This document shows, one piece after another, positions 1 to 64,000 of a DNA stretch of 64,000 bases. The DNA lies in the NCBI RefSeq assembly GCF_900099995.1, contig NZ_FNCZ01000001.1:1426001-1490000 (forward strand), read 5' to 3'. The position numbers and the translations under genes are program-made. A model generated the notes under the pieces. That model was given only the letters and a program-made list of their open reading frames with translations, was not told the origin of the DNA and did not search any database. Position 1 is the stretch's first letter. Each line of letters opens with the position of its first letter. Source of the stretch: Winogradskyella thalassocola. GTDB lineage: Bacteria; Bacteroidota; Bacteroidia; Flavobacteriales; Flavobacteriaceae.

Positions 1-198
1 GGGCATAGACTTATACCAATCAATATGAGTTTTTTGCTGTCCTACTAGAAAATTTTTTAGAAACTCCATTAGAATTTAATCCCAATTCCCAGAACTTTAT
101 AGGTGTCTAAAACAGATGCTTAATTTTAAGTTTACTGAGTATTAGATGCTGTTAAATGAAAATATATCTTATTTTTGACTAATGGAAATAACTAATTT
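1..198. other. left-edge non-coding stretch
   Basis: No reading frame here can be assigned to a gene. Short open stretches at the left edge stop within the first 50 bases and could be the tail of a gene outside the window, but nothing is recognisable. The right half is the leader of the UDP-glucuronate decarboxylase gene and contains its candidate promoter. Confidence 0.5.
170..177 (+). promoter_or_regulatory. candidate -7 promoter element
   Basis: TATTTTTG matches the Bacteroidota -7 consensus TAnnTTTG and lies 21 bases before the ATG at 199. No clear -33 TTG/TTTG is seen at the expected spacing, so this is a half-site call. Confidence 0.45.
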
Positions 199-1143
199 AT
201 GAAAAGAATTTTGGTAACTGGTGGGGCTGGATTTGTCGGTTCTCACTTATGTGAACGTCTATTAAATGAAGGTAATGAAATTATTTGTTTAGATAATTAT
301 TTTACGGGTTCTAAGCGAAACATTGAACATTTAATGGATCACCATTATTTTGAATTAGTGCGACATGATATTACTAATCCTTATATGGCGGAAGTAGATG
401 AAATATATAATCTAGCGTGTCCTGCTTCACCTGTGCATTACCAGCATAACCCTATAAAAACCGTAAAAACGTCTGTTATGGGAGCAATTAATATGTTGGG
501 ACTAGCAAAACGTGTAGGAGCAAAAATATTACAGGCCTCTACTAGTGAGGTATATGGTGATCCAGCGGTACATCCACAACCTGAGAGTTATTGGGGGAAT
601 GTAAATCCTATTGGATTGCGGTCTTGTTACGATGAGGGTAAGCGTTGTGCAGAAACTCTATTCATGGATTATCATAATCAAAATGATGTAGATGTTAAAA
701 TCATTCGTATTTTTAATACATATGGTCCAAAAATGCATCCTCAAGATGGTCGTGTGGTTTCAAATTTTATTGTACAAGCTTTAAATGGTGATGATATTAC
801 TATTTTTGGTAATGGAACGCAAACTAGAAGTTTTCAGTATGTAGATGATTTAGTTGAAGGTATGCATAGAATGATGAATAGTAGAGATGGTTTTGTTGGC
901 CCGGTAAATATTGGAAACCCAATAGAATTTACTATGTTGGAATTGGCAAAAGAAGTAATCGATTTAACAAATTCTAATTCTAAAATCACTTTTCTTCCGT
1001 TACCACAAGATGATCCTTTACAACGTCAGCCAAATATTAGTTTAGCAAAGAAAGAATTAGATGGTTGGGAACCTAAAGTGCATTTGAAAGAAGGATTAGG
1101 GCATACAATTAAATATTTTGATAAATTATTAAAAGGGATATAA
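199..1143 (+). CDS. UDP-glucuronate decarboxylase (UDP-xylose synthase) family protein
   Basis: This is a short-chain dehydrogenase/epimerase of 314 residues, the usual bacterial UXS length. The Rossmann motif TGGAGFVG is at residues 7-14, the STSEVYG segment at 114-120, and the catalytic Tyr144-xxx-Lys148 lies in YDEGKR, a context typical of UDP-glucuronate decarboxylases. The expected reaction is NAD-dependent oxidation and decarboxylation of UDP-glucuronate to UDP-xylose in the cytoplasm, feeding surface polysaccharide synthesis. The UDP-glucose dehydrogenase that would make its substrate is not in the window; it may lie to the left. A candidate promoter precedes it and a strong hairpin follows it. 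A related dTDP/UDP-sugar 4,6-dehydratase is the main alternative, but the YDEGKR motif argues against it. Confidence 0.88.
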
Positions 1144-1157
1144 CCGTATTCCTCTAT

Positions 1158-1203
1158 AAAAAAAGCCGTCTTAAAAAACTAATAGTTTTAAGACGGCTTT
1201 TTT
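1158..1203. terminator. bidirectional intrinsic terminator
   Basis: An inverted repeat with arms at 1162-1176 and 1186-1200 (core AAAGCCGTCTTAAAA) is flanked by A and T runs. It lies between two convergent genes ending at 1143 and 1220, so it can stop transcription from both sides. Confidence 0.9.
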
Positions 1204-1219
1204 ATAATTAATAAGCGTA

Positions 1220-1792
1220 TTACAACTTAAACACAGCTTGTAAGTGATATTGATAATGATTATTGTCATAACCACTATCTGAATGGTTAAAAGCAAATTT
1301 AGCAATAGTTTGAGCTCTTAAGCCAAAAGTTCTATTTCTGTTTAACCAAAATAAAACGCCACCACCAATGTTTGCAGAGATGTTAGTCTCATCTATATGA
1401 AAGAAACCTACACCAGCATTAGCATATAAGTTAAACCAATCATTTCTAGCACGACCAAAAAGAAGTTCTCCAAAATAATATTTTACATGTGTATCTAAAG
1501 ATAAATAGTTATAATCCTCATTTGTATAACGGTAATCAATACTCGAATCATCGGTAAAACCGTTAAAAGTAATTGATTGTTCTATTGCAAATTGGTCTGT
1601 CCAGTTAAATTCAACTGCAGCAGAAATAGGAGTATTAAAGCTCCAATCCTCAGGACTATTAATTGGAGACTTAGTTCCCAAACTATTGATAGCATTGACA
1701 CCAATGCTCAGAAACCAATCTTTATCGTTTCTTTGTGCAAAAGAAGAGATGCTAAATGTTATTAATAAAGCTAGTAAAAGTATTTTTTTCAT
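1220..1792 (-). CDS. outer-membrane beta-barrel family protein
   Basis: This 190-residue protein has a clear signal peptide (hydrophobic residues 4-17, cleavage near SSFAQ at 16-20). The remainder has alternating polar and aromatic residues typical of beta strands and ends in a hydrophobic strand finishing AVFKL. It resembles the small 8-stranded outer-membrane beta-barrel proteins common in Bacteroidota, with 'FNWTDQFAIEQS' and 'GVGFFHIDE' as barrel-like strands. The cargo or ligand is unknown; a structural or porin role is only inferred. It has a good promoter of its own and shares a bidirectional terminator with the preceding gene. Confidence 0.72.
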   Translation of the reverse strand: MKKILLLALLITFSISSFAQRNDKDWFLSIGVNAINSLGTKSPINSPEDWSFNTPISAAVEFNWTDQFAIEQSITFNGFTDDSSIDYRYTNEDYNYLSLDTHVKYYFGELLFGRARNDWFNLYANAGVGFFHIDETNISANIGGGVLFWLNRNRTFGLRAQTIAKFAFNHSDSGYDNNHYQYHLQAVFKL

Positions 1793-1808
1793 ACTAAAAT
1801 AATTTTTT

Positions 1809-1839
1809 CAAAGGTAAACTTTAATGATTATAAAACAAA
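1809..1839 (-). promoter_or_regulatory. promoter of the beta-barrel protein gene
   Basis: On the minus strand, TTTG (1839-1836), a 19-base spacer and TACCTTTG (1816-1809) match the Bacteroidota vegetative promoter TTTG-N19-TAnnTTTG. The start codon follows 16 bases after the -7 element, giving a very short leader. Confidence 0.75.
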
Positions 1840-2045
1840 TATAGAGGTAAAGTTATTATAATAATAATCAAAAAAAATTAAAATTGATTTAAAATGGACA
1901 TAAAACCGATTTATTAGGGGGATTTTCGTCATTTTTTGCATTTAAATAATAATAATTTTTAAAAAGTTCAATTCATATGGCTTAAGGCTAGCCTAAAATA
2001 AAAAAAACAGAAAGAAAAAATTTCTATATTTTAAGAGACTTTAAA

Positions 2046-3107
2046 TTAAAAGATATTGAAAATATTAGTTTTCTTTAATATTTTCTCCTTAATTATATGC
2101 TTTGTATAATTTCTATTAGAGTAAACTAAGTATAAACGACTCGTTATAAAAATAGTAGCTAGTTGAATACAATTGATAATAATTCTTAAGGGTTTGAAAG
2201 ACATTTTAATTTTGTGCCAAAAACCTCTATATTTCATGTAATTATTAGAGGTAATATCAGAGAATTCAGGAAAATAATATTTAGCTAACTCTAAATAAGA
2301 TTGACCATATTTGGAATTCATCATATTCTGGATAATATTATTGTCCTTATGTGTTCCTATAGAAAGCAAATCATAAATTGATTTTAAGCTTATTATATTA
2401 TAATAAAGACCTTTATCATTTAGTTGCCAGCTTAATATCAAGTGTTGGCTTAGATAGTGTGTATTAGGAATAGCGATTGTATTTATAATTTTTTTAGAAT
2501 TAAGAATGAATTCCATATTCATTAGTGGCCAATGTGTTTTGTTTAGTAGCTCGGAATGTAGTTCAATTGCAGCTAATTCATTATCTGAGATTAAACGATC
2601 AAGATGTCTAAAATCCTTTTTTTTGTATGCAAAGCCAAATGTTTTGTTATAGCCTGAGTTTTTCAAAATATCAAAAGCATTATGCACTTCTGATTTTTCG
2701 ACTAAAATATCAATATCACCAACCATACGTTCCCCATTATCTTTATAACATCCTGAAACTAGTAACGCAGTACCTTTTAAAAAGACATGATTTATATTGT
2801 TTTGGTTTAAAATATGCGATATAGTATGTACTTGATTGAGTATTCTTAAATTTCTAGACCTATTTATGTTAGTGATTTCTTCTAAGTAACCAATCAATTC
2901 TTCGGGTAATATATGAAGAAGTTGTTTCGCTTTTAATCTACAATATATTGTAGGTAATACTAGGTGTTTGCTACCTTCAATCACTATACTATCCCAATTA
3001 AAAGAAGAGTTACTAATCGTTTTCTCGAGTTTAGAATTTGGAGTGTCAAAACTTAAGATATCTGCAATATGTTGATATGTAGTAGCTAAATTATTCATAG
3101 ACCTCAA
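2046..3107 (-). CDS. nucleotidyltransferase family protein (NTP_transf_5 type)
   Basis: This 353-residue protein fits the uncharacterised nucleotidyltransferase family often called NTP_transf_5. Visible hallmarks are Lys-Gly-Thr at 111-113 and the metal-binding pair Asp131-x-Asp133 in GDIDILV, with a downstream GYN turn near 150. An ATG three codons in is an equally possible start. It is the last gene of a three-gene minus-strand cassette, 22 bases after the HPr-kinase-like gene. In some RiPP (lasso peptide) clusters proteins of this family accompany an HPr-kinase-like enzyme and act on the phosphorylated peptide; applying that here is inference. The C-terminal third (about 280-353) is basic and partly hydrophobic. 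The substrate is unknown. Confidence 0.72.
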   Translation of the reverse strand: MRSMNNLATTYQHIADILSFDTPNSKLEKTISNSSFNWDSIVIEGSKHLVLPTIYCRLKAKQLLHILPEELIGYLEEITNINRSRNLRILNQVHTISHILNQNNINHVFLKGTALLVSGCYKDNGERMVGDIDILVEKSEVHNAFDILKNSGYNKTFGFAYKKKDFRHLDRLISDNELAAIELHSELLNKTHWPLMNMEFILNSKKIINTIAIPNTHYLSQHLILSWQLNDKGLYYNIISLKSIYDLLSIGTHKDNNIIQNMMNSKYGQSYLELAKYYFPEFSDITSNNYMKYRGFWHKIKMSFKPLRIIINCIQLATIFITSRLYLVYSNRNYTKHIIKEKILKKTNIFNIF

Positions 3108-3129
3108 TACAGACTACTAATATAGACTA

Positions 3130-4266
3130 TTAATTTTCGTGATTAAATTGTTTAAATAACGTTGAGATTTTAGAAGACACACTATTAGTATCACTATACG
3201 TTAATTGAAGTAGTTTAGCTTTTTGTAGCCAATCTAAAAATTGCTGAGCATGCTGAGGATTTGGTGATAACCAAGAGTCTTCTATTATGGTTTCTAAAAT
3301 GTGTTTGATAGAAATCGGCTCTATTATGGTGTCTGATTCGGGTTTGTAATTTACTAAAACAATTGCCTGGCATGAATAATGATCGTGTTTTGGTTTTATA
3401 CAAGGCATGTACTTTAATTGACCTTTAGTTTTGTTAAATTCTACTATTGGTAATTCTTCGAAATTCTTTACTAGTGGTTGCAGTAGGTTAAAAGCTCCTT
3501 CTTTAATAGAAATAGATAAAGGATTATAGTATATATGTTGATTTTCAGAGAGCAAAGGAGAAACATCATCAGCTAATAATTCAAAGCCATTTATAGCTAA
3601 TAATGCGGATAACGTACTTTTTCCTTTTCCGGATTTCCCAATAAAAAGGATAGATGAATTACCATCTGTAATAGTTGAACCATGAAGCGTTCCAATCCAA
3701 TCTTGTTCCGTTTTATTATGTAAAGAACAGAGTAGTTGCATGATGAATTTACCTTGTAAAAGATGATATTCTTTTTTAGGAACACAAGACATTAATTCTC
3801 CATTCTTAAAAAGGTATAAGTTATCATTCTTTAAATAAATATCGAATATTACATCGGTTTCAGTTGTGGTTGTTTTACTATAATGTGCAATAGCAGGATG
3901 AACTGTTTTTAGTACTAGCTCAGAGCTGTAATAAATTTGAATATTTTTAGAGCCAAATAAGTAATGCTTAGAAATATTTCGATAAGATATATTTAAAACG
4001 TCCGAACTTTTATTAGGCAGGCTATAAGGAGTATTACAGTCTTTGAGGTAATTATGAATGGTTTCAGAAAGATTTGAGCTATCTGAGTTACAACTATGAT
4101 TTGAAATAGTAGAGGAAAATTCGGTTTGCGTATCGGATGCAAGATAAGAATCCAAAAGTAGCCTAAATTCCGAATTAATAATACTGTAACTATTAGAAAT
4201 GGCATACCACAATACCCAATAGTCACCAAACATTTTTTCATATGTTGGTGCTAATTTAGTATTCAA
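3130..4266 (-). CDS. HPr-kinase-like (HprK-related) protein
   Basis: In this 378-residue protein the second half resembles the HPr kinase/phosphorylase fold. The P-loop GKSGKGKS is at 210-217, preceded by LHGST at 204-208 (the equivalent of the HprK His region) and followed by LLADDVSPL at 230-238, matching the 'LVADD' segment of HprK. The first 120 residues are Ser/Asn-rich and match nothing I recognise; the HprK N-terminal domain is absent. No HPr or other phosphotransferase-system gene is nearby, so sugar regulation is unlikely. The gene lies 15 bases after a 54-residue peptide gene and 22 bases before a nucleotidyltransferase gene. The likely role is ATP-dependent phosphorylation of the peptide or a partner; this is inference by analogy with peptide-modifying kinases of lasso peptide clusters. 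Confidence 0.7.
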   Translation of the reverse strand: MNTKLAPTYEKMFGDYWVLWYAISNSYSIINSEFRLLLDSYLASDTQTEFSSTISNHSCNSDSSNLSETIHNYLKDCNTPYSLPNKSSDVLNISYRNISKHYLFGSKNIQIYYSSELVLKTVHPAIAHYSKTTTTETDVIFDIYLKNDNLYLFKNGELMSCVPKKEYHLLQGKFIMQLLCSLHNKTEQDWIGTLHGSTITDGNSSILFIGKSGKGKSTLSALLAINGFELLADDVSPLLSENQHIYYNPLSISIKEGAFNLLQPLVKNFEELPIVEFNKTKGQLKYMPCIKPKHDHYSCQAIVLVNYKPESDTIIEPISIKHILETIIEDSWLSPNPQHAQQFLDWLQKAKLLQLTYSDTNSVSSKISTLFKQFNHEN

Positions 4267-4281
4267 AATAGAAATAGAAAT

Positions 4282-4446
4282 TTAATCGAATGGGTTTCCA
4301 CCTGGATCAGGAGGTAGAGATTGTGCCTGCGATTTAAGTGGATTTAAAATCACAAATGTTCCTACTGCAGTTATTGCAGCATATTTACCCATTTTTGAAA
4401 TGGCTTCTTTACGAGTGATTTTATCTGAGTTGTTTTCTTGCTTCAT
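4282..4446 (-). CDS. 54-residue secreted-type small peptide, candidate precursor
   Basis: This small gene opens a three-gene minus-strand operon. The peptide has a polar, charged N-terminus (about 1-21) containing RKEAISKMGKYAA, a hydrophobic stretch at about 22-36 and a possible signal-peptidase site at SQA/QS (39-43). A 12-residue Pro/Gly/Asp-rich tail follows, SLPPDPGGNPFD, ending in Asp. Cys is absent. Its stop is 15 bases before the kinase-like gene, so translation is probably coupled. The layout (leader-like part, cleavage site, short tail) looks like a peptide precursor, but no known family is recognised. It could instead be a small envelope protein. The frame is well supported by its codon pattern and tight spacing; the function is not. 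Confidence 0.6.
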   Translation of the reverse strand: MKQENNSDKITRKEAISKMGKYAAITAVGTFVILNPLKSQAQSLPPDPGGNPFD

Positions 4447-4598
4447 GGCTCTTGCCCTAAATTTGAGTTCAAAAATAATAAAATTATTTATTTAAAAAAG
4501 TAATAATACGAAAAGGTTTACATTTAATTTAAATTTACTCTATGAAACAGCATAGTTCTCTGTTGAATTACACTTAAAATGTAAAACTACCACCATAA

Positions 4599-4650
4599 AA
4601 AAACCATGGGTTTCATTCTTATTTACGAAATAAGTGAGCGTATGGTTTTT
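4599..4650. other. nested hairpin in non-coding DNA
   Basis: The outer arms AAAAACCAT (4599-4607) and ATGGTTTTT (4642-4650) enclose an inner stem CTTATTT/AAATAAG (4618-4624 and 4628-4634). It has an A run on one side and a T run on the other, like a terminator, but no gene ends directly beside it. Confidence 0.4.
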
Positions 4651-5060
4651 AATATATCTATACAGTACTTTTTTTAACTGTTTTCTAATTGCTTTTACGT
4701 TAAATATAGCTCTTAAATTAAGTCGGTAATATACGCTAATTTGTTAAAAATCATACATAATATAAAATTTAACTTTATAAAAAATAAAGTGTTAGTGTCT
4801 TCTAAGTGTAAGTTGGTAGCTATAGAAAAACTACTGGCACTTATGTTAAACCTTCATGGTTCAACGAGATTTAAGTTAACACCAAATAGAATTCGCATAT
4901 GAGTATAATTCAATTCACATAAAAGCTTGAATTGCTAATGGTAAGCCCTTATTTTTAACTTAAAATATATTGAAAAGAAAAGTATGTTAACTAACGCCTT
5001 GGATTAGCTAAATTGTTTTTCAAGGAAACTACATTTTATTTTTTTGTAATTGGTGGTAAC

Positions 5061-5093
5061 AACAAAGCGCACCTTTAGAAGGTGCGCTTTGTT
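5061..5093 (-). terminator. intrinsic terminator after the 726-aa T9SS protein gene
   Basis: A perfect inverted repeat has arms AACAAAGCGCACCTT and AAGGTGCGCTTTGTT around a three-base loop. It lies 24 bases past the stop of the minus-strand gene. Confidence 0.88.
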
Positions 5094-5116
5094 ATTTATT
5101 ATTAAAAATTTTATAC

Positions 5117-7297
5117 TTATCTTAAAATTACTTTTTGAGTTTTGTTTTGAGCTGCATTATGCAGTTTTACTACATAGATGCCATTATTTAATTTACTTGC
5201 ATCTATAGCTTGTGATCTAAGATTGGTTTGTAATAACGTTGTGGATATCAAACGTCCTTGAACATCATAAATAGATGCTGTTGTAGGTTCTAATAATTGA
5301 CCAGCAATAACAATGGTATTATCTGCTTTATTGGTGTAAATGTTTAATTCGTCTAAGTTACTATCTAGTGTAGATAATGTGCTATTCGATACGCGTAAGT
5401 AAAAACGCCCCGTTCCATAAAGGTCTGCACTTGGTGTAAGAACGTAATTGCTAGTGTTTAAAAGAGTTGATGTATTATCAACATTGTCTTCTAAATAAAC
5501 GTCTACTGAGCTGGGTAAATTAGTTTCAATGATACTAAAAGTAAGTTGCTCTCCTTGGTTTGCATTTACTCCTAATGGAATTGTAATATCAGTATAGTCC
5601 GTTTTACCAAGGGCCTGCACTGCGAAAGGGACTCCTGTATTTTCTTGAACTAAATGCGAATACAAAGCAAAAGAAGGAGCTACACCTCCTAATAAACTCG
5701 CGTCATAGCCTGGATCTAAATCGAGACTAGAATATTCTGTAAAGAAAATATCAGTTATAAAATTATCAGTAGTTTTATTTAGATTTAACTTTAAATTGGT
5801 AATTGCAGTTGAAGTACTTCTCCCTGTAATAAAATCATCTCCCCCAGAAGCTAAACGCATATCGGTACTGGTTGTAGTAAATTCAATATTACCACCTAAA
5901 CTATTGGAAGCTACAAAAAAGCCCTGACCTGGTGCGATATTTATATCGGTGTTCAATAAAGCACTTATTATGGTGTAATCTCCAGCAGAACTCCCATCTG
6001 TACTGTCGTTATAACCATATATAACAACAGCACTAGGATCTAATAAACTAGCGTTATGCGATAAAAATTCCTGTGCATCTAAGTAAGAAGGAAAAGGGTT
6101 TCCAATTAAGTTTAAGGTACTCTCTGTACCTTGATCAATATAGGTTTGGACCAATCCAGTACTTACCGCACCTTCAAAGGTTACGAGATTACTTAGCGCT
6201 CCTTCTGCAATACCCGAGCGATACCCTTTGCCAGCAGCTAATGGTGTTGTGTCAGTGTCGTTCCAAAGTTCATAAGGACTGGTATTGCTATCATTATCAA
6301 AACGACCAAATAATACTTCAGGTCCTGTAGGATTGGATGTTATGTTAGGGTTGTTAGCTATAAATGTATTAAAAGCTTGTCCAGACAATGGTGCGCTTAT
6401 TAAGTCATTACCATTTACAGAGTCGTTATTGTTTACATGGCGATTATATTTTACAATTCCCGAAATTGTACCATCTGAAATTAAACTTGAATACAGCATT
6501 GAATTAGATTCTAGTGTTAATTCATTTGAAACCGTTAATGTCATTCCTGAATTGACGCGTACATAACCACCAGCTTCTACGATTATTGATTTTACGGTTA
6601 TACTTCCATTAATTTCTAGTGTGGCACCAGATTTCACTGTTATTGCACTATTTAGAAGATTGCCTTGAAGCTTTAAGGTGCCTGTAATAACTGTTGTTGT
6701 GCCAGAGTATGTGTTAGATGCTGTAGTTACGAGCGTATTATTTCCTGTTTTTTGCATATTACCTGTGCCTTGCATGACTCCATTTACAACAATTTCTCCT
6801 GAACCTAAATTCCCGAATTCGACAGTATTACTATTTATGAATATAGTTTGGTCGATTATGAAGCCACCACTAGAATTTGAGTGTATTTGTACGCTAGGAC
6901 CATCAATGCCTATTGGAGTATTTATAGTATGGGTAGCAATTGAAGCATTGTAAATACCTCCTGACACGGATAGTCCTCCGTTGATATTGTTTATAGTTCT
7001 AGCTGAAGTTGCAGCAGATTCAAAATCGAGAGTGTTTACAAGGTAAAAGCGACCATTAGTTGACATGATAGTATTGTTATTATGGCCTATTTTAACGAAA
7101 TTTCTTGTGGTGCTGCCACTGTCAGGATCTCCTTGAGAAATAGTTGAAGTTTCATAATACCATGGTAGTTGGCCATCTCCAAAATTACCTGTAGTAACGT
7201 CACTTCGACTAAAAACATTTTGTTGAGCATATATTTCGCTGCTCATAAAAAACAACGTGAAAAGGGTTAAAATAGAATAGACATGTTTTTTAATCAT
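5117..7297 (-). CDS. T9SS type A sorting domain protein with autotransporter-like beta-strand repeats
   Basis: This 726-residue secreted protein has a signal peptide at 1-25 (ending EIYAQ). Residues about 60-255 are rich in short beta strands and Gly/Asn/Thr. They include a segment of the autotransporter-associated beta-strand type around 179-212 (GTGNMQKTGN, YSGTTTVITGTLKL), pointing to a beta-helix. From about 255 to the end it carries a module shared with the two following proteins (KYNRHV, GNPFPSYL, APGQGFFVAS, DPGYD, SLYSHLV). It ends in the T9SS type A signal (GRLISTTLL, GIYVVKLHNA, final KVILR). It should be exported by Sec, then by the type IX system, and attached to or released from the cell surface. 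Adhesion is a plausible role but not shown. Confidence 0.85.
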   Translation of the reverse strand: MIKKHVYSILTLFTLFFMSSEIYAQQNVFSRSDVTTGNFGDGQLPWYYETSTISQGDPDSGSTTRNFVKIGHNNNTIMSTNGRFYLVNTLDFESAATSARTINNINGGLSVSGGIYNASIATHTINTPIGIDGPSVQIHSNSSGGFIIDQTIFINSNTVEFGNLGSGEIVVNGVMQGTGNMQKTGNNTLVTTASNTYSGTTTVITGTLKLQGNLLNSAITVKSGATLEINGSITVKSIIVEAGGYVRVNSGMTLTVSNELTLESNSMLYSSLISDGTISGIVKYNRHVNNNDSVNGNDLISAPLSGQAFNTFIANNPNITSNPTGPEVLFGRFDNDSNTSPYELWNDTDTTPLAAGKGYRSGIAEGALSNLVTFEGAVSTGLVQTYIDQGTESTLNLIGNPFPSYLDAQEFLSHNASLLDPSAVVIYGYNDSTDGSSAGDYTIISALLNTDINIAPGQGFFVASNSLGGNIEFTTTSTDMRLASGGDDFITGRSTSTAITNLKLNLNKTTDNFITDIFFTEYSSLDLDPGYDASLLGGVAPSFALYSHLVQENTGVPFAVQALGKTDYTDITIPLGVNANQGEQLTFSIIETNLPSSVDVYLEDNVDNTSTLLNTSNYVLTPSADLYGTGRFYLRVSNSTLSTLDSNLDELNIYTNKADNTIVIAGQLLEPTTASIYDVQGRLISTTLLQTNLRSQAIDASKLNNGIYVVKLHNAAQNKTQKVILR

Positions 7298-7442
7298 CTT
7301 AGGGGTGATTTAATTGTTTAGAGATATTAGTTTCAGTAAATATATATGAGTTTTTATAACGGCAATAAGCGAAAACGTTTGCGTGTTAATAAATTGTTGT
7401 GAATAGGTTAATTTTTTTAATATTTGATAATTTTATACACAA

Positions 7443-7477
7443 AAAAAACGCGCTAAACCAAGTTTAGCGCGTTTTTT
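7443..7477 (-). terminator. intrinsic terminator after the 1953-aa T9SS protein gene
   Basis: Arms AAAAAACGCGCTAAAC (7443-7458) and GTTTAGCGCGTTTTTT (7462-7477) surround a three-base loop, 25 bases past the stop of the minus-strand gene. Confidence 0.9.
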
Positions 7478-7502
7478 AAAACAGTAAGCTAGTTGTAAGA
7501 TA

Positions 7503-10500
7503 TTATCTTATAATCACTTTTTGAGTTTTGTTTTGAGCCGCATTATGCAGTTTTACAACATAGATGCCAAGACTTAGGTTACTAACGTCTATAGCTTGTG
7601 ATCTAACAGTAGTTTGTAATTGCGTAGTAGATACTAAACGTCCTTGAACATCATAAACAGATGCTGTTGTAGGTTCTAATAATTGACCTGCAATAATAAT
7701 AGTTTTATCCGTCTTGTTAGTGTAAATGTTTAATTGATCTAAGGTGTTATCTACTGTAGATAATGTGCTATTTGAAACACGTAAATAGAATCTGCCTATA
7801 CCACTTAATCCTGTACTTGGTGTTAATACATAATCACTAGTATTTAAAAGCGTAGAGGTGTTAGCCACGTTATCTTCTAAATACACACTAACCGTATTTG
7901 GTAGTGTAGAGGCACTGATACTAAACGTTAGTTGTTCTCCTTGGAAGGCATGAACACCAAGTGGTATTGTAACATCTGTATAATCCGTTTCACCTAGAGA
8001 TTGGATAGCTAATGGTACATTGGTATTATCCATTACCAAATGAGAATATAAAGAAAAATCATTTATTTGGCTTTTAAATAAACTAGAATCATATCCTGGA
8101 TCTAAACTTTGTGTCGCAGATGCTGTAAAATAAATATCGGTAATAAATGACGCACTAGAATTGTTTAGCGTTAATTCTAAATTTGTAATAGAATTAGTAC
8201 TTCTTCCTGAAATAAAATCATCTGATGTTCCTGTCACTCTGTGATCTGGATCAAATGTAACAGATCCTCCTACAGGTATTGATGCTACAAAAAAGCCTTG
8301 ACCAGGTGCAATAACAGCTCCTGCATTTGTAGGGTCTTGTGCTCTGGCTAAATTCCATATATCCCAACCATCTGAAGCTAAACCATCATAACCATAAATT
8401 CCACTACTTGAAAAATCAAATTGAGCAATGTTATCAAGCAAAAATTCTTCTATTTTGAAATAAGAAGGATATGGGTTACCAATTAAATTCCAGTTACTTG
8501 CGGCGGGTGCGACAATACTTTTTGTTACTGTAGCAGTTTCAACAGTACCAGAAAATGTATAAGTATCTTGATTCCCAAGTGACGTAGAGCCTGTTCTATA
8601 GCCATTACCAGCATCAAGAGTTTCAGAATCATCACTTTCACTGTAATAGGTGTACTCATTTAAAGCGGTATTAAATGGACTAAATAGATAAAATATGGTT
8701 CCAGGACTAATGTTGTCAATTTCGCCAGAAAGAATATTTGTATTAGCAATTCTGAAGGCTCCAAAACTCTGACCTGTTAATGGTGGGCTAACTAAATCAT
8801 TAGATCCTGTTCCTTCACCACTCTCTGCAGCATTGTTAATGTGTCTTTGGTAGCTTACAGCACCAGCAACAGTACCATTTAGAATTAAACTAGAATAACT
8901 GTTTGAAACAGATTCTAAAGCTAAGCCGTTAGTTGTTGTAAGTGTAACACCTGTGTCTACAGTAAGGCCCGCACCAGCTTTCACTGTTACGGAATTAGCA
9001 GTAGTGTTGATGTCAATTGTAGCATCTCCTGAAGTAATTACAATATCATCATTAGCAGTAGCTGCTCCATTTGGATCACTTGGTGACCATGTGCCGTTGT
9101 ATGTGTAGGTTGTGGGTGAGGGGCTCACTATTCCCTCAATTTTAAAGTTGTCTACTCCAAAATAGTCGCTTCCTCCATTAAATTTAGCTAGAATTTGTAA
9201 GCTTATAGTATTAGTTCCATCAGGAACATTCATACTTATCGTACCCTCGTTGTTTTGTTGGTCACAGCCATCACATAAAAAGACTTCTGTTTCCGATATA
9301 GTATCTAATGTTATTATATAACTTAGTTCATCTGAAGCACCATTAAAACCATCAACTTCATAATCGAATGATACAGTTATAGAGGTATAGTTGGAAGTAT
9401 CTATGGTGTTAAAATCTATAGTGGCTATACCTGATGTTCCACATCCATTAGAGCCTTCTAAATCTTGCCCGCCAAAAAAATTACCAGTACTATTGGGAAC
9501 TGTGATATTGCCTAAGCTACTTACTACATTCCAAACATCACCACTCGATACACAAGAAGAATTGTTTTCAGAAGGACTAGTTGTATATGTCCATTCTGGC
9601 GTAGTATCATCAAAATCTTGAATAGCAATAATAACAGGATCTACAGGTATGGCTTCAATATCAAAAGCACTACTATTTACAGTTGGATATAAATCATCAT
9701 CAGCAGTTAATACTAATGCAGTGCCTAATGCAGTATGAGTTAAACCTGCAAATGTTACAACACCATTAACAGGAGTTGCTACTAGAGGACTTCCTGTTAA
9801 TGTACCTGTAGAAGTTATTTCTATATCTAAATTATAACTAGTATCTATGTTTCCATTTGTATCAATTGCAGATACAGTGACATCTGGGGTCATGGCTGTA
9901 TTCACAAAGGTATTAGAAGGTTGTTGAGAGAAAACCAGTTCGGTTACATAAACATCTACAATAATATCATTACCAATAACATCACCAGAAAAAGGATCCG
10001 CAAAACCTGAACCACTAGTATTGGCAGCAAAGCCATTTGAAGCAGCATCTATTTGAAATTGAATAATACTTTCATCAACAATGTTTGTTGTATTTAAGTA
10101 AACCCCTAAAGTAAACTCCAAAATAGAATCATCAGCAATGACAATAGGTGTGCTGAACTCTAAAATGATTTCAGTATCGTTTATTGTCGTTGTTGTAGGA
10201 GTGTATGTTGCTGCATTTTCATCAACTAAAGTGATACCTTGGATATGATCTGACCAGTCTGCTGTATTGTTAGCACCTGGAACAAAACGCATCATTGTTA
10301 TATTTGTAGGTAAACCATCTGTAGAACCAAAGTCATAGATGCTAAAAGCAAAAGCATCGAGAGATGTAATACTTGTTGTTGCGTCGGCAGCAATAATTGT
10401 TGTGGTAGCAATTTGTGTATTAGGGTCGGTTGCTTCCGTATCTGCATCTAAAGCAATATCCTCATAGATGTCAATGTTTTGCACTCTCCAGTCTTCCGCG

Positions 10501-13364
10501 CCATTACCAAAATTCATATCGTATTTAAATGCGATATATGCTACTCCTGTAATACCAGAAGCATCAACAGAAGTTACAGAAGGAGAAGATAAGCCTCCAC
10601 CAAATTCTGTATTGTTTGGATCAAATGAAAGTGCTGTCCATGTTGCAATTGTTGGATCTCCACCAGAGTAATCTGTTGAGTATAGTAATTCAAATTCACC
10701 AGGAGTATTTATATTATCTCCATATTGTTCTTGAGTAGTGATATCAATTTTAACGGATGAATAAGCACTAAAATCAATTGAGAAATCTGAAATTAACCAA
10801 TCAACGTTTGTACTTCCATAGCCGTTCATAGCATATTCACCAGAACCACATAACCAAGAGTTACTTCCTGCTTCATCATACGGAGTCCACTCTGCAGCAC
10901 CGCAATCAGAAAAATCTTCACTATAAGGTAATGCAATTGGAGGTGTTACATCATTATTAGTAATAGTAAGTGTAAATGTACTATTTGAACCTGCAACGGC
11001 ATTGTTGCCACCTGATACATTTTGGATTTCAAACATTAAGGTTTCATCAGTCTCTAAATCAGTATCATCTGTAATAGTAAGTGTAACGGTTTGGTTAGTA
11101 CTTGTGCCACCGGGAAATGTTACTGTTTGAGTAGTATATCCATCTATATCTGTAGCGTCACCATCGCCACTTGTAAGTACCACATCAAAACTAGTGGCAG
11201 CAGCATCTTCATTAGTTATTGAAAATTCCAAATCGTAAGTTCCTGCATCTTCAATAACAGTTGCTGTAGAAGCTGTGAATTCAACGAGTGTGTCGGTAGT
11301 CGGAATATCTCCATTAATTTCGATGTCATCCAATACGACACCACGGCCATAATTTCCAGTTGCATCAAATGCAATATAATAATCTGAACTTGGGTTAGGT
11401 AGTAAAACAGATTCTTGTGTCCAAGATCCTATTGAACTAGTGAATTCTTGTCCTGGGATCAGTGTCCAAGTACCACCAGCAGATGTCTTGTAATATACTC
11501 GAAGTTCATCTTGATCTCCACTCCAATCTACTTGAGCATGCCAAAAAGATAATGTTGGAGAAGAAACACCAGTTAAATCTAAAGCAGGAGTGATTAATTT
11601 GGTTTGATCACCATTTGTGTCATAGAAATATGCATTTTTTGTGCCAATATGTGCATCAAGTGAACTGTTACTATTTCCATCTTGGTATGCCCAATTTACT
11701 GTCCCAGTTTCATATTCTTGAGACCAACAAGATGGTAATGCACCACCTTCAAACCCTTCAGTAAAAGGAAATGATGTAATTTTAGCACATAGAGTTGTAA
11801 AACTTCCTGTAAGTTCTGTAAGATTATAACAGGTGTTTGTGTCATTATATTCATATACGGCAAGGTGGTATGTTGTGCCTTGAGATAATCCGTTAATGTT
11901 AAAATCAATAGGATCGCCACCGATTCCTGGGTTAGATCCTTCATTACCATTATATACTGCAAAGTTACCGGTACCTAGTTCATCTGCGCTTAAATCTCCA
12001 AAATTACTATTTGCAGTATAGCTAGTTCCACTAATAGGATCTTCATCTACAGTAGAGCCTTCTTTCATCAAAACTAGAACTTTATCTCCATCACCTCTTG
12101 TAAATTCAATAGAAACTCCTGTTGCAGTAGGTAATAGTGTTGTAAATGCTGAGGCTTGTATTGCTGGAGCAGTACAATCTAATGTCGCATCATCCGCAAC
12201 TGCTGCACTCCAAGATGTAGCTTTTCTTGTAAATACTGAAAAATGGTAAGTGTTTCCATTAGTTAAACCAGTTACAGTTACTGATGTACCAATACCTTTA
12301 TAAACAGCATACTCACTAGTACCTAAATCTGCGCTAGAACCAAAAGTAGCATTAGCGGTGTAAGCAGAACCATCACCTGTTGGTGTAACCGTTACTGCAG
12401 ATGTTTCTTTAGCTATGATTAATACTTCATCATAACAACTACCATTAGACCATGTTAAATCTACCTCTTCGATACCTGCTGTAGCTGTAAATGTATAGAC
12501 TTCAGAAGGTGTCGAACATTCTGTTGTAAAGTTTCCGGTTAACTCGGTTAGCTCATAACACGTATCAATAGTGTTGTATTCATAAACAGCAACATGATAT
12601 GTTGTTGCTTCACTTAAACCAGTAATGCTTACTGAGCTTGTTGCTGAACCTGACTGCACCACATAATTGCCTGTTCCTATTTGGTCTCCAGAAGTAAAAG
12701 TCGTGCTGCCTGTGTAATCAGTTCCACTTTCAGGATCTGTATCAACAGCAGAGCCTTCTTTTACTAGAACCAATACTTCATCTCCATTTCCTGTGGTCCA
12801 GTTTAAGGTTGCAGATGTCGTACCTAAAGCTGTTGTGTTATATAACGACGCTTGAGTTGTAGGTGTTGTACATGTGACTGCAACTCCTGATGCTGTTAAT
12901 TCTAAATTTCTTAATCTTACACCTCTGCCAGAAGTTCCATTGTTAGATATCCTGATTACTACTTGGCTAGAAACACTATTCAGCGTGAATGTACCTCCAT
13001 ATAAATATGAAGAACCAGTTGTTATAGTTGAGGTTTCAGTTTGTGTGTAATTTGAACCGCCATCAAATGATATTTCTATTTTTGCTCGATTATATCCACC
13101 TGAATTAAAAGAAGCTACATCTAGAGTGAATTCTGCATCTGTATATGATGATAAATCATATGTTGCAGTTGTAATAAAATCACTAGTGCTTCCTGCGTCA
13201 ACTAACCAATAACTGCCTTTGTCAATGGGATTTGAAGATATGTTATTTTCAAATGTCCAGTCTGTTGGTTCAGAGCCACCACCACCTTCATTGAAAATTG
13301 TTGTCTGAGTAAACCCAAAACTCCCAATAAATAGAGTCATTAAAAATACGTAAATGTGTTTCAT
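7503..13364 (-). CDS. large multidomain T9SS surface protein (FN3-like, choice-of-anchor J, Calx-beta)
   Basis: A 1953-residue secreted protein. The signal peptide is at 1-20 (ending FGFTQ). Residues about 165-530 hold three fibronectin-III-like repeats (each with LTELTG or VLVKEGS-type strands and TYHVAVYEYN). A choice-of-anchor J/cleaved-adhesin-type domain follows at about 531-690 (FPFTEGFEGG, ending VVLDDIEI), then a Calx-beta domain at 696-800 (TVIEDAG, TDDTDLETDETL) and a second anchor-J-like domain at about 810-975 (YSEDFSDCGAAEW). Further Ig-like and lectin-like stretches run to 1410. Residues about 1480-1953 are the C-terminal module shared with the neighbours, ending in a T9SS type A signal. 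It is probably an adhesin or polysaccharide-binding surface protein; no catalytic domain is recognised. Confidence 0.86.
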   Translation of the reverse strand: MKHIYVFLMTLFIGSFGFTQTTIFNEGGGGSEPTDWTFENNISSNPIDKGSYWLVDAGSTSDFITTATYDLSSYTDAEFTLDVASFNSGGYNRAKIEISFDGGSNYTQTETSTITTGSSYLYGGTFTLNSVSSQVVIRISNNGTSGRGVRLRNLELTASGVAVTCTTPTTQASLYNTTALGTTSATLNWTTGNGDEVLVLVKEGSAVDTDPESGTDYTGSTTFTSGDQIGTGNYVVQSGSATSSVSITGLSEATTYHVAVYEYNTIDTCYELTELTGNFTTECSTPSEVYTFTATAGIEEVDLTWSNGSCYDEVLIIAKETSAVTVTPTGDGSAYTANATFGSSADLGTSEYAVYKGIGTSVTVTGLTNGNTYHFSVFTRKATSWSAAVADDATLDCTAPAIQASAFTTLLPTATGVSIEFTRGDGDKVLVLMKEGSTVDEDPISGTSYTANSNFGDLSADELGTGNFAVYNGNEGSNPGIGGDPIDFNINGLSQGTTYHLAVYEYNDTNTCYNLTELTGSFTTLCAKITSFPFTEGFEGGALPSCWSQEYETGTVNWAYQDGNSNSSLDAHIGTKNAYFYDTNGDQTKLITPALDLTGVSSPTLSFWHAQVDWSGDQDELRVYYKTSAGGTWTLIPGQEFTSSIGSWTQESVLLPNPSSDYYIAFDATGNYGRGVVLDDIEINGDIPTTDTLVEFTASTATVIEDAGTYDLEFSITNEDAAATSFDVVLTSGDGDATDIDGYTTQTVTFPGGTSTNQTVTLTITDDTDLETDETLMFEIQNVSGGNNAVAGSNSTFTLTITNNDVTPPIALPYSEDFSDCGAAEWTPYDEAGSNSWLCGSGEYAMNGYGSTNVDWLISDFSIDFSAYSSVKIDITTQEQYGDNINTPGEFELLYSTDYSGGDPTIATWTALSFDPNNTEFGGGLSSPSVTSVDASGITGVAYIAFKYDMNFGNGAEDWRVQNIDIYEDIALDADTEATDPNTQIATTTIIAADATTSITSLDAFAFSIYDFGSTDGLPTNITMMRFVPGANNTADWSDHIQGITLVDENAATYTPTTTTINDTEIILEFSTPIVIADDSILEFTLGVYLNTTNIVDESIIQFQIDAASNGFAANTSGSGFADPFSGDVIGNDIIVDVYVTELVFSQQPSNTFVNTAMTPDVTVSAIDTNGNIDTSYNLDIEITSTGTLTGSPLVATPVNGVVTFAGLTHTALGTALVLTADDDLYPTVNSSAFDIEAIPVDPVIIAIQDFDDTTPEWTYTTSPSENNSSCVSSGDVWNVVSSLGNITVPNSTGNFFGGQDLEGSNGCGTSGIATIDFNTIDTSNYTSITVSFDYEVDGFNGASDELSYIITLDTISETEVFLCDGCDQQNNEGTISMNVPDGTNTISLQILAKFNGGSDYFGVDNFKIEGIVSPSPTTYTYNGTWSPSDPNGAATANDDIVITSGDATIDINTTANSVTVKAGAGLTVDTGVTLTTTNGLALESVSNSYSSLILNGTVAGAVSYQRHINNAAESGEGTGSNDLVSPPLTGQSFGAFRIANTNILSGEIDNISPGTIFYLFSPFNTALNEYTYYSESDDSETLDAGNGYRTGSTSLGNQDTYTFSGTVETATVTKSIVAPAASNWNLIGNPYPSYFKIEEFLLDNIAQFDFSSSGIYGYDGLASDGWDIWNLARAQDPTNAGAVIAPGQGFFVASIPVGGSVTFDPDHRVTGTSDDFISGRSTNSITNLELTLNNSSASFITDIYFTASATQSLDPGYDSSLFKSQINDFSLYSHLVMDNTNVPLAIQSLGETDYTDVTIPLGVHAFQGEQLTFSISASTLPNTVSVYLEDNVANTSTLLNTSDYVLTPSTGLSGIGRFYLRVSNSTLSTVDNTLDQLNIYTNKTDKTIIIAGQLLEPTTASVYDVQGRLVSTTQLQTTVRSQAIDVSNLSLGIYVVKLHNAAQNKTQKVIIR

Positions 13365-13804
13365 GTGTTAATTTGTTTTTAATTTAGATTGAAATGCAGA
13401 TTATGAAATAAGTAAATTAAAGGAAAATACTTACAAATTCAAACTGTATAACAACATAAAATGCTATTAATGGTTAAAATATCATAAAAGCGCGCTAACA
13501 CTCAAGATATTAGGGATGGCAAATATAATAAAAGTTAGTAATCGAGGTTTTTAAATGTATTAACAAATCATTAAGATTAGGTGAGATATATGTTAGATAA
13601 GAATTGCAATCTCGGCTTAAATTATTGTAGTTTAATTTGTTAGCCGAACGTTTTTGTAATTATAAAAATGTTTATTAATTTTTTAAAATTATTGTTTTTT
13701 ACAAATAAGTTTTATATACGCATTTAGGATTGTATTGGCTAGAAAACAAAAAAAGCGCATCTTATAAAGATGCGCTTTTAGTTATTGTGATATAAGTTTT
13801 AAAC
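13365..13804. other. 440-base intergenic region between two T9SS genes
   Basis: It holds the leader of the 1953-residue gene on the right side of that gene and the terminator of the 1183-residue gene at 13751-13779. I see no reading frame of note and no convincing TAnnTTTG element; the rest is AT-rich and featureless to my eye. Confidence 0.5.
13751..13779 (-). terminator. intrinsic terminator after the 1183-aa T9SS protein gene
   Basis: Arms AAAAGCGCATCTT (13751-13763) and AAGATGCGCTTTT (13767-13779) surround an ATA loop, 26 bases past the stop of the minus-strand gene. Confidence 0.9.
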
Positions 13805-16800
13805 TTATCTAATGATAACTTTTTGAGTTCTGTTGCCAGTTGTATTTTGTAACTGTACAACGTAGATGCCAGCAGTAAGATTAGAAGCGTCAATACTATG
13901 CTCTGTATTATCAGCATTTAGTGATTGTGTTGTTACTAATCTCCCTTGGATATCAAACAATTTAAATGCTGTTTGGCCTTCTAACTGTCCTTTTACAACA
14001 ATTGATTTAGGGTTTGCATTTACAAAAATTTCTAAACCATTTAATAAATTGTCATTTACACCAAGTGTCGTTTGTCCAAAATGTAAATAGAAACGACCAG
14101 TGTTGTTTAACGTAGTCGCAGAAATAAACGTGTAGTCACCTTCTAATAGATTCGTAAATGAATTGGCTACATTATCTTCTAAAATTACAGTAGTCCCTTC
14201 AGGAATATTATGTTCTGCAATACTAACGACACCTTGTTCACCTTGTGCAATATTAATTCCTAAAGGAATTGTTACATTGCTTAAGGCAGAATAGCTAACA
14301 GCTTGTGCTGCTAAGTTTCTTCCTGTGTTATCTTCTACAAGACGAGAATAGATTGAGAAGGCAGGAGCAATAGCTTCAAACATTTCAGAATCGTAACCAG
14401 GGTCCATACTTAATGATGCATTATCATTAAAGTATAATGCCGTTTGGTAAGCCCCATTTCCTTTAGCAACTTGAATATTTAAATGTGCTAAATTCTGATT
14501 TTCAGCTCTACCACTAATAAAATCATCAGTTGTTCCTATTCTTCGCATTTCTGGTGTGAATTGTATTGTAGCTCCATCAGATTTTGAGGCTACAAAAAAT
14601 CCTTGTCCTGGTGCAATACGTGCTGTAGGATTGGCATCCGAGTACGCTTGGTTCCATATAGTATATCCTGTTAAAACATCACCTTTATAACCATATACTC
14701 CAGAATTTGAAGCGCTGAATTTAGTGCCATTACTTGCTAAAAAGCTAGAAAGGCTTAAATAAGATGGGTAAGGGTTTCCTATAAGATTAAATGTACTTAG
14801 AGCACCTGCTGTAATAGGAACAGATACAAATCCTGTTTTAACATCACCAACAAATTCAAAAGTAGAACCTGTAGGAGTGTTTGAAGCTGTTCTATAACCA
14901 ATTCCAGATGTAATTACGTTTGAGTAATCAGATGGAGTATAGTTAATAAAGTCATTTAAAGTGTTATTATCAAAAGGACCAAATAGAAATGCAGGATCAC
15001 CACCAATGGTACCAGAAGGAATATCTGCATTAGCTGTTACTAAGGCAAGAAATGTTTGACTTGAATTCGTAACTGGGGCAGAAATTAAATCATTAGCACC
15101 AGTTGTAGAACCTGAGCTTGCAAATTGATTCACGTGACGGTTATAAGTTACTTCTCCAGTAATGTTATCTGTAATTAAACTAGAGTATGATGTTGAAACC
15201 GAATTTAACTCTAATGTTCCATAATTTGCAACTGCAGAATTGGTTTTAAGAGATTTTCCAGAGGCAATATTTACTTTAGCGTTTTCATTAATAATGAAGT
15301 TGTTGATTTCAACTTGAGCGGGTACTATATATTCACCGCTAATAACGTACGCATTGTTCGCGCCAGTAGTGTTGCTCGGAGTTCCACCTTTCCAACCCGC
15401 GAAGGTTCCATTGTCTATATGAATAAAACCATCAAACACACTAGTTATTTTAAAATTGTCAAAACCAGTAAAGCCATTTGTATCATTTCTATTTTTAACA
15501 CTGATTTCTAAAGCTACAGTACTTACAGAACTTGGAATACTAATAGTAACTGTACCTTCATCAGTGTCAATAGCTCCATTACCATCTACTAGATAAACTA
15601 AAGGCTCAGCTACACCATCATAAATCAACGTGTAACTTGCATCACTATCATCGTTTTCATAACCATGTACATCCCAATCAAATGATAAGGTCACATTCTC
15701 TAAGGCACTAATATTAATAGTTTCAAAAGTCATTACTGCAAAATCAGCTGTTCCATTGTCTCCTTCGTCATTAATATCGTTTTCTCCAAAAATATTACCA
15801 GAGAAAGAAGGATTATCTAATGGAGACGCAATTGCACTATCAATTATTCCGTAATAACCATCAATTCCCCAACTATTATCAAAAGTGTCAACGTTAGTTG
15901 AATAAGTCCATTCTGGTGTAGTGCCATCAAAATCTTGATTGGCAACAGTGATTAATGGTCCGGTAATGTCAAAATTGTTACTTACTGCAGGTAAAGGACT
16001 ATATACTATCATAGCCGCAACAAGTTGTTTCTCTGTAAATATGACATTGTCTAAAACAGCCAATCCATTTGTCATCGTATAAAAACTAGGACTAGGGTCC
16101 ATAGTACCCGTTGCTGTAAGAGAAATAGAAGAGTTGTAATCAAGATCTTGGCTACCATTACTATCTACAGCTAAAACTGTTGGGAAAGGTGTCATGATTT
16201 CAAACTGGTTTGTATCTGTAGGTTGTTGGTCAAAAGCCATCGCCGTTGCAGTAACCTCTATTCTGTTATCATCACCAGATATTGATGTTAAAGCTCCGCC
16301 TGCATCAAACGCTTCGAAGGTAGATCCAATAAAAGGATCTGCTGTTGCAGATGTAACAGTTAGTTGAAATTGCTCGTTGTCATTTACATTAGTATTAAAA
16401 GTTGCATAAACATCAAAAGTTTTTGAACCACCGTCTGTTGTAGAAAGTCCTGATATACCTGTAAATGATGCAGATCCAGATGCTACTGTTGCTTCCGATA
16501 TGTTAGTAGCTTCATCAAAAATAGCTAAAGTCTTAAGGTTCTCACTATTTGAAATCCCAAATTCAAGATCTGTTAAAATTGTACCAAGAATATCGCCATC
16601 AGTTAAATCATCTCCACCATCCAAAATTACAAACTCACCAACTTTTATGGCATTAGCAGTAGTTAAACCAGATGCTACAGAATAAGCGCTGTAGTTAATA
16701 TTATCACTTGGATCAAAAGCTGTCGCTTTTATATTTGATTCTGTGCTATTAAAAGTAACACTTGTTATAGTTCCTATAAGTCTTAAGCCTGGAGTTGCTA

Positions 16801-17356
16801 TACCAAAATCTGACCAAGCAGCTTTGGCAGGTATTCTTAACCAAGAATTAGCATTTGATGCATTCCATGCATAAAGTCTAAACGTTATAGTCCCGCCAGT
16901 TCCTGAATTGATACTTAAACCTGTAAAATTAAAATCAGATGCCGTTGTTGGTGATGATTGCGCTGTTGTTACAGGAAGACCTGTCGTTGCGAAATTATCT
17001 AAACTATAGTAAACTCTAAAACTTTGAGGTCCAGTTGCAGCTCTTCGTAATCTAATATCTAGCTCTGTAATTTCGATGTTATTAGATCCACTTGCAGTCG
17101 TTGACCATTGAATATAGTCATTATTAGTCACTGCTTGAGCTCGTGTAGTAGCATCCCATCCATTTGAAGTGAAATTGGCAGCAGCAGTAGATAATGCTAT
17201 ACCAGAACCTCTAGTAAAACCTGTTGATGATATTGAAGCATCACTACCAGAAGTCGTAGGTCCAACTATATTGGCGCGATCTACAGTTACGATTGTCTGG
17301 CTAAACCCAAATGAGAAAAGGGTTACCAAAAAATAAAAAATGTAAGTTTTTTTCAT
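13805..17356 (-). CDS. T9SS type A sorting domain protein, 1183 aa
   Basis: The signal peptide is at 1-19 (ending FSFGFSQ). The N-terminal part (about 20-200) is a beta-sandwich with 'IEITELDIRLRRA' and FRVYYSLDNF segments. A central part (about 200-480) of Ig-like strands includes FDQQPTDTNQF, resembling FSQQPSNTFV in the 1953-residue neighbour. A carbohydrate-binding-like or anchor-type domain occupies about 480-640 (QDFDGTTPEWTY also has a close match, QDFDDTTPEWTY, in the neighbour). The shared module runs from about 715 to the end and finishes with the type IX signal (GRLVTTQSL, GIYVVQLQN, KVIIR). No enzyme motif is seen. It probably performs a surface role similar to the other two. Confidence 0.85.
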   Translation of the reverse strand: MKKTYIFYFLVTLFSFGFSQTIVTVDRANIVGPTTSGSDASISSTGFTRGSGIALSTAAANFTSNGWDATTRAQAVTNNDYIQWSTTASGSNNIEITELDIRLRRAATGPQSFRVYYSLDNFATTGLPVTTAQSSPTTASDFNFTGLSINSGTGGTITFRLYAWNASNANSWLRIPAKAAWSDFGIATPGLRLIGTITSVTFNSTESNIKATAFDPSDNINYSAYSVASGLTTANAIKVGEFVILDGGDDLTDGDILGTILTDLEFGISNSENLKTLAIFDEATNISEATVASGSASFTGISGLSTTDGGSKTFDVYATFNTNVNDNEQFQLTVTSATADPFIGSTFEAFDAGGALTSISGDDNRIEVTATAMAFDQQPTDTNQFEIMTPFPTVLAVDSNGSQDLDYNSSISLTATGTMDPSPSFYTMTNGLAVLDNVIFTEKQLVAAMIVYSPLPAVSNNFDITGPLITVANQDFDGTTPEWTYSTNVDTFDNSWGIDGYYGIIDSAIASPLDNPSFSGNIFGENDINDEGDNGTADFAVMTFETINISALENVTLSFDWDVHGYENDDSDASYTLIYDGVAEPLVYLVDGNGAIDTDEGTVTISIPSSVSTVALEISVKNRNDTNGFTGFDNFKITSVFDGFIHIDNGTFAGWKGGTPSNTTGANNAYVISGEYIVPAQVEINNFIINENAKVNIASGKSLKTNSAVANYGTLELNSVSTSYSSLITDNITGEVTYNRHVNQFASSGSTTGANDLISAPVTNSSQTFLALVTANADIPSGTIGGDPAFLFGPFDNNTLNDFINYTPSDYSNVITSGIGYRTASNTPTGSTFEFVGDVKTGFVSVPITAGALSTFNLIGNPYPSYLSLSSFLASNGTKFSASNSGVYGYKGDVLTGYTIWNQAYSDANPTARIAPGQGFFVASKSDGATIQFTPEMRRIGTTDDFISGRAENQNLAHLNIQVAKGNGAYQTALYFNDNASLSMDPGYDSEMFEAIAPAFSIYSRLVEDNTGRNLAAQAVSYSALSNVTIPLGINIAQGEQGVVSIAEHNIPEGTTVILEDNVANSFTNLLEGDYTFISATTLNNTGRFYLHFGQTTLGVNDNLLNGLEIFVNANPKSIVVKGQLEGQTAFKLFDIQGRLVTTQSLNADNTEHSIDASNLTAGIYVVQLQNTTGNRTQKVIIR

Positions 17357-17770
17357 AAGTTTTATTGTTTAGTCTTAAAAAAAACCATCGTATCCATTTG
17401 ATTGATACGATTTTCGGGTTGATTTTAGAACGGTCAAAGTTAATGAATTTTGTGAATAAACAAGCATTTCTCTTGAAATATCATAGATAAAAAGGATTCA
17501 AACGAAGCTTTTTTTCTTGCTAGACATTACGGTAGTGTTATTATTTTTTACTTAACGATGAAATTTTATATATCATTTTAAAGCTATATTTCAAGTTTTT
17601 TTAAATTATCATACCCTTAAGGTCTTTAAATGACGGCTATTATATCTAATTACATTAAGATAGTCTTGGATTTTGTTTTAGATTTGTAAATTATAATGAA
17701 ATACTCTATTAAAATAGTAGAGTAGTAAATATAAAGAGGCTGTCTATAAATAAATTGCAATTCGGGCTTA
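17357..17770. other. divergent intergenic region, T9SS gene / sulfate activation operon
   Basis: This 414-base region between two divergent genes holds both leaders. A hairpin with arms ATCGTATC (17387-17394) and GATACGAT (17404-17411) lies close to the start of the T9SS gene. Near the plus-strand start, TAAATTG (17751-17757) is only a partial -7 match. No riboswitch or reading frame is recognised. Confidence 0.45.
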
Positions 17771-18199
17771 ATGAAATTTAGTAAACGACATGTTGCCAAA
17801 ACCATAACGTGGCGCATTATAGGTACGTTAGATACGTTATTATTATCTTGGTTTATATCTGGTGATTTTTCCATTGGTGTTCAAATGGGGGCTTATGAGA
17901 TGGTTACTAAAATGGTATTGTATTATGTGCACGAAAGAGTTTGGTTTAAGTCTGCTATAAAGTCATCTAATAAACGCCATATATTAAAAACGTTTTCATG
18001 GCGTGGAGTAGGGACATTAGATACTATCATTTTAGGTTGGATAGTTACAGGAAATCCATTAGTAGGTCTTAAAATTGGTGGTGCCGAAGTGGTGACTAAG
18101 ATGTTATTGTATTTTGGACATGAGAAATTATGGTATCGAATTAATTTTGGGTTAGATAGAAGAAATGAAAAGAAGCGATTAAATAAACTTAAAAACTAA
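17771..18199 (+). CDS. DUF2061 domain protein with two tandem copies
   Basis: This 142-residue membrane protein is built from two homologous DUF2061 units. The first (about 1-60) has KRHVAKTITWRIIGTLDTLL and HERVWF; the second (about 66-125) has KRHILKTFSWRGVGTLDTII and HEKLWY. Each unit has two short hydrophobic helices (LLSWFISGDFSIGV, ILGWIVTGNPLVGL). Such proteins often sit beside cysC/cysD/cysN in this phylum, and it is the first gene of that operon here, nine bases before cysC. The function is not established; an accessory role in sulfate uptake or activation is inferred from the neighbourhood only. Confidence 0.82.
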   Translation: MKFSKRHVAKTITWRIIGTLDTLLLSWFISGDFSIGVQMGAYEMVTKMVLYYVHERVWFKSAIKSSNKRHILKTFSWRGVGTLDTIILGWIVTGNPLVGLKIGGAEVVTKMLLYFGHEKLWYRINFGLDRRNEKKRLNKLKN

Positions 18200-18207
18200 A
18201 GTGAACT

Positions 18208-18798
18208 ATGAGTTTGAATACAGTTAGACATGATTATAAGATTACAAAAACAGATCGCGAGAAGCTACATAGTCATCGCTCTTTTTTATTGTGGTTTACA
18301 GGTTTGTCTGGTTCTGGGAAGTCCACCTTAGCGAATTTAGTAGAAGTAGAATTACATAAAAAAGGCATTTCAACGTTTAGTTTAGACGGAGATAACATTA
18401 GACAAGGCATCAATAAAGACCTTAGTTTTGCTCCGGAAGACCGTACTGAGAATATCAGAAGAATTGCTGAAATTGCGAATCTAATGGTTGATGCTGGTGT
18501 CGTGACCTTAGCAGCTTTTGTGTCTCCTTATATAGAAGATAGAGAAAACATTAAAACCATAGTTGGTAGCGAGAATTTTATTGAGATTTATGTGAATACT
18601 TCTTTGGAGGAGTGTGAACGTAGAGATGTAAAAGGTTTATATAAAAAAGCACGAGCAGGAGAAATTAAAAATATGACTGGTATTTCGGCACCTTATGAAG
18701 CTCCCGTTAATCCAGATATAGAAATTGTAACAGATCATCAAGATATAGAAATGTCTGTTCAAACTATTTTAGACTTTATTATTCAAAAATTAAAATAA
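18208..18798 (+). CDS. cysC: adenylylsulfate (APS) kinase
   Basis: This 196-residue protein phosphorylates APS to PAPS. The P-loop GLSGSGKST is at 32-40, followed by the DGDN substrate loop near 60, the FAPEDR/ENIRR segment and the FVSPY motif around 108-112, all in the order seen in CysC. It is full length and single-domain. It lies between the DUF2061 gene and cysD with gaps of eight and five bases, clearly one operon. With cysD and cysN it gives the complete two-step route from sulfate to PAPS in the cytoplasm. Confidence 0.95.
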   Translation: MSLNTVRHDYKITKTDREKLHSHRSFLLWFTGLSGSGKSTLANLVEVELHKKGISTFSLDGDNIRQGINKDLSFAPEDRTENIRRIAEIANLMVDAGVVTLAAFVSPYIEDRENIKTIVGSENFIEIYVNTSLEECERRDVKGLYKKARAGEIKNMTGISAPYEAPVNPDIEIVTDHQDIEMSVQTILDFIIQKLK

Positions 18799-18803
18799 AA
18801 AAC

Positions 18804-19709
18804 ATGAGTAATTACGTAATTAATCATTTAAAAGAATTAGAATCAGAAGCCATTTTTGTGATCCGAGAGATTGCATCACAATTCGAAAATCCGGTTTTGT
18901 TATTTTCTGGGGGTAAAGATTCAATTTTACTAACCCATTTGGCTAAAAAAGCTTTTTTTCCTGCAAAAATACCGTTCCCTTTAATTCATATAGATACAGG
19001 TCATAATTTTCCTGAAACAATTGCTTTTCGTGATGAATTAGTAGAGAAACTGGGGGTTAAACTTATAGTAGGTTCAGTACAAGAAGCTATTGATAATGGT
19101 CGTGCTAAAGAAGAAACAGGTGCAGATGCGTCCCGTAATTCACTTCAAATCGTGTCTTTATTAGATACTTTGGAAGCGTATAAAGTAGATGCGGCGATGG
19201 GTGGAGCACGAAGAGATGAAGAAAAAGCACGTGCTAAAGAGCGTTTCTTTTCACATAGAGATGAATTTGGACAATGGGACCCTAAGAACCAAAGACCAGA
19301 ACTTTGGAATTTATTTAATGGTCGTAAAAACTATGGGGAGCATTTTAGAGTGTTTCCTATTTCTAACTGGACAGAAATGGACGTTTGGGAATACATAAAA
19401 CTTGAAAATATAGATCTGCCATCACTTTATTTTTCGCACCAACGCGATTGTGTGGTGAGAGACGGAGTGATTTTAGCAAATTCGGAATTCATTAAATTAA
19501 AGGAAAACGAAGAAGTTGTAAACATGACGATTCGTTACCGAACTTGTGGAGATATGCCAATTACGGGTGCTGTAGAATCGGAAGCAGATACCTTAGATAA
19601 AATCATTGAAGAAATTGCGACTACTAGGACTACTGAACGTGGAGGGCGTGCCGATGATAAACGTGCTGAAACGGCAATGGAAGATCGTAAAAAACAAGGT
19701 TACTTTTAA
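18804..19709 (+). CDS. cysD: sulfate adenylyltransferase subunit 2
   Basis: This 301-residue ATP sulfurylase catalytic subunit has the PP-loop motif SGGKDS at 35-40. Further CysD signatures are the HIDTGHNFPET segment, GGARRDEEKARAKER, and a C-terminus with RTTERGGR and a final KKQGYF. With the CysN GTPase it forms APS from ATP and sulfate. It starts five bases after cysC and is followed by a 94-base gap before cysN. The length is normal for the family. Confidence 0.96.
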   Translation: MSNYVINHLKELESEAIFVIREIASQFENPVLLFSGGKDSILLTHLAKKAFFPAKIPFPLIHIDTGHNFPETIAFRDELVEKLGVKLIVGSVQEAIDNGRAKEETGADASRNSLQIVSLLDTLEAYKVDAAMGGARRDEEKARAKERFFSHRDEFGQWDPKNQRPELWNLFNGRKNYGEHFRVFPISNWTEMDVWEYIKLENIDLPSLYFSHQRDCVVRDGVILANSEFIKLKENEEVVNMTIRYRTCGDMPITGAVESEADTLDKIIEEIATTRTTERGGRADDKRAETAMEDRKKQGYF

Positions 19710-19803
19710 AATATAAATAGAAATTAGGTTGAGACTTTAGAAATCAGGTTGATTAAAAAACGAGAACTAAAGCTTAGCAACTAAAAACTAACAACGATTA
19801 AAA

Positions 19804-21060
19804 ATGGATTATCAAGATATAGAATTATTACGTTTTACAACAGCAGGAAGTGTAGATGATGGCAAAAGCACATTAATTGGACGTTTGTTGTATGATAGTA
19901 AATCAATTTTTCAAGATCAGTTAGATGCTGTGGAAGCCTCTAGTAAATCTAAAGGTTTTGATTATGTAGATTTATCATTACTTACAGATGGATTAAAATC
20001 AGAACGAGAGCAAGGCATTACTATAGATGTGGCCTATCGTTATTTTGCGACTCCAAAGCGTAAATTCATCATAGCAGATACGCCCGGACATATACAATAT
20101 ACACGTAATATGGTTACTGGTGCTTCTACAGCTAATTTAGCTATTATACTTATTGATGCTCGTAAAGGAATGTTAGAACAGACGCATCGTCATGCATTTA
20201 TTGCGTCTTTATTACGTATACCGCACGCTATTGTGTGTGTTAATAAAATGGACTTAGTAGAGTACAGCGAGGATGTATATAACGGAATAGTTTCAGATTT
20301 TAAAGCCTTTTCATCAAAGTTAGGTATTAGTGATATTCAGTTTATTCCTATTTCGGCTTTAAATGGGGATAACGTTGTTAACCGTTCTGAGAACATGGAT
20401 TGGTATGGCGGAAGTACTTTAATGTACCATTTGGAAACCGTACATATTTCAAGCGATCATAATTTGGTAGATTGTCGTTTCCCTATTCAGTCTGTGATTC
20501 GTCCTCACACCTTAGATAATCAGGACTACAGAGGTTTTGCAGGTCGTATTGATGGAGGCGTATTCAAGCCAGGCGACAAGGTAAGGTCGTTACCTTCAGG
20601 CTTTGTATCTACTATAAAAACTATTGAACTTAATGGCGAACAAATAGCTGAAGCATTTGCACCTATGTCTGTAACGATGACTTTGGAAGACGAAATCGAT
20701 AACAGCCGTGGAGACATGATTGTTCGCGAAAATAATGTACCTGAAGTGAGTCAAGATTTAGAGGTGTTAGTGACTTGGATGAGTACTAAACCAATTCAGG
20801 CACGTACAAAGGTGGTAATTAAACATACCACAAACGAATCTATTGGCATGGTTAAAGAATTAAAGTATAAAATAGATATTAATACATTACACAGAATAGA
20901 AGGCATTGATAAGGTGGAGATGAATGATATCGCTCGCTTGTCTATTAGAACAGCTAAGCCTTTGTTTTATGATGCGTATAAGAAGAATCGTCAAACCGGA
21001 AGTATCATTATTATAGACGAGCAAACCAATGAAACTATTGGTGCTGGAATGATTATTTAA
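19804..21060 (+). CDS. cysN: sulfate adenylyltransferase subunit 1 (GTPase)
   Basis: This 418-residue elongation-factor-like GTPase couples GTP hydrolysis to APS formation by CysD. The G1 loop GSVDDGKST is at 15-23. Then come REQGITIDVAY (G2), DTPGH (G3), NKMD (G4) and SAL (G5). The C-terminal two thirds form the beta-barrel domains. There is no fused CysC domain, consistent with the separate cysC gene. It is the fourth gene of the sulfate activation operon, with a 94-base gap after cysD. Confidence 0.95.
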   Translation: MDYQDIELLRFTTAGSVDDGKSTLIGRLLYDSKSIFQDQLDAVEASSKSKGFDYVDLSLLTDGLKSEREQGITIDVAYRYFATPKRKFIIADTPGHIQYTRNMVTGASTANLAIILIDARKGMLEQTHRHAFIASLLRIPHAIVCVNKMDLVEYSEDVYNGIVSDFKAFSSKLGISDIQFIPISALNGDNVVNRSENMDWYGGSTLMYHLETVHISSDHNLVDCRFPIQSVIRPHTLDNQDYRGFAGRIDGGVFKPGDKVRSLPSGFVSTIKTIELNGEQIAEAFAPMSVTMTLEDEIDNSRGDMIVRENNVPEVSQDLEVLVTWMSTKPIQARTKVVIKHTTNESIGMVKELKYKIDINTLHRIEGIDKVEMNDIARLSIRTAKPLFYDAYKKNRQTGSIIIIDEQTNETIGAGMII

Positions 21061-21308
21061 TAATTCAGTTTGTAGTACAGAATTGTCCCCTTGAGGGGAC
21101 TTTAGGGGTGTTTTTCAATCAAGAGAATCTTATACTTGCTTTTTAATATATGAACTAAAACCTAAATACGGGAACTACAATCAACAATCAAAACGTCATT
21201 GCGCAAAGTGAGGAAAGATCGACATGGCAATCTTATTATAATGAAATCCGAACCAACAAACAGCAAGAAGCCAAAAGCTAAAGGCTAACGGCCAAAAGCC
21301 AATAAAGT
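21061..21308. repeat. intergenic stretch with repeat-like segments
   Basis: The spacer between cysN and cysQ is unlike its neighbours. It contains a palindromic segment CCCCTTGAGGGG (21088-21099) and a segment starting CGTCATTGCGCAAAGTGAGG (21192 on) that resembles GTCATTGCGAGG-type dispersed intergenic repeats of Bacteroidota (from memory). Near 21272-21302 it has an imperfect tandem of GCCAAAAGC/AAGGCTAA units. No gene is seen. Confidence 0.5.
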
Positions 21309-22106
21309 ATGAATAAAAATTTAAAAATTGCAATCGAAGCAGCCCTCGAAGCCGGAAAAGTAATTCTAGACATCTATCATTCCGATGATTTTGAAGTGGA
21401 ACTTAAAGGAGATAATTCACCTTTAACTAAAGCAGATTTAGCGTCGCACGATGTAATTATGTCGCATTTGAAAGCAACAAATATTCCTGTGTTATCCGAA
21501 GAAGGAAAATCTATTCCTTACAATGATCGTAAAGATTGGAGTCAATTATGGATTGTAGACCCTATAGATGGTACCAAAGAGTTTATTAAACGCAACGGTG
21601 AGTTTACGGTAAACATTGCACTCATAGAAAATCAAAAAGCAGTTATTGGTGTTATCTATGTGCCAGTTTTAGGAGATCTTTATTTTTCAACTAGCGACAG
21701 CGGTGCATATAAAGTAAAGGTGAATCTCGAAGATTATAATGTAGGCACTTTAGTAAGTCAAGCTAGTAAATTACCTCTAGAAAGAGAAGACAAAACCTTC
21801 ACGGTTGTAGCAAGTCGCTCACACATGTCTCCTGAAACGGAAACTTATGTTTCTGAGATGCGAGAAAAGCATGGTGACGTCAATCTAATTTCTAAAGGAA
21901 GCTCATTAAAATTGTGTATGGTTGCAGAAGGGCAAGCAGATTGTTACCCGAGATTCGCTCCTACTATGGAGTGGGATACTGCTGCCGGACAGGCTATTTG
22001 CGAACATGCTGGTTTTGAAGTTGTAGATTGGATTTCAAAAGAGCGCATGTTATACAACAGACAAGAATTGTTGAATAATTGGTTTTTGGTAAAGGGATTG
22101 AAGTAA
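21309..22106 (+). CDS. cysQ: 3'(2'),5'-bisphosphate nucleotidase
   Basis: This 265-residue member of the inositol-monophosphatase superfamily has the metal-binding motifs SEEGK, DPIDGTKEF (about 81-89) and EWDTAAGQAI (about 219-228) in CysQ order. It hydrolyses 3'-phosphoadenosine 5'-phosphate, the by-product of PAPS use, to AMP and also recycles PAPS. It lies 249 bases after cysN, so it may have its own promoter, but its role closes the PAPS cycle of this cluster. The length and motifs are complete. Confidence 0.92.
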   Translation: MNKNLKIAIEAALEAGKVILDIYHSDDFEVELKGDNSPLTKADLASHDVIMSHLKATNIPVLSEEGKSIPYNDRKDWSQLWIVDPIDGTKEFIKRNGEFTVNIALIENQKAVIGVIYVPVLGDLYFSTSDSGAYKVKVNLEDYNVGTLVSQASKLPLEREDKTFTVVASRSHMSPETETYVSEMREKHGDVNLISKGSSLKLCMVAEGQADCYPRFAPTMEWDTAAGQAICEHAGFEVVDWISKERMLYNRQELLNNWFLVKGLK

Positions 22107-22258
22107 ATTAAAGTAACTCTAAACATTGAAATAATAATTTGAAAAATAGGAGTTTTACTAAGGTTTTTTGTGCTCGTAATGTCATGTAATATTTTGAAAC
22201 TGAAAAAGTCCTAATTTTATTTTTAAAGTTGAAAAGGCTAACAAGTATTATATTTTAT

Positions 22259-22266
22259 TAGCTTTG
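22259..22266 (+). promoter_or_regulatory. candidate -7 element of the capsule operon
   Basis: TAGCTTTG matches TAnnTTTG and lies 46 bases before gmd, in a 206-base gap. No -33 TTTG/TTG is present at the usual 19-base spacing. It would be the head promoter for the long plus-strand run from gmd onward. Confidence 0.5.
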
Positions 22267-22312
22267 CGGACTTAAATGAAATTTGATTTTAACTATTTAG
22301 TTTATAGTTTTT

Positions 22313-23428
22313 ATGAGTAAAGTTGCCTTTATAACAGGAGTTACAGGACAAGATGGAGCCTATCTTAGTGAGTTTTTATTAAAGAAAGGATATGAGGTTC
22401 ATGGCTTAAAACGTCGCTCGTCATTATTTAATACCGATAGAATTGACCATTTATATCAAGATCCACATGTAGATCATCGCAATTTTTATCTGCATTATGG
22501 TGATATGACAGATAGCACTAATCTTATTCGGTTGATTAAAGAAATTCAACCCGATGAGATTTATAACCTAGCCGCAATGAGTCATGTGGCTGTGTCGTTC
22601 GAAATTCCAGAATATACAGGTAACGCAGATGGTTTAGGAACGTTACGGATTTTAGATGCCGTACGATTATTAGGCTTAGAAAATAAAACGAGAATATATC
22701 AAGCGTCAACATCTGAGTTATACGGTAAAGTACAAGAAGTTCCACAATCTGAAACAACACCATTTTACCCACGTTCACCTTATGCTGTAGCAAAAATGTA
22801 TGCTTATTGGATCACGGTAAACTATCGTGAAGCTTATAATATGTATGCATGTAATGGAATTTTGTTTAATCACGAATCACCAATTAGAGGGGAAACGTTT
22901 GTCACACGAAAAATCACGAGAGCAGTATCACGAATTGCCCTTGGGTTGCAAGACAAATTTTATCTAGGAAACCTCGATGCTCAAAGAGATTGGGGACATG
23001 CAAAAGATTACGTTCGTATGATGTGGATGATCCTTCAAGCTGATGAAGCAGAAGACTGGGTAATTGCAACGGGAAAAACGACAAGAATCCGTGATTTTGT
23101 ACATATGAGTTTCGCCGAAGTCGGCATAGAATTAGAGTTTAAAGGTGAAGGCGAAGCAGAGAAAGCTTATGTCGTAAAATGTAACAATCCAAAATATCAA
23201 ATCGAAATCGGTAAAGAAGTCTTAGCGGTAGATGCACGCTACTTTAGACCAACTGAAGTGGAGTTATTGATAGGAGATGCTTCAAAAGCCAAGACTAAAT
23301 TAGGATGGGAATGTAAGTATGATCTTAACGATTTGGTTAAGGACATGATGCAAAGTGATATAAAACTCATGAAAGAACAGCAATACCTTGAAGAAGGTGG
23401 CTATAAAACCTTAAACTATTTTGAGTAA
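22313..23428 (+). CDS. gmd: GDP-mannose 4,6-dehydratase
   Basis: This 371-residue enzyme makes GDP-4-keto-6-deoxymannose from GDP-mannose. Family marks are [10 protein letters not shown] near the N-terminus, [16 protein letters not shown] with the catalytic Thr/Glu region, YAVAK with the Tyr-xxx-Lys pair, and [10 protein letters not shown]. The length is standard. The next gene overlaps its stop by eight bases and encodes the enzyme for the following step, so the pair makes GDP-L-fucose for the polysaccharide encoded downstream. Confidence 0.96.
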
Positions 23429-24350
23429 GATAGCTAAGGATACAATAATCTACGTAGCCGGACATCGTGGTATGGTAGGCTCTGCCGTTTGGAGAGCACT
23501 TGAAGCTAAAGATTATACCAATCTCATTGGCAAAACTAGTGCTGAACTCGATTTACGTAATCAGCAAGCAGTAATTGATTTTTTCAATAAAGAACAACCA
23601 GACGTTGTTATAAATGCGGCAGCAAAAGTAGGTGGGATACTCGCTAATAATGAGAATCCTTATCCATTTTTAATGGAAAACTTACAGATACAGAATAACC
23701 TGATTGATACAGCTCATAAGAAGGCTGTTTCAAAATTTGTGTTTTTAGGAAGTTCTTGTATCTATCCAAAGTTTGCTCAACAACCTTTAAAAGAGGAGTA
23801 TTTACTAACGGATAGCTTAGAACCAACTAATGAATGGTATGCTATCGCCAAAATAGCAGGAGTAAAAGCTTGTGAAGCGATTAGAAAACAATACGGTAAA
23901 GATTTTGTAAGCTTAATGCCGACAAATCTTTATGGTCCTTTCGATAATTTTGATTTAAAAAGCTCTCACGTGTTACCTGCCATGTTACGGAAGTTTCATG
24001 AGGCTAAAGCAACCAATGCCCCAGTAACATTATGGGGAAGCGGTACTCCAATGCGCGAGTTTCTGCATGTGGATGACTTGGCACAAGCCGTAGTGTTTGC
24101 TGTAGAAAACGTATTACCAGAACATCTTTATAATGTGGGTACTGGTACCGATGTTACTATAAAAGAATTGGCAGAGACAATTCAGTCTATTGTTGGACAT
24201 AATGGCGAGCTTGTATGGGATAGTTCTAAACCCGATGGTACACCTCGTAAATTAATGGATAGTTCTAAGTTAGAGAAATTGGGATGGAAATCTACTATTG
24301 GTTTAAATGAAGGAGTTCTTAAAACTTATAATTGGTATTTGGCGAATTAA
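23421..24350 (+). CDS. fcl: GDP-L-fucose synthase
   Basis: This 309-residue epimerase/reductase converts GDP-4-keto-6-deoxymannose to GDP-L-fucose. The Rossmann loop is GHRGMVGSA, the SSCIYP segment follows, and the catalytic Tyr-xxx-Lys is in WYAIAK. The start is a TTG at 23421 overlapping the gmd stop; the next ATG falls inside the Rossmann loop and would remove the first strand, so the TTG is preferred. Overlap with gmd implies translational coupling. Confidence 0.95.
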
Positions 24351-24387
24351 GAGCCTGTTAAACAAAAATATAAAATACAATAATATA

Positions 24388-25491
24388 ATGAAACGATTGC
24401 TTTTAGTTGTTGGAACAAGACCAAATTACATAAAGATTACCCAATTCAAAAAAGTTGCAGAAGAGAAGTTTAAGAATCAATTTGATATTAAAATTGTTCA
24501 TACAGGCCAACATTTTGATAAAGCAATGGCGGATGATTTTTTTAAACAATTAGATATATTTCCGGATTTCGCATTAAATATTCCTCAAAGTACGGCTAAT
24601 AACCAAATAGGCGAGATTATTATACGTTTAGAAGAAACTGTGAATGATTTTAGACCAGATTTAATAATCGTACCTGGAGATGTTAATTCAACTTTGGCAG
24701 CGGCCATAACTGCTAATAAGATGAATGTACCGTTAGCTCATTTAGAGAGCGGTTTGCGTAGTTTTGACAGAAGTATGCCTGAAGAGATCAATAGACTCTT
24801 GGTTGATGAAATTACTGATCATTTCTTTGTTACAGAACAAAGTGGTGTTGATAATTTGATTAAAGAAGGGAAGCCAGCAGAGCAGATTCATTTTGTGGGT
24901 AATACCATGATTGATACTCTTGTTGCTTTTGAAGATTCTATAAAGTCTCAATCTGTTTTGGCTGAGTATCAGCTAAAAAAGGATGAGTTTATATTAATGA
25001 CAATTCACCGACCAGCAACAGCTGATAATAAAGAAGGCTTAATACATTTATTAGGTTTGTTAGAAAAACTAATAAAAAAACATCAAGTAGTATTTCCGAT
25101 GCACCCAAGAACTTTAAATAATATTTCAAAGTTTGGATTAAAAGCAGAATTTGATGATTTAAAGAATTTAACAATTACGGGGCCTTTAGATTATTTTAGT
25201 TTTCAAAACCTTATTCATAATTGTAAAATGGTTTTAACAGATAGTGGTGGTATACAAGAAGAAACAACTTTTAAGTTAAAGCCATGCCTAACATTGAGAC
25301 CAAATACAGAAAGACCAAGTACTATCACTGAAGGTTCAAATACATTGTTAGATTTTGATATTGATAAAATATTAGAACATATAGAAACCATAGAATCTGG
25401 GACCTATAAAAATAGTCGTGTTCCAAAATTTTGGGATGGGAATGCTACTGAGCGTATTTTGGAAGTGATAAATAGCGTGATTAATAAGTGA
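24388..25491 (+). CDS. wecB: UDP-N-acetylglucosamine 2-epimerase (non-hydrolysing)
   Basis: This 367-residue enzyme converts UDP-GlcNAc to UDP-ManNAc. Visible motifs are GTRPNYIKI at the N-terminus, HTGQHFD, PGDVNST, HLESGLRSFDR with MPEEINR, and TDSGGIQEE. A longer frame begins at 24307 inside fcl, but the family starts directly at the strand LLLVVGTRP, so the ATG at 24388 is chosen. No UDP-ManNAc dehydrogenase (WecC) is in the window, so the product may be used as ManNAc or oxidised by an enzyme encoded elsewhere. Confidence 0.93.
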   Translation: MKRLLLVVGTRPNYIKITQFKKVAEEKFKNQFDIKIVHTGQHFDKAMADDFFKQLDIFPDFALNIPQSTANNQIGEIIIRLEETVNDFRPDLIIVPGDVNSTLAAAITANKMNVPLAHLESGLRSFDRSMPEEINRLLVDEITDHFFVTEQSGVDNLIKEGKPAEQIHFVGNTMIDTLVAFEDSIKSQSVLAEYQLKKDEFILMTIHRPATADNKEGLIHLLGLLEKLIKKHQVVFPMHPRTLNNISKFGLKAEFDDLKNLTITGPLDYFSFQNLIHNCKMVLTDSGGIQEETTFKLKPCLTLRPNTERPSTITEGSNTLLDFDIDKILEHIETIESGTYKNSRVPKFWDGNATERILEVINSVINK

Positions 25492-25575
25492 TTTGGCTGT
25501 TGGTTGAATTGTTTTTAGATAAAAAACGTTATAACAGGTAGGTTTATTTTTTGTTATACTCCCATTGTAATTATT

Positions 25576-27024
25576 ATGAATAAATCGAATAACTCAAAAC
25601 TACTTAAAAGTGCTATAGCTTGGTCTTCTTTTGGACAAGCAGGGACACAAGTATTAAGTTTTGCTTTTGGAATAGTGCTCGCAAGATTACTATTGCCTTC
25701 TGAGTATGGGCTACTTGCAATGGTTGTGGTTTTTACCGGTTTTGCTGCTATATTTAAAGATTTAGGTTTTGGAGCTGCAATTGTGCAGCGTAAATCGATT
25801 GATGATAATGATTTATCAACAAGTTTTTGGCTAAATGCTGCTATAGGTTGTTTGTTATTCGTTCTTTTTTATTTTTGTGCACCATTTATTGCTATTTTTT
25901 ATGATAATGAGCTGTTAACTAGTTTGGTGCGTGTTGTATCGGTCAACTTTATTATTACCTCTTTTGCGTCAACTCATCAATCTCTATTAATTAAAAGAGT
26001 TGATTTTAAAACTAGAACAAAAGTTATTATTTATGCTTTACTCATAAGTTCTGTTTATGGTATTGTTTTGGCTTATTCAGGTTATGGTGTATGGGCTTTA
26101 GTCTATTCATTATTATGTAAAAGTACTGTTGAATTAATTGGCTATTTTGTATTAGTTAAATGGAGACCAAGCTTTGTTTTTAGTAAAGAATCATTCACTA
26201 ACCTTTTTAGCTTTGGTTATAAAGTTACTTTAAATTCTTTTTTGGGATATTTGAATCGTAATTCTGATAATCTAGTTATAGGTAAGTTTTTAGGCGAAAG
26301 TAGTTTAGGGATTTACTCTAGAGTTTATGGAATAATGATGCTTCCCTTAAGGAATATTTCTAATAGTTTTAAAACAGCGCTTTTTCCAATTTTTGCAAAA
26401 ATTCAGGATGACATAGAAGAAATTAAGCGCTTATACTTTAAGTCGACAAAAATGGTTGCATTTATTGTTTTTCCTTTAATGTTTGGTCTTTCTGCGGTAG
26501 CAGAACACTTTACTTTATTTTTGTATGGAAAAAACTGGATAGATATGGTGCCTATTATGGAAGTACTATGCGTGTTTTCTGGATTTCAAAGTATAATGAC
26601 ATTTAATGGTACTATTTTTTATTCTTTAGATAAACCAGAATATGAAACTAAGATATTTGTAATAACAACTCCTATAATACTTCTCTCTTTTGGTTTGGGT
26701 ATTTATTTTGGCGGTTTATTAGGTTTAGTTTGGTTTTATGGAATCACATCGCTTTTATTGATGGTTTATAAATTGTCTTATGTAAAGCGTTTGATTAATA
26801 TGTCTTATATAAACTTTTTTAAAAATTTATATAAGCCTATATTCTTCTCAAGTTTAATGTATTTATTTGTTTTAGCAACACATATGCTAATCGATAACTA
26901 TTTAGAGTTACAAATCTTAATGTTAATAATTGAAACTATAAGTGGCGCATTAATTTATATATTGTTAAGTTACTTCTTTGATAAAACTTTCTTTATAAAT
27001 CTTCTAAAAACTAAATTTCGATGA
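25576..27024 (+). CDS. Wzx-type oligosaccharide flippase (MOP superfamily)
   Basis: This 482-residue membrane protein has 12-14 hydrophobic segments and the N-terminal pattern typical of polysaccharide flippases (SAIAWSSFGQAGTQVLSFAF, then ARLLLPSEYGLLAM). It should flip the lipid-linked repeat unit from the cytoplasmic to the periplasmic face of the inner membrane before polymerisation. The following gene overlaps its stop by four bases (ATGA). It is more like the colanic-acid WzxC branch in its first 60 residues than O-antigen Wzx, but the substrate cannot be read from sequence. Confidence 0.88.
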   Translation: MNKSNNSKLLKSAIAWSSFGQAGTQVLSFAFGIVLARLLLPSEYGLLAMVVVFTGFAAIFKDLGFGAAIVQRKSIDDNDLSTSFWLNAAIGCLLFVLFYFCAPFIAIFYDNELLTSLVRVVSVNFIITSFASTHQSLLIKRVDFKTRTKVIIYALLISSVYGIVLAYSGYGVWALVYSLLCKSTVELIGYFVLVKWRPSFVFSKESFTNLFSFGYKVTLNSFLGYLNRNSDNLVIGKFLGESSLGIYSRVYGIMMLPLRNISNSFKTALFPIFAKIQDDIEEIKRLYFKSTKMVAFIVFPLMFGLSAVAEHFTLFLYGKNWIDMVPIMEVLCVFSGFQSIMTFNGTIFYSLDKPEYETKIFVITTPIILLSFGLGIYFGGLLGLVWFYGITSLLLMVYKLSYVKRLINMSYINFFKNLYKPIFFSSLMYLFVLATHMLIDNYLELQILMLIIETISGALIYILLSYFFDKTFFINLLKTKFR

Positions 27025-27989
27025 TAAACCCATATTTACATAAATTCTTAAACTTGTTACCTTATGATGAGAGAACAAAATTTAGAGACTTATCTGCTAT
27101 AAAATCGGAAGACAGATCTGCCAAAAGTAAAATTTTGAATTTTTATAGTTCAGTGGATAACATTGGGAACTTTACTCCAGTTATGGGAATTCATCAGATA
27201 TTAGGCGAGGATCTAGATACGTGGTGTGCTCATGATAAAAATATAGATTGGGATTTCATAAATAAAAATTATGAAAGAATTATTGTAGGGGGAGCTGGTT
27301 TATATCATGTGAGTTTTACAAATTTCTGGAAAGAACTAAATGAGAAAAGTAATATACCATTTATTATTTGGGGTGTTGGTGGTATTTTTCCTAAGGCAAA
27401 AGATATGCTGTCTAATGTTGACGGAAAATTATTGAGTGCAGTGCATGACAAAGCAGATCTAATTAATGTAAGAGATGATATTTCTGCAAATTTAATAAAT
27501 ACTACTAACGTAGATATTGCTCCATGTCCAACTATTTATTTATTAAATAGTTTGAGAAATAAAAAAGTAGAAAATAATAATATACTTTATAGTTCGCATG
27601 AAGAGTTATTGAATGCTGAAGATAAAAAAGTAGTTGAGAGGTTTTTGGGGGCAAAAGATAAGTATCTTTTTACTGATAACATTCAGTATAAATATTACGG
27701 TTTAGATAGAGTTCTCAATAAATATTACAAATCAAACCATGTAATAACAACAAGACTTCATGGTGCTATTATTGCCTACGGCTTAGGAATTCCTTACACA
27801 GCAATTAGTTTTGATTATAAAATAGAAGAATTTAATAGGTTATATGGTAATGGTACTATAATTAATGATATTAGAGATATGTCTGATTCGGTTATGGACT
27901 ATCAGAAAGTTAATAATAATGAGGTTGTGCCTGACTTGTCTGGAATTAATAGATTTGCAGAGAAAGTAAAGCTATGGATAAAAGATTAA
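27021..27989 (+). CDS. polysaccharide pyruvyl transferase family protein
   Basis: The 322 residues include the family signature TTRLHGAIIAYGLGIPY near 250-266 and an earlier GGAGLYHVSF glycine-rich segment. Family members transfer pyruvate from phosphoenolpyruvate to sugar residues as ketals, giving the polymer negative charge. Some members of the family have other roles, so the exact acceptor is unknown. It overlaps the flippase gene by four bases and is followed three bases later by a glycosyltransferase gene. Confidence 0.85.
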   Translation: MINPYLHKFLNLLPYDERTKFRDLSAIKSEDRSAKSKILNFYSSVDNIGNFTPVMGIHQILGEDLDTWCAHDKNIDWDFINKNYERIIVGGAGLYHVSFTNFWKELNEKSNIPFIIWGVGGIFPKAKDMLSNVDGKLLSAVHDKADLINVRDDISANLINTTNVDIAPCPTIYLLNSLRNKKVENNNILYSSHEELLNAEDKKVVERFLGAKDKYLFTDNIQYKYYGLDRVLNKYYKSNHVITTRLHGAIIAYGLGIPYTAISFDYKIEEFNRLYGNGTIINDIRDMSDSVMDYQKVNNNEVVPDLSGINRFAEKVKLWIKD

Positions 27990-27992
27990 CGT

Positions 27993-29129
27993 GTGAAAAT
28001 CTGTGTAATTCAATATAACTTAGGTGCAACATCAGAAACCTTTTTAACAAGACATATTAACTTGTTAAAACATCAGTTTGATGTGTCTTGTATTACGGGG
28101 AAAATTCATAATAGTAAAATTCTTGATGCATCAAAAACTTATGAATACACTAAGGTTAAGTATATAGATTTACTGTACAATAGGCTTTTGTTTCGGTTAA
28201 ATAAGAGTTCTTATATATATTCTAATTCTATTTTTAAAGGAATAAAAAAGATACAACCAGATCTTATTGTATTTCAATTTGCCTTTTTACCAGTATTGTG
28301 CTATACAAAAGTTGCAGAACTAGATATTCCTTTTGTTATTATTCATCATGGTACAGATTTAAATAATGCTAGATTAGATAAAGCATATCATAACAAGTTA
28401 AAACTAGTTTGGAAGCATGCAAAGTCAGTAGTGTTTGTGTCTCGTTTTTTGTATGATGAGGCTCTTAAATTAGGCTTAGATAAAAATAAGGCTGAGGTTA
28501 TTTACCTTGGTGTTCCAATTAAAAAGGTTGAAGAGAGGGTTAAAAAAGACAAGCAATTTAACATACTTACAATTGGTAGATTAGTAGCTGTAAAAAATCA
28601 AGCCTTTTTAGTTAAAGCATTTAAGATATTTAATAACCTGTATCCAAATTCAAAATTAACAATTATTGGAGATGGTCCATTAAAAGATAATATAACAGTG
28701 TTAATAAAAGAGTTAGGTTTGTCAAATAATGTGTTTTTAACAGGTGCATTAGCATTTTCTCAAGTTGAATCATATATAGACAAAGCAGATGTTTTTTGTC
28801 TAACAAGTAAAAAAGTTTTGCTAACCAATAGTTGCCAAGAAGAGGGCTTGGGTTTAACACTAATAGAAGCTTCTTTAAGAAAAGTACCTTTAATTGGTAC
28901 AAAAAGTGGTGGTATCCCAGAAGTTATTTCTCATACCGAAAATGGTTTGTTAGTGGATTCCGATAACACAAAAGAACTGTTTAAGGCTTTAGAGTATTTG
29001 CATTTAAACCCAAAAAAGGCTAAAGCCATGGGAGAAAAAGCCTATGAGATTGTTTTAAAAAAGTTTGATGAAAATAGTCAAATAGAGGAATTTGTAAAAG
29101 TTTATAAGGGCACTAGTAAAGATGTTTAA
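27993..29129 (+). CDS. glycosyltransferase family 4 protein
   Basis: This 378-residue GT-B fold transferase has the second domain visible from about 190 (LTIGRLVAVKNQ, then TIIGDGPLKDN) and the nucleotide-sugar binding segment EEGLGLTLIEAS with the usual Glu pair around 287-294. It starts with GTG. A cytoplasmic or membrane-peripheral role adding one sugar of the repeat unit is expected; donor and linkage cannot be read. Its 3' end overlaps a broken frame (29122-29378). Confidence 0.86.
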   Translation: MKICVIQYNLGATSETFLTRHINLLKHQFDVSCITGKIHNSKILDASKTYEYTKVKYIDLLYNRLLFRLNKSSYIYSNSIFKGIKKIQPDLIVFQFAFLPVLCYTKVAELDIPFVIIHHGTDLNNARLDKAYHNKLKLVWKHAKSVVFVSRFLYDEALKLGLDKNKAEVIYLGVPIKKVEERVKKDKQFNILTIGRLVAVKNQAFLVKAFKIFNNLYPNSKLTIIGDGPLKDNITVLIKELGLSNNVFLTGALAFSQVESYIDKADVFCLTSKKVLLTNSCQEEGLGLTLIEASLRKVPLIGTKSGGIPEVISHTENGLLVDSDNTKELFKALEYLHLNPKKAKAMGEKAYEIVLKKFDENSQIEEFVKVYKGTSKDV

Positions 29130-29378
29130 TTCAATTGAATTTAAGTTTTTTTGCCAATGGGATTTACGTAACCTGGTTTGTATTTACAATTTGAATAGAC
29201 TTGAAAGTCTAACAGGTTTTATGAGTAAATCACAAATTTATTCTCTTTTTTAAAAGAAAATTGGAGTTATGGTTTTAATATTAAACTATTTAGTGATGAC
29301 AATCATTTAAATGAAATTGATGTAGAACCCTATAGTTGATTATTGAATGAAGAAATTAAATTATTAGATACTTTATGA
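29122..29378 (+). pseudogene. degraded small gene between glycosyltransferase and acyltransferase genes
   Basis: An ATG at 29122, overlapping the preceding gene by eight bases, opens 43 codons that end at a TAA at 29251. Restoring one T in the T run at 29246-29251 joins this to a second frame (LKENWSYGFNIKLF onward). That frame is open except for a TGA at 29337, where TGG would be expected, and reaches a TGA at 29376 overlapping the next ATG in ATGA style. So both ends show operon-type overlaps, and the middle carries one frameshift and one nonsense change. The product (about 84 residues) is not recognised. Confidence 0.6.
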
Positions 29379-29923
29379 CTAAAAAGATAATCTTGATTAA
29401 AATATTTTTAACTCGGTTAAAATTTAAAGTATTTTATGGAGCAAAAGTTAGAGTTAAGACATTGTATAACTCTGGTAGTTTTATATTTGATATCACATAT
29501 AAAACTATTGATATGGTAACAATAGAGTCTGTAAATTTTAGAGAATTTTGTTCCGTACGTATGAGAAATAATGCTTCCTTGCATATTGGGAAGGGGGTTT
29601 TTTTTAATAACTTTTGTTCAATTAATTGTTGTGATGATATTAAAATAGGCAATAATTGTATTTTTGGTGAAAATGTAAAGATATATGACCACGACCATGT
29701 ATTTAAAAATCCAAATATTCCTTTTAGAGAACAAGGGTTCAAAAGCAAGCCAATAGCTATTGGTAATAACTGTTGGATAGGAAGTAATGTTACGATACTC
29801 AAAGGTGTAGAAATTGGAGATAATGTTGTCGTTGGTGCCAATGTTCTTTTAAGCCAAAGTATTCCTTCTAATTCTATCGTTAAAAGTGAACAGAATCTTA
29901 AAATTGAAAAGTTAAAATGGTAG
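29375..29923 (+). CDS. hexapeptide-repeat acyltransferase
   Basis: This 182-residue protein has left-handed beta-helix hexapeptide repeats from about 75 (IGKGVFFNN, IGNNCIFGENV, IGNNCWIGSNV, IGDNVVVGANV). The catalytic His is expected in YDHDHVF around 103-109. It resembles the maltose/colanic-acid acetyltransferase family, which transfers acetyl from acetyl-CoA to sugars. The N-terminal 60 residues differ from the standard form and are basic and hydrophobic. Its stop overlaps the next gene by seven bases. It is probably an O-acetyltransferase of the polysaccharide. Confidence 0.85.
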   Translation: MTKKIILIKIFLTRLKFKVFYGAKVRVKTLYNSGSFIFDITYKTIDMVTIESVNFREFCSVRMRNNASLHIGKGVFFNNFCSINCCDDIKIGNNCIFGENVKIYDHDHVFKNPNIPFREQGFKSKPIAIGNNCWIGSNVTILKGVEIGDNVVVGANVLLSQSIPSNSIVKSEQNLKIEKLKW

Positions 29924-30828
29924 AACCTCTTGTATCTATAATCATTCCTTTATATAATGCAGAACATCTTATTTGCCAGACTCTAGACTCTATAAATAAT
30001 CAAACCTATTCTAATTGGGAATGTTTAATTATAGATGATGGTTCAACAGATTATAGTTTTAAGGTTGCTAGTACGTATTGTTTAACAAATAATAGGTTTA
30101 AGGTATTTAAACGTCCAAATACTTATAAGTCTGGTGGGTCAGGATCTCGAAATTATGGATTAGATATCTCTCATGGAGATTTTATACAGTGGTTTGATTC
30201 AGATGATTTAATGCATCCATCTATGTTAGAGGAGAAACTAAAAATGATTTCCGAAGATAAGCATGCCGTAATATGCCAGACAATTCAATTTAGAGATGAT
30301 ATAAAGAATATAGTTGGGGAACCTACAGCAATCAGATCTGAAAATAAGTTTATAGATTTCTTTTCGGGTAAAATAACCTACTATACGCCAGGGCCATTGT
30401 GGAGAAAATCATTTCTTAATGATATTAATCTTAGGTTTAATGAAAATTTATTAAATATTCAGGAATGGGAATTTTATTGTAAAATATTACTTCTAGATAA
30501 TATTAATATAGATTACATTAATAAACCACTTATATATTATAGAAAACATACGGAAAGTATTTGGGGCAAAGAACGTAGTGCTAGTAAAATATTATCAGAG
30601 TTTTATGGAGTTCGTTCCGTTTATGAAATGGCAATACAACAAAGAAAAGAGATTGTTCAGGTTTATTTTCAAAGACAATGTAGGTTGTTAGTTGAGCTAA
30701 GAAAAGCAGATCCCTCTAACGCTAATATATCTGAAGTAAAACACGAGGTTTTTCAATCTTTTTTTTCAATGTCATTTAATATAAAGAACTTCCTGAAATT
30801 TGTTAAATACTATTACTTAAATTTATGA
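29917..30828 (+). CDS. glycosyltransferase family 2 protein
   Basis: This 303-residue GT-A transferase opens with VSIIIPLYNAEHLI. IDDGS lies near 40-44, the GGSGSRNYG segment near 79-87, and the DxD-type metal site FDSDD near 99-103. It is typical of inverting GT2 enzymes that add a sugar to the lipid-linked repeat unit. It overlaps both neighbours (seven bases upstream, four downstream), indicating a coupled operon. The donor is unknown. Confidence 0.88.
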   Translation: MVEPLVSIIIPLYNAEHLICQTLDSINNQTYSNWECLIIDDGSTDYSFKVASTYCLTNNRFKVFKRPNTYKSGGSGSRNYGLDISHGDFIQWFDSDDLMHPSMLEEKLKMISEDKHAVICQTIQFRDDIKNIVGEPTAIRSENKFIDFFSGKITYYTPGPLWRKSFLNDINLRFNENLLNIQEWEFYCKILLLDNINIDYINKPLIYYRKHTESIWGKERSASKILSEFYGVRSVYEMAIQQRKEIVQVYFQRQCRLLVELRKADPSNANISEVKHEVFQSFFSMSFNIKNFLKFVKYYYLNL

Positions 30829-31997
30829 AGATAGCGTATTGTATTGGAGCTTTAAACTTAGGTGGTGTTGGTACTGTTGCTCATAATTTAAGTCAATATT
30901 TTCTAAAAAGAGGAGACGAATTTCATATTGTAACTACGCATCACAAAGGAAATTTTTATGACACAGCAAAGCAATTAGATTGGCCAGTTATAGATGTTTC
31001 TGATGCAGAAATATCGCTTAAGAAAAGAATGAAAAGTACATATAGCTTTCTTCTTACTTATGATGTGGTAATTAATAATCATTCGGATGAATTACTTTTC
31101 ATTCTTCCTGCTTTGCCAAATAGCATTATTAAAATTTCGGTTCAGCATAATACGACTATAAAATCAAGTAAAAGACTAAGTTTTAATTCTCAATATTTAA
31201 ATTTTTCAGCAGGTGTTTCGTCTGCAGTTACTAGTGTTATGGAAACATATCACCAGGATAAAGAAAAAATAGTTGTTTTACCTAACGGCGTATCTAAAAC
31301 AGGTAATAAAACTTATGATTTAAAGACTTCTAATCTTTTGAGATTATTATATGTTGGTCGGTTAGATAATCATCAAAAGAATATTTTTATTTTGCCAAAA
31401 GTATTAAAAAGCCTCATTAACGAAGGCATTAATGCTACAATTACAGTTGCAGGGTCCGGTGAACATGAAGAAGAACTAAAAAATAAGTTTCTAGATTTAG
31501 GTCTCAATGATAATTTTAAGTTTGTAGGGCGGATTTCAGCAATTGAGTTAGGAGAGTTTTTTGAATCTCATGATTTTGTGCTAAATATGTCTAATTGGGA
31601 AGGATTACCTATGGTAATACTAGAAGCAATGAGTGCAGGGATAATACCAATTTTAAGTAATATTGAACCTCATAAATACGCATTAGGAACTAATATTTCG
31701 AGAGAAATATTAACTGCTAATAATAGCATTGATAGTTATGTAAACATCATGAAAAAATTACATAAAAACGCTCAGATGAGGATAGAAATAAGCAAAGAAT
31801 TAAAAGAGCGATGGGAATTTAATTTTTCAATAGAAGCTTTTGGGGAAAATTATCTCAACTTAATAGAAGACGCAACAAAACAAGAAGCAAAAGCGCAACC
31901 TGTTCCTTTAAGTAAAGTTAAGTTACCAGTAAAAGATAAGTACAAAATTACTTTGGCGTATTATTGTGCTCAAAAAATATTTAGAAGGACTAAATGA
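30825..31997 (+). CDS. glycosyltransferase family 4 protein
   Basis: This 390-residue GT-B protein has an N-terminal ALNLGGVGTVAHNL glycine-rich loop, LLYVGRLDNHQKN starting the C-terminal domain, and SNWEGLPMVILEAMSAG as the donor-binding segment with the conserved Glu residues. It overlaps neighbours by four bases on each side. One retaining sugar transfer in repeat-unit assembly is expected; specificity cannot be read. Confidence 0.87.
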   Translation: MKIAYCIGALNLGGVGTVAHNLSQYFLKRGDEFHIVTTHHKGNFYDTAKQLDWPVIDVSDAEISLKKRMKSTYSFLLTYDVVINNHSDELLFILPALPNSIIKISVQHNTTIKSSKRLSFNSQYLNFSAGVSSAVTSVMETYHQDKEKIVVLPNGVSKTGNKTYDLKTSNLLRLLYVGRLDNHQKNIFILPKVLKSLINEGINATITVAGSGEHEEELKNKFLDLGLNDNFKFVGRISAIELGEFFESHDFVLNMSNWEGLPMVILEAMSAGIIPILSNIEPHKYALGTNISREILTANNSIDSYVNIMKKLHKNAQMRIEISKELKERWEFNFSIEAFGENYLNLIEDATKQEAKAQPVPLSKVKLPVKDKYKITLAYYCAQKIFRRTK

Positions 31998-33328
31998 TAA
32001 CAACAGATTTTAGAAAAATTAATTTTTATACCATAGGTAATCTATGGTTTCTAATCTTGTTGTTATCTTTTTCATATGATAAGCCAATTCTGATATTGAC
32101 AAGCTTAGACCGCTTTAATCCACGTTTGAGTGATGTGGCTACTATTCTCGGTGTTATTTGGTATTTTAATTTTAATGCTAAGTTTAATATTGATAATGTT
32201 GTTTTGAGTGCTTATAAAAAATTAGTCATTTGGTTTACCATCTGTACAGTATTTAGTATTCTGATTTATGGTTTCCCTTTAAATATAGACGCGTTTAGTA
32301 TTTATTACCTTTTTAAATACTATCAAGAATTGCTAGTCTGTTATCTTGTGTTATGCTATATGTCTGTTTATGAGATTCCTTATGAAAGAATATTTAAAAT
32401 CTTAATTATAGGGGGAGTATTTGTAGCTTTATATAGTATCCTCGAGTATTTAACACCTGGGGACATTGAAGTAGAAATTAGCCCTGGAAAGTTTGTTACC
32501 AAGCCAAATGGGTTTGTTTGGGGGCCTTATACAGCTACTTATTTTCAGATTGCAAATTACTCGCCAATCGTTGGCTTTATAACACTAGCCTATGCTATTT
32601 ATAAAAAAGGATTATATAAATGGGCTCTTATAGCAGTGTCCTTTCTTGTCTTTTGGCCTTCATTAGTTTCAGGATCAAGAACAGCCATTGGATTTATTTT
32701 AGTGTTATTTGCTATAGCTTTTTTTAAAGATGTAAAGTTCAGAGTTTTAATAATTGTAATGCTAAGCACTGTTGTCGTTTATTTTGGTTTTAATATAGAT
32801 GCACTTTATGAAACAATATTAAGCTCTGACAGTGAAACGATTGCTAGAATGCAGCGCTTTGAGGAAAGCGGTTCTCATAACTCAATAGAAGGTCGGTTTG
32901 AGTATGTTTTTGTGTGGTTTGAAAGATTTCCAATGTATGTGTATAATGGTATTTTAGTACCAGTTTTTGGGGGTGGTTTTTACGTGGCACCAATGAATGG
33001 AGCATTCAGAATTGGTTATGGGTGGCATAATATCTTTATTTTTGCCATTGAGCAAGCAGGAGTAATCGGGTTAATTCTATTCATAAAATTTATAAAAAGA
33101 GGTTATGCGGTAATTGGAAATCATATAAAAAAGCTTGAAATTAACTCTGCGAAAAGGCAATTTGTTTTTGCTGTATTTGTTATTTTTATTGCTATGTTTG
33201 TTCTCGGTATTGGTGGTTCTCATACGTTTTGGGAAGGATTTTCTACAGGTAATTTTAATCTCTTTCGTATGGTTTTAATAACGCTAGCAACTTATGGCTA
33301 TGTAAATACTCAAAATAAAGATGATTAA
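31994..33328 (+). CDS. O-antigen/capsule polymerase (Wzy-like)
   Basis: This 444-residue membrane protein has about ten hydrophobic helices and a large loop between about 275 and 345, as in the Wzy/O-antigen ligase superfamily. Arg residues in the loops near SGSRTAIGF (about 226-234) and the terminal GGSHTFWEG stretch fit the family. It should polymerise flipped repeat units in the periplasm. Since the locus also has a flippase and a Wzc-like copolymerase, Wzy is more likely than a WaaL ligase. It overlaps neighbours by four and eight bases. Confidence 0.8.
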   Translation: MITTDFRKINFYTIGNLWFLILLLSFSYDKPILILTSLDRFNPRLSDVATILGVIWYFNFNAKFNIDNVVLSAYKKLVIWFTICTVFSILIYGFPLNIDAFSIYYLFKYYQELLVCYLVLCYMSVYEIPYERIFKILIIGGVFVALYSILEYLTPGDIEVEISPGKFVTKPNGFVWGPYTATYFQIANYSPIVGFITLAYAIYKKGLYKWALIAVSFLVFWPSLVSGSRTAIGFILVLFAIAFFKDVKFRVLIIVMLSTVVVYFGFNIDALYETILSSDSETIARMQRFEESGSHNSIEGRFEYVFVWFERFPMYVYNGILVPVFGGGFYVAPMNGAFRIGYGWHNIFIFAIEQAGVIGLILFIKFIKRGYAVIGNHIKKLEINSAKRQFVFAVFVIFIAMFVLGIGGSHTFWEGFSTGNFNLFRMVLITLATYGYVNTQNKDD

Positions 33329-34523
33329 GATTTTATTAATTGACGAGTTTATTCATTTACCAACTAAAGGAGCTCCGTTATTTGTGATGGAAATGAAATA
33401 TTTAGCTGAAAATGATTTTGATCTCAATACGTTAGGATTCGACGATGATAAGCAAGAATCACACCAAAATTTTAATGTGATTCAAAATAGAAAAAATAGA
33501 ATCTTACTTAAAAAAGGTAAGTTTTTAGGTGATCGTATCAAGCAAAATGAAATAAAAGAAATCATCGAGCGTATAAAGCCAGATTTAATTCATTGTCACC
33601 TATTAACCAATAATGCATTAAATGTCTATGAGGCAATTCCAGAGGGCATGCCTGTAGTGCAAACACTGCATGGTCCAAATTTCTTTTGTCCTACCTCTTG
33701 GGGCTGTATTAAGAAAGATTCAAGTTACTGTGAATTAGGAGTAGGTTCTAAGTGTTACAAAAACGAGTGTGTTAGCAGGTCAGTATATGTGTCATATAAA
33801 ATGTTAGACATTAAGTTAAAACCTTTATTAAGTAAAAAAGTAACAAGGTTTCATTGTCCATCTAAACAAATAGAACTTGTGGCAAATAGACTTGGTTACG
33901 CAAATACGACGCATATAATGTTAGGCTTGCGTGAGTCATTTTTAGAAAATGAAATTACCCATGGGTCATATGGTACCAAGCAAATTATATTTGTCGGAAA
34001 AATGACACCAGTTAAGGGCGTTGATTATTTGTTAAAAGCATTTCAACTTTTATTGAAAGAAGATAATAGTGTAAAACTGATATTAGCAGGGACAGGCGAT
34101 CATTCAGATGCTTATATTAAATTATCCGAGGAATTAGGTATAGCTAAGAATGTTGAATTTAAGGGGTTTGTTGTTGAGAAAGAATTAAAAAAATTATTTA
34201 GTGAGTCAGATATTTGTGTCGTACCTTCCATTTGGGCAGAGCAATTTGGTATGGTTGGGCCAGAAGCCATGGCTTCTGGAGTGCCAGTAATAGGCTCAGA
34301 CATTGGTGGCATCCCTGAATGGTTGTCTACAGATTATGGTTGGCTAGTAAAGCCTAGAGATATCGAAGGACTTAAAGTTGCCATGCAACTAGCCATTAGC
34401 AATCCAAAGGATCTAAAAATTAAAGGAAAAATGGCTCGTGAAATAGCTAGAGAGCTCTATACTTCTAAACGTTATAATGAGAGTTTGGAGGAATTATTCA
34501 AAAGTATTATTGATAATGAATAA
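33321..34523 (+). CDS. glycosyltransferase family 4 protein
   Basis: This 400-residue GT-B transferase has an N-terminal TKGAPLFVMEMKYL, a Cys-containing insertion around 120-152 (CPTSWGCIKK, CELGVGSKCYKNEC) seen in several GT4 family members, IIFVGKMTPVKGVDYLL for the second domain, and PSIWAEQFGMVGPEAMASG for donor binding. It overlaps the polymerase gene by eight bases. The four Cys could form a small metal or disulfide site; this is inference. The donor sugar is unknown. Confidence 0.87.
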   Translation: MIKILLIDEFIHLPTKGAPLFVMEMKYLAENDFDLNTLGFDDDKQESHQNFNVIQNRKNRILLKKGKFLGDRIKQNEIKEIIERIKPDLIHCHLLTNNALNVYEAIPEGMPVVQTLHGPNFFCPTSWGCIKKDSSYCELGVGSKCYKNECVSRSVYVSYKMLDIKLKPLLSKKVTRFHCPSKQIELVANRLGYANTTHIMLGLRESFLENEITHGSYGTKQIIFVGKMTPVKGVDYLLKAFQLLLKEDNSVKLILAGTGDHSDAYIKLSEELGIAKNVEFKGFVVEKELKKLFSESDICVVPSIWAEQFGMVGPEAMASGVPVIGSDIGGIPEWLSTDYGWLVKPRDIEGLKVAMQLAISNPKDLKIKGKMAREIARELYTSKRYNESLEELFKSIIDNE

Positions 34524-35631
34524 AGGAACAAGAGTGTTGCATGTTGTTTATTCGATGAACTTAGGAGGGATTGAAAGTTGGTTAATGAGTCTTTATAAGA
34601 TGGTTATACCAAGTAATATAGCTTTTGATTTTCTGGTTCATACAAAAGAATCAGGCTATTTTGATGAAGAAATAAAGCGGTTAAGAGGTGAAATTTATTA
34701 TGCAGGTCATTTTAAAAACCCCATTGAAAATTATAATACTATTTTAAAAAACGTAAAAAGAGATTACTATTCAGCGATTCATATTCATAATATTGAAGGT
34801 GTAATGGCTGCTAACCTCGCTTTTAAAAAATTAGGTTATCGCAATATAATTATCCATGCGCATAATGATTTTCAACAAAAATATGTAAAAGCTAGCTATT
34901 TGGAAAAGATGTTTCTTTTAGTTAATAAAACATACCTCAATAAGGCTAAAATTAAAAGAATAGCGGTCTCCGTAAAATCGGGGAAAAGTTTATTTAATAA
35001 TCAGGCTTTTGAATGTGTAAATGTTGGCAAAGACTTTACTGAATATGTAAATGTCAAAAGCTCCATTAAAAGATCTGATTTTAATATAGATGAAAAGGAT
35101 GTTGTGATAACTCATGTAGGACGGTTTTTTGACATGAAAAATCATTTATTTTTGTTAAGCATTTTTGCGCAGTTATGTGAATCTTCATTAGATTCGTTTA
35201 AATTATTATTAATTGGAGTTGGCCCCTTACAATCGGAGTGCAAAAAATTTGTTTTTGATAATGATTTAACTAATCACGTCCGGTTTTTAGATCTACGCCA
35301 AGACGTGCATGAGATTCTAATAAAATTAACAGATCTTTTTATTTTTCCATCAAAACACGAGGGCTTAGGCCTTGCTATGGTGGAAGCACAAGCGGCTGGT
35401 TTACCCGTTATTTGCTCTAAAGGAATACCTGATGAAGCTATTGTTATTCCTGAACTTGTTATGGCATTAGACCTAGAGCAAGGTACAGATTACTGGGTTG
35501 GTAAAGTGATGTCACATTATAGAAAAGCGAATAAACCAAGTAAAATTATTTCTTTGAAAATGGTTTTAGAGAGCAAATTTAATATTAAAAATTCAGTTAA
35601 TACTCTTATGAAGTTATGGACAAGACTATAG
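34516..35631 (+). CDS. glycosyltransferase family 4/1 protein (EpsF-like)
   Basis: This 371-residue GT-B protein has HVVYSMNLGGIESWLMSL at the N-terminus, a pattern of EpsF-like capsular transferases, VITHVGRFFDMKNH beginning the second domain, and PSKHEGLGLAMVEAQAAG for donor binding. The frame is open further upstream to 34477, but ATG 34516 overlaps the previous stop by eight bases and begins just before the first strand, so it is chosen. Sugar specificity is unknown. Confidence 0.88.
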   Translation: MNKGTRVLHVVYSMNLGGIESWLMSLYKMVIPSNIAFDFLVHTKESGYFDEEIKRLRGEIYYAGHFKNPIENYNTILKNVKRDYYSAIHIHNIEGVMAANLAFKKLGYRNIIIHAHNDFQQKYVKASYLEKMFLLVNKTYLNKAKIKRIAVSVKSGKSLFNNQAFECVNVGKDFTEYVNVKSSIKRSDFNIDEKDVVITHVGRFFDMKNHLFLLSIFAQLCESSLDSFKLLLIGVGPLQSECKKFVFDNDLTNHVRFLDLRQDVHEILIKLTDLFIFPSKHEGLGLAMVEAQAAGLPVICSKGIPDEAIVIPELVMALDLEQGTDYWVGKVMSHYRKANKPSKIISLKMVLESKFNIKNSVNTLMKLWTRL

Positions 35632-36809
35632 TTTACATTATAAGCCCAAGAAGTGCGTCATCAAAAACACCTGGAAGAAAAATAGGTGAGATTATAAAAA
35701 CATGGTCGAAAAAAAACAAGGTTTATCCAGTCTTTGGAGGCGATTTAAAATTAGGGGTGAATAGCAATAATGATTTACCCTCTTCTTATGGTAATTCTAA
35801 TGTCCATAATCAGACTTATAGAAAATCGTTGATTTGGATTTCGCTTTCAGAATTAAAGGATATTATTCACACTTTTGTAACTTTGTTTTTTCTTAAAAAA
35901 GAATTTAATAAAGTCAATGTTGATTTAATTTGGGAGCGTTCATCTAGACTGCATTGGGCTGGATTAATGTATGCGAAACAGAGGAAATTACCTTATATAC
36001 TTGAATGGAAGGATCATTTGATTCCCTATAAAATGTCTCTTTTTAAATGGTTAGCACTTTTTATTGAATCTAAAAAAATTAAAAATGCAACTTGTATTGT
36101 TGTAGAATCTAATGTTTTAAGAGTACATCTATCAGAGAAATATCAAATATCTAAAGATAAAATTCTAGTAGCATTAAATGCTGTTGAGTATGAGACATTT
36201 GCAAGGAAAGATAGAAGTCAGGTACAATTTTCTTTTAATAATAGCGAAATATCAAATAAAAAATTTGTGATTAGCTATTTAGGAAGTTTTGCTTTTTATC
36301 ATGATAGTAAGCTTTTAGTTGAGGCAGCGAAAATATTAATGTCTAAAACAAATGATATAGCGATAGTAATGGTAGGTGATGGTAAAGATAGGCAAGAATG
36401 CTTTGATTTAGCTAAAGAGCATAAAGTTTTAAATAAAAACTTATTTTTCTATGCACCGGTTTCCAAAGAGTTAGTTCCTGATATTTTAAGTTTAACTGAT
36501 ATTGCAGTTCTTCCCGGAAGTACAGATATTATTTCTCCAATAAAAGTGATGGAATACATGTCTTCGGGTAGTGTTTCTTTAGTGCCTGACTACGAGTGCA
36601 ATAGGGAGGTTGTGAAACATAAAACAACTGGTTATTTATTTAAGCCTCATAATGCCGTTGCTTTATCCGAAGCCATATTAGATATTATTAATAACCCCGA
36701 TCTAAGAGCAGAAATACAAAAAGGTGGAGCTTCTTATGCAGAAACGTTTTTAACGTGGGACTTGACTTGGGGTCTAACGTTAGACAAAATACTAAAAATT
36801 AGTGTGTAA
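35616..36809 (+). CDS. glycosyltransferase family 4 protein
   Basis: This 397-residue protein has YIISPRSASSKTPGRKIGEI at the start, VISYLGSFAFYHDSK at the domain boundary (about 223) and a donor site around LPGSTDIISPIKVMEYMSSG (about 305-325), which lacks the first Glu of the usual E-x7-E pair (position occupied by Ser/Pro). It starts inside the previous gene (16-base overlap). It probably adds a sugar to the repeat unit; the altered donor site makes activity less certain than for its neighbours. Confidence 0.82.
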   Translation: MDKTIVYIISPRSASSKTPGRKIGEIIKTWSKKNKVYPVFGGDLKLGVNSNNDLPSSYGNSNVHNQTYRKSLIWISLSELKDIIHTFVTLFFLKKEFNKVNVDLIWERSSRLHWAGLMYAKQRKLPYILEWKDHLIPYKMSLFKWLALFIESKKIKNATCIVVESNVLRVHLSEKYQISKDKILVALNAVEYETFARKDRSQVQFSFNNSEISNKKFVISYLGSFAFYHDSKLLVEAAKILMSKTNDIAIVMVGDGKDRQECFDLAKEHKVLNKNLFFYAPVSKELVPDILSLTDIAVLPGSTDIISPIKVMEYMSSGSVSLVPDYECNREVVKHKTTGYLFKPHNAVALSEAILDIINNPDLRAEIQKGGASYAETFLTWDLTWGLTLDKILKISV

Positions 36810-36833
36810 AAATAATTTAATATTTAGGCCGTA

Positions 36834-37985
36834 ATGAGAATAGGAATAGACGCCTCTAATATAGGCGGAGGTGGAGGTACAACGCATCTAAAAGAGATAT
36901 TAGTAAACTATAAGCATGAGTATTTTAAACATGATAGTGTGGTTATTTTTGCATCAAGCAAAGTTTTAGAAGTAATACCCAATGATCCATTATTTATAAA
37001 AGTTACATTTCCACAATTAAATGGTTCGCTTATTAATAGAATTATATTTCAAAAAACAAAATACGATAAAGAAATAAAGAAACGCTGTGACATTTTATAT
37101 TCCGTAGCCGGTGACTATACGGGATCCTTTAAGCCTGTAGTTAGTATGTCTAGAAATATGCTCCTATATGATAGGGGAATATGGAAAGAAATGAAAGCTC
37201 CAAAAGAGATATTACGTTTTTACCTCAATTATTTAAAACAAAAAAAGTGTTTTGAAAATTCTTCAGGAATTATTTTTATTTCAAATTATGCAAAAAAAAT
37301 AGTCAGTAAAACATTAAATTTAAAGAATAAGGATATTGTAACTATTAATCATGGAGTTTCACCTCGTTTTATAAATGAAGTTAAGAGAAACAAAGATGTA
37401 GCATCTTATACATCTTTAAATCCATTTCGATTTTTATATATTTCAGGAGTGCATGTTTATAAGCACCAGTGGCAGGTTGTTAAAGCAATTGCGATTTTAA
37501 AAGAGCAAGGTTATAATGTTCGGTTAGACCTTATAGGTGGTGTGTATTTTAAATCGTCTTTGGATAAACTAATCGCAGCTATTAATATTGCAGATCCTAA
37601 GGGTGTATTTATTAAGTATCATGGTCAGGTAAGTTATGATTCCATTCATACATATTATGAAGATACTAATGCCATAGTTTTCGCATCTACTTGCGAGAAT
37701 ATGCCTAATATTTTAATAGAATCCATGGCTTCTGGCTTACCAATTGCTTGCAGCGATCATCAACCGATGCCAGAGTTTTTAAAAGATGGTGGTTTTTATT
37801 TTAACTCGTATAATGTGAATTCTATCGTGGGTGCAATGAAAGAATTAATGGAAAATAATAAGCAACAAATTAAATTTTCAGAAAAAAACATATCTGAAAT
37901 CGAGCAATTTTCTTGGGATAAGACTAGTTTTGAAACATTTAAATTTATAGATAAGATATATGCGTCTTATTTCAGTAAGAATTAG
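36834..37985 (+). CDS. glycosyltransferase family 4 protein
   Basis: The 383 residues begin with RIGIDASNIGGGGGTTHLKE, a Gly-rich donor/acceptor loop typical of this branch. FLYISGVHVYKHQWQVVKA opens the second domain and FASTCENMPNILIESMASG gives the E-x7-E donor-binding site. It lies 24 bases after the preceding gene and 48 before the WcaF-like gene. A retaining sugar transfer in the same pathway is expected; the donor is not identified. Confidence 0.87.
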   Translation: MRIGIDASNIGGGGGTTHLKEILVNYKHEYFKHDSVVIFASSKVLEVIPNDPLFIKVTFPQLNGSLINRIIFQKTKYDKEIKKRCDILYSVAGDYTGSFKPVVSMSRNMLLYDRGIWKEMKAPKEILRFYLNYLKQKKCFENSSGIIFISNYAKKIVSKTLNLKNKDIVTINHGVSPRFINEVKRNKDVASYTSLNPFRFLYISGVHVYKHQWQVVKAIAILKEQGYNVRLDLIGGVYFKSSLDKLIAAINIADPKGVFIKYHGQVSYDSIHTYYEDTNAIVFASTCENMPNILIESMASGLPIACSDHQPMPEFLKDGGFYFNSYNVNSIVGAMKELMENNKQQIKFSEKNISEIEQFSWDKTSFETFKFIDKIYASYFSKN

Positions 37986-38033
37986 TTTGTTTTTGGACTC
38001 TGTAAAAAATCATAAATATAATAATCTAAAATA

Positions 38034-38585
38034 TTGAAAACAGATCTTTCTACATATAATAATAGTTGGTATCAGCCAGGCTCTAAATTAAAGCGTTTGC
38101 TTTGGTATTATGTGAGTTTGATTTTTTTTGAACGTGGCTGGAATATGTCTTCAGGATTAAAAATATTTTGGTTAAAACGTTTTGGGGCTACAATAGGAGA
38201 GGGTGTGGTGATTAAACCTAAAGTCACTATTAAATACCCATGGAAACTCAATATTGGCAATCATTGTTGGATAGGAGAAAGTGTCTGGATAGATAATTTA
38301 GATCAAGTAACCTTTGAAGACCATGTGTGTGTGTCGCAAGGCGCCTTATTACTTTGTGGAAATCATAATTATAAAACACCGAGTTTCGACTTAATGATCG
38401 CTCCAATTTATTTAAAAGAAGGCAGTTGGATTGGTGCGAAATCTAGTGTGGCACCAGGTGTAACCCTAGAAAGTCATGCTGTATTAAGCATGGGGTCTGT
38501 TGCAACGACTAACCTCGAAGCTTATAGTATCTATAGTGGAAATCCTGCTGTAAAAGTAAAAACACGTCAATTTAACACGCCCTAA
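38034..38585 (+). CDS. WcaF-like colanic-acid-type acetyltransferase
   Basis: This 183-residue hexapeptide-repeat protein has IGEGVVIKPKVTIKYPWKL, IGNHCWIGESVWIDNL, VCVSQGALLLCGNHNY and WIGAKSSVAPGV, matching WcaF family acetyltransferases almost block for block. The His of CGNHNY (about 105) is the expected catalytic base. It starts with TTG at 38034; the family begins with a similar short DLS-YNNSWY segment, which supports this start. It should O-acetylate the polysaccharide using acetyl-CoA. The next gene begins directly after its stop. Confidence 0.88.
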   Translation: MKTDLSTYNNSWYQPGSKLKRLLWYYVSLIFFERGWNMSSGLKIFWLKRFGATIGEGVVIKPKVTIKYPWKLNIGNHCWIGESVWIDNLDQVTFEDHVCVSQGALLLCGNHNYKTPSFDLMIAPIYLKEGSWIGAKSSVAPGVTLESHAVLSMGSVATTNLEAYSIYSGNPAVKVKTRQFNTP

Positions 38586-39335
38586 ATGAAAGTCTCTATA
38601 ATAACCGCAGTTTATAATAGTGAAAAAACTATTGATACTTGTATGGATTCTGTATTGAACCAAACCCACCCAAATATTGAATACATCCTTGTGGATGGAG
38701 GCTCTAATTCAGAAACTCTTAATAAATTGAATGCGGCTGCGGAAAAGTATCCAAATATTAAACTAAGTTCTGAACCTGATAAAGGTATCTATGACGCTTT
38801 AAACAAGGGCGTTGTGAAGGCTACAGGAGATATTGTTGGCTTTGTTCATTCTGATGATTTTTTAGCTGATGCAACTATTATAGCCTCAATTGTTGAAGCA
38901 TTCAAAACAAAAAGAGTAGATGGTGTTTACGGGGATTTACATTATGTAGCTTTAGAAAATACAGATAAAATTATACGAAACTGGATTAGTAGACCATTTA
39001 GTTACAAGTTGCTTAAAGAAGGATGGATGCCTGCACATCCAACATTGTATTTAAAAAAGAGTTTGTACGATAAATATGGTATGTTTGATCTTAACTTTAA
39101 AATCGCAGCAGATTATGACTTTATTTTGCGTATCTTTAAACAGACTAGTTTAAACTTTTTCTATTTACCTAAAACCATAATTAAAATGCGTGTTGGTGGT
39201 GCTAGTAATAAAAGTTTAAAGAATATTTTACAAAAATCGAAAGAGGATTACCGAGCGATAAAAATTAATCAAACTGGTAATTGGTTGACGATTCTCCTAA
39301 AAAATGTAAGTAAAATCAAACAGTTTATAGCTTAA
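38586..39335 (+). CDS. glycosyltransferase family 2 protein (WcaA/WcaE-like)
   Basis: This 249-residue GT-A enzyme has VSIITAVYNSEKTI at the N-terminus, VDGGS near 36, EPDKGIYDALNKGVVKATGD and the metal-binding HSDDF near 93-97. This is the compact form found in colanic-acid-like loci (WcaE type). It begins immediately after the WcaF-like stop, suggesting coupling. An 89-base gap follows. Specificity is unknown; in such loci the WcaE-like enzyme is often assigned to fucose transfer, but that is only suggestive here. Confidence 0.87.
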   Translation: MKVSIITAVYNSEKTIDTCMDSVLNQTHPNIEYILVDGGSNSETLNKLNAAAEKYPNIKLSSEPDKGIYDALNKGVVKATGDIVGFVHSDDFLADATIIASIVEAFKTKRVDGVYGDLHYVALENTDKIIRNWISRPFSYKLLKEGWMPAHPTLYLKKSLYDKYGMFDLNFKIAADYDFILRIFKQTSLNFFYLPKTIIKMRVGGASNKSLKNILQKSKEDYRAIKINQTGNWLTILLKNVSKIKQFIA

Positions 39336-39424
39336 ATCGATTTGTTTGCATATCCTAACAATTATATCACATCGGTTTAAAATATTTAACAGATATTTGC
39401 CGCAATAAAGTAGAAATAACAAAA

Positions 39425-40546
39425 ATGGTAAAAGAATTACTCGAAAACTTTATTCCACAAGATCACATAGGCTGGCTTTTTTTGCTAGCTGTTTTTATTT
39501 CGTTTTTTGTGTCTAGTACAAGTTATCCAGCTATAATTAATGTAGCGAAATCTAAAAATTTAATGGCTTTTTCAGGAGGACGAAGTAGCCACTCTGGGAG
39601 TGTTCCAAATCTGGGAGGTATAGGTGTTTTTCTCAGTATTGCCGTTACGATTACAACAATTGGTGCGCTATTAGATACTAAAATTCTATTATTAATTTTA
39701 GGGGGTATGACCTTATTGTTTTTTTTAGGATTAAAAGATGATATTCTCATTCTGTCACCTCGTAAAAAATTTACAGGCCAATTATTGTCCGCATTATTAC
39801 TTATTCTTTTTACGGATACAAGAATTGTTAGCTTGTCAGGTATTTTTGATATCAATATTATGCCTTATTGGGTGTCTGTGCTGTTTACACTCTTTGTATA
39901 TATCTTAATTATAAACGCTTTTAACTTAATTGATGGTATAGATGGACTTGCAGGTACTTTGGCTTTAATGGCGATTGTGTCATTTTCCTATGTGTTTTAT
40001 AGATATAAAGACATTAGTATGGTGGTTTTGGCCGCATCCGTAATTGGAGCGCTGATTCCTTTTTTATACCTAAATTTCTCAAAACGAAACAAAATGTTTT
40101 TGGGAGATACCGGTTCTATGATTTTAGGTTTTGTAATTGCATTGTTCGCCGTTCGGTTTATTAATAGGTCAGAATTGTCTCATGATGCTATTTATCATAA
40201 TTCGTCGCCAATATTAGTATTAGCTTTTTTGTTTTTTCCTCTGTTAGATACCTTGCGTATTTTCTTTATTCGTTTAGTGATTCATAAAAAAAGTCCGTTT
40301 GCAGCAGATAGAAATCATTTACATCATCGTTTCTTGATTTTAGGGTTCTCTCATCGCCAAACGACGGCGATCATCGTAATTACAAACAGTATTCTCATCG
40401 TTATAACGTTTTTAATTAGAAATTGGGATATTAATTGGCAATTAGTAACACTACTTGTTAGCGGGACTATTTTATATTCTTTATACTTTGTCTTTAATTG
40501 GATAAGAGGTGGAAAGGAAGATAAATCGGTAGAAGTTTCTAATTAA
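39425..40546 (+). CDS. MraY/WecA-family undecaprenyl-phosphate sugar-1-phosphate transferase
   Basis: This 373-residue polytopic membrane protein has about ten helices. Signature cytoplasmic loops are visible: NLIDGIDGLAGTLA (about 163-176), FLGDTGSMILGF (about 222-233) and the His-rich RNHLHHRFLILGFSHRQT (about 297-314) typical of WecA rather than MraY. It should start repeat-unit assembly by moving GlcNAc-1-phosphate or a related sugar phosphate onto undecaprenyl phosphate. It is separated from the main operon by 89 bases and from the export genes by 73. Confidence 0.92.
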   Translation: MVKELLENFIPQDHIGWLFLLAVFISFFVSSTSYPAIINVAKSKNLMAFSGGRSSHSGSVPNLGGIGVFLSIAVTITTIGALLDTKILLLILGGMTLLFFLGLKDDILILSPRKKFTGQLLSALLLILFTDTRIVSLSGIFDINIMPYWVSVLFTLFVYILIINAFNLIDGIDGLAGTLALMAIVSFSYVFYRYKDISMVVLAASVIGALIPFLYLNFSKRNKMFLGDTGSMILGFVIALFAVRFINRSELSHDAIYHNSSPILVLAFLFFPLLDTLRIFFIRLVIHKKSPFAADRNHLHHRFLILGFSHRQTTAIIVITNSILIVITFLIRNWDINWQLVTLLVSGTILYSLYFVFNWIRGGKEDKSVEVSN

Positions 40547-40566
40547 TTAGGTAGTAGCGTTATTAC

Positions 40567-40597
40567 TTTGTGAATAGCTTTATTGCACTTATATTTG
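40567..40597 (+). promoter_or_regulatory. promoter of the export gene pair
   Basis: TTTG (40567-40570), a 19-base spacer and TATATTTG (40590-40597) match TTTG-N19-TAnnTTTG exactly. The start codon is 22 bases further. It gives the Wza/Wzc-like pair its own transcription start inside the capsule locus. Confidence 0.8.
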
Positions 40598-40619
40598 TCG
40601 CTTTATTAAATACTTACAA

Positions 40620-41375
40620 ATGTCCAAATACTTTTATAGTTTATTCTGCTGTGTACTAATATCTTCATGCGTCAGTAAGAAAGAAATTTTATATCTTCAA
40701 GATGCAGATCAGTATGCTAATAAAGAAATTAGTTATTCTAATGCAAGGATTGCACCTAACGATGTCTTACGAATCAATGTTAGTGCTCTAATTCCTGCAT
40801 CTGCAGTGCCTTATAATAAATCTACGAGTCTTGGCGGTGCTAATGTAGAATTATTGCAACTCGATGGCTATTTGGTAACTGAAAATTTAACTGTCAATTT
40901 TCCCATTTTAGGGGTGTTATCTGTTGCAAATATGACGACTCAGAGTTTTGCTGAGTTTCTTAAAAAGAAACTTGAAGATGATGGGCATCTTAGAAATCCT
41001 ACTGTTGACGTTAGATTAATTAATGCAAAAGTTACTGTTTTAGGGCAAGTCAATCAACCAGGAACTTTTAATTTTACAGAGCAAAATATAACATTACTAC
41101 AAGCTTTGGGGTACGCGGGGGATTTGACGATTAATGGGAAACGTGAAGATGTGATTGTAATGCGAGATGAGCAAGGCGTTAGGCAAATTACACATATAGA
41201 TTTGACTTCCGCGGATTGGTTAGATGGTCCTTATAACTTTATTAAGCCTAATGATATAATAATTGTTAATCCAAATAATCCAAAAGTTAAAAGTGCTGGT
41301 TTCATAGGTAATGTCGGAACAGTTATATCAGTAGTTTCTATTTTATTAACCACAGTGGTTTTAATTACGAAATAA
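40620..41375 (+). CDS. polysaccharide export outer-membrane lipoprotein (Wza-like)
   Basis: This 251-residue lipoprotein has a short hydrophobic signal and lipobox ISSC with Cys17. It has a polysaccharide export (Poly_export) domain around 40-120 (NDVLRINVSALIP, VNFPILGVLSV), an SLBB-type segment (VTVLGQVNQPGTF, then LLQALGYAGDL), and a C-terminal hydrophobic helix (about 225-250) that could span the outer membrane as in Wza. It should form the exit channel for the polymer. Its stop is one base before the wzc-like start, so the two are coupled. Confidence 0.92.
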   Translation: MSKYFYSLFCCVLISSCVSKKEILYLQDADQYANKEISYSNARIAPNDVLRINVSALIPASAVPYNKSTSLGGANVELLQLDGYLVTENLTVNFPILGVLSVANMTTQSFAEFLKKKLEDDGHLRNPTVDVRLINAKVTVLGQVNQPGTFNFTEQNITLLQALGYAGDLTINGKREDVIVMRDEQGVRQITHIDLTSADWLDGPYNFIKPNDIIIVNPNNPKVKSAGFIGNVGTVISVVSILLTTVVLITK

Positions 41376-41376
41376 A

Positions 41377-43716
41377 ATGAGTCAGATTGAAGTGAGTAAT
41401 TATCAAAAAAGTGGTGATCAAGGAGAGTTTATTAAAAGAGAAATTCGCAAATATTTACAATATTGGTATTGGTTTGCTTTAGGTGTTGTATTGGCACTTA
41501 TAGGCGCTTTTATATATCTAAGATATACACCAAAAGTTTACAGTGCAAGCGCAAAAATTAAGATTTTAAATAAGACTAAAGGATTAGAATTGCCATCCTC
41601 GGCATTTATATTTAACCGCTCTAATATTAACTTAGAAAATGAGATAGAAATTCTAAAATCTTACCGTATTATTGAGAATGTTGTCGATCGCTTAGATTTA
41701 ACGATGCGTTTTTTTGAAGAAGGAAGTGTACTCACAACCGAGATACATCATTTACCATTTAATATTCTCAAAACGATTAGTAATGATAGTATTTTTATTG
41801 GAACCTCTTATAAAATTGAGGTGAAGTCTCAGGGGTTTGAGGTGATTCCGGCGAGTACAGGAAAAGCAATAGTGTTTCCAAATTTTGATAGCACAAAAAC
41901 CGTTCATAATTTACCTTTTGAATTAAGTTGGAGTTCATCATCTGTAAATAAGGCTTTTATTGGAAAAACCTACATTGTTAAGTTTGCCCCCATAGCCAGT
42001 GTTACTGGGGGGTTAAAAGGAGGTGTTAGTATTAGTATGCTAGGTAAAGGCAGCGACTTACTTCAGTTAAGTTATACCAGTCAAAGTAAAGCCAAAAACG
42101 AACGCATTCTTAATACGCTGATAGAGGTATTTAATGAAGATGGTATTAATGACCGGCAAGATATCTCAAGACGTACAATCGACTTTATAGATGAGCGTTT
42201 TAAACTTATAGAGAAAGAATTGGATTCTATAGAGTTCGGTATAAAAGATTATAAGGAAAAAAACAATTTAATTACTTTAGAATCCGATGCTGAGTTAGGA
42301 ATTACACAACGCACCTTGTCAGAAGAAGAGTTGTTTGAAACTGAAAATCAATTAATTCTTTCAACATTACTGAAGGAAACATTAGAGAAGCCTAATCCTA
42401 ATTCTGAACTACTCCCGGCTAATATTGGGGTTAATAACGCAAGTATAAATGGTTTAGTCAATAATTATAATACGCTTGTTTTAGAACGCGATAATTTAAT
42501 TGTGAGTGCCGGTGAAAGGAATCCAAATGTCGTCCTATTAAAAAATAGGCTGCAAGATTTAAAATCAAATATTTTTGCATCTATAGATTCTTATGCCAAG
42601 CAATTGGAAGCTTCCAAAGCACAATTAATGCGAAAGAATAAGAAGTTTGCGTCACAAGTTTATAGTTTGCCGGGTAAAGAAAAGAAAATAACAGATATCA
42701 CTAGGCAACGTGAGATAAAACAAACATTATATTTATTTTTACTGCAAAAACGCGAAGAAGCAGCTATTAATTTAGCTATTACAGAGCCATCAATCAAAGT
42801 CGTTGAATATGCTATTTCAGGTGGTGCACCGATATCACCGAATTCTAGAAGTACTTATCTAATTGCATTTGTATTAGGTTTACTACTGCCTTTTGGGGGT
42901 ATCTATGCGTCGTTGCTCTTAGATACTAAAATAAAAGGACGTGAAGATCTTTTACAATTGAACACTAAAGTGCCAATTGTAGGGGAATTACCAAAGGTGA
43001 AGTCTGAACAACTTATTTTTAGTAATCCGGAGGATAATTCTGCCCAATCTGAAGCGTTTAGGATTTTAAGTTCTAACGTCAATTATATTCTACCTTTAAG
43101 TAACGATAATAAAGGTAAAGTGATTTACTGTACATCAACTATTAAAGGAGAAGGTAAGACTTATGTAAGTATTAATTTATCTTTAGCTTTATCTAGTATC
43201 AATAAAAAAGTGCTGTTAATTGGTGCGGATTTAAGAAACCCGCAAATTCATACGCATATTGCTCAAGACAAACACAAACCAGGGTTGTCTAATTACCTTC
43301 ATGATATTAATTATGATTGGAGAGATGCCTTAATTAGTGGCTTTGAAAAACATCCGAACCACCAAATTATATTGTCGGGAAGTATTCCTCCAAATCCGGC
43401 GCATTTATTAACTAATGGACGTTTCACAAAACTGTTAGAAGAAGCAAAAGACGAGTACGATTATATCATTGTAGATACTGCTCCAACAATTTTGGTAACT
43501 GATACCATGTTGATTTCTCAATTAGCTGATGCGACTATTTATTTAACCCGAGCTAATTACACGGAGAAGAATCTTTTAAAATTTTCTAAAGATCTTTCTG
43601 AATCTGGTAAGTTGAAAAATATGGCCTATGTCATCAATAGTGTTGGTGCTAGTAGATCTTATGGGTATGGTTATAACTATGGTTATAATTATGGTTATGG
43701 TAATAAGGAGTCGTAA
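41377..43716 (+). CDS. Wzc-like polysaccharide copolymerase and tyrosine autokinase
   Basis: This 779-residue inner-membrane protein has a Wzz domain at the N-terminus with a first helix at about 32-51 (WYWFALGVVLALIGAFIYL), a long periplasmic part with coiled-coil (about 270-480) and a second helix at about 488-510. The cytoplasmic BY-kinase domain has Walker A IKGEGKTY near 588, Walker A' IGADLRNP near 616 and Walker B IIVDTAP near 700. The C-terminal tail is a Tyr/Gly/Asn repeat (SYGYGYNYGYNYGYG), the expected autophosphorylation cluster. It controls polymer length and export with the Wza-like protein. Confidence 0.94.
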   Translation: MSQIEVSNYQKSGDQGEFIKREIRKYLQYWYWFALGVVLALIGAFIYLRYTPKVYSASAKIKILNKTKGLELPSSAFIFNRSNINLENEIEILKSYRIIENVVDRLDLTMRFFEEGSVLTTEIHHLPFNILKTISNDSIFIGTSYKIEVKSQGFEVIPASTGKAIVFPNFDSTKTVHNLPFELSWSSSSVNKAFIGKTYIVKFAPIASVTGGLKGGVSISMLGKGSDLLQLSYTSQSKAKNERILNTLIEVFNEDGINDRQDISRRTIDFIDERFKLIEKELDSIEFGIKDYKEKNNLITLESDAELGITQRTLSEEELFETENQLILSTLLKETLEKPNPNSELLPANIGVNNASINGLVNNYNTLVLERDNLIVSAGERNPNVVLLKNRLQDLKSNIFASIDSYAKQLEASKAQLMRKNKKFASQVYSLPGKEKKITDITRQREIKQTLYLFLLQKREEAAINLAITEPSIKVVEYAISGGAPISPNSRSTYLIAFVLGLLLPFGGIYASLLLDTKIKGREDLLQLNTKVPIVGELPKVKSEQLIFSNPEDNSAQSEAFRILSSNVNYILPLSNDNKGKVIYCTSTIKGEGKTYVSINLSLALSSINKKVLLIGADLRNPQIHTHIAQDKHKPGLSNYLHDINYDWRDALISGFEKHPNHQIILSGSIPPNPAHLLTNGRFTKLLEEAKDEYDYIIVDTAPTILVTDTMLISQLADATIYLTRANYTEKNLLKFSKDLSESGKLKNMAYVINSVGASRSYGYGYNYGYNYGYGNKES

Positions 43717-43815
43717 TGTCTAATTCTTTTCTATGTCCTTATAATGTGATAATTGTCATGTTCTTTTACAGCTTTATAAAGTACTTTTAATAGTGAATTA
43801 TAAAACTTATTAGTC

Positions 43816-44235
43816 ATGAGAACTATAGAGCCAGTATCTACAATAATGTCTACAAATATCATTACGCTCAATAGAGCAGATGAACTTGAGACCGCAGAAC
43901 TTTTATTTAAAAGGCATAAAATAAGACATATTCCGGTAGTTAAGGAAAAGGTTATTATTGGTATGTTAAGTTATACGGATTTACTAAGAATAAGCTTTGC
44001 AGATGCTGTAGACGAATCTGAAACCGAAATTGAAACCTTAGTCTATAATATGTTTACAATCGATCAGGTAATGGCTAAAAATGTAGTCACTGTAAATTCT
44101 GATGCAACGATAAAAGAGGTAGCCGTAATTTTAGCGCAAAAGGAATTTCACGCGTTGCCTGTTGTGGATAAGGGGCGTTTGGTCGGAATTGTTACTACAA
44201 CAGATTTAATCAATTACTTATTAAAACAATTATAA
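43816..44235 (+). CDS. CBS domain pair protein
   Basis: This 139-residue protein consists of two CBS domains (about 6-60: MSTNIITLNRADELETAELL, HIPVV; about 75-135: MAKNVVTVNSDATIKEVAVI, HALPVVDKGRLVGI). Stand-alone CBS pairs bind adenosine nucleotides and act as sensors, but the partner is not evident. It is 99 bases after the wzc-like gene and on the same strand, so co-transcription is possible; a link to capsule control is only a guess. Confidence 0.88.
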   Translation: MRTIEPVSTIMSTNIITLNRADELETAELLFKRHKIRHIPVVKEKVIIGMLSYTDLLRISFADAVDESETEIETLVYNMFTIDQVMAKNVVTVNSDATIKEVAVILAQKEFHALPVVDKGRLVGIVTTTDLINYLLKQL

Positions 44236-44272
44236 AAAAAGCAGAGTCTTATTAAGGCTTAAATTTGTCGAT

Positions 44273-44324
44273 TTGAGCGTAATCTAAATATAATTTACTA
44301 ATATTCTTTTTAGATTACGCTCAA
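44273..44324. terminator. long inverted repeat between convergent genes
   Basis: Perfect 16-base arms TTGAGCGTAATCTAAA (44273-44288) and TTTAGATTACGCTCAA (44309-44324) flank 20 bases, between a plus gene ending at 44235 and a minus gene ending at 44369. There is no strong T run right after either arm, so it is an atypical bidirectional terminator or another palindromic element. Confidence 0.6.
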
Positions 44325-44368
44325 TAGGACAATTGAATTGTAATTTTGCGATTCTGATTACTTCGCTC

Positions 44369-45031
44369 TTAAGAATTAGCTAAATCCTTTAAGGTTTTAA
44401 TAGTTGCGGTTGGGTTATCACTTTTAAAAATATGACTACCAGCAACAAAGGCATCAGCCCCAGCTTTAACTAGTTTTTGGATATTTTTATCAGTAACACC
44501 GCCGTCTATTTCGATGCGTGTATCTAAACCTTGCTCGTTTATCATTTTGCGAAGGTTTTTTACACGTTTATAAGTGATATCTTCAAATTTTTGTCCACCA
44601 AATCCAGGGTTTATAGACATTAATAGTATCATATAGCACTCTGGTAATATGTCTTCTAAAACAACTAGTGGCGTCGTAATATTAAGAACAATACCCGCTT
44701 TACAACCTGCATCTTTAATTTGCCTTAAAGTTCTGTGTAAATGAACAGTAGATTCATAATGTACCGTAATAATATCTGCACCAACTTTCGCGAATTCTTC
44801 AATATAGCGTTCTGGTTTTTCTATCATTAAGTGAACATCTAATGGCTTTGTGGCGTGTTTTTTTATTGCGGCAATTACGGGCATACCATAAGATATGTTC
44901 GGTACAAAGTGTCCGTCCATAACATCAATATGAAACCAATCTGCATCACTATTGTTAACCATTTCGGTATCGCGTTGAAGATTGCCAAAATCGGCAGCTA
45001 GCATTGATGGAGCAATTAATTTTGAAGCCAT
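44369..45031 (-). CDS. rpe: ribulose-phosphate 3-epimerase
   Basis: This 220-residue TIM-barrel enzyme interconverts ribulose-5-phosphate and xylulose-5-phosphate in the pentose phosphate pathway. Motifs are APSMLAADFGNL, HIDVMDGHFVPN (metal-binding His/Asp), HLMIEKPE, MSINPGFGGQKF and EIDGGV. The frame is open to 45058, but a -7 element lies on that region, and the family begins at SKLIAPSMLAAD, so ATG 45031 is the start. Confidence 0.95.
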   Translation of the reverse strand: MASKLIAPSMLAADFGNLQRDTEMVNNSDADWFHIDVMDGHFVPNISYGMPVIAAIKKHATKPLDVHLMIEKPERYIEEFAKVGADIITVHYESTVHLHRTLRQIKDAGCKAGIVLNITTPLVVLEDILPECYMILLMSINPGFGGQKFEDITYKRVKNLRKMINEQGLDTRIEIDGGVTDKNIQKLVKAGADAFVAGSHIFKSDNPTATIKTLKDLANS

Positions 45032-45055
45032 TTCGTGTTGTCTTTTTAGTTTGTG

Positions 45056-45063
45056 CAAAGGTA
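45056..45063 (-). promoter_or_regulatory. -7 promoter element of rpe
   Basis: On the minus strand TACCTTTG (45063-45056) is a perfect TAnnTTTG, 24 bases before the chosen rpe start. It overlaps the upstream in-frame ATG at 45058, which therefore cannot be the start of this transcript. No clear -33 is seen. Confidence 0.6.
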
Positions 45064-45399
45064 CTTAAAATGTAAAGATTTTTTTGCGCTTTTGCATAAG
45101 GAATGGAGATTATGAGGCAATAGGCAGGAGACGGGTGATAAGAGCTCAGAGATATCAACTATGTGGTATGAAATAGATGGACCGCTCTAAAAATTCATGA
45201 AAAACATAAGGGTCGCAATATATATCTATAAGTTGAGTGTATTCGTTTGGGGAAGGCTTGGATGTGATGGAAGCTATGATATTATAAAAAAGTGAACCCA
45301 CGGTAATCAGCCGTGGGTTCTTTCATCAATCAAAAAACGAACAGTTATGTTTGTAACTGTTGTTACCTTTATTAGGTTGGTCGTTAAATATACAAATTA
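45064..45399. other. intergenic region between rpe and rpoD
   Basis: No credible gene is seen in 336 bases. The part 45100-45260 is less AT-rich than other gaps and has the look of decayed repeat sequence (GCAATAGGCAGGAGACGGG near 45117). The rpoD terminator lies at 45294-45320. Confidence 0.45.
45294..45320 (-). terminator. intrinsic terminator after rpoD
   Basis: Arms GAACCCACGG (45294-45303) and CCGTGGGTTC (45311-45320) surround a seven-base loop, 80 bases past the minus-strand stop. On the minus strand an A-rich then T-containing stretch follows. Confidence 0.75.
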
Positions 45400-46263
45400 C
45401 TAACCTAAATATGTCTTTAATATTTTACTTCTAGACGTATGCTTTAAACGTCTAATAGCTTTTTCTTTTATCTGTCTTACGCGTTCACGTGTTAAATCAA
45501 AAGTTTCTCCAATTTCTTCAAGTGTCATTGGATGTTGACTAGCTAAACCAAAATACAAACGAATTACATCTGCTTCACGTGGTGTTAACGTTTCTAAAGC
45601 ACGTTCAATCTCGGTTCTTAAAGATTCATGTAATAAATCTCTATCCGGATTTGGTGACTCTCCACTACGTAATACATCATATAAATTTGAATCTTCACCC
45701 TCAACTAAAGGGGCATCCATACTTACGTGACGACCAGAATTTTTCATTGACTCTTTAACATCGTTAATAGTCATGTCTAATTCTTTTGCGATTTCTTCCG
45801 CAGAAGGTGGTCGCTCATGGCTTTGCTCTAAAAAGGCAAACGTCTTATTGATTTTATTAATAGAACCAATTTTATTTAATGGTAAACGTACAATACGAGA
45901 TTGTTCAGCTAAAGCTTGAAGTATCGATTGACGAATCCACCAAACAGCATAAGAAATAAATTTAAAACCACGTGTTTCATCAAAACGTTGTGCGGCTTTT
46001 ATTAACCCTAAATTACCTTCGTTAATTAAATCGGGTAATGTTAAACCTTGGTTTTGGTACTGCTTAGCAACAGAAACCACAAAACGTAGGTTAGCTTTCG
46101 TTAACTTCTCTAAAGCAAGTTGATCTCCAGCTTTTATGCGTTGAGCTAATTCTACCTCTTCGTCAGCTGTAATAAGATCTACCTTACCAATTTCCTGTAA
46201 ATATTTATCTAATGATGCAGTTTCCCTGTTGGTAACCTGCTTGGTAATTTTAAGCTGTCTCAT
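45400..46263 (-). CDS. rpoD: RNA polymerase primary sigma factor
   Basis: This 287-residue sigma-70 factor is of the short Bacteroidota housekeeping type. It has region 1.2 ([16 protein letters not shown]), region 2 ([29 protein letters not shown] and [19 protein letters not shown] in sequence), region 3, and region 4 with [19 protein letters not shown] for -35 contact. Region 1.1 and the large non-conserved insert of E. coli sigma-70 are missing, normal for this group. This factor is the expected reader of the TAnnTTTG promoters noted here. Confidence 0.96.
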
Positions 46264-46356
46264 TTATATTTAAGATTTGTGCAATTTAACAACAACATGT
46301 TGCTTTTATTATACGTACTAATGCAATAAAATGTTACACAATACTAATGATTTTTT

Positions 46357-46731
46357 TTAAATCTTTAGCAGTTTTACCGTTTCAAGATTTATGGCACCTA
46401 CAGTTTCATTGGTAAATTTATAATGACCTCTCATGGTTATGAGCCTAAAACGGTAAGACTTTATCTGACTTAAGGTGTTTAAAAATAACCATTTTGATTT
46501 TAATAATCTTGGTTTTTCAGACTTTAAACTTAAGTCAAATATATGTTTCCGTCCTTCTTTTTCTGCAACAATATCTGGAGTTACGTCTACATCACTCCCT
46601 TTTTTATGATATGATTTAGGACTCTCATAGCCTTCTAAGTCGGCTTTAATGTTAGAGTAACCTAAATTTTCAAGATAAGATATTGAATTGCTTAATTCTT
46701 CCGCGTATTTAATTTTGTCTTGTGTAATCAT
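46357..46731 (-). CDS. conserved-type hypothetical protein, 124 aa
   Basis: I do not recognise the family. The protein is soluble, basic at the C-terminus, and has a central segment VDVTPDIVAEKEGRKHIFDLSLKSEK (here in two parts: VTPDIVAEKEG and KHIFDLSLKSEK). Its spacing of an acidic residue, a short gap and Asp-x-Ser-x-Lys is reminiscent of a PD-(D/E)xK nuclease-like core, but the last motif is not standard. It lies between rpoD and proA on the same strand, 80 bases after proA's stop. A small nuclease-fold protein is one possibility. Confidence 0.6.
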   Translation of the reverse strand: MITQDKIKYAEELSNSISYLENLGYSNIKADLEGYESPKSYHKKGSDVDVTPDIVAEKEGRKHIFDLSLKSEKPRLLKSKWLFLNTLSQIKSYRFRLITMRGHYKFTNETVGAINLETVKLLKI

Positions 46732-46811
46732 AACCTATAGTATACGAAATTTTTATGTAAAATCCTAATTATCAGGTGTGAATCTTGATATTGGTAGGTG
46801 TTATATTAATT

Positions 46812-48011
46812 TTAAACACGAACCTGGCCATCTCCGTAAACATAATATTTGTTAGTAACTAACTGGTTTAAACCTAAAGGGCCACGATGATGTAATTTAT
46901 CTGTACTAATAGCTAGTTCAGCACCCACACCCATTTGACCTCCGTCTGTGAATCTGGTAGACGCATTATGATAAACAGCAGCACTATCTACATTATGCAT
47001 AAAGTTCATAGCCTCAGCTTTATCTTCTGTTATAATTGAGGCAGAGTGTTTTCCAGAGTATTTATTAATCGTATCAATCGCTTCATCCAAGGATTCTACT
47101 TCCCCAATGAGTAGTTTTAAAGCTAAAAATTCTTCATACCAAATATCACGATTGGATATCATTTCTTTTTGAGGTAAAATATGAGATACTTTATTATCAA
47201 CTAGAATTTCAACTTTATGTTGTTCCAATTTTTCTTGAAGCATTTTCAGCTTGATTTCATATTGTGGTAAATTCTTATTGATAAGTACTTTGTCAAGAGC
47301 ATTGCATCCAGATATCTTATCTGTTTTTGCATTAATAATCACATTTACAGCTTTACTCCAATCGGCATGTTCTGATACATATAAAAAGTTATTGCCACGG
47401 CCACTAACTAAGACAGCACATGTGGCATGAGTTTTTACAAAATTGATTAGGCGCTCACCACCACGAGGGACAATTAAATCTAAAGGTTCAGTTGGATTTT
47501 TAAGAAATTCTTGAGTTTCTTCACGTTTCAAATGTAGAAGTTTAATCCAGTCTTTTGATAATCCGTTGTCCTCTAAAGCTTCGTGCCAACATTTTTCTAA
47601 AATAAGATTACTGTTTAAGGCTTCTTTTCCTCCTTTTAATAAAATCTTATTATTGGCTTTAAATGCTAAAACAGCAGCTTCGATGGTAACATCTGGTCGT
47701 GATTCATAAATAATTAGAATGGTCCCGAAAGGTGCAGTGGTATTAACAATGTTTAAATTGTTTTTTAAAGTTCTGTTGGTTATTTCTTTTCCAACCGGAT
47801 CGTCTTGAAGCATCACAGCTTCTACAGCAGCAATCATTTCATCTACCTTTTTATTATTCACAATTAAACGATCGTATAACGCTTGATCTTCTTTTTCAAA
47901 GGCATTCAAATCTTTTTTATTCGCTTCGATAATAGCGTTTCGTTCGCGCTCTAAAATTTGAAGCATTGATTTTAAGACCTTATTTTTAATTTCTGTATTT
48001 AAAAGTTTCAT
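46812..48011 (-). CDS. proA: gamma-glutamyl phosphate reductase
   Basis: This 399-residue NADPH-dependent aldehyde-dehydrogenase-family enzyme is the second step of proline synthesis. Motifs are YESRPDVTIEAA, LKGGKEALNSN, LIVPRGGERLI, the catalytic Cys in TDKISGCNALDK, and FTDGGQMGVGAE with HHRGPLGL at the end. It is the last gene of a proC-proB-proA operon and follows proB by 103 bases. Confidence 0.95.
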   Translation of the reverse strand: MKLLNTEIKNKVLKSMLQILERERNAIIEANKKDLNAFEKEDQALYDRLIVNNKKVDEMIAAVEAVMLQDDPVGKEITNRTLKNNLNIVNTTAPFGTILIIYESRPDVTIEAAVLAFKANNKILLKGGKEALNSNLILEKCWHEALEDNGLSKDWIKLLHLKREETQEFLKNPTEPLDLIVPRGGERLINFVKTHATCAVLVSGRGNNFLYVSEHADWSKAVNVIINAKTDKISGCNALDKVLINKNLPQYEIKLKMLQEKLEQHKVEILVDNKVSHILPQKEMISNRDIWYEEFLALKLLIGEVESLDEAIDTINKYSGKHSASIITEDKAEAMNFMHNVDSAAVYHNASTRFTDGGQMGVGAELAISTDKLHHRGPLGLNQLVTNKYYVYGDGQVRV

Positions 48012-48114
48012 GTATTTTAATTTTATAAACTATCGCATGCTGTCTGCTATTAGTCAACTATTAAGATGATTAAGCTTTTAGCATGCTTGTTTTATTTAGT
48101 ACTATTTAAGCCCG

Positions 48115-48894
48115 CTAGGCACAAATAAATTTAGTTCCTACTTCTTTATTATTAATGATATCCACAATTACATTTGCTTTTTTACCATTAGCGATATACG
48201 TAGGAATATTTTTATTGGCTGTGCCTTTCGCAATTTTTAATTTTGAAGCCATACCACCTCGTCCTTCTCCTTCTTTTTTATTAGAATCTTGAACGTATTT
48301 TTCAACATTCTGATTGGTGATTACCGTATTCAGAAGCCTTGAATCATCATCGTCCGGGTTACCATCATAAAGTCCGTCTGTATCCGATAGAATAATCAAA
48401 CGATCTGCATCAATAAGTTCTGCTACCAAACTAGCTAACTCATCATTGTCTGAAAACATTGACATTGTAAGCGACACAGCATCGTCTTCATTAGCGATTG
48501 GAATGACACCTTCAGCAAGTAAACCTTCGTAACAATTAATCATGTTTTCGCGGTGTTTACCGATATCAAAATCTCGTTTTGTTGCTAATACTTGTGCGCA
48601 TCGCATTCCGTAATCGTGAAAAAGACTATAATAGTGTCTCATCATTCGTGGCTGACCTACAGCAGAATAGACTTGCCTTCTTATAGACTTATCTTTAATA
48701 CTAGTTTCTCCTAAAATTTCCATGCCTGCCATTGCAGAACCAGATGAAACCAAGATAACCATAATGTTTTCTTCATAGAGGACAGCGATTTGTCTTACCA
48801 ATTCTCGAAGCACTGGACCTAAAATTCTATTATCTTTATTTGTTAATACGTTGGTGCCTACTTTTACGACCACACGTTTTATCTCTTTATCCAT
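48115..48894 (-). CDS. proB: glutamate 5-kinase (without PUA domain)
   Basis: This 259-residue amino-acid-kinase-family enzyme makes gamma-glutamyl phosphate from glutamate and ATP. Motifs are VVKVGTNVLTN, LVSSGSAMAG, NEDDAVS, FSDNDELASLVA, LSDTDGLYDGNP and GRGGMASKLKIA. The C-terminal PUA domain of the E. coli enzyme (367 aa) is absent, so the short form is seen. It begins six bases after proC. Confidence 0.94.
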   Translation of the reverse strand: MDKEIKRVVVKVGTNVLTNKDNRILGPVLRELVRQIAVLYEENIMVILVSSGSAMAGMEILGETSIKDKSIRRQVYSAVGQPRMMRHYYSLFHDYGMRCAQVLATKRDFDIGKHRENMINCYEGLLAEGVIPIANEDDAVSLTMSMFSDNDELASLVAELIDADRLIILSDTDGLYDGNPDDDDSRLLNTVITNQNVEKYVQDSNKKEGEGRGGMASKLKIAKGTANKNIPTYIANGKKANVIVDIINNKEVGTKFICA

Positions 48895-48900
48895 AAATTT

Positions 48901-49707
48901 TTATTTCTCTTTACCTAATTCAACAGCACGATCAAAAGCCGCATATGCAGCATCTTGAATGAGTTGTTTTACATTATTATCATCCATAGAGTCTATGGCA
49001 GCTTGGGTTGTCCCTCCTTTTGATGCCACTTTCTCTATCCAAGATTTTGGAGATATACTATTTTGATTGAAGAGTTCTATAGCTCCTTCAAACGTACTAC
49101 TTACTAAAATTTTAGAGTCGTAATCTGAAAACCCCATTTTTTGTGCAGCCTCTAACATTGATTGCATAAAATAAAACACGTAAGCAGGCCCACTTCCAGA
49201 AATCCCTGTGGAAGCATCAATGAATTTTTCCGTATTTACGTGTATTGATGTTCCTGTAGTGTCTAATAGATTTCTGACCATTAACATTTCGACTTTAGAA
49301 ACTTCTTCAGATTCAGTATAGGATGTAACACCCTTACCAACTTGCGCTGGTAGATTAGGCATTGTACGGATGACTTTTTCAGCTTCCAACTTTTGCTTAA
49401 TGGTTGCGATAGTCACACCAGCCATTAAGGATACAAAGATTTGATCACCGTTAATCATCGGTTTCATCGTTTCAAATAAGCCATCACTGTGATATGGTTT
49501 TACAGCAATAAATACAATATCTGCTTTCGGTAAACAGTCATCCAAGTTGTCAAAAACGTTAAACCTTGAATCTTTACTTAAACTTTCTATTTTTTTTGGA
49601 TCAGTATCATAAATTCTTAGGTTATGCTTACTAAGAAGTGGCGACTCTGCCATACCTTCAGCATATGTTAACCCCATGTTTCCTGCTCCAATTACTAATA
49701 CTCTCAT
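48901..49707 (-). CDS. proC: pyrroline-5-carboxylate reductase
   Basis: This 268-residue enzyme performs the last step of proline synthesis with NAD(P)H. The Rossmann loop is VIGAGNMGLTYAEG at the N-terminus, AVKP near 69, MAGVTI, RTMPNLPAQVGKG, and GISGSGPAYVFYF as the substrate-binding signature. It is the first gene of the operon proC-proB-proA. A palindrome at 49726-49743 lies just upstream. Confidence 0.95.
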   Translation of the reverse strand: MRVLVIGAGNMGLTYAEGMAESPLLSKHNLRIYDTDPKKIESLSKDSRFNVFDNLDDCLPKADIVFIAVKPYHSDGLFETMKPMINGDQIFVSLMAGVTIATIKQKLEAEKVIRTMPNLPAQVGKGVTSYTESEEVSKVEMLMVRNLLDTTGTSIHVNTEKFIDASTGISGSGPAYVFYFMQSMLEAAQKMGFSDYDSKILVSSTFEGAIELFNQNSISPKSWIEKVASKGGTTQAAIDSMDDNNVKQLIQDAAYAAFDRAVELGKEK

Positions 49708-49725
49708 AATTTATTTAATAAGTTT

Positions 49726-49743
49726 ACTGACATCAATGTCAGT
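49726..49743. promoter_or_regulatory. palindrome upstream of proC, possible operator
   Basis: ACTGACAT-CA-ATGTCAGT is a perfect 8-base inverted repeat with a two-base centre, 18 bases before the proC start. The size and position fit a dimeric regulator site, but no regulator is known to me for it. Confidence 0.4.
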
Positions 49744-49946
49744 TACTCTAATAGCCGCAATTACTATGCGATAGTGCCAAAATGAAATTATGATTTAGAG
49801 AATTTTGATATCCTAAAACTTTTGTGTCATTCCTTAAGGGATTGAAAAGTTTAGAAGGTGATTACTTGTGATATCATAATTATAAAAAAATGGATATTGG
49901 TAATTGTGACAGACTGTCGGTGACAAAATGGAGAATCAAATAGAAA

Positions 49947-49977
49947 AAGCCTACAAAATTTTAAATTTTGTAGGCTT
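49947..49977 (-). terminator. intrinsic terminator after the membrane glycosyltransferase gene
   Basis: Arms AAGCCTACAAAATT (49947-49960) and AATTTTGTAGGCTT (49964-49977) surround a TTA loop, 25 bases past the minus-strand stop, with A and T runs outside. Confidence 0.9.
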
Positions 49978-50001
49978 ATAATTTTTTGCGTAAAGTTTTT
50001 T

Positions 50002-51417
50002 TTATTTTACCTCAACTAGTTCACGTGTCAACCAACCTCTTCTACTTGCTGTTGCAATCGCGTATGGGGTAATCCAAAATAAAGCGAATGTAAATAAGAT
50101 ACTATAAGAGTATGCCCAAAAACCTTGAGTAGTCTTGTACTGACTGGTGAAAAATATAACAGAAAAAGTAGAAGCGACTAAAATACTAACTAAAGTAGAA
50201 CCTAAAAACAATAAAGGATGTACTAAAACAAAGAATAACATGGATATTAATAAAGGATAGCTCATTAGTATTTTTATAAATTGACTTATAAATAAGATTC
50301 TAGTTCCAGACTTACCTTTGGTTCTGAAATTTGTAAATACGTATTTCGCCATTTCCAAATTCTCTCTCACGTTACTTCTTCCCCAACGGATAAACATTTT
50401 ATATAAGCCCATGTATTGCTCTGGTACGTTGGTATATGCTACTGCATTCTTTTGAAATAATACGTGCTTACCTTGTTTTAAAATCATATTCGTCATGGCT
50501 CTGTCTTCACCGATATCAGAAGGTTTTCCCATGAACGTTTGATTAATCCATTGAGGTAAACACTGATGAACAGCAGTACTTCTATAAGCCGCTAATGCTC
50601 CTGGTGTACACAAAACAGAATTTAAATTACTTTCTGCAGAACGCACAAACTCAAAACTCATAACAAAGCTTACATCTAACATTTTAGGAAGCATTTCCTT
50701 TTTATTGTTTAGAACTCTAATATTTCCTGCAACTGCTCCACAGTTTTCGTCTTTAATAAAAGGACTAACTAAGTTTCTAAGTGTATCTTCAGTAACGATC
50801 GAGTCACTATCTACTGTGACATAAATATCACCTGTACCTAAATTAAATCCACGATAAAGTGCGTGACGTTTCCCTTGGTTTTCCGGTTGCTGATAGATCT
50901 CTAAACGATCTCCTAATTTCGTTTTGGCATCAAGCATCCAATCCCAAGTATCGTCCTTGCTGCCATCATCAATAGAAATAATCTGAATTTTATGTTTTGG
51001 ATAGTTGCTATTGTCTAAACTCATTAAGGTGTCCCAAACTTGTTTTCCTTCGTTATAAGCAGGCACAATAACCGTAACCGTTGGCAATTCGTTGTCCGAA
51101 ACAGAAGCGATAGGCTTGTATTTAAAATAATTATACGCTTTATAAATAAAGAATAAAACCTTAAAGGCTAAAAGAGTTGTTGCTAACACTATAAAGCTAT
51201 ACCCAAGTGTGGTACTCATTTTGTTAGCATTAAATTGTTCAAAATCACCGTAAAAAACAGAAAGGAAATATACCCCTAAGACGAGAAGTAAAAACGAACT
51301 GAATAAAACAATTTTATTATTTGGGTTGTCTGTTTTTGATTTACTATTGAGAAATAAATTTAACTGGTTTGATAGTTTTTTAGTTCTATTTTTTGAGGGT
51401 GTTGTTTTTGTGGCCAT
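50002..51417 (-). CDS. membrane glycosyltransferase family 2 (hyaluronan/PNAG synthase-like)
   Basis: This 471-residue processive-type GT2 has two N-terminal helices (about 38-60 and 72-95), then the GT-A core: TVTVIVPAYNEG, ISIDDGSKDDT, VTVDSDSIV (metal site) and GEDRAMTN (acceptor site). The product-binding Q-x-x-R-W appears as MFIRW, with Arg-Trp kept but Gln replaced. Three or four C-terminal helices follow. It should make and extrude a beta-linked polymer (GlcNAc or similar) at the inner membrane. There is no dedicated partner gene beside it. Confidence 0.84.
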   Translation of the reverse strand: MATKTTPSKNRTKKLSNQLNLFLNSKSKTDNPNNKIVLFSSFLLLVLGVYFLSVFYGDFEQFNANKMSTTLGYSFIVLATTLLAFKVLFFIYKAYNYFKYKPIASVSDNELPTVTVIVPAYNEGKQVWDTLMSLDNSNYPKHKIQIISIDDGSKDDTWDWMLDAKTKLGDRLEIYQQPENQGKRHALYRGFNLGTGDIYVTVDSDSIVTEDTLRNLVSPFIKDENCGAVAGNIRVLNNKKEMLPKMLDVSFVMSFEFVRSAESNLNSVLCTPGALAAYRSTAVHQCLPQWINQTFMGKPSDIGEDRAMTNMILKQGKHVLFQKNAVAYTNVPEQYMGLYKMFIRWGRSNVRENLEMAKYVFTNFRTKGKSGTRILFISQFIKILMSYPLLISMLFFVLVHPLLFLGSTLVSILVASTFSVIFFTSQYKTTQGFWAYSYSILFTFALFWITPYAIATASRRGWLTRELVEVK

Positions 51418-51774
51418 ATATGTTGTTTGTGGTTTGACTGATTAAAATAGATGTACGTTGGCTTTTTGTGTTTAGATTGTTTTTAGTTTTTATTTAACAT
51501 TGTAAGAATTAACTTTAATAGTACTTTGAAATAGCTTCTGATTTAAAAATGAATTGATTGAGAATGTTTTAGCGTAAAATTGAAAACAAAGAAACCCTAA
51601 ATGGACGTTTTCATTTAGGGTTTCTATTACGAGTTAAATTAAAAATTGAATACTGTGATTGAAATTAACATCACTATAAGTTTCGGTCAGATTGATTACT
51701 TTTACGTTTATCTCTGAAAAATTAAATTAAAAGTGATGTGAAATAGTTGCTTTTTTTTACCAAAATTTTAATCT
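51418..51774. other. divergent intergenic region with an orphan hairpin
   Basis: This 357-base region between two divergent genes holds their leaders. A terminator-like hairpin lies at 51591-51624. I see no clear TAnnTTTG element; TATAAGTTTC (51684-51693) is a near miss for the plus-strand gene. No reading frame is convincing. Confidence 0.5.
51591..51624. terminator. terminator-like hairpin in a divergent region
   Basis: Arms GAAACCCTAAATG (51591-51603) and CATTTAGGGTTTC (51612-51624) are perfect 13-base complements around an eight-base loop. No gene ends nearby on either strand, so it is either an orphan terminator, the end of a small RNA or an attenuator in one of the leaders. Confidence 0.55.
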
Positions 51775-52776
51775 ATGTCTTCTAAACATTCTCTATTCGA
51801 TTTAATGATTCATTCCTACTATTTAACCTTGAAAAGATTCATTGAGGCTAGTGGTTTTAAAATTGCTAGGTCGAGTATAAGAGACGCGCTAAAAAAAACA
51901 GATGGTATTTTTGATTATTCGAAACTTCCGGATCTTTTAAATAGTTTTTTTTCAGACTTATTAATTTTTCAAATTGATTCTGAAATAGATAATCACGAAG
52001 ATATTATTACTCCTTGTTTACTCGTAAGAACTACAGAAAATCAAACTTTTATTTATGCTGTGCTAAAAATTGACAAAGAAAAAATTTTAATTTTTGAACA
52101 CGACAAAAAGGATTATACCATTTCTGCAGACGAATTTCAGAACCTTTTAAAAGGGGCAATTATTATTCTTAAAGAAGAAGCAACATATAATCCTTCTAAA
52201 AAACTCTTAGAAGAATATAAGAAGGAACAAGAGAAAGATAAAAAGTATCTAAAAAGCATAAAAATAATAGATGATTTTATTTCTGAAAAAGATTGTAAAC
52301 AGATTATCGATTTTTATGAAGAAAATAAATCATTTCAACGAAGTAGAGTAGCTGGAGGTTCTGGAACAAAAGTATCAGACCATAGAACAAGTAGCTCGGC
52401 AATGATAGAAACCCAGCAGACTATACCAATTGTTTCTGCTTTAAAGGAGAAAATTGCTGTTCTTTTAGGGTGTAATATTGATAAGATTGAAAGCTTACAA
52501 TGTGTAAGGTATTATAAATTTGAAGAGTTTAAACCTCATTTTGATGCCCTTGTTATAAAAAGAAAATTAACGTGCCTTTTGTACTTAAACGAAGGCTTTT
52601 TAGGAGGTGAAACGTATTTTTCTGAAGTAAACTTTAGTGTAACTCCAAAAGTGGGAAGGCTACTTATATTTCAAAACTTAAATGAAGACAACAGTGTTAT
52701 ACCTCAATCTTATCATCAAGGGTCTCCAATACTAAATGGGGAGAAGTATGCCTGTAATATTTGGATAAAAAATTAA
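51775..52776 (+). CDS. prolyl-4-hydroxylase-like 2OG-Fe(II) oxygenase with an N-terminal C39-like domain
   Basis: This 333-residue, two-part protein has a C-terminal 2-oxoglutarate/Fe(II) oxygenase of the P4H type from about 160 to 333. Its iron ligands are His255-x-Asp257 (KPHFDA) and His314 (SYHQGS), and Lys324 (GEKYA) binds 2-oxoglutarate; RTSSSA and RYYKFEEFKPH match P4H strands. The N-terminal part (about 1-135) resembles the papain-like peptidase C39 domain of bacteriocin exporters in order of strands but lacks an obvious catalytic Cys and His. A charged linker (about 140-160) joins them. It probably hydroxylates a protein or peptide; the N-terminal part could bind it. Both points are inference. 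Confidence 0.8.
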   Translation: MSSKHSLFDLMIHSYYLTLKRFIEASGFKIARSSIRDALKKTDGIFDYSKLPDLLNSFFSDLLIFQIDSEIDNHEDIITPCLLVRTTENQTFIYAVLKIDKEKILIFEHDKKDYTISADEFQNLLKGAIIILKEEATYNPSKKLLEEYKKEQEKDKKYLKSIKIIDDFISEKDCKQIIDFYEENKSFQRSRVAGGSGTKVSDHRTSSSAMIETQQTIPIVSALKEKIAVLLGCNIDKIESLQCVRYYKFEEFKPHFDALVIKRKLTCLLYLNEGFLGGETYFSEVNFSVTPKVGRLLIFQNLNEDNSVIPQSYHQGSPILNGEKYACNIWIKN

Positions 52777-52955
52777 TTTCTTACTTAACATATACAATTA
52801 TTAAAAATGTGTTATTTCAAATAAAAGAATAAAACAGAAGGTAAAATAGATCGATGGATTAATCCAATGTTTCAGTATTTTTTACCCTAAACTCCTTTTA
52901 TACAATCGAGGCTATGATTTGGCGTCATACATTTTTTAATATAATGTTATAAAAA

Positions 52956-52987
52956 AAAACCGTCATAGAATACACTATGACGGTTTT
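52956..52987 (-). terminator. intrinsic terminator after pnp
   Basis: Arms AAAACCGTCATAG (52956-52968) and CTATGACGGTTTT (52975-52987) surround a six-base loop, 23 bases past the pnp stop. The gene ends on the minus strand, and an A run on the plus strand gives the T run of the transcript. Confidence 0.9.
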
Positions 52988-53009
52988 ATCAATTAAAAAG
53001 ATGGAATAA

Positions 53010-55265
53010 TTAATCCTCTTTTTTATCTTCTCTAGGCTTACGATCATCACGTCTGTTATCACGTCCACGATTATCTCTTCCTCTATTATTATCACGTCCA
53101 CTAGGGCGTTTATCATCTCTTGGTGGTCTTGCTACATAACCTTCTGGTTTTGGTAACAATGCTTTACGAGATACTTTCTCTTTACGTGTTCTTGGATCTA
53201 GACCAAAATACTTTACATCAAAAACGTCACCCATGTTTACAACATCAGATACATTTTCTGTACGTTCCCAAGCTAACTCAGATACGTGCAATAATACTTC
53301 GTTTCCTGGTGCATCCAAATACTCCACAACCGCACCAAAATCTAACATTTTGATAACTTTTACTTCGTATACGCTACCAACAGTAGGCTTAAATAAAATA
53401 GCATCAATTTTTGCCATTACAGCATCAATGCCTTTTTTACCTACACCTAAGATTTCAACAATACCTTCTTCAGTAACTGGATCTTCGTTTATAACGATAG
53501 TCGTCTCAGTTTCTTTTTGCATTTCCTGAATAACTTTTCCACCAGGTCCAATTAAGGCTCCAATAAATTCGTTAGGAACACGTCTTGTCACCATTGTAGG
53601 TGCGTGTTCTTTAACATCAGCATTAGGTTTAGCAATTGTATCTGTCAATTTCTCTAAGATATGTAAACGGCCAGCACGTGCTTGTTGTAAAGCATTTACT
53701 AAAATCTCGTAAGACAAACCTTTTACTTTGATATCCATTTGACAAGCTGTGATACCATCTGCAGTACCTGTAACTTTGAAATCCATATCTCCTAAGTGAT
53801 CTTCATCCCCTAAAATATCAGATAATACAGCGTACTTTCCAGAGTTTGCATCAGAAATTAATCCCATTGCAATACCAGAAACTGGTTTTGTCATTTGAAC
53901 TCCAGCATCCATTAACGCCATTGTACCAGAACAGACTGTTGCCATAGAAGAAGAACCGTTAGATTCTAAAACTTCAGATACAACACGTACTGTGTAAGGA
54001 CAATCTGCAGGAATCATTCCTTTTAATGCACGTTGTGCTAAGTTACCATGTCCTACTTCTCTACGAGATGTTCCACGGATTGGTCTAGCTTCTCCTGTAC
54101 AGAAAGGAGGAAAGTTATAATGTAAATAGAAACGCTCTTCACCTTCTTGAGATGGCATATCTATTTGGTTTGCATCTCTAGAAGTCCCTAAGGTTACTGT
54201 TGCAAGCGCTTGAGTTTCTCCACGTGTAAAAACTGCAGAACCATGAGTTGATGGTAAGTAATCTACTTCACACCAGATTGGTCTAATTTCGTCAGTCTTA
54301 CGACCATCTAAACGTAACCCTTCATTTAAGGTTAAATCTCTAATCGCAGCTTTTTCAGCTTTTCTGTAATAATCTGAAACTAAACCACCATAATCTGCTA
54401 ATTCTTCTTCAGAAAATGTTGCTTTAATGTCTTCTTTTATTTGCTGAAATGCAGCACTTCTTTCATGTTTAGCAGATCCAGCTTTTGCAATAGCATATAC
54501 TTTATCGTATGCCATGTCATGTACTTTCTTCTCTAAATCTAAATCTTCTCTTTCTGGTTCGTACTCACGTACAGCTTTCTTTCCAAATGCTTCTGCTAAT
54601 CTTAATTGAGCCGCACATTGTACTTTAATCGCTTCGTGTGCAAACTTAATAGCGTCAGCCATTTCTTCTTCAGAAATCTCATCCATTTCACCTTCTACCA
54701 TCATTACAGAATCTGCAGAAGCACCAATCATCATGTCCAAGTCAGACTCTTCCATTTGTGCTGGTGTAGGGTTGATTACAAATTCTCCGTTTACACGGCC
54801 AACTCTAGCTTCAGAGATAGCACATTCAAAAGGGAAATCTGATAATTGAATTGCAGCAGAAGCCGCTAATCCTGCCATAGCATCTGGCATAACTTCTGGA
54901 TCATGAGACATTAACTGAATCATCACCTGAGTTTCAGAATGATAATCTTTTGGGAATAACGGACGTAAAACTCTGTCCACTAAACGCATTGTTAATACTT
55001 CTCCATCACTAGGTCTTGCTTCTCTTTTGAAGAAACCACCTGGGTAACGACCAGCAGCAGCAAATTTTTCTCTATAATCTACCGTTAATGGTAAAAAGTT
55101 AAGGTCTTTTTGCTCGTAATTGGAAACAACTGTACATAACAACATACATTTTCCTGATTGCACAACAACGCTACCATGCGCTTGTTTTGCTAATTTTCCG
55201 GTTTCGATAGAAATTTCTCTACCATCACCAAGGTCTATGACCTCTCTAAAAACTTTTGGAATCAT
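53010..55265 (-). CDS. pnp: polyribonucleotide nucleotidyltransferase (PNPase)
   Basis: The 751 residues show two RNase PH domains (about 1-230 and 310-550, with [16 protein letters not shown] and [19 protein letters not shown]), a KH domain (about 555-615: [19 protein letters not shown]) and an S1 domain (about 625-695). An arginine/aspartate-rich tail ([16 protein letters not shown]) adds about 50 residues. It degrades mRNA phosphorolytically. It lies downstream of rpsO on the same strand, the order also known from other bacteria, with a terminator-like hairpin in the gap. Confidence 0.96.
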
Positions 55266-55342
55266 AAATTTTTTAATTCTAAATTAAACAATGGTCGTTG
55301 TGTTGTTGTGTAGTTGTTGTTGGTGACCAATGAAAAACCGCG

Positions 55343-55365
55343 AATCCTAAAATCATTTTAGGATT
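55343..55365 (-). promoter_or_regulatory. hairpin in the pnp leader
   Basis: Arms AATCCTAAAA (55343-55352) and TTTTAGGATT (55356-55365) make a perfect ten-base stem with a three-base loop, 78 bases before the pnp start. It lies between the rpsO terminator and pnp, so it is probably in the pnp leader and may be a stability or autoregulation element. Confidence 0.45.
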
Positions 55366-55422
55366 TTTCTGCTATTTTTTCTACGATTGTTTTACTCTTA
55401 CGTTTGAGTTGTATAAAAACAA

Positions 55423-55448
55423 AAAGCCACGCTAAATGCGTGGCCTTT
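55423..55448 (-). terminator. intrinsic terminator after rpsO
   Basis: Arms GCCACGC (55426-55432) and GCGTGGC (55438-55444) with flanking A and T runs lie 10 bases past the rpsO stop. Partial read-through into pnp is possible. Confidence 0.8.
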
Positions 55449-55457
55449 ATATTGAGA

Positions 55458-55727
55458 TTATTTTCTTAATCCTAATTCTTTAACTATCGCACGATATCTT
55501 AAGATATCTTTCTTAGTTAAGTAATCTAATAAGCTTCTTCTTTTACCTACTAACTTTACTAATGAACGCTCAGTGTTAAAATCTTTACGATTTTTCTTTA
55601 AGTGCTCTGTTAAGTGATTAATTCTTGCCGTAAATAATGCAATCTGTCCTTCTGCAGAACCAGTATTCTTTGCATTACCACCATGTTTTGTAAAGATTTC
55701 CTCTTTACCTTTTTGATCTAAATACAT
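55458..55727 (-). CDS. rpsO: 30S ribosomal protein S15
   Basis: This 89-residue protein has the normal S15 length. Motifs are TGSAEGQIALFTARINHLTEHL in two parts (TGSAEGQIALF; INHLTEHL), KDFNTERSLVKLVGKRRSLLDYL (KRRSLLDYL) and a final YRAIVKELGLRK. A longer frame begins at 55784, but its first codons overlap a -7 promoter element, and S15 begins at MYLDQKGKEEIF, so 55727 is the start. It binds 16S rRNA in the small subunit. Confidence 0.96.
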   Translation of the reverse strand: MYLDQKGKEEIFTKHGGNAKNTGSAEGQIALFTARINHLTEHLKKNRKDFNTERSLVKLVGKRRSLLDYLTKKDILRYRAIVKELGLRK

Positions 55728-55781
55728 GCTAATATTGTTGTAAATGATTTTTATGTACACGAAAGCCTCTCTTTCGAGCGG

Positions 55782-55789
55782 CAAATATA
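55782..55789 (-). promoter_or_regulatory. -7 promoter element of rpsO
   Basis: TATATTTG on the minus strand (55789-55782) matches TAnnTTTG and lies 54 bases before the rpsO start. It overlaps the upstream ATG at 55784, ruling out the longer start for this transcript. Confidence 0.65.
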
Positions 55790-55918
55790 CTACTTTTTTG
55801 TGATTTGGGATTTTTTTCGTAACTTTTTGATATCCTAAAGAGTATAATTATGTCCTAACTAAGATTTCCCTAATAACAAAATAGCTTTCAATTGATTAAT
55901 CCTTATTAAACGATATGT

Positions 55919-57025
55919 ATGAAAGTTTCAAATCATTTGCGGAATTTCTCTAATGCTTACGATGTTTTAGAGCGCACGTTTAACAATACTTATAATGGTA
56001 TTGCTATTGTGAATTTAAATGGGAATTGGTTAAAAGTTAATGAGAGTGTCTGCGATATTTTTGGATATACACGATGGGAACTCTTTAATATGGACATTCA
56101 TAATATTGTCTATGCCCAAGATCTTGGTGTTCACGAAGAAAAATTTGAAAATCTTATTGATGGTAACATTGATAAATACCGTGTAAAGCAACGTTATTTT
56201 CATAAGGATGGCTCTATCCTTTGGATGTTAATCTCAGTGTCTTTAGTCTATTTCAAGGAAGGAAGGCCACATATGATATGGCAGTTTACAGATATTACCA
56301 ATCGTAAAAAAAGTGAGGATAAGTTAAAAACCATGCTTAGTGTGGCGAAAGAACAAAACGAAAGATTAACATCGTTTGCTAATATTGTTACTCATAATTT
56401 AAGATCACATTCGGGTAACTTAACGTCTTTAACCGAGTTTTTAGAGGAAGATTATTCTAACTTGAAAGATAATGAGAATTATCAATTACTAAAAAGAGCC
56501 ATCGACAACCTACAAGAAACGGTATCGCATTTGACAGAAGTTGCCAAGATTAGAGAAATTGAGGATTCTAAGATGGAAGTGCTCAATTTATATGATTATA
56601 CCGAAAAAGCCACTTACAATATTATTGCATTAGCGCAAAATGCTGAAGCTATCATATATAATCTCATAGATGAAACTATATGTGTAAAAGCCATACCAGC
56701 GTATTTAGATAGTATAATTCTTAATTTTATTACTAATGCAATAAAATATAAATCTGAAAAAAGAAAACCTATCATAGAGTTAAGTTCTGTATTTCAGAAT
56801 GATTATGTAGTCCTCAAAATTAAGGATAACGGGTTGGGAATTGACTTAGAAAAATTTGGAGACAAACTATTTCAGATGTATAACACCTTTCATTGTAATG
56901 AAGATGCGATTGGTATTGGACTGTTTATAACTAAGAATCATATTGAATCTTTAGGAGGAAAAGTAGAGGTGAAGAGTGAAGTAGATATAGGAACAGAATT
57001 TACCATTTATTTTAAGAAACCTTAG
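55919..57025 (+). CDS. PAS domain sensor histidine kinase
   Basis: This 368-residue soluble kinase has a PAS domain at about 12-135 (IAIVNLNGNWLKVNESVCDI; ending IWQFTDITNRKKSE). The dimerisation/H-box is at about 150-215, with His in THNLRSHSGNLTSL. The HATPase domain follows to the end (N box NFITNAIKYKSE, G1 KDNGLGIDLE, G2 GIGLFITKNHIESLGG). The H-box has Asn where Asp or Glu usually follows the His. No membrane segments and no response regulator are nearby. It is a paralogue of the next gene. Confidence 0.88.
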   Translation: MKVSNHLRNFSNAYDVLERTFNNTYNGIAIVNLNGNWLKVNESVCDIFGYTRWELFNMDIHNIVYAQDLGVHEEKFENLIDGNIDKYRVKQRYFHKDGSILWMLISVSLVYFKEGRPHMIWQFTDITNRKKSEDKLKTMLSVAKEQNERLTSFANIVTHNLRSHSGNLTSLTEFLEEDYSNLKDNENYQLLKRAIDNLQETVSHLTEVAKIREIEDSKMEVLNLYDYTEKATYNIIALAQNAEAIIYNLIDETICVKAIPAYLDSIILNFITNAIKYKSEKRKPIIELSSVFQNDYVVLKIKDNGLGIDLEKFGDKLFQMYNTFHCNEDAIGIGLFITKNHIESLGGKVEVKSEVDIGTEFTIYFKKP

Positions 57026-57126
57026 ATTCATTTTATTTAATGCTGTTTGAATTAATACGTTGTGAAATTTTAGCTTTTATGATAACATAATAATCTATTG
57101 AGTTAAAACTAATTTATAGTATAATC

Positions 57127-57134
57127 TAAATTTG
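57127..57134 (+). promoter_or_regulatory. -7 promoter element of the second histidine kinase
   Basis: TAAATTTG matches TAnnTTTG, 24 bases before the ATG at 57159. It covers the in-frame TTG at 57132, so that codon is not the start. It indicates separate transcription of the second kinase. Confidence 0.6.
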
Positions 57135-57158
57135 TTATTCAATACTCAACGCTATTTC

Positions 57159-58271
57159 ATGCCGAAAAATCTCGATCGCTTAAAAAACAAAGTATTTCAA
57201 AATATTTTTGATAATGCAAATGGAGGGATTTCTATTGTGAGTCCTGAAGGAGTATGGATTAAGGTTAATAAAAGTATTATAGACTTATTAGGGTATGAGG
57301 AAGCGGAATTGTATCAGCTCAATTTCAGAGATATTACGCATCGTGATGACCTAGAATTGGACTTAGCATATATGAAGCAATTAATTGATGGGGAGATTGA
57401 GAACTATCAAATAGAGAAAAGGTATTTTCATAAGAATGGTTATGTCGTTTGGGCGCTATTATCCGTTTCGTTAGTTAGAGATGAAGCTAATGAACCTATC
57501 TATTTTATTGCTCAAATAACAGATATATCGACTCAAAAATCCGCAACATGGCATTTGGAGTTTTTAATGAATGTTATTAAAGGTCAAAATGAAAAATTAA
57601 AAGATTTCGCGCATATTGCTACTCACGATATTAGAACGCATGTTGGTAATTTATTTTCGATTACTGAATTTCTTGAAGAAGAATTTGAAGGCACTTTAAA
57701 ATCTAGTGAAAATTATAAAATGTTAAAGGGGTCTTTGACTAATCTCGATGAAACAATAAATCATCTTAATTTAATGAGATTAGACAAGCCTAAAAAATTT
57801 AATATTTTAAACAAGCTGTCGTTGCATAAGTATATCGAAAACTCAATTTATAACGTCAGTGCTATTGCGAAAAGGGAAAAGTGTAAAATTATAAATAAGG
57901 TCGATAGAGGATTTTCAATTATGGGAATTGAAGCTTATATTGATAGTATTATTCTCAACTTTCTTACAAATTCAATAAAATATAAATCAGCGGAGAGATT
58001 GGCAACTATTGAACTTTCAAGTAGCTTAATAGATGAGTTCGTCGTGCTTAAGATTAAAGATAATGGTTTAGGTATTGATTTAAAATCTAATTATAATAAG
58101 CTTTTTACATTAAATGGGACTTTTCATAAACATCCAGACTCGAGAGGAGTTGGTTTGTATATTACTAAGAATCATATTGAAAGTATAGGTGGTAAAATTG
58201 AAGTAGAAAGTAAAGTTAATGAAGGCACTTGTTTTTCTGTTTACTTTTTAAGTGGCTTAAATACTGCTTAG
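57159..58271 (+). CDS. PAS domain sensor histidine kinase, paralogue
   Basis: This 370-residue kinase has the same layout as the preceding gene: PAS (ISIVSPEGVWIKVNKSIIDL to AQITDISTQKSA), H-box THDIRTHVGNLFSI with the normal His-Asp, then HATPase (NFLTNSIKYKSAER, KDNGLGIDLKSN, GVGLYITKNHIESIGG). Identity with its neighbour is clear along the full length. The ATG at 57159 is chosen because a -7 element precedes it. Soluble; the signal and the regulator partner are unknown. Confidence 0.88.
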   Translation: MPKNLDRLKNKVFQNIFDNANGGISIVSPEGVWIKVNKSIIDLLGYEEAELYQLNFRDITHRDDLELDLAYMKQLIDGEIENYQIEKRYFHKNGYVVWALLSVSLVRDEANEPIYFIAQITDISTQKSATWHLEFLMNVIKGQNEKLKDFAHIATHDIRTHVGNLFSITEFLEEEFEGTLKSSENYKMLKGSLTNLDETINHLNLMRLDKPKKFNILNKLSLHKYIENSIYNVSAIAKREKCKIINKVDRGFSIMGIEAYIDSIILNFLTNSIKYKSAERLATIELSSSLIDEFVVLKIKDNGLGIDLKSNYNKLFTLNGTFHKHPDSRGVGLYITKNHIESIGGKIEVESKVNEGTCFSVYFLSGLNTA

Positions 58272-58315
58272 CTTTGATAATGTATTGTTTCAAGATTAAA
58301 AATTAAAGCAAAAAA

Positions 58316-58337
58316 AAAGAGGTTATTACACCTCTTT
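58316..58337 (-). terminator. intrinsic terminator after accD
   Basis: Arms AAAGAGGT (58316-58323) and ACCTCTTT (58330-58337) with a six-base loop lie 20 bases past the accD stop on the minus strand, beside a long A run that gives the transcript's T run. It may also stop the plus-strand kinase gene. Confidence 0.75.
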
Positions 58338-58356
58338 CTTCGTCTTCTATTTCTAT

Positions 58357-59214
58357 TTAAGCCCGTACAGGTTGATTTTTTATTAAATCAATATATAAAT
58401 TAACACGTTTCTTAAGGTCTTTACGATGTGTAATAAAATCTAAGAACCCATGTTCTAATAAAAATTCAGAAGTTTGAAATCCTTCTGGTAACTCTTTTCC
58501 TGTAGTATCTCTTACAATTCTAGGACCAGCAAAACCAATTAATGCACCAGGTTCTGCAATATTAATATCTCCTAGCATAGCGAAAGATGCTGTTGTACCA
58601 CCTGTTGTTGGGTCTGTACATAAAGAAATATAAGGAATGCCAGCATCTGCCATCTGAGCTAACTTCACTGACGTTTTAGCCAATTGCATTAAAGATAAAG
58701 CGGCTTCCATCATACGTGCACCACCAGATTTGCTAATAATCATTAAAGGTGTTTTCTTCTTTATAGCATAGTCTGCAGCTCTTGCTATTTTTTCACCTAC
58801 AACAGATCCCATAGAACCTCCAATAAAGGCAAAATCCATACAGGCAATAACTAAATCTTGTCCATTAGATTTACCAACAGCTGTGCGTACCGCATCTTTA
58901 AGATTCGTTTTGGCTTGTGCAGCTTTTAAACGTTCTGGATATTTCTTAGTGTCTTCAAATTTAAGTGGATCCTTAGATGTTAAATTCGCATCTAATTCCG
59001 TATACTTATTATCATCAAACAAAATTTGAAAATATTCATTACTTCCAATTCTTACATGGTATCCATCCTCAGGACTCACATAAAAATTTTGTTCAAGTTC
59101 TTTAGTATCTATTATTTTACCTGTTGGTGATTTATACCAAAGTCCTTTAGGGGTATCTTTTTTTTCTTCTGTTGAGGTATGAATACCTTTATCTTTTCTT
59201 TTAAACCAAGCCAT
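58357..59214 (-). CDS. accD: acetyl-CoA carboxylase carboxyltransferase subunit beta
   Basis: This 285-residue AccD makes malonyl-CoA together with AccA. Core motifs are [53 protein letters not shown] and [13 protein letters not shown]. The N-terminal zinc ribbon region (residues 1-60, [12 protein letters not shown]) aligns by its flanking sequence but has no Cys at all, whereas the classical protein has four. The length is normal. It has its own terminator; accA is not in the window. Confidence 0.94.
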
Positions 59215-59513
59215 ATTAGGTTACGATTTTAATCCTTCGATAATACTACTTAGATGCTTTGGCTATGTTCAGCAAAAGCTCTAACTAATTAGAGTCTTAG
59301 GACAGGTTTACGATTATTGATTTTAATCTCTAATCGGTATTTTTAGTTAGTTATATTTTGCTATTAAAAAGCGTACAAAATTACTATTTTATTAAACATA
59401 ACTCAAAAATAGAGAAAAGTATCTCAATATTCGAGTTTTATCAATCAAATAAAAACCCATTAAAACTCTGATTACAAGTTCTAATGGGTCAATAAATATT
59501 TACAAAAATAAAC
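59215..59513. other. intergenic region between accD and the aldolase gene
   Basis: The region (299 bases) contains the aldolase terminator at 59455-59489 and a weak hairpin CTCTAA/TTAGAG (59279-59294). No reading frame or clear -7 element for accD is seen. Confidence 0.45.
59455..59489 (-). terminator. hairpin terminator after the aldolase gene
   Basis: Outer arms ACCCATTA and TAATGGGT (59455-59462 and 59482-59489) enclose an inner AACT/AGTT pairing. It lies 25 bases past the minus-strand stop and is followed by an A/T-rich stretch. Confidence 0.7.
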
Positions 59514-60581
59514 TTATAATGTGTTTACATTGTTTAAATCTTCGAATGCTTTTTTAAGTCTTTCTACAAAAGCATCTTCACCTTTACGCAACCAAACGCG
59601 AGGATCATAGTACTTTTTGTTTGGTACATCATCTCCATCAGGATTTCCAATTTGAGTTTGTAAGTAGTCTTTATTGTCTTGGACGTAATCTCTAACACCA
59701 CTTAAAAATGCATATTGCATATCGGTATCAATATTCATTTTAATAACACCATAACCAATTGCTTCTCTAATTTCTTCTACTGTAGAACCCGATCCACCAT
59801 GGAAAACAAAATCAATGTGATTATGAGGTAAATTATGTTTTTTAGATAAGAATTCTTGAGAGTTCTTTAAGATTTTTGGCGTTAATTTTACGTTACCAGG
59901 CTTATAAACTCCATGAACATTACCAAATGCAGCAGCGATTGTAAATTGATCACTTACTTTGCTTAATTCTTCGTAAGCATATGCTACTTCTTCTGGTTGT
60001 GTGTATAGTTTAGAATCATCGACATCTGTATTATCTACACCATCTTCTTCTCCACCAGTAATACCTAATTCAATCTCTAATGTCATACCCATTTTGCTCA
60101 TGCGCTCAAGATATTTTTTACAGATTTCTATATTTTCTTCAATTGGTTCTTCAGATAAATCAATCATGTGAGAACTGTATAAAGATTTTCCTGTTTCTTT
60201 AAAATGTTGTTCACTTGCATCCAATAAACCATCAATCCAAGGCAATAATTTTTTAGCACAATGGTCTGTATGTAAAATTACAGGTACACCATAAGCTTCC
60301 GCCATAAGATGAATATGTTTAGCGCCTGCAATAGAACCTGCGATAGCCGCTTTTTGATCTTCGTTACTTAAACTTTTACCTGCATTAAATTGTGCTCCTC
60401 CATTAGAAAATTGAATTATAACAGGTGCATTTAATGCTTTTGCAGTTTCTAAAACAGCATTAATTGTGTTCGAGCCAATGACATTTACAGCTGGTAAAGC
60501 ATAGCCTTTTTCTTTAGCATGTTTAAAAATATTCTGAACTTCTTTTCCTGTGGCAACTCCAGGTTTAATATTATGACTCAT
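59514..60581 (-). CDS. fbaA: class II fructose-bisphosphate aldolase
   Basis: This 355-residue zinc aldolase of the E. coli FbaA type cleaves fructose-1,6-bisphosphate in glycolysis and gluconeogenesis. It has HTDHCAKK (zinc His and catalytic Asp, about 107-114), a Glu-rich metal site ELGITGGEEDGVDN, FHGGSGST for phosphate binding and NIDTDMQYAF. The start ATG follows a possible -7 element (TATTTTTG, minus strand 60616-60609) by 27 bases. Confidence 0.95.
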   Translation of the reverse strand: MSHNIKPGVATGKEVQNIFKHAKEKGYALPAVNVIGSNTINAVLETAKALNAPVIIQFSNGGAQFNAGKSLSNEDQKAAIAGSIAGAKHIHLMAEAYGVPVILHTDHCAKKLLPWIDGLLDASEQHFKETGKSLYSSHMIDLSEEPIEENIEICKKYLERMSKMGMTLEIELGITGGEEDGVDNTDVDDSKLYTQPEEVAYAYEELSKVSDQFTIAAAFGNVHGVYKPGNVKLTPKILKNSQEFLSKKHNLPHNHIDFVFHGGSGSTVEEIREAIGYGVIKMNIDTDMQYAFLSGVRDYVQDNKDYLQTQIGNPDGDDVPNKKYYDPRVWLRKGEDAFVERLKKAFEDLNNVNTL

Positions 60582-60608
60582 AATTTTTGGATTGAAATTT
60601 TATGTTAT

Positions 60609-60616
60609 CAAAAATA
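60609..60616 (-). promoter_or_regulatory. candidate -7 element of fbaA
   Basis: TATTTTTG on the minus strand (60616-60609) matches TAnnTTTG and lies 27 bases before the aldolase start. No -33 at normal spacing is obvious. Confidence 0.45.
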
Positions 60617-60740
60617 CGTAAAATTTCAATATTTATGACGCCTAAACAGTTATTAAATGTCGAAAACGTTGTAGTGTAAGGCAAATAATATACTCAACGT
60701 TTTATTGAATATAATGCCTTAACAATTATTAATGGCTTGC

Positions 60741-63326
60741 TTAAAACGGATAGTTGATTCCAATGTTATAAACCGCATTTCTAAAGTTGTATTCTCTAAA
60801 CCAGCGGTTATTATCGCTTTGCGATGGGTCATACGTTTTTAAACCAATATCAAAACGAAGCACAAAGAAGTCAAAATCATAACGGATACCAAAACCTGAA
60901 CCTACCGCAATGTCTTTTAAAGAGTTGAAATTGGTGAATGTTGCTGCGTCTTCAGTAACGTTATCTAAAACATTCCAAATGTTACCAGCATCTACGAAAA
61001 TAGCTCCTTGAAACGCCCCAAATAAGCTAAAACGTTGTTCTGCGCTCAGGTGAATTTTAAAATTAGCTTCATTAAATTCGTTAGTGGTTTTAGAACTACC
61101 TGGGCCTAAGTTGTAGGCGGTCCAGGCTCTGTTGTCATTCGGCCCTCCTGCAAAGAAACTTTCAGCAAAAGGAATACTGTTAGAGTTTCCGTACGGAATT
61201 GCAATTCCGGCGTAACTTCGGAAAGCCAATACGTTTTTTCTGCCTAAATCAACGTACTTCACATAATCGATTTCTGTTTTAAAATATTGTGAGAACGCAA
61301 CGCCAAAAACTTCATAATTACCAGCATCATTTTTGGAAGTGCCTGCAATACTTGAGATACTAGAAAGTAAATTTCCGGCTAACTCAAATCTTATTTTAAA
61401 AACAGAGAAGTCGTTATCAAATATGTTTTTTCTTTTGTCTTTTTTATAATCGAAACTTGTTGAAAATATAAGGTTGTTTTCCGTTAGTCGTTCTTTTCGT
61501 TCTTCAATATTATTAACAGTTAAAAAATCGTCATCATTAGATGTTAAACTCGTATTACCAGCCAAAACGTCATTGATAAAAACATCTGCAGGAGCATATG
61601 AATCTGATAGGCTAGAATCATATAAGCTTTCATCACTTCCGATATAATTGATGTCTTGAGCTATTGAATTTAGACTAGAAAAAGAGTTGGTGTAGACCCC
61701 AAAATAATTACTAGTGTTTAAGTTTTTTACAAAATTAACGTTAAACAATTCTAGGTTATTAGTAACTGTACTAGAAGGGTACCAATTGTAACTAAACACA
61801 CCAGATATGGCTTGTTTATCTAGTCCAATATTTTGTTGGCTCGTTGCAGATAAGTTTATAATGGTACTTGGAGACATATATTTTGGAATAATCTTATCCG
61901 TGTTAAATGGACTGAATAACCTTGGAATGGTTAAACGTATATTTCCACCAAATTCGTTAATATCAAAAAAGGAAGACTCTAATTCATTACGTGTTTTGGA
62001 TGCTCCAATTGCTGCAATTCCTGAAATCTCTAAAGTTTCGGCACCTCTAAAGACATTTCTGATTTTTAAACCTGTACTGAATGAAAATCCTATAGTTTGA
62101 ATATTACTCGTGTTAATTTCAGGATCAAAACTTAAGCTGTATTTCTTTTTAGGCTCTAAAAATATATTCGCAATTAGTGTCGTGTCAGTTTCGTTTTCAA
62201 CAAAATCAATATTTGGATAGCGAAACATTTGTAAATCATTCAGGTAACGTGATGTTCTACTTCGTGCTAAGTCACTATAGTTGTCCCCTTTATTAATAAA
62301 AACGGCATCGGTAAGTGCTTTAGGTCTAAACCTCAACTTTTCTTTACTGTACAGATTAATACCCTTGTAGGTCGCCGTGTCTGATATAGCTTTAAACCGA
62401 TTGTTAAAATTATCATCAGTATAAATATTGACTTCCTTAATTTTATAGATTTTAAAAGGAGTCGTTGTTGTAGAGTCGTCACCTCTAATAGTTCTATTTG
62501 CTATAATTAAATCCGTGTGTACTTTATGGTTGGTGCTAATGGTATCCATTTCAAAACGGATATAATCTTGTCCAAAATGATAAAAACCAGTATTCCTTAA
62601 GTAGGTGTTAATGCGCTCGCGTTCATTTTCATAATTCTGCTCATCAAACTGTTCTCCTTTTTTTAGTAATGTAGAACTAATGAATTTCGGATACACAGAA
62701 TCTATGGCACTGCTACTAATAATAGGTCTTAAAGAGTCTAAAATATAGGGTTTCTTTTTTGTAACCTTATAAGTCACTTTAGCTAACTTATTACTATCTT
62801 TTTCTACATCATAAGTGACCTCATTATTAAACCATCCTTTGCTATAATAGTACTTCCGAAGGTTTTTTGCTGTTTTTATAGTTTTGTCTTCATCGTAAAT
62901 GACAGGAGCTTCACCAGTACGTTTTAGCCATGCATTAAAATTGCGTCGCAATTCTATTTGCTTATTAAATTGCTTTTTAGAAAGTAACGCAATTCTTCGT
63001 TTAACCTTGGTAGAGTCGCTTAGAATATTGGCATTTAGAATAGAATCTATATTTGGTCTGGCAAGGTTATAAATGTGAAGTTTTAAAGGAGTGCTAAAAA
63101 AACGTCGCATACCAGAGTTAACCTTTTGCGAGATTATATTATTAATACGTTCGTCAGACACATGAACACTGTCTGCAACAATTGAATTATTAATAATAAG
63201 ATGTTCTCCATCTTTAACGCGCTTTACAACATTACAAGAACTTAGCATCACTATGCTTAACAAAAGCAATGTGTAGCGATACAGGGAGTTGTAGTTAGTA
63301 AATGATGTTAAAGTGGTATGTTGCAA
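60741..63326 (-). CDS. tamL: TamL-type lipid-anchored Omp85 family protein
   Basis: The protein has an N-terminal hydrophobic stretch and lipobox MLSSC (Cys31 in the longest frame), then POTRA-like repeats (about 90-380), and a C-terminal Omp85 beta-barrel (about 390-861) ending INYPF. Barrel marks are FFAGGPNDNRAWTAYNLGPG and the AIGASKTRNELE strand region. The lipoprotein start distinguishes the Bacteroidota TamL from TamA. It acts in outer-membrane protein assembly. The coordinates give the longest frame, from a TTG at 63326, but a -7 element overlaps that codon. The real start may be a non-ATG codon nearer the signal, such as CTG at 63284. Confidence 0.88.
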   Translation of the reverse strand: MQHTTLTSFTNYNSLYRYTLLLLSIVMLSSCNVVKRVKDGEHLIINNSIVADSVHVSDERINNIISQKVNSGMRRFFSTPLKLHIYNLARPNIDSILNANILSDSTKVKRRIALLSKKQFNKQIELRRNFNAWLKRTGEAPVIYDEDKTIKTAKNLRKYYYSKGWFNNEVTYDVEKDSNKLAKVTYKVTKKKPYILDSLRPIISSSAIDSVYPKFISSTLLKKGEQFDEQNYENERERINTYLRNTGFYHFGQDYIRFEMDTISTNHKVHTDLIIANRTIRGDDSTTTTPFKIYKIKEVNIYTDDNFNNRFKAISDTATYKGINLYSKEKLRFRPKALTDAVFINKGDNYSDLARSRTSRYLNDLQMFRYPNIDFVENETDTTLIANIFLEPKKKYSLSFDPEINTSNIQTIGFSFSTGLKIRNVFRGAETLEISGIAAIGASKTRNELESSFFDINEFGGNIRLTIPRLFSPFNTDKIIPKYMSPSTIINLSATSQQNIGLDKQAISGVFSYNWYPSSTVTNNLELFNVNFVKNLNTSNYFGVYTNSFSSLNSIAQDINYIGSDESLYDSSLSDSYAPADVFINDVLAGNTSLTSNDDDFLTVNNIEERKERLTENNLIFSTSFDYKKDKRKNIFDNDFSVFKIRFELAGNLLSSISSIAGTSKNDAGNYEVFGVAFSQYFKTEIDYVKYVDLGRKNVLAFRSYAGIAIPYGNSNSIPFAESFFAGGPNDNRAWTAYNLGPGSSKTTNEFNEANFKIHLSAEQRFSLFGAFQGAIFVDAGNIWNVLDNVTEDAATFTNFNSLKDIAVGSGFGIRYDFDFFVLRFDIGLKTYDPSQSDNNRWFREYNFRNAVYNIGINYPF

Positions 63327-63331
63327 AGTTA
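63324..63331 (-). promoter_or_regulatory. -7 promoter element of tamL
   Basis: TAACTTTG on the minus strand (63331-63324) matches TAnnTTTG and overlaps the first codon of the longest tamL frame. The transcript would then start inside the apparent coding region, supporting a downstream start. Confidence 0.5.
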
Positions 63332-63489
63332 AATTTGATGAATTATTTTAATGCTATTAATAAAACAAAAATAATACCATTTCTTCTTTAGAAATAGTAT
63401 AGTCACTTTAATTTCGAAACGTTATTAAATCAAAATAGGTTTACTTTGTATAATTAAGCGTTTCATTCAACAAATGTAAAGACATTTTA

Positions 63490-64000
63490 ATGTTATCAAA
63501 GAATCAAATAAAGTTAATTAAAAGTTTAAGTCAAAAAAAAGGCAGACAACAAAACGGTTTGTTTATTGTCGAAGGGATTAAGGGAATTTCAGAATTTCTA
63601 AAGTCGGACTATATCTTGAAACATCTCTATACTACGGAGTCAATTTTTGATGCTTCAGTGGATTTTACTTCAGAAATTTCAGAAGTCGAATTAAAAAAAA
63701 TATCAGCACTTAAAAATCCGAATACAGCTTTAGCCATTTTTGAAATTCCAATAGAAATACCCACTCAAGACAATGGTTTAATTGTAGCTTTAGATGACGT
63801 AAGAGATCCGGGTAATTTAGGAACCATTATTAGACTTTGCGACTGGTATGGTATTAAGGATTTAGTATGTAGTCAAAATACTGTGGATTGCTATAACTCT
63901 AAAGTCGTACAAGCAACGATGGGGTCTTTAACCCGTGTAAATGTTCGATATGTAGATTTACAAGACTATTTAGAGGCTAGTAAAACAGCTATATTTGGAA
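63490..64000 (+). CDS. TrmH family RNA methyltransferase (5' part, cut by the window end)
   Basis: The first 170 residues of a SpoU/TrmH-family 2'-O-methyltransferase run off the right edge. The N-terminal substrate-binding domain begins with a basic segment and FIVEGIKGISEF (about 24-35). The catalytic SPOUT domain starts near 97 with VALDDVRDPGNLGTIIR, containing the conserved Arg, Asn and Arg of motif 1, and then the segment VVQATMGSL typical of motif 2. It methylates a ribose in tRNA or 23S rRNA. The gene is divergent from tamL, an arrangement I have seen in related genomes. Confidence 0.9.
   Translation, partial: MLSKNQIKLIKSLSQKKGRQQNGLFIVEGIKGISEFLKSDYILKHLYTTESIFDASVDFTSEISEVELKKISALKNPNTALAIFEIPIEIPTQDNGLIVALDDVRDPGNLGTIIRLCDWYGIKDLVCSQNTVDCYNSKVVQATMGSLTRVNVRYVDLQDYLEASKTAIFG

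Follow-up and report, generated by a model that had tools for sequence, protein, structure and literature searches.

The locus lies in a 64-kb window of the Winogradskyella thalassocola genome, by which we mean the whole stretch of DNA that was analysed. Its core is formed by three genes on the minus strand, as the first-pass annotation had described: a gene for a 54-residue peptide (4282..4446); a gene for a 378-residue protein read from a TTG start (3130..4266), with the Walker A sequence GKSGKGKS (residues 210 to 217, including K216; 3616..3639) and an LLADD motif that ends in D233 and D234 (3565..3570); and a gene for an NTP_transf_5 nucleotidyltransferase (NTase; 2046..3098) in which GDIDILV occupies residues 130 to 136 of the open reading frame 2046..3107 and the GDID metal site lies at 2709..2720. 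The peptide and kinase genes are 15 bases apart, as had been reported. The reported distance of 22 bases between kinase and NTase counts from a TTG at 3107; since the NTase ortholog at locus L031 begins MGKLAITYQHIADIL, the ATG at 3098 is the likelier start, and the gap therefore becomes 31 bases.

The main partner of the peptide, absent from the earlier three-gene account, is encoded directly upstream: a type A cargo protein of the type IX secretion system (T9SS) of 726 residues (5117..7297, minus strand), which carries a C-terminal module of about 260 residues, here called C3C. It is preceded on the same strand by a second type A cargo gene (1953 residues with MAM and Calx-beta domains; 7503..13364) and by a third of 1183 residues, both with C3C modules, that of the third at 13808..14581. 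The first two of these cargo proteins score 40.2 and 39.7 bits against the TIGR04183 sorting domain, for which the cut-off is 23. About 670 bases separate cargo from peptide in the window and include a strong 15-pair hairpin (5061..5093), likely a terminator, so that the two genes probably do not share a transcript in W. thalassocola; at other loci, spacings of 6 to 40 bases are possible. Flavobacterial promoters follow the pattern TTG-N17-23-TANNTTTG. This pattern had no match upstream of the peptide on the peptide's strand, and a sigma-70 scan gave no more sites than were found in shuffled sequence. Beyond the NTase lies a gene for an outer-membrane beta-barrel protein (1220..1792, minus strand), which is also the next gene in many relatives and whose membership in the unit is uncertain.

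The three genes are not a chance finding. The NTase scored 101.1 bits against NTP_transf_5 (PF14907), well over the gathering cut-off of 31.2, and its residues K111, G112, D131, D133, and D246 were present in all 30 aligned sequences. A replacement of this enzyme by a PF00483 sugar nucleotidyltransferase at two loci (L056 and L057) was considered and rejected, PF14907 being present elsewhere in both genomes. The kinase gave 18.6 bits against PF07475 (cut-off, 33.3) and 54.5 bits against the HprK-related kinase A family TIGR04352 (curated cut-off, 200), scores on which a canonical HPr kinase was rejected; we call it HprK-like from these weak family matches, an HKDD motif, and its fold. The residues H195, K216, D233, and D234 were found in 32/32 aligned kinases (the residue counts of both enzyme alignments leave out L066 and short fragments), and by our own matching they appear to correspond to the His-Lys-Asp-Asp set known from lasso kinases (PMC9266682). 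In the predicted model of the whole kinase (pLDDT, 91.3), structure comparison covered mainly residues 82 to 378 and returned PEPCK and HprK folds.

The N terminus of the kinase (residues 1 to 80; 4027..4266) is probably a fused domain resembling a RiPP recognition element (RRE), as judged from predicted structure. Residues 1 to 94 modeled alone (pLDDT, 87.0) form three strands followed by three helices (E9-13, E16-21, E26-31, H32-43, H47-55, and H63-77). The eight best-ranked Foldseek hits for this model came from lasso B1 proteins, from a cyanobactin oxidase, and from a sactipeptide enzyme; their E values were weak (0.15 to 1.3), and no match reached E 0.001. VIA comparison gave a Z score of 7.5 with TbiB1, which is below 8 (rmsd, 2.7; 77 aligned residues), and of 5.7 with the lasso B1 structure 6jx3, the first unrelated row having a Z score of 4.7. 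Kinship with PqqD at the sequence level was rejected, since hhalign against one PqqD sequence returned nothing (probability, 0.2).

The 54-residue peptide had no match in Pfam or NCBIfam at E 1, and codon comparison shows its gene to be under purifying selection (mean pS, 0.57; pN, 0.097; 20 codons, 84 matches). The precursor can be read as a leader of the form ITRKEA..KMGKYAA.TA.GTF.ILNP, followed by AQA-x-S and a short tail of the PPDPGGNPFD type. Within the leader, residue identities are kept along GKYAA.TA.GT, apparently beyond the needs of a plain signal peptide, and P36 is present in all 128 distinct peptide rows. A Tat signal is not supported, as the invariant Arg is followed by K, N, Q, or T and never by a second R. 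Ser43 (codon 4318..4320) is found in 126/128 rows and is replaced by Thr in none; its sole substitution, to Tyr, occurs in genome G283, where kinase and NTase have no matches, and the second exceptional row comes from G315, where a frameshift splits the gene and this row represents its upstream part; the Ser is kept in the downstream part. The tail has a median length of 10 residues and varies in length and sequence, with the residues just after Ser43 fairly conserved, and 97 of the 126 rows have no further Ser after Ser43. The first-pass annotation had the two enzymes modifying the tail of the peptide. A conserved unit with likely modifying enzymes was borne out, but modification probably falls on the invariant Ser43, where leader and core meet, and not on the tail. 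In the linear polyphosphorylated peptides (LPP), the kinase LppK phosphorylates core S3 but not the variants S3A, S3T, or S3Y (PMC13381572). With this precedent and the conservation of the residue, there is good reason to expect that Ser43 is phosphorylated by the kinase; action of the NTase on the resulting phosphate is, by analogy, also somewhat favored.

In relatives, the peptide is conserved beside both enzymes, and the fixed order that had been anticipated was found: cargo, peptide, kinase, and NTase follow one another on one strand in 64 of 79 named loci, which come from the best 80 of 350 peptide matches and belong mostly to close relatives in Winogradskyella and Psychroserpens. Among 397 genomes of the Flavobacteriaceae, the kinase matched in 37, or 36 once G246, a weak match inside a lasso cluster, was left out, and the peptide profile matched in 42, or 40 without the weak matches in G355 and G372. 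The peptide was present in 35 of the 36 kinase genomes versus 5 of the 361 others (Fisher, 1e-43), although absences are incomplete in these counts and in those that follow, at most 4 kinase, 15 peptide, and 6 C3C candidates, and 7 in the order sample, having been scored per genome. In the one kinase genome with no peptide match (G048), the kinase match starts at base 30 of its contig, so that the upstream side is out of view. In a sample of the phylum, itself largely Flavobacteriaceae, the peptide occurred in 5 of 395 genomes, all from this family.

The five genomes with a peptide and no kinase match are informative, as PF14907 was matched in none of them either; more generally, this family had matches in 7 of 10 kinase genomes versus 0 of 12 others, and the three kinase genomes with no PF14907 match (G067, G151, and G371) have their kinase on contigs shorter than 5 kb. 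The peptide is decayed in three of the five. That of G295 has internal stops and that of G315 a frameshift (both genomes are 92% complete), while in G283 (89% complete) the Ser-to-Tyr change is accompanied by the lack of an ATG, GTG, or TTG start before MGKY, which is weak evidence of decay because one of the two copies in G275 also lacks a standard start. The peptides of the remaining two genomes, G136 and G275 (82 to 84% complete), keep Ser43. The joint absence of both enzymes together with decay of the peptide argues that peptide, kinase, and NTase are tied into one function, and where both enzymes are unseen, the decayed peptide offers a ready genetic contrast. By comparison of sequences, through linkage, conservation, co-occurrence, and joint absence, the cassette is a real, conserved system. 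It might be supposed instead that the peptide stays unmodified and partners T9SS cargo as, for example, a chaperone or membrane anchor, and that the enzymes modify another target, such as a sugar or the cargo itself. The pairing of peptide and cargo at many sites where the enzymes are lacking would fit such an arrangement; we nevertheless regard it as unlikely, given that the five peptide-only genomes show no match to either the kinase or PF14907, with decay in three, and that Ser43 hardly varies and is nowhere Thr.

In 74 of the 79 named loci, the peptide gene is immediately preceded by a C3C cargo gene. In a further set of loci, 19 peptide genes have no kinase gene directly after them (three of these are at contig ends), and of the 16 unlinked peptide genes whose upstream gene is in view, 12 directly follow a C3C gene; six of these 12 are in a single genome, G320, away from the contig that carries the kinase. 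The four exceptions are at L097, L100, L106, and L109, and the decayed peptides of L110 and L112, which were not recovered as open reading frames, likewise have no C3C gene directly upstream. Because unlinked peptides keep a C3C neighbor, the pairing is not mere inheritance of one locus.

At the genome level, C3C reached at least 140 bits, a line drawn after the data were seen, in 34 of the 36 kinase genomes versus 4 of the 361 others. The model was built from cassette-adjacent proteins, so that finding it in cassette genomes is to some extent built in, and only its rarity elsewhere therefore counts as a test. Two of the four other genomes, which are 76 to 89% complete, have the peptide; of the two kinase genomes that fall short of 140 bits (86 to 87% complete), one scores 114 bits and the other, G067, gave no match. 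Below this line, scores in genomes that lack the cassette run from 127 down to 109 bits. The W. thalassocola genome contains 82 C3C matches, of which 11 have E values of 1.1e-78 or better, the next being 2.9e-22; that these 11 strong matches face a single peptide counts against the pairing. Taken together, we consider it likely on these comparisons that the peptide cassette and T9SS cargo are functionally linked.

A different explanation for this neighborhood is that the modified peptide takes part in exopolysaccharide or capsule production, for example, as a phosphoglycosylated primer or a regulator, and that the T9SS link reflects a shared neighborhood of surface genes. Of 37 loci, the window included, 15 lie near genes of cluster C5 (whose member in the window is a sugar epimerase by Pfam), C12, or C14 (a dehydrogenase and a flippase, as judged by eye), and this frequent proximity to polysaccharide loci is shared with LPP clusters, which occur within capsule loci (PMC13381572). 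More distant kinases extend the resemblance. In the order sample, the kinase matched at E 1e-10 in 12 of 271 genomes, two of them from another family, with four of the matches weak. By eye, three of the weak ones (L232 to L234) have an HprK-like kinase beside an NTase-like gene in a capsule-type context with no peptide to be seen, so that such kinase/NTase pairs are not always tied to a peptide; the fourth (L235) looks like a lasso cluster. Two further loci count against a fixed link of the enzymes to peptide and cargo: at L231, in another family, a C3C gene is followed by kinase and NTase with no peptide between, and at L236 kinase and NTase stand with no adjacent peptide or C3C gene. Retention of the C3C neighbor by 12 of the 16 unlinked peptides speaks against the capsule explanation, and we think it improbable.

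HprK-like kinases and NTases of this kind are also known from lasso clusters, and the first-pass annotation had noted that lasso cyclase, leader peptidase, PqqD-like protein, and transporter were missing here. We ran queries from L066, a lasso cluster of the same family with both enzyme types and only local similarity to the cassette kinase and NTase, on the 64-kb window and 114 cassette loci (115 sequences). The PqqD, B2, and ABC transporter queries (the last at E 1e-5) matched none of the 115 sequences, the whole window included, and the cyclase query had no match in the window and one elsewhere (L156; 24.9% identical); the kinase and NTase queries matched 21 and 5 of the 115. In the W. thalassocola genome, the B2 leader peptidase PF13471 had no match and stand-alone PF05402 none at E 0.001. 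With no B2 or stand-alone PqqD in the genome and no cyclase in the window, a lasso peptide was rejected. The earlier observation thus holds for the window with regard to cyclase, B2, stand-alone PqqD, and the ABC queries and needs amending in one respect, in that a PqqD/RRE-like domain is predicted within the kinase. The distant relationship of kinase and NTase to lasso tailoring enzymes (PMC9266682) could still suggest an antibacterial or signaling RiPP with an incidental T9SS neighborhood. This seems highly unlikely in view of the lack of any match to the lasso-cluster ABC transporter at the 115 loci, the fair conservation of the residues after Ser43, in contrast to the variable C termini described for LPP (PMC13381572), and the cargo adjacency at independent sites.

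Closer parallels are found in two known pathways, as far as the available text of the respective reports describes them. Like LPP (PMC13381572), the cassette has a short precursor with a conserved N-terminal leader, an HprK-like kinase beside it together with an NTP transferase, no macrolactam cyclase, and a Ser just past the leader: S3 in AQS..., which is phosphorylated there, and the proposed target in AQxxS here. The differences are that LPP clusters have a discrete RRE gene, whereas here an RRE-like fold is predicted to be fused to the kinase and there is no discrete PqqD; that their exporter is MsbA-like (they also include an SpI-like peptidase), while the lasso-cluster ABC query found nothing at our loci; that their precursor motif YxxPxVLxHQ occurs in 0 of our 128 distinct rows; and that T9SS cargo is paired with the peptide here. 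The same report calls LPP restricted to Bacillota, found unchanged products in a heterologous host when LppN was deleted, and gives no known biological role for paeninodin and LPP products. With paeninodin and pseudomycoidin (PadeK, PsmK, and PsmN; PMC9266682, PMC8498205) the cassette shares an HprK-type Ser kinase with the HKDD motif and, in the case of pseudomycoidin, an NTase: PsmK is the Ser kinase, and the phosphate receives one or two hexoses in a step linked to PsmN, these reports leaving open whether PsmN is itself the glycosyltransferase. Unlike those systems, ours has no cyclase in the window and no B2 or stand-alone PqqD in the genome, and its proposed Ser is not C-terminal.

Our combined results suggest, on balance, that these genes form a RiPP-like peptide modification cassette serving T9SS surface proteins, a Bacteroidota variant of the LPP and pseudomycoidin pathways. 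The kinase would bind the conserved leader of the 54-residue precursor, probably via its fused RRE-like domain, and would then phosphorylate Ser43, to whose phosphate the NTase would add a nucleotidyl or sugar group; we infer these three steps from the precedent of LppK and of PsmK and PsmN. Judging from sequence features only, the leader may be removed near an A-x-A site and the modified peptide, of about 12 residues, exported by housekeeping machinery. Adjacency and co-occurrence suggest that the mature peptide would work with C3C-bearing T9SS cargo. If this is correct, RiPP-style peptide modification works in the service of type IX secretion, a connection for which we found no report in open-licence PMC literature listings, a biological role is suggested for the kinase/NTase pair, and the attachment partner of C3C-class T9SS proteins in these Flavobacteriaceae becomes testable.

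In Porphyromonas gingivalis, the sortase PorU attaches cargo to a seryl sugar (SAGA) of lipopolysaccharide (PMC13086638). The cassette resembles this anchoring in having T9SS cargo, a proposed serine-bearing conjugate at the surface, and PorU, although a cassette-type peptide, an HprK-like kinase, and an NTase are not described for it in the available text of that report. As the peptide offers, beside cargo genes, a serine able to carry a sugar, we speculate that the Ser43-phospho(glyco)peptide could be a gene-encoded acceptor or anchor to which PorU joins C3C-class proteins in place of SAGA; one kinase and one NTase would then prime a tether reserved for one class of surface proteins. This extension is a long shot, and the ratio of one peptide to 11 strong C3C matches in the W. 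thalassocola genome is neutral toward it. The PorU sortase family scored over its cut-off in all eight cassette genomes examined.

In the window, the NTase gene of the cassette is followed by a gene for an outer-membrane barrel protein (1220-1792). Comparison of loci showed that a barrel gene often occupies this position in the genera Winogradskyella, Psychroserpens, and Gelidibacter, at many of their loci; in the most divergent loci, the barrel gene does not follow the NTase. At two other loci from relatives (L056:6546-9585 and L057:1270-3310), a PF00483 sugar nucleotidyltransferase gene lies about 5 bases after the kinase gene, and L056 additionally carries an APH phosphotransferase. Near the kinase/NTase pair of another Flavobacteriaceae genome, G320, inspection by eye picked out a PorP/SprF-looking gene and a gene for a very large, secreted-looking protein (L055:657-6591).

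Some precursor peptides, those at loci L038, L044, L033, and L042, have long additional tails, examples being proline/glycine/lysine repeats or a DIWN-like ending. A decayed second copy of the peptide gene, with a stop codon inside, was found at L112 (near 7480-7740), and the genome that harbors it, G197, also has an intact cassette.

HprK-like kinases also occur in other settings. Three capsule-type loci (L232:7455-10584, L233:3892-7025, and L234:5884-9019) were read by eye as encoding an NTase-like protein of about 200 aa, directly followed by a weak HprK-like kinase and then by a flippase-like gene; no small peptide was seen by eye at these three loci. A canonical lasso cluster is present within the same family (L066:2258-9993), comprising an HprK-like kinase, Asn synthase, PqqD, transglutaminase-type B2, NTP_transf_5, and ABC transporter. 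Another family of the order has a lasso-like cluster (L235:7840-12022); labeling by eye gave a weak HprK-like kinase, a protein of 94 aa that resembles PqqD, and an ORF of 50 aa that resembles a precursor.
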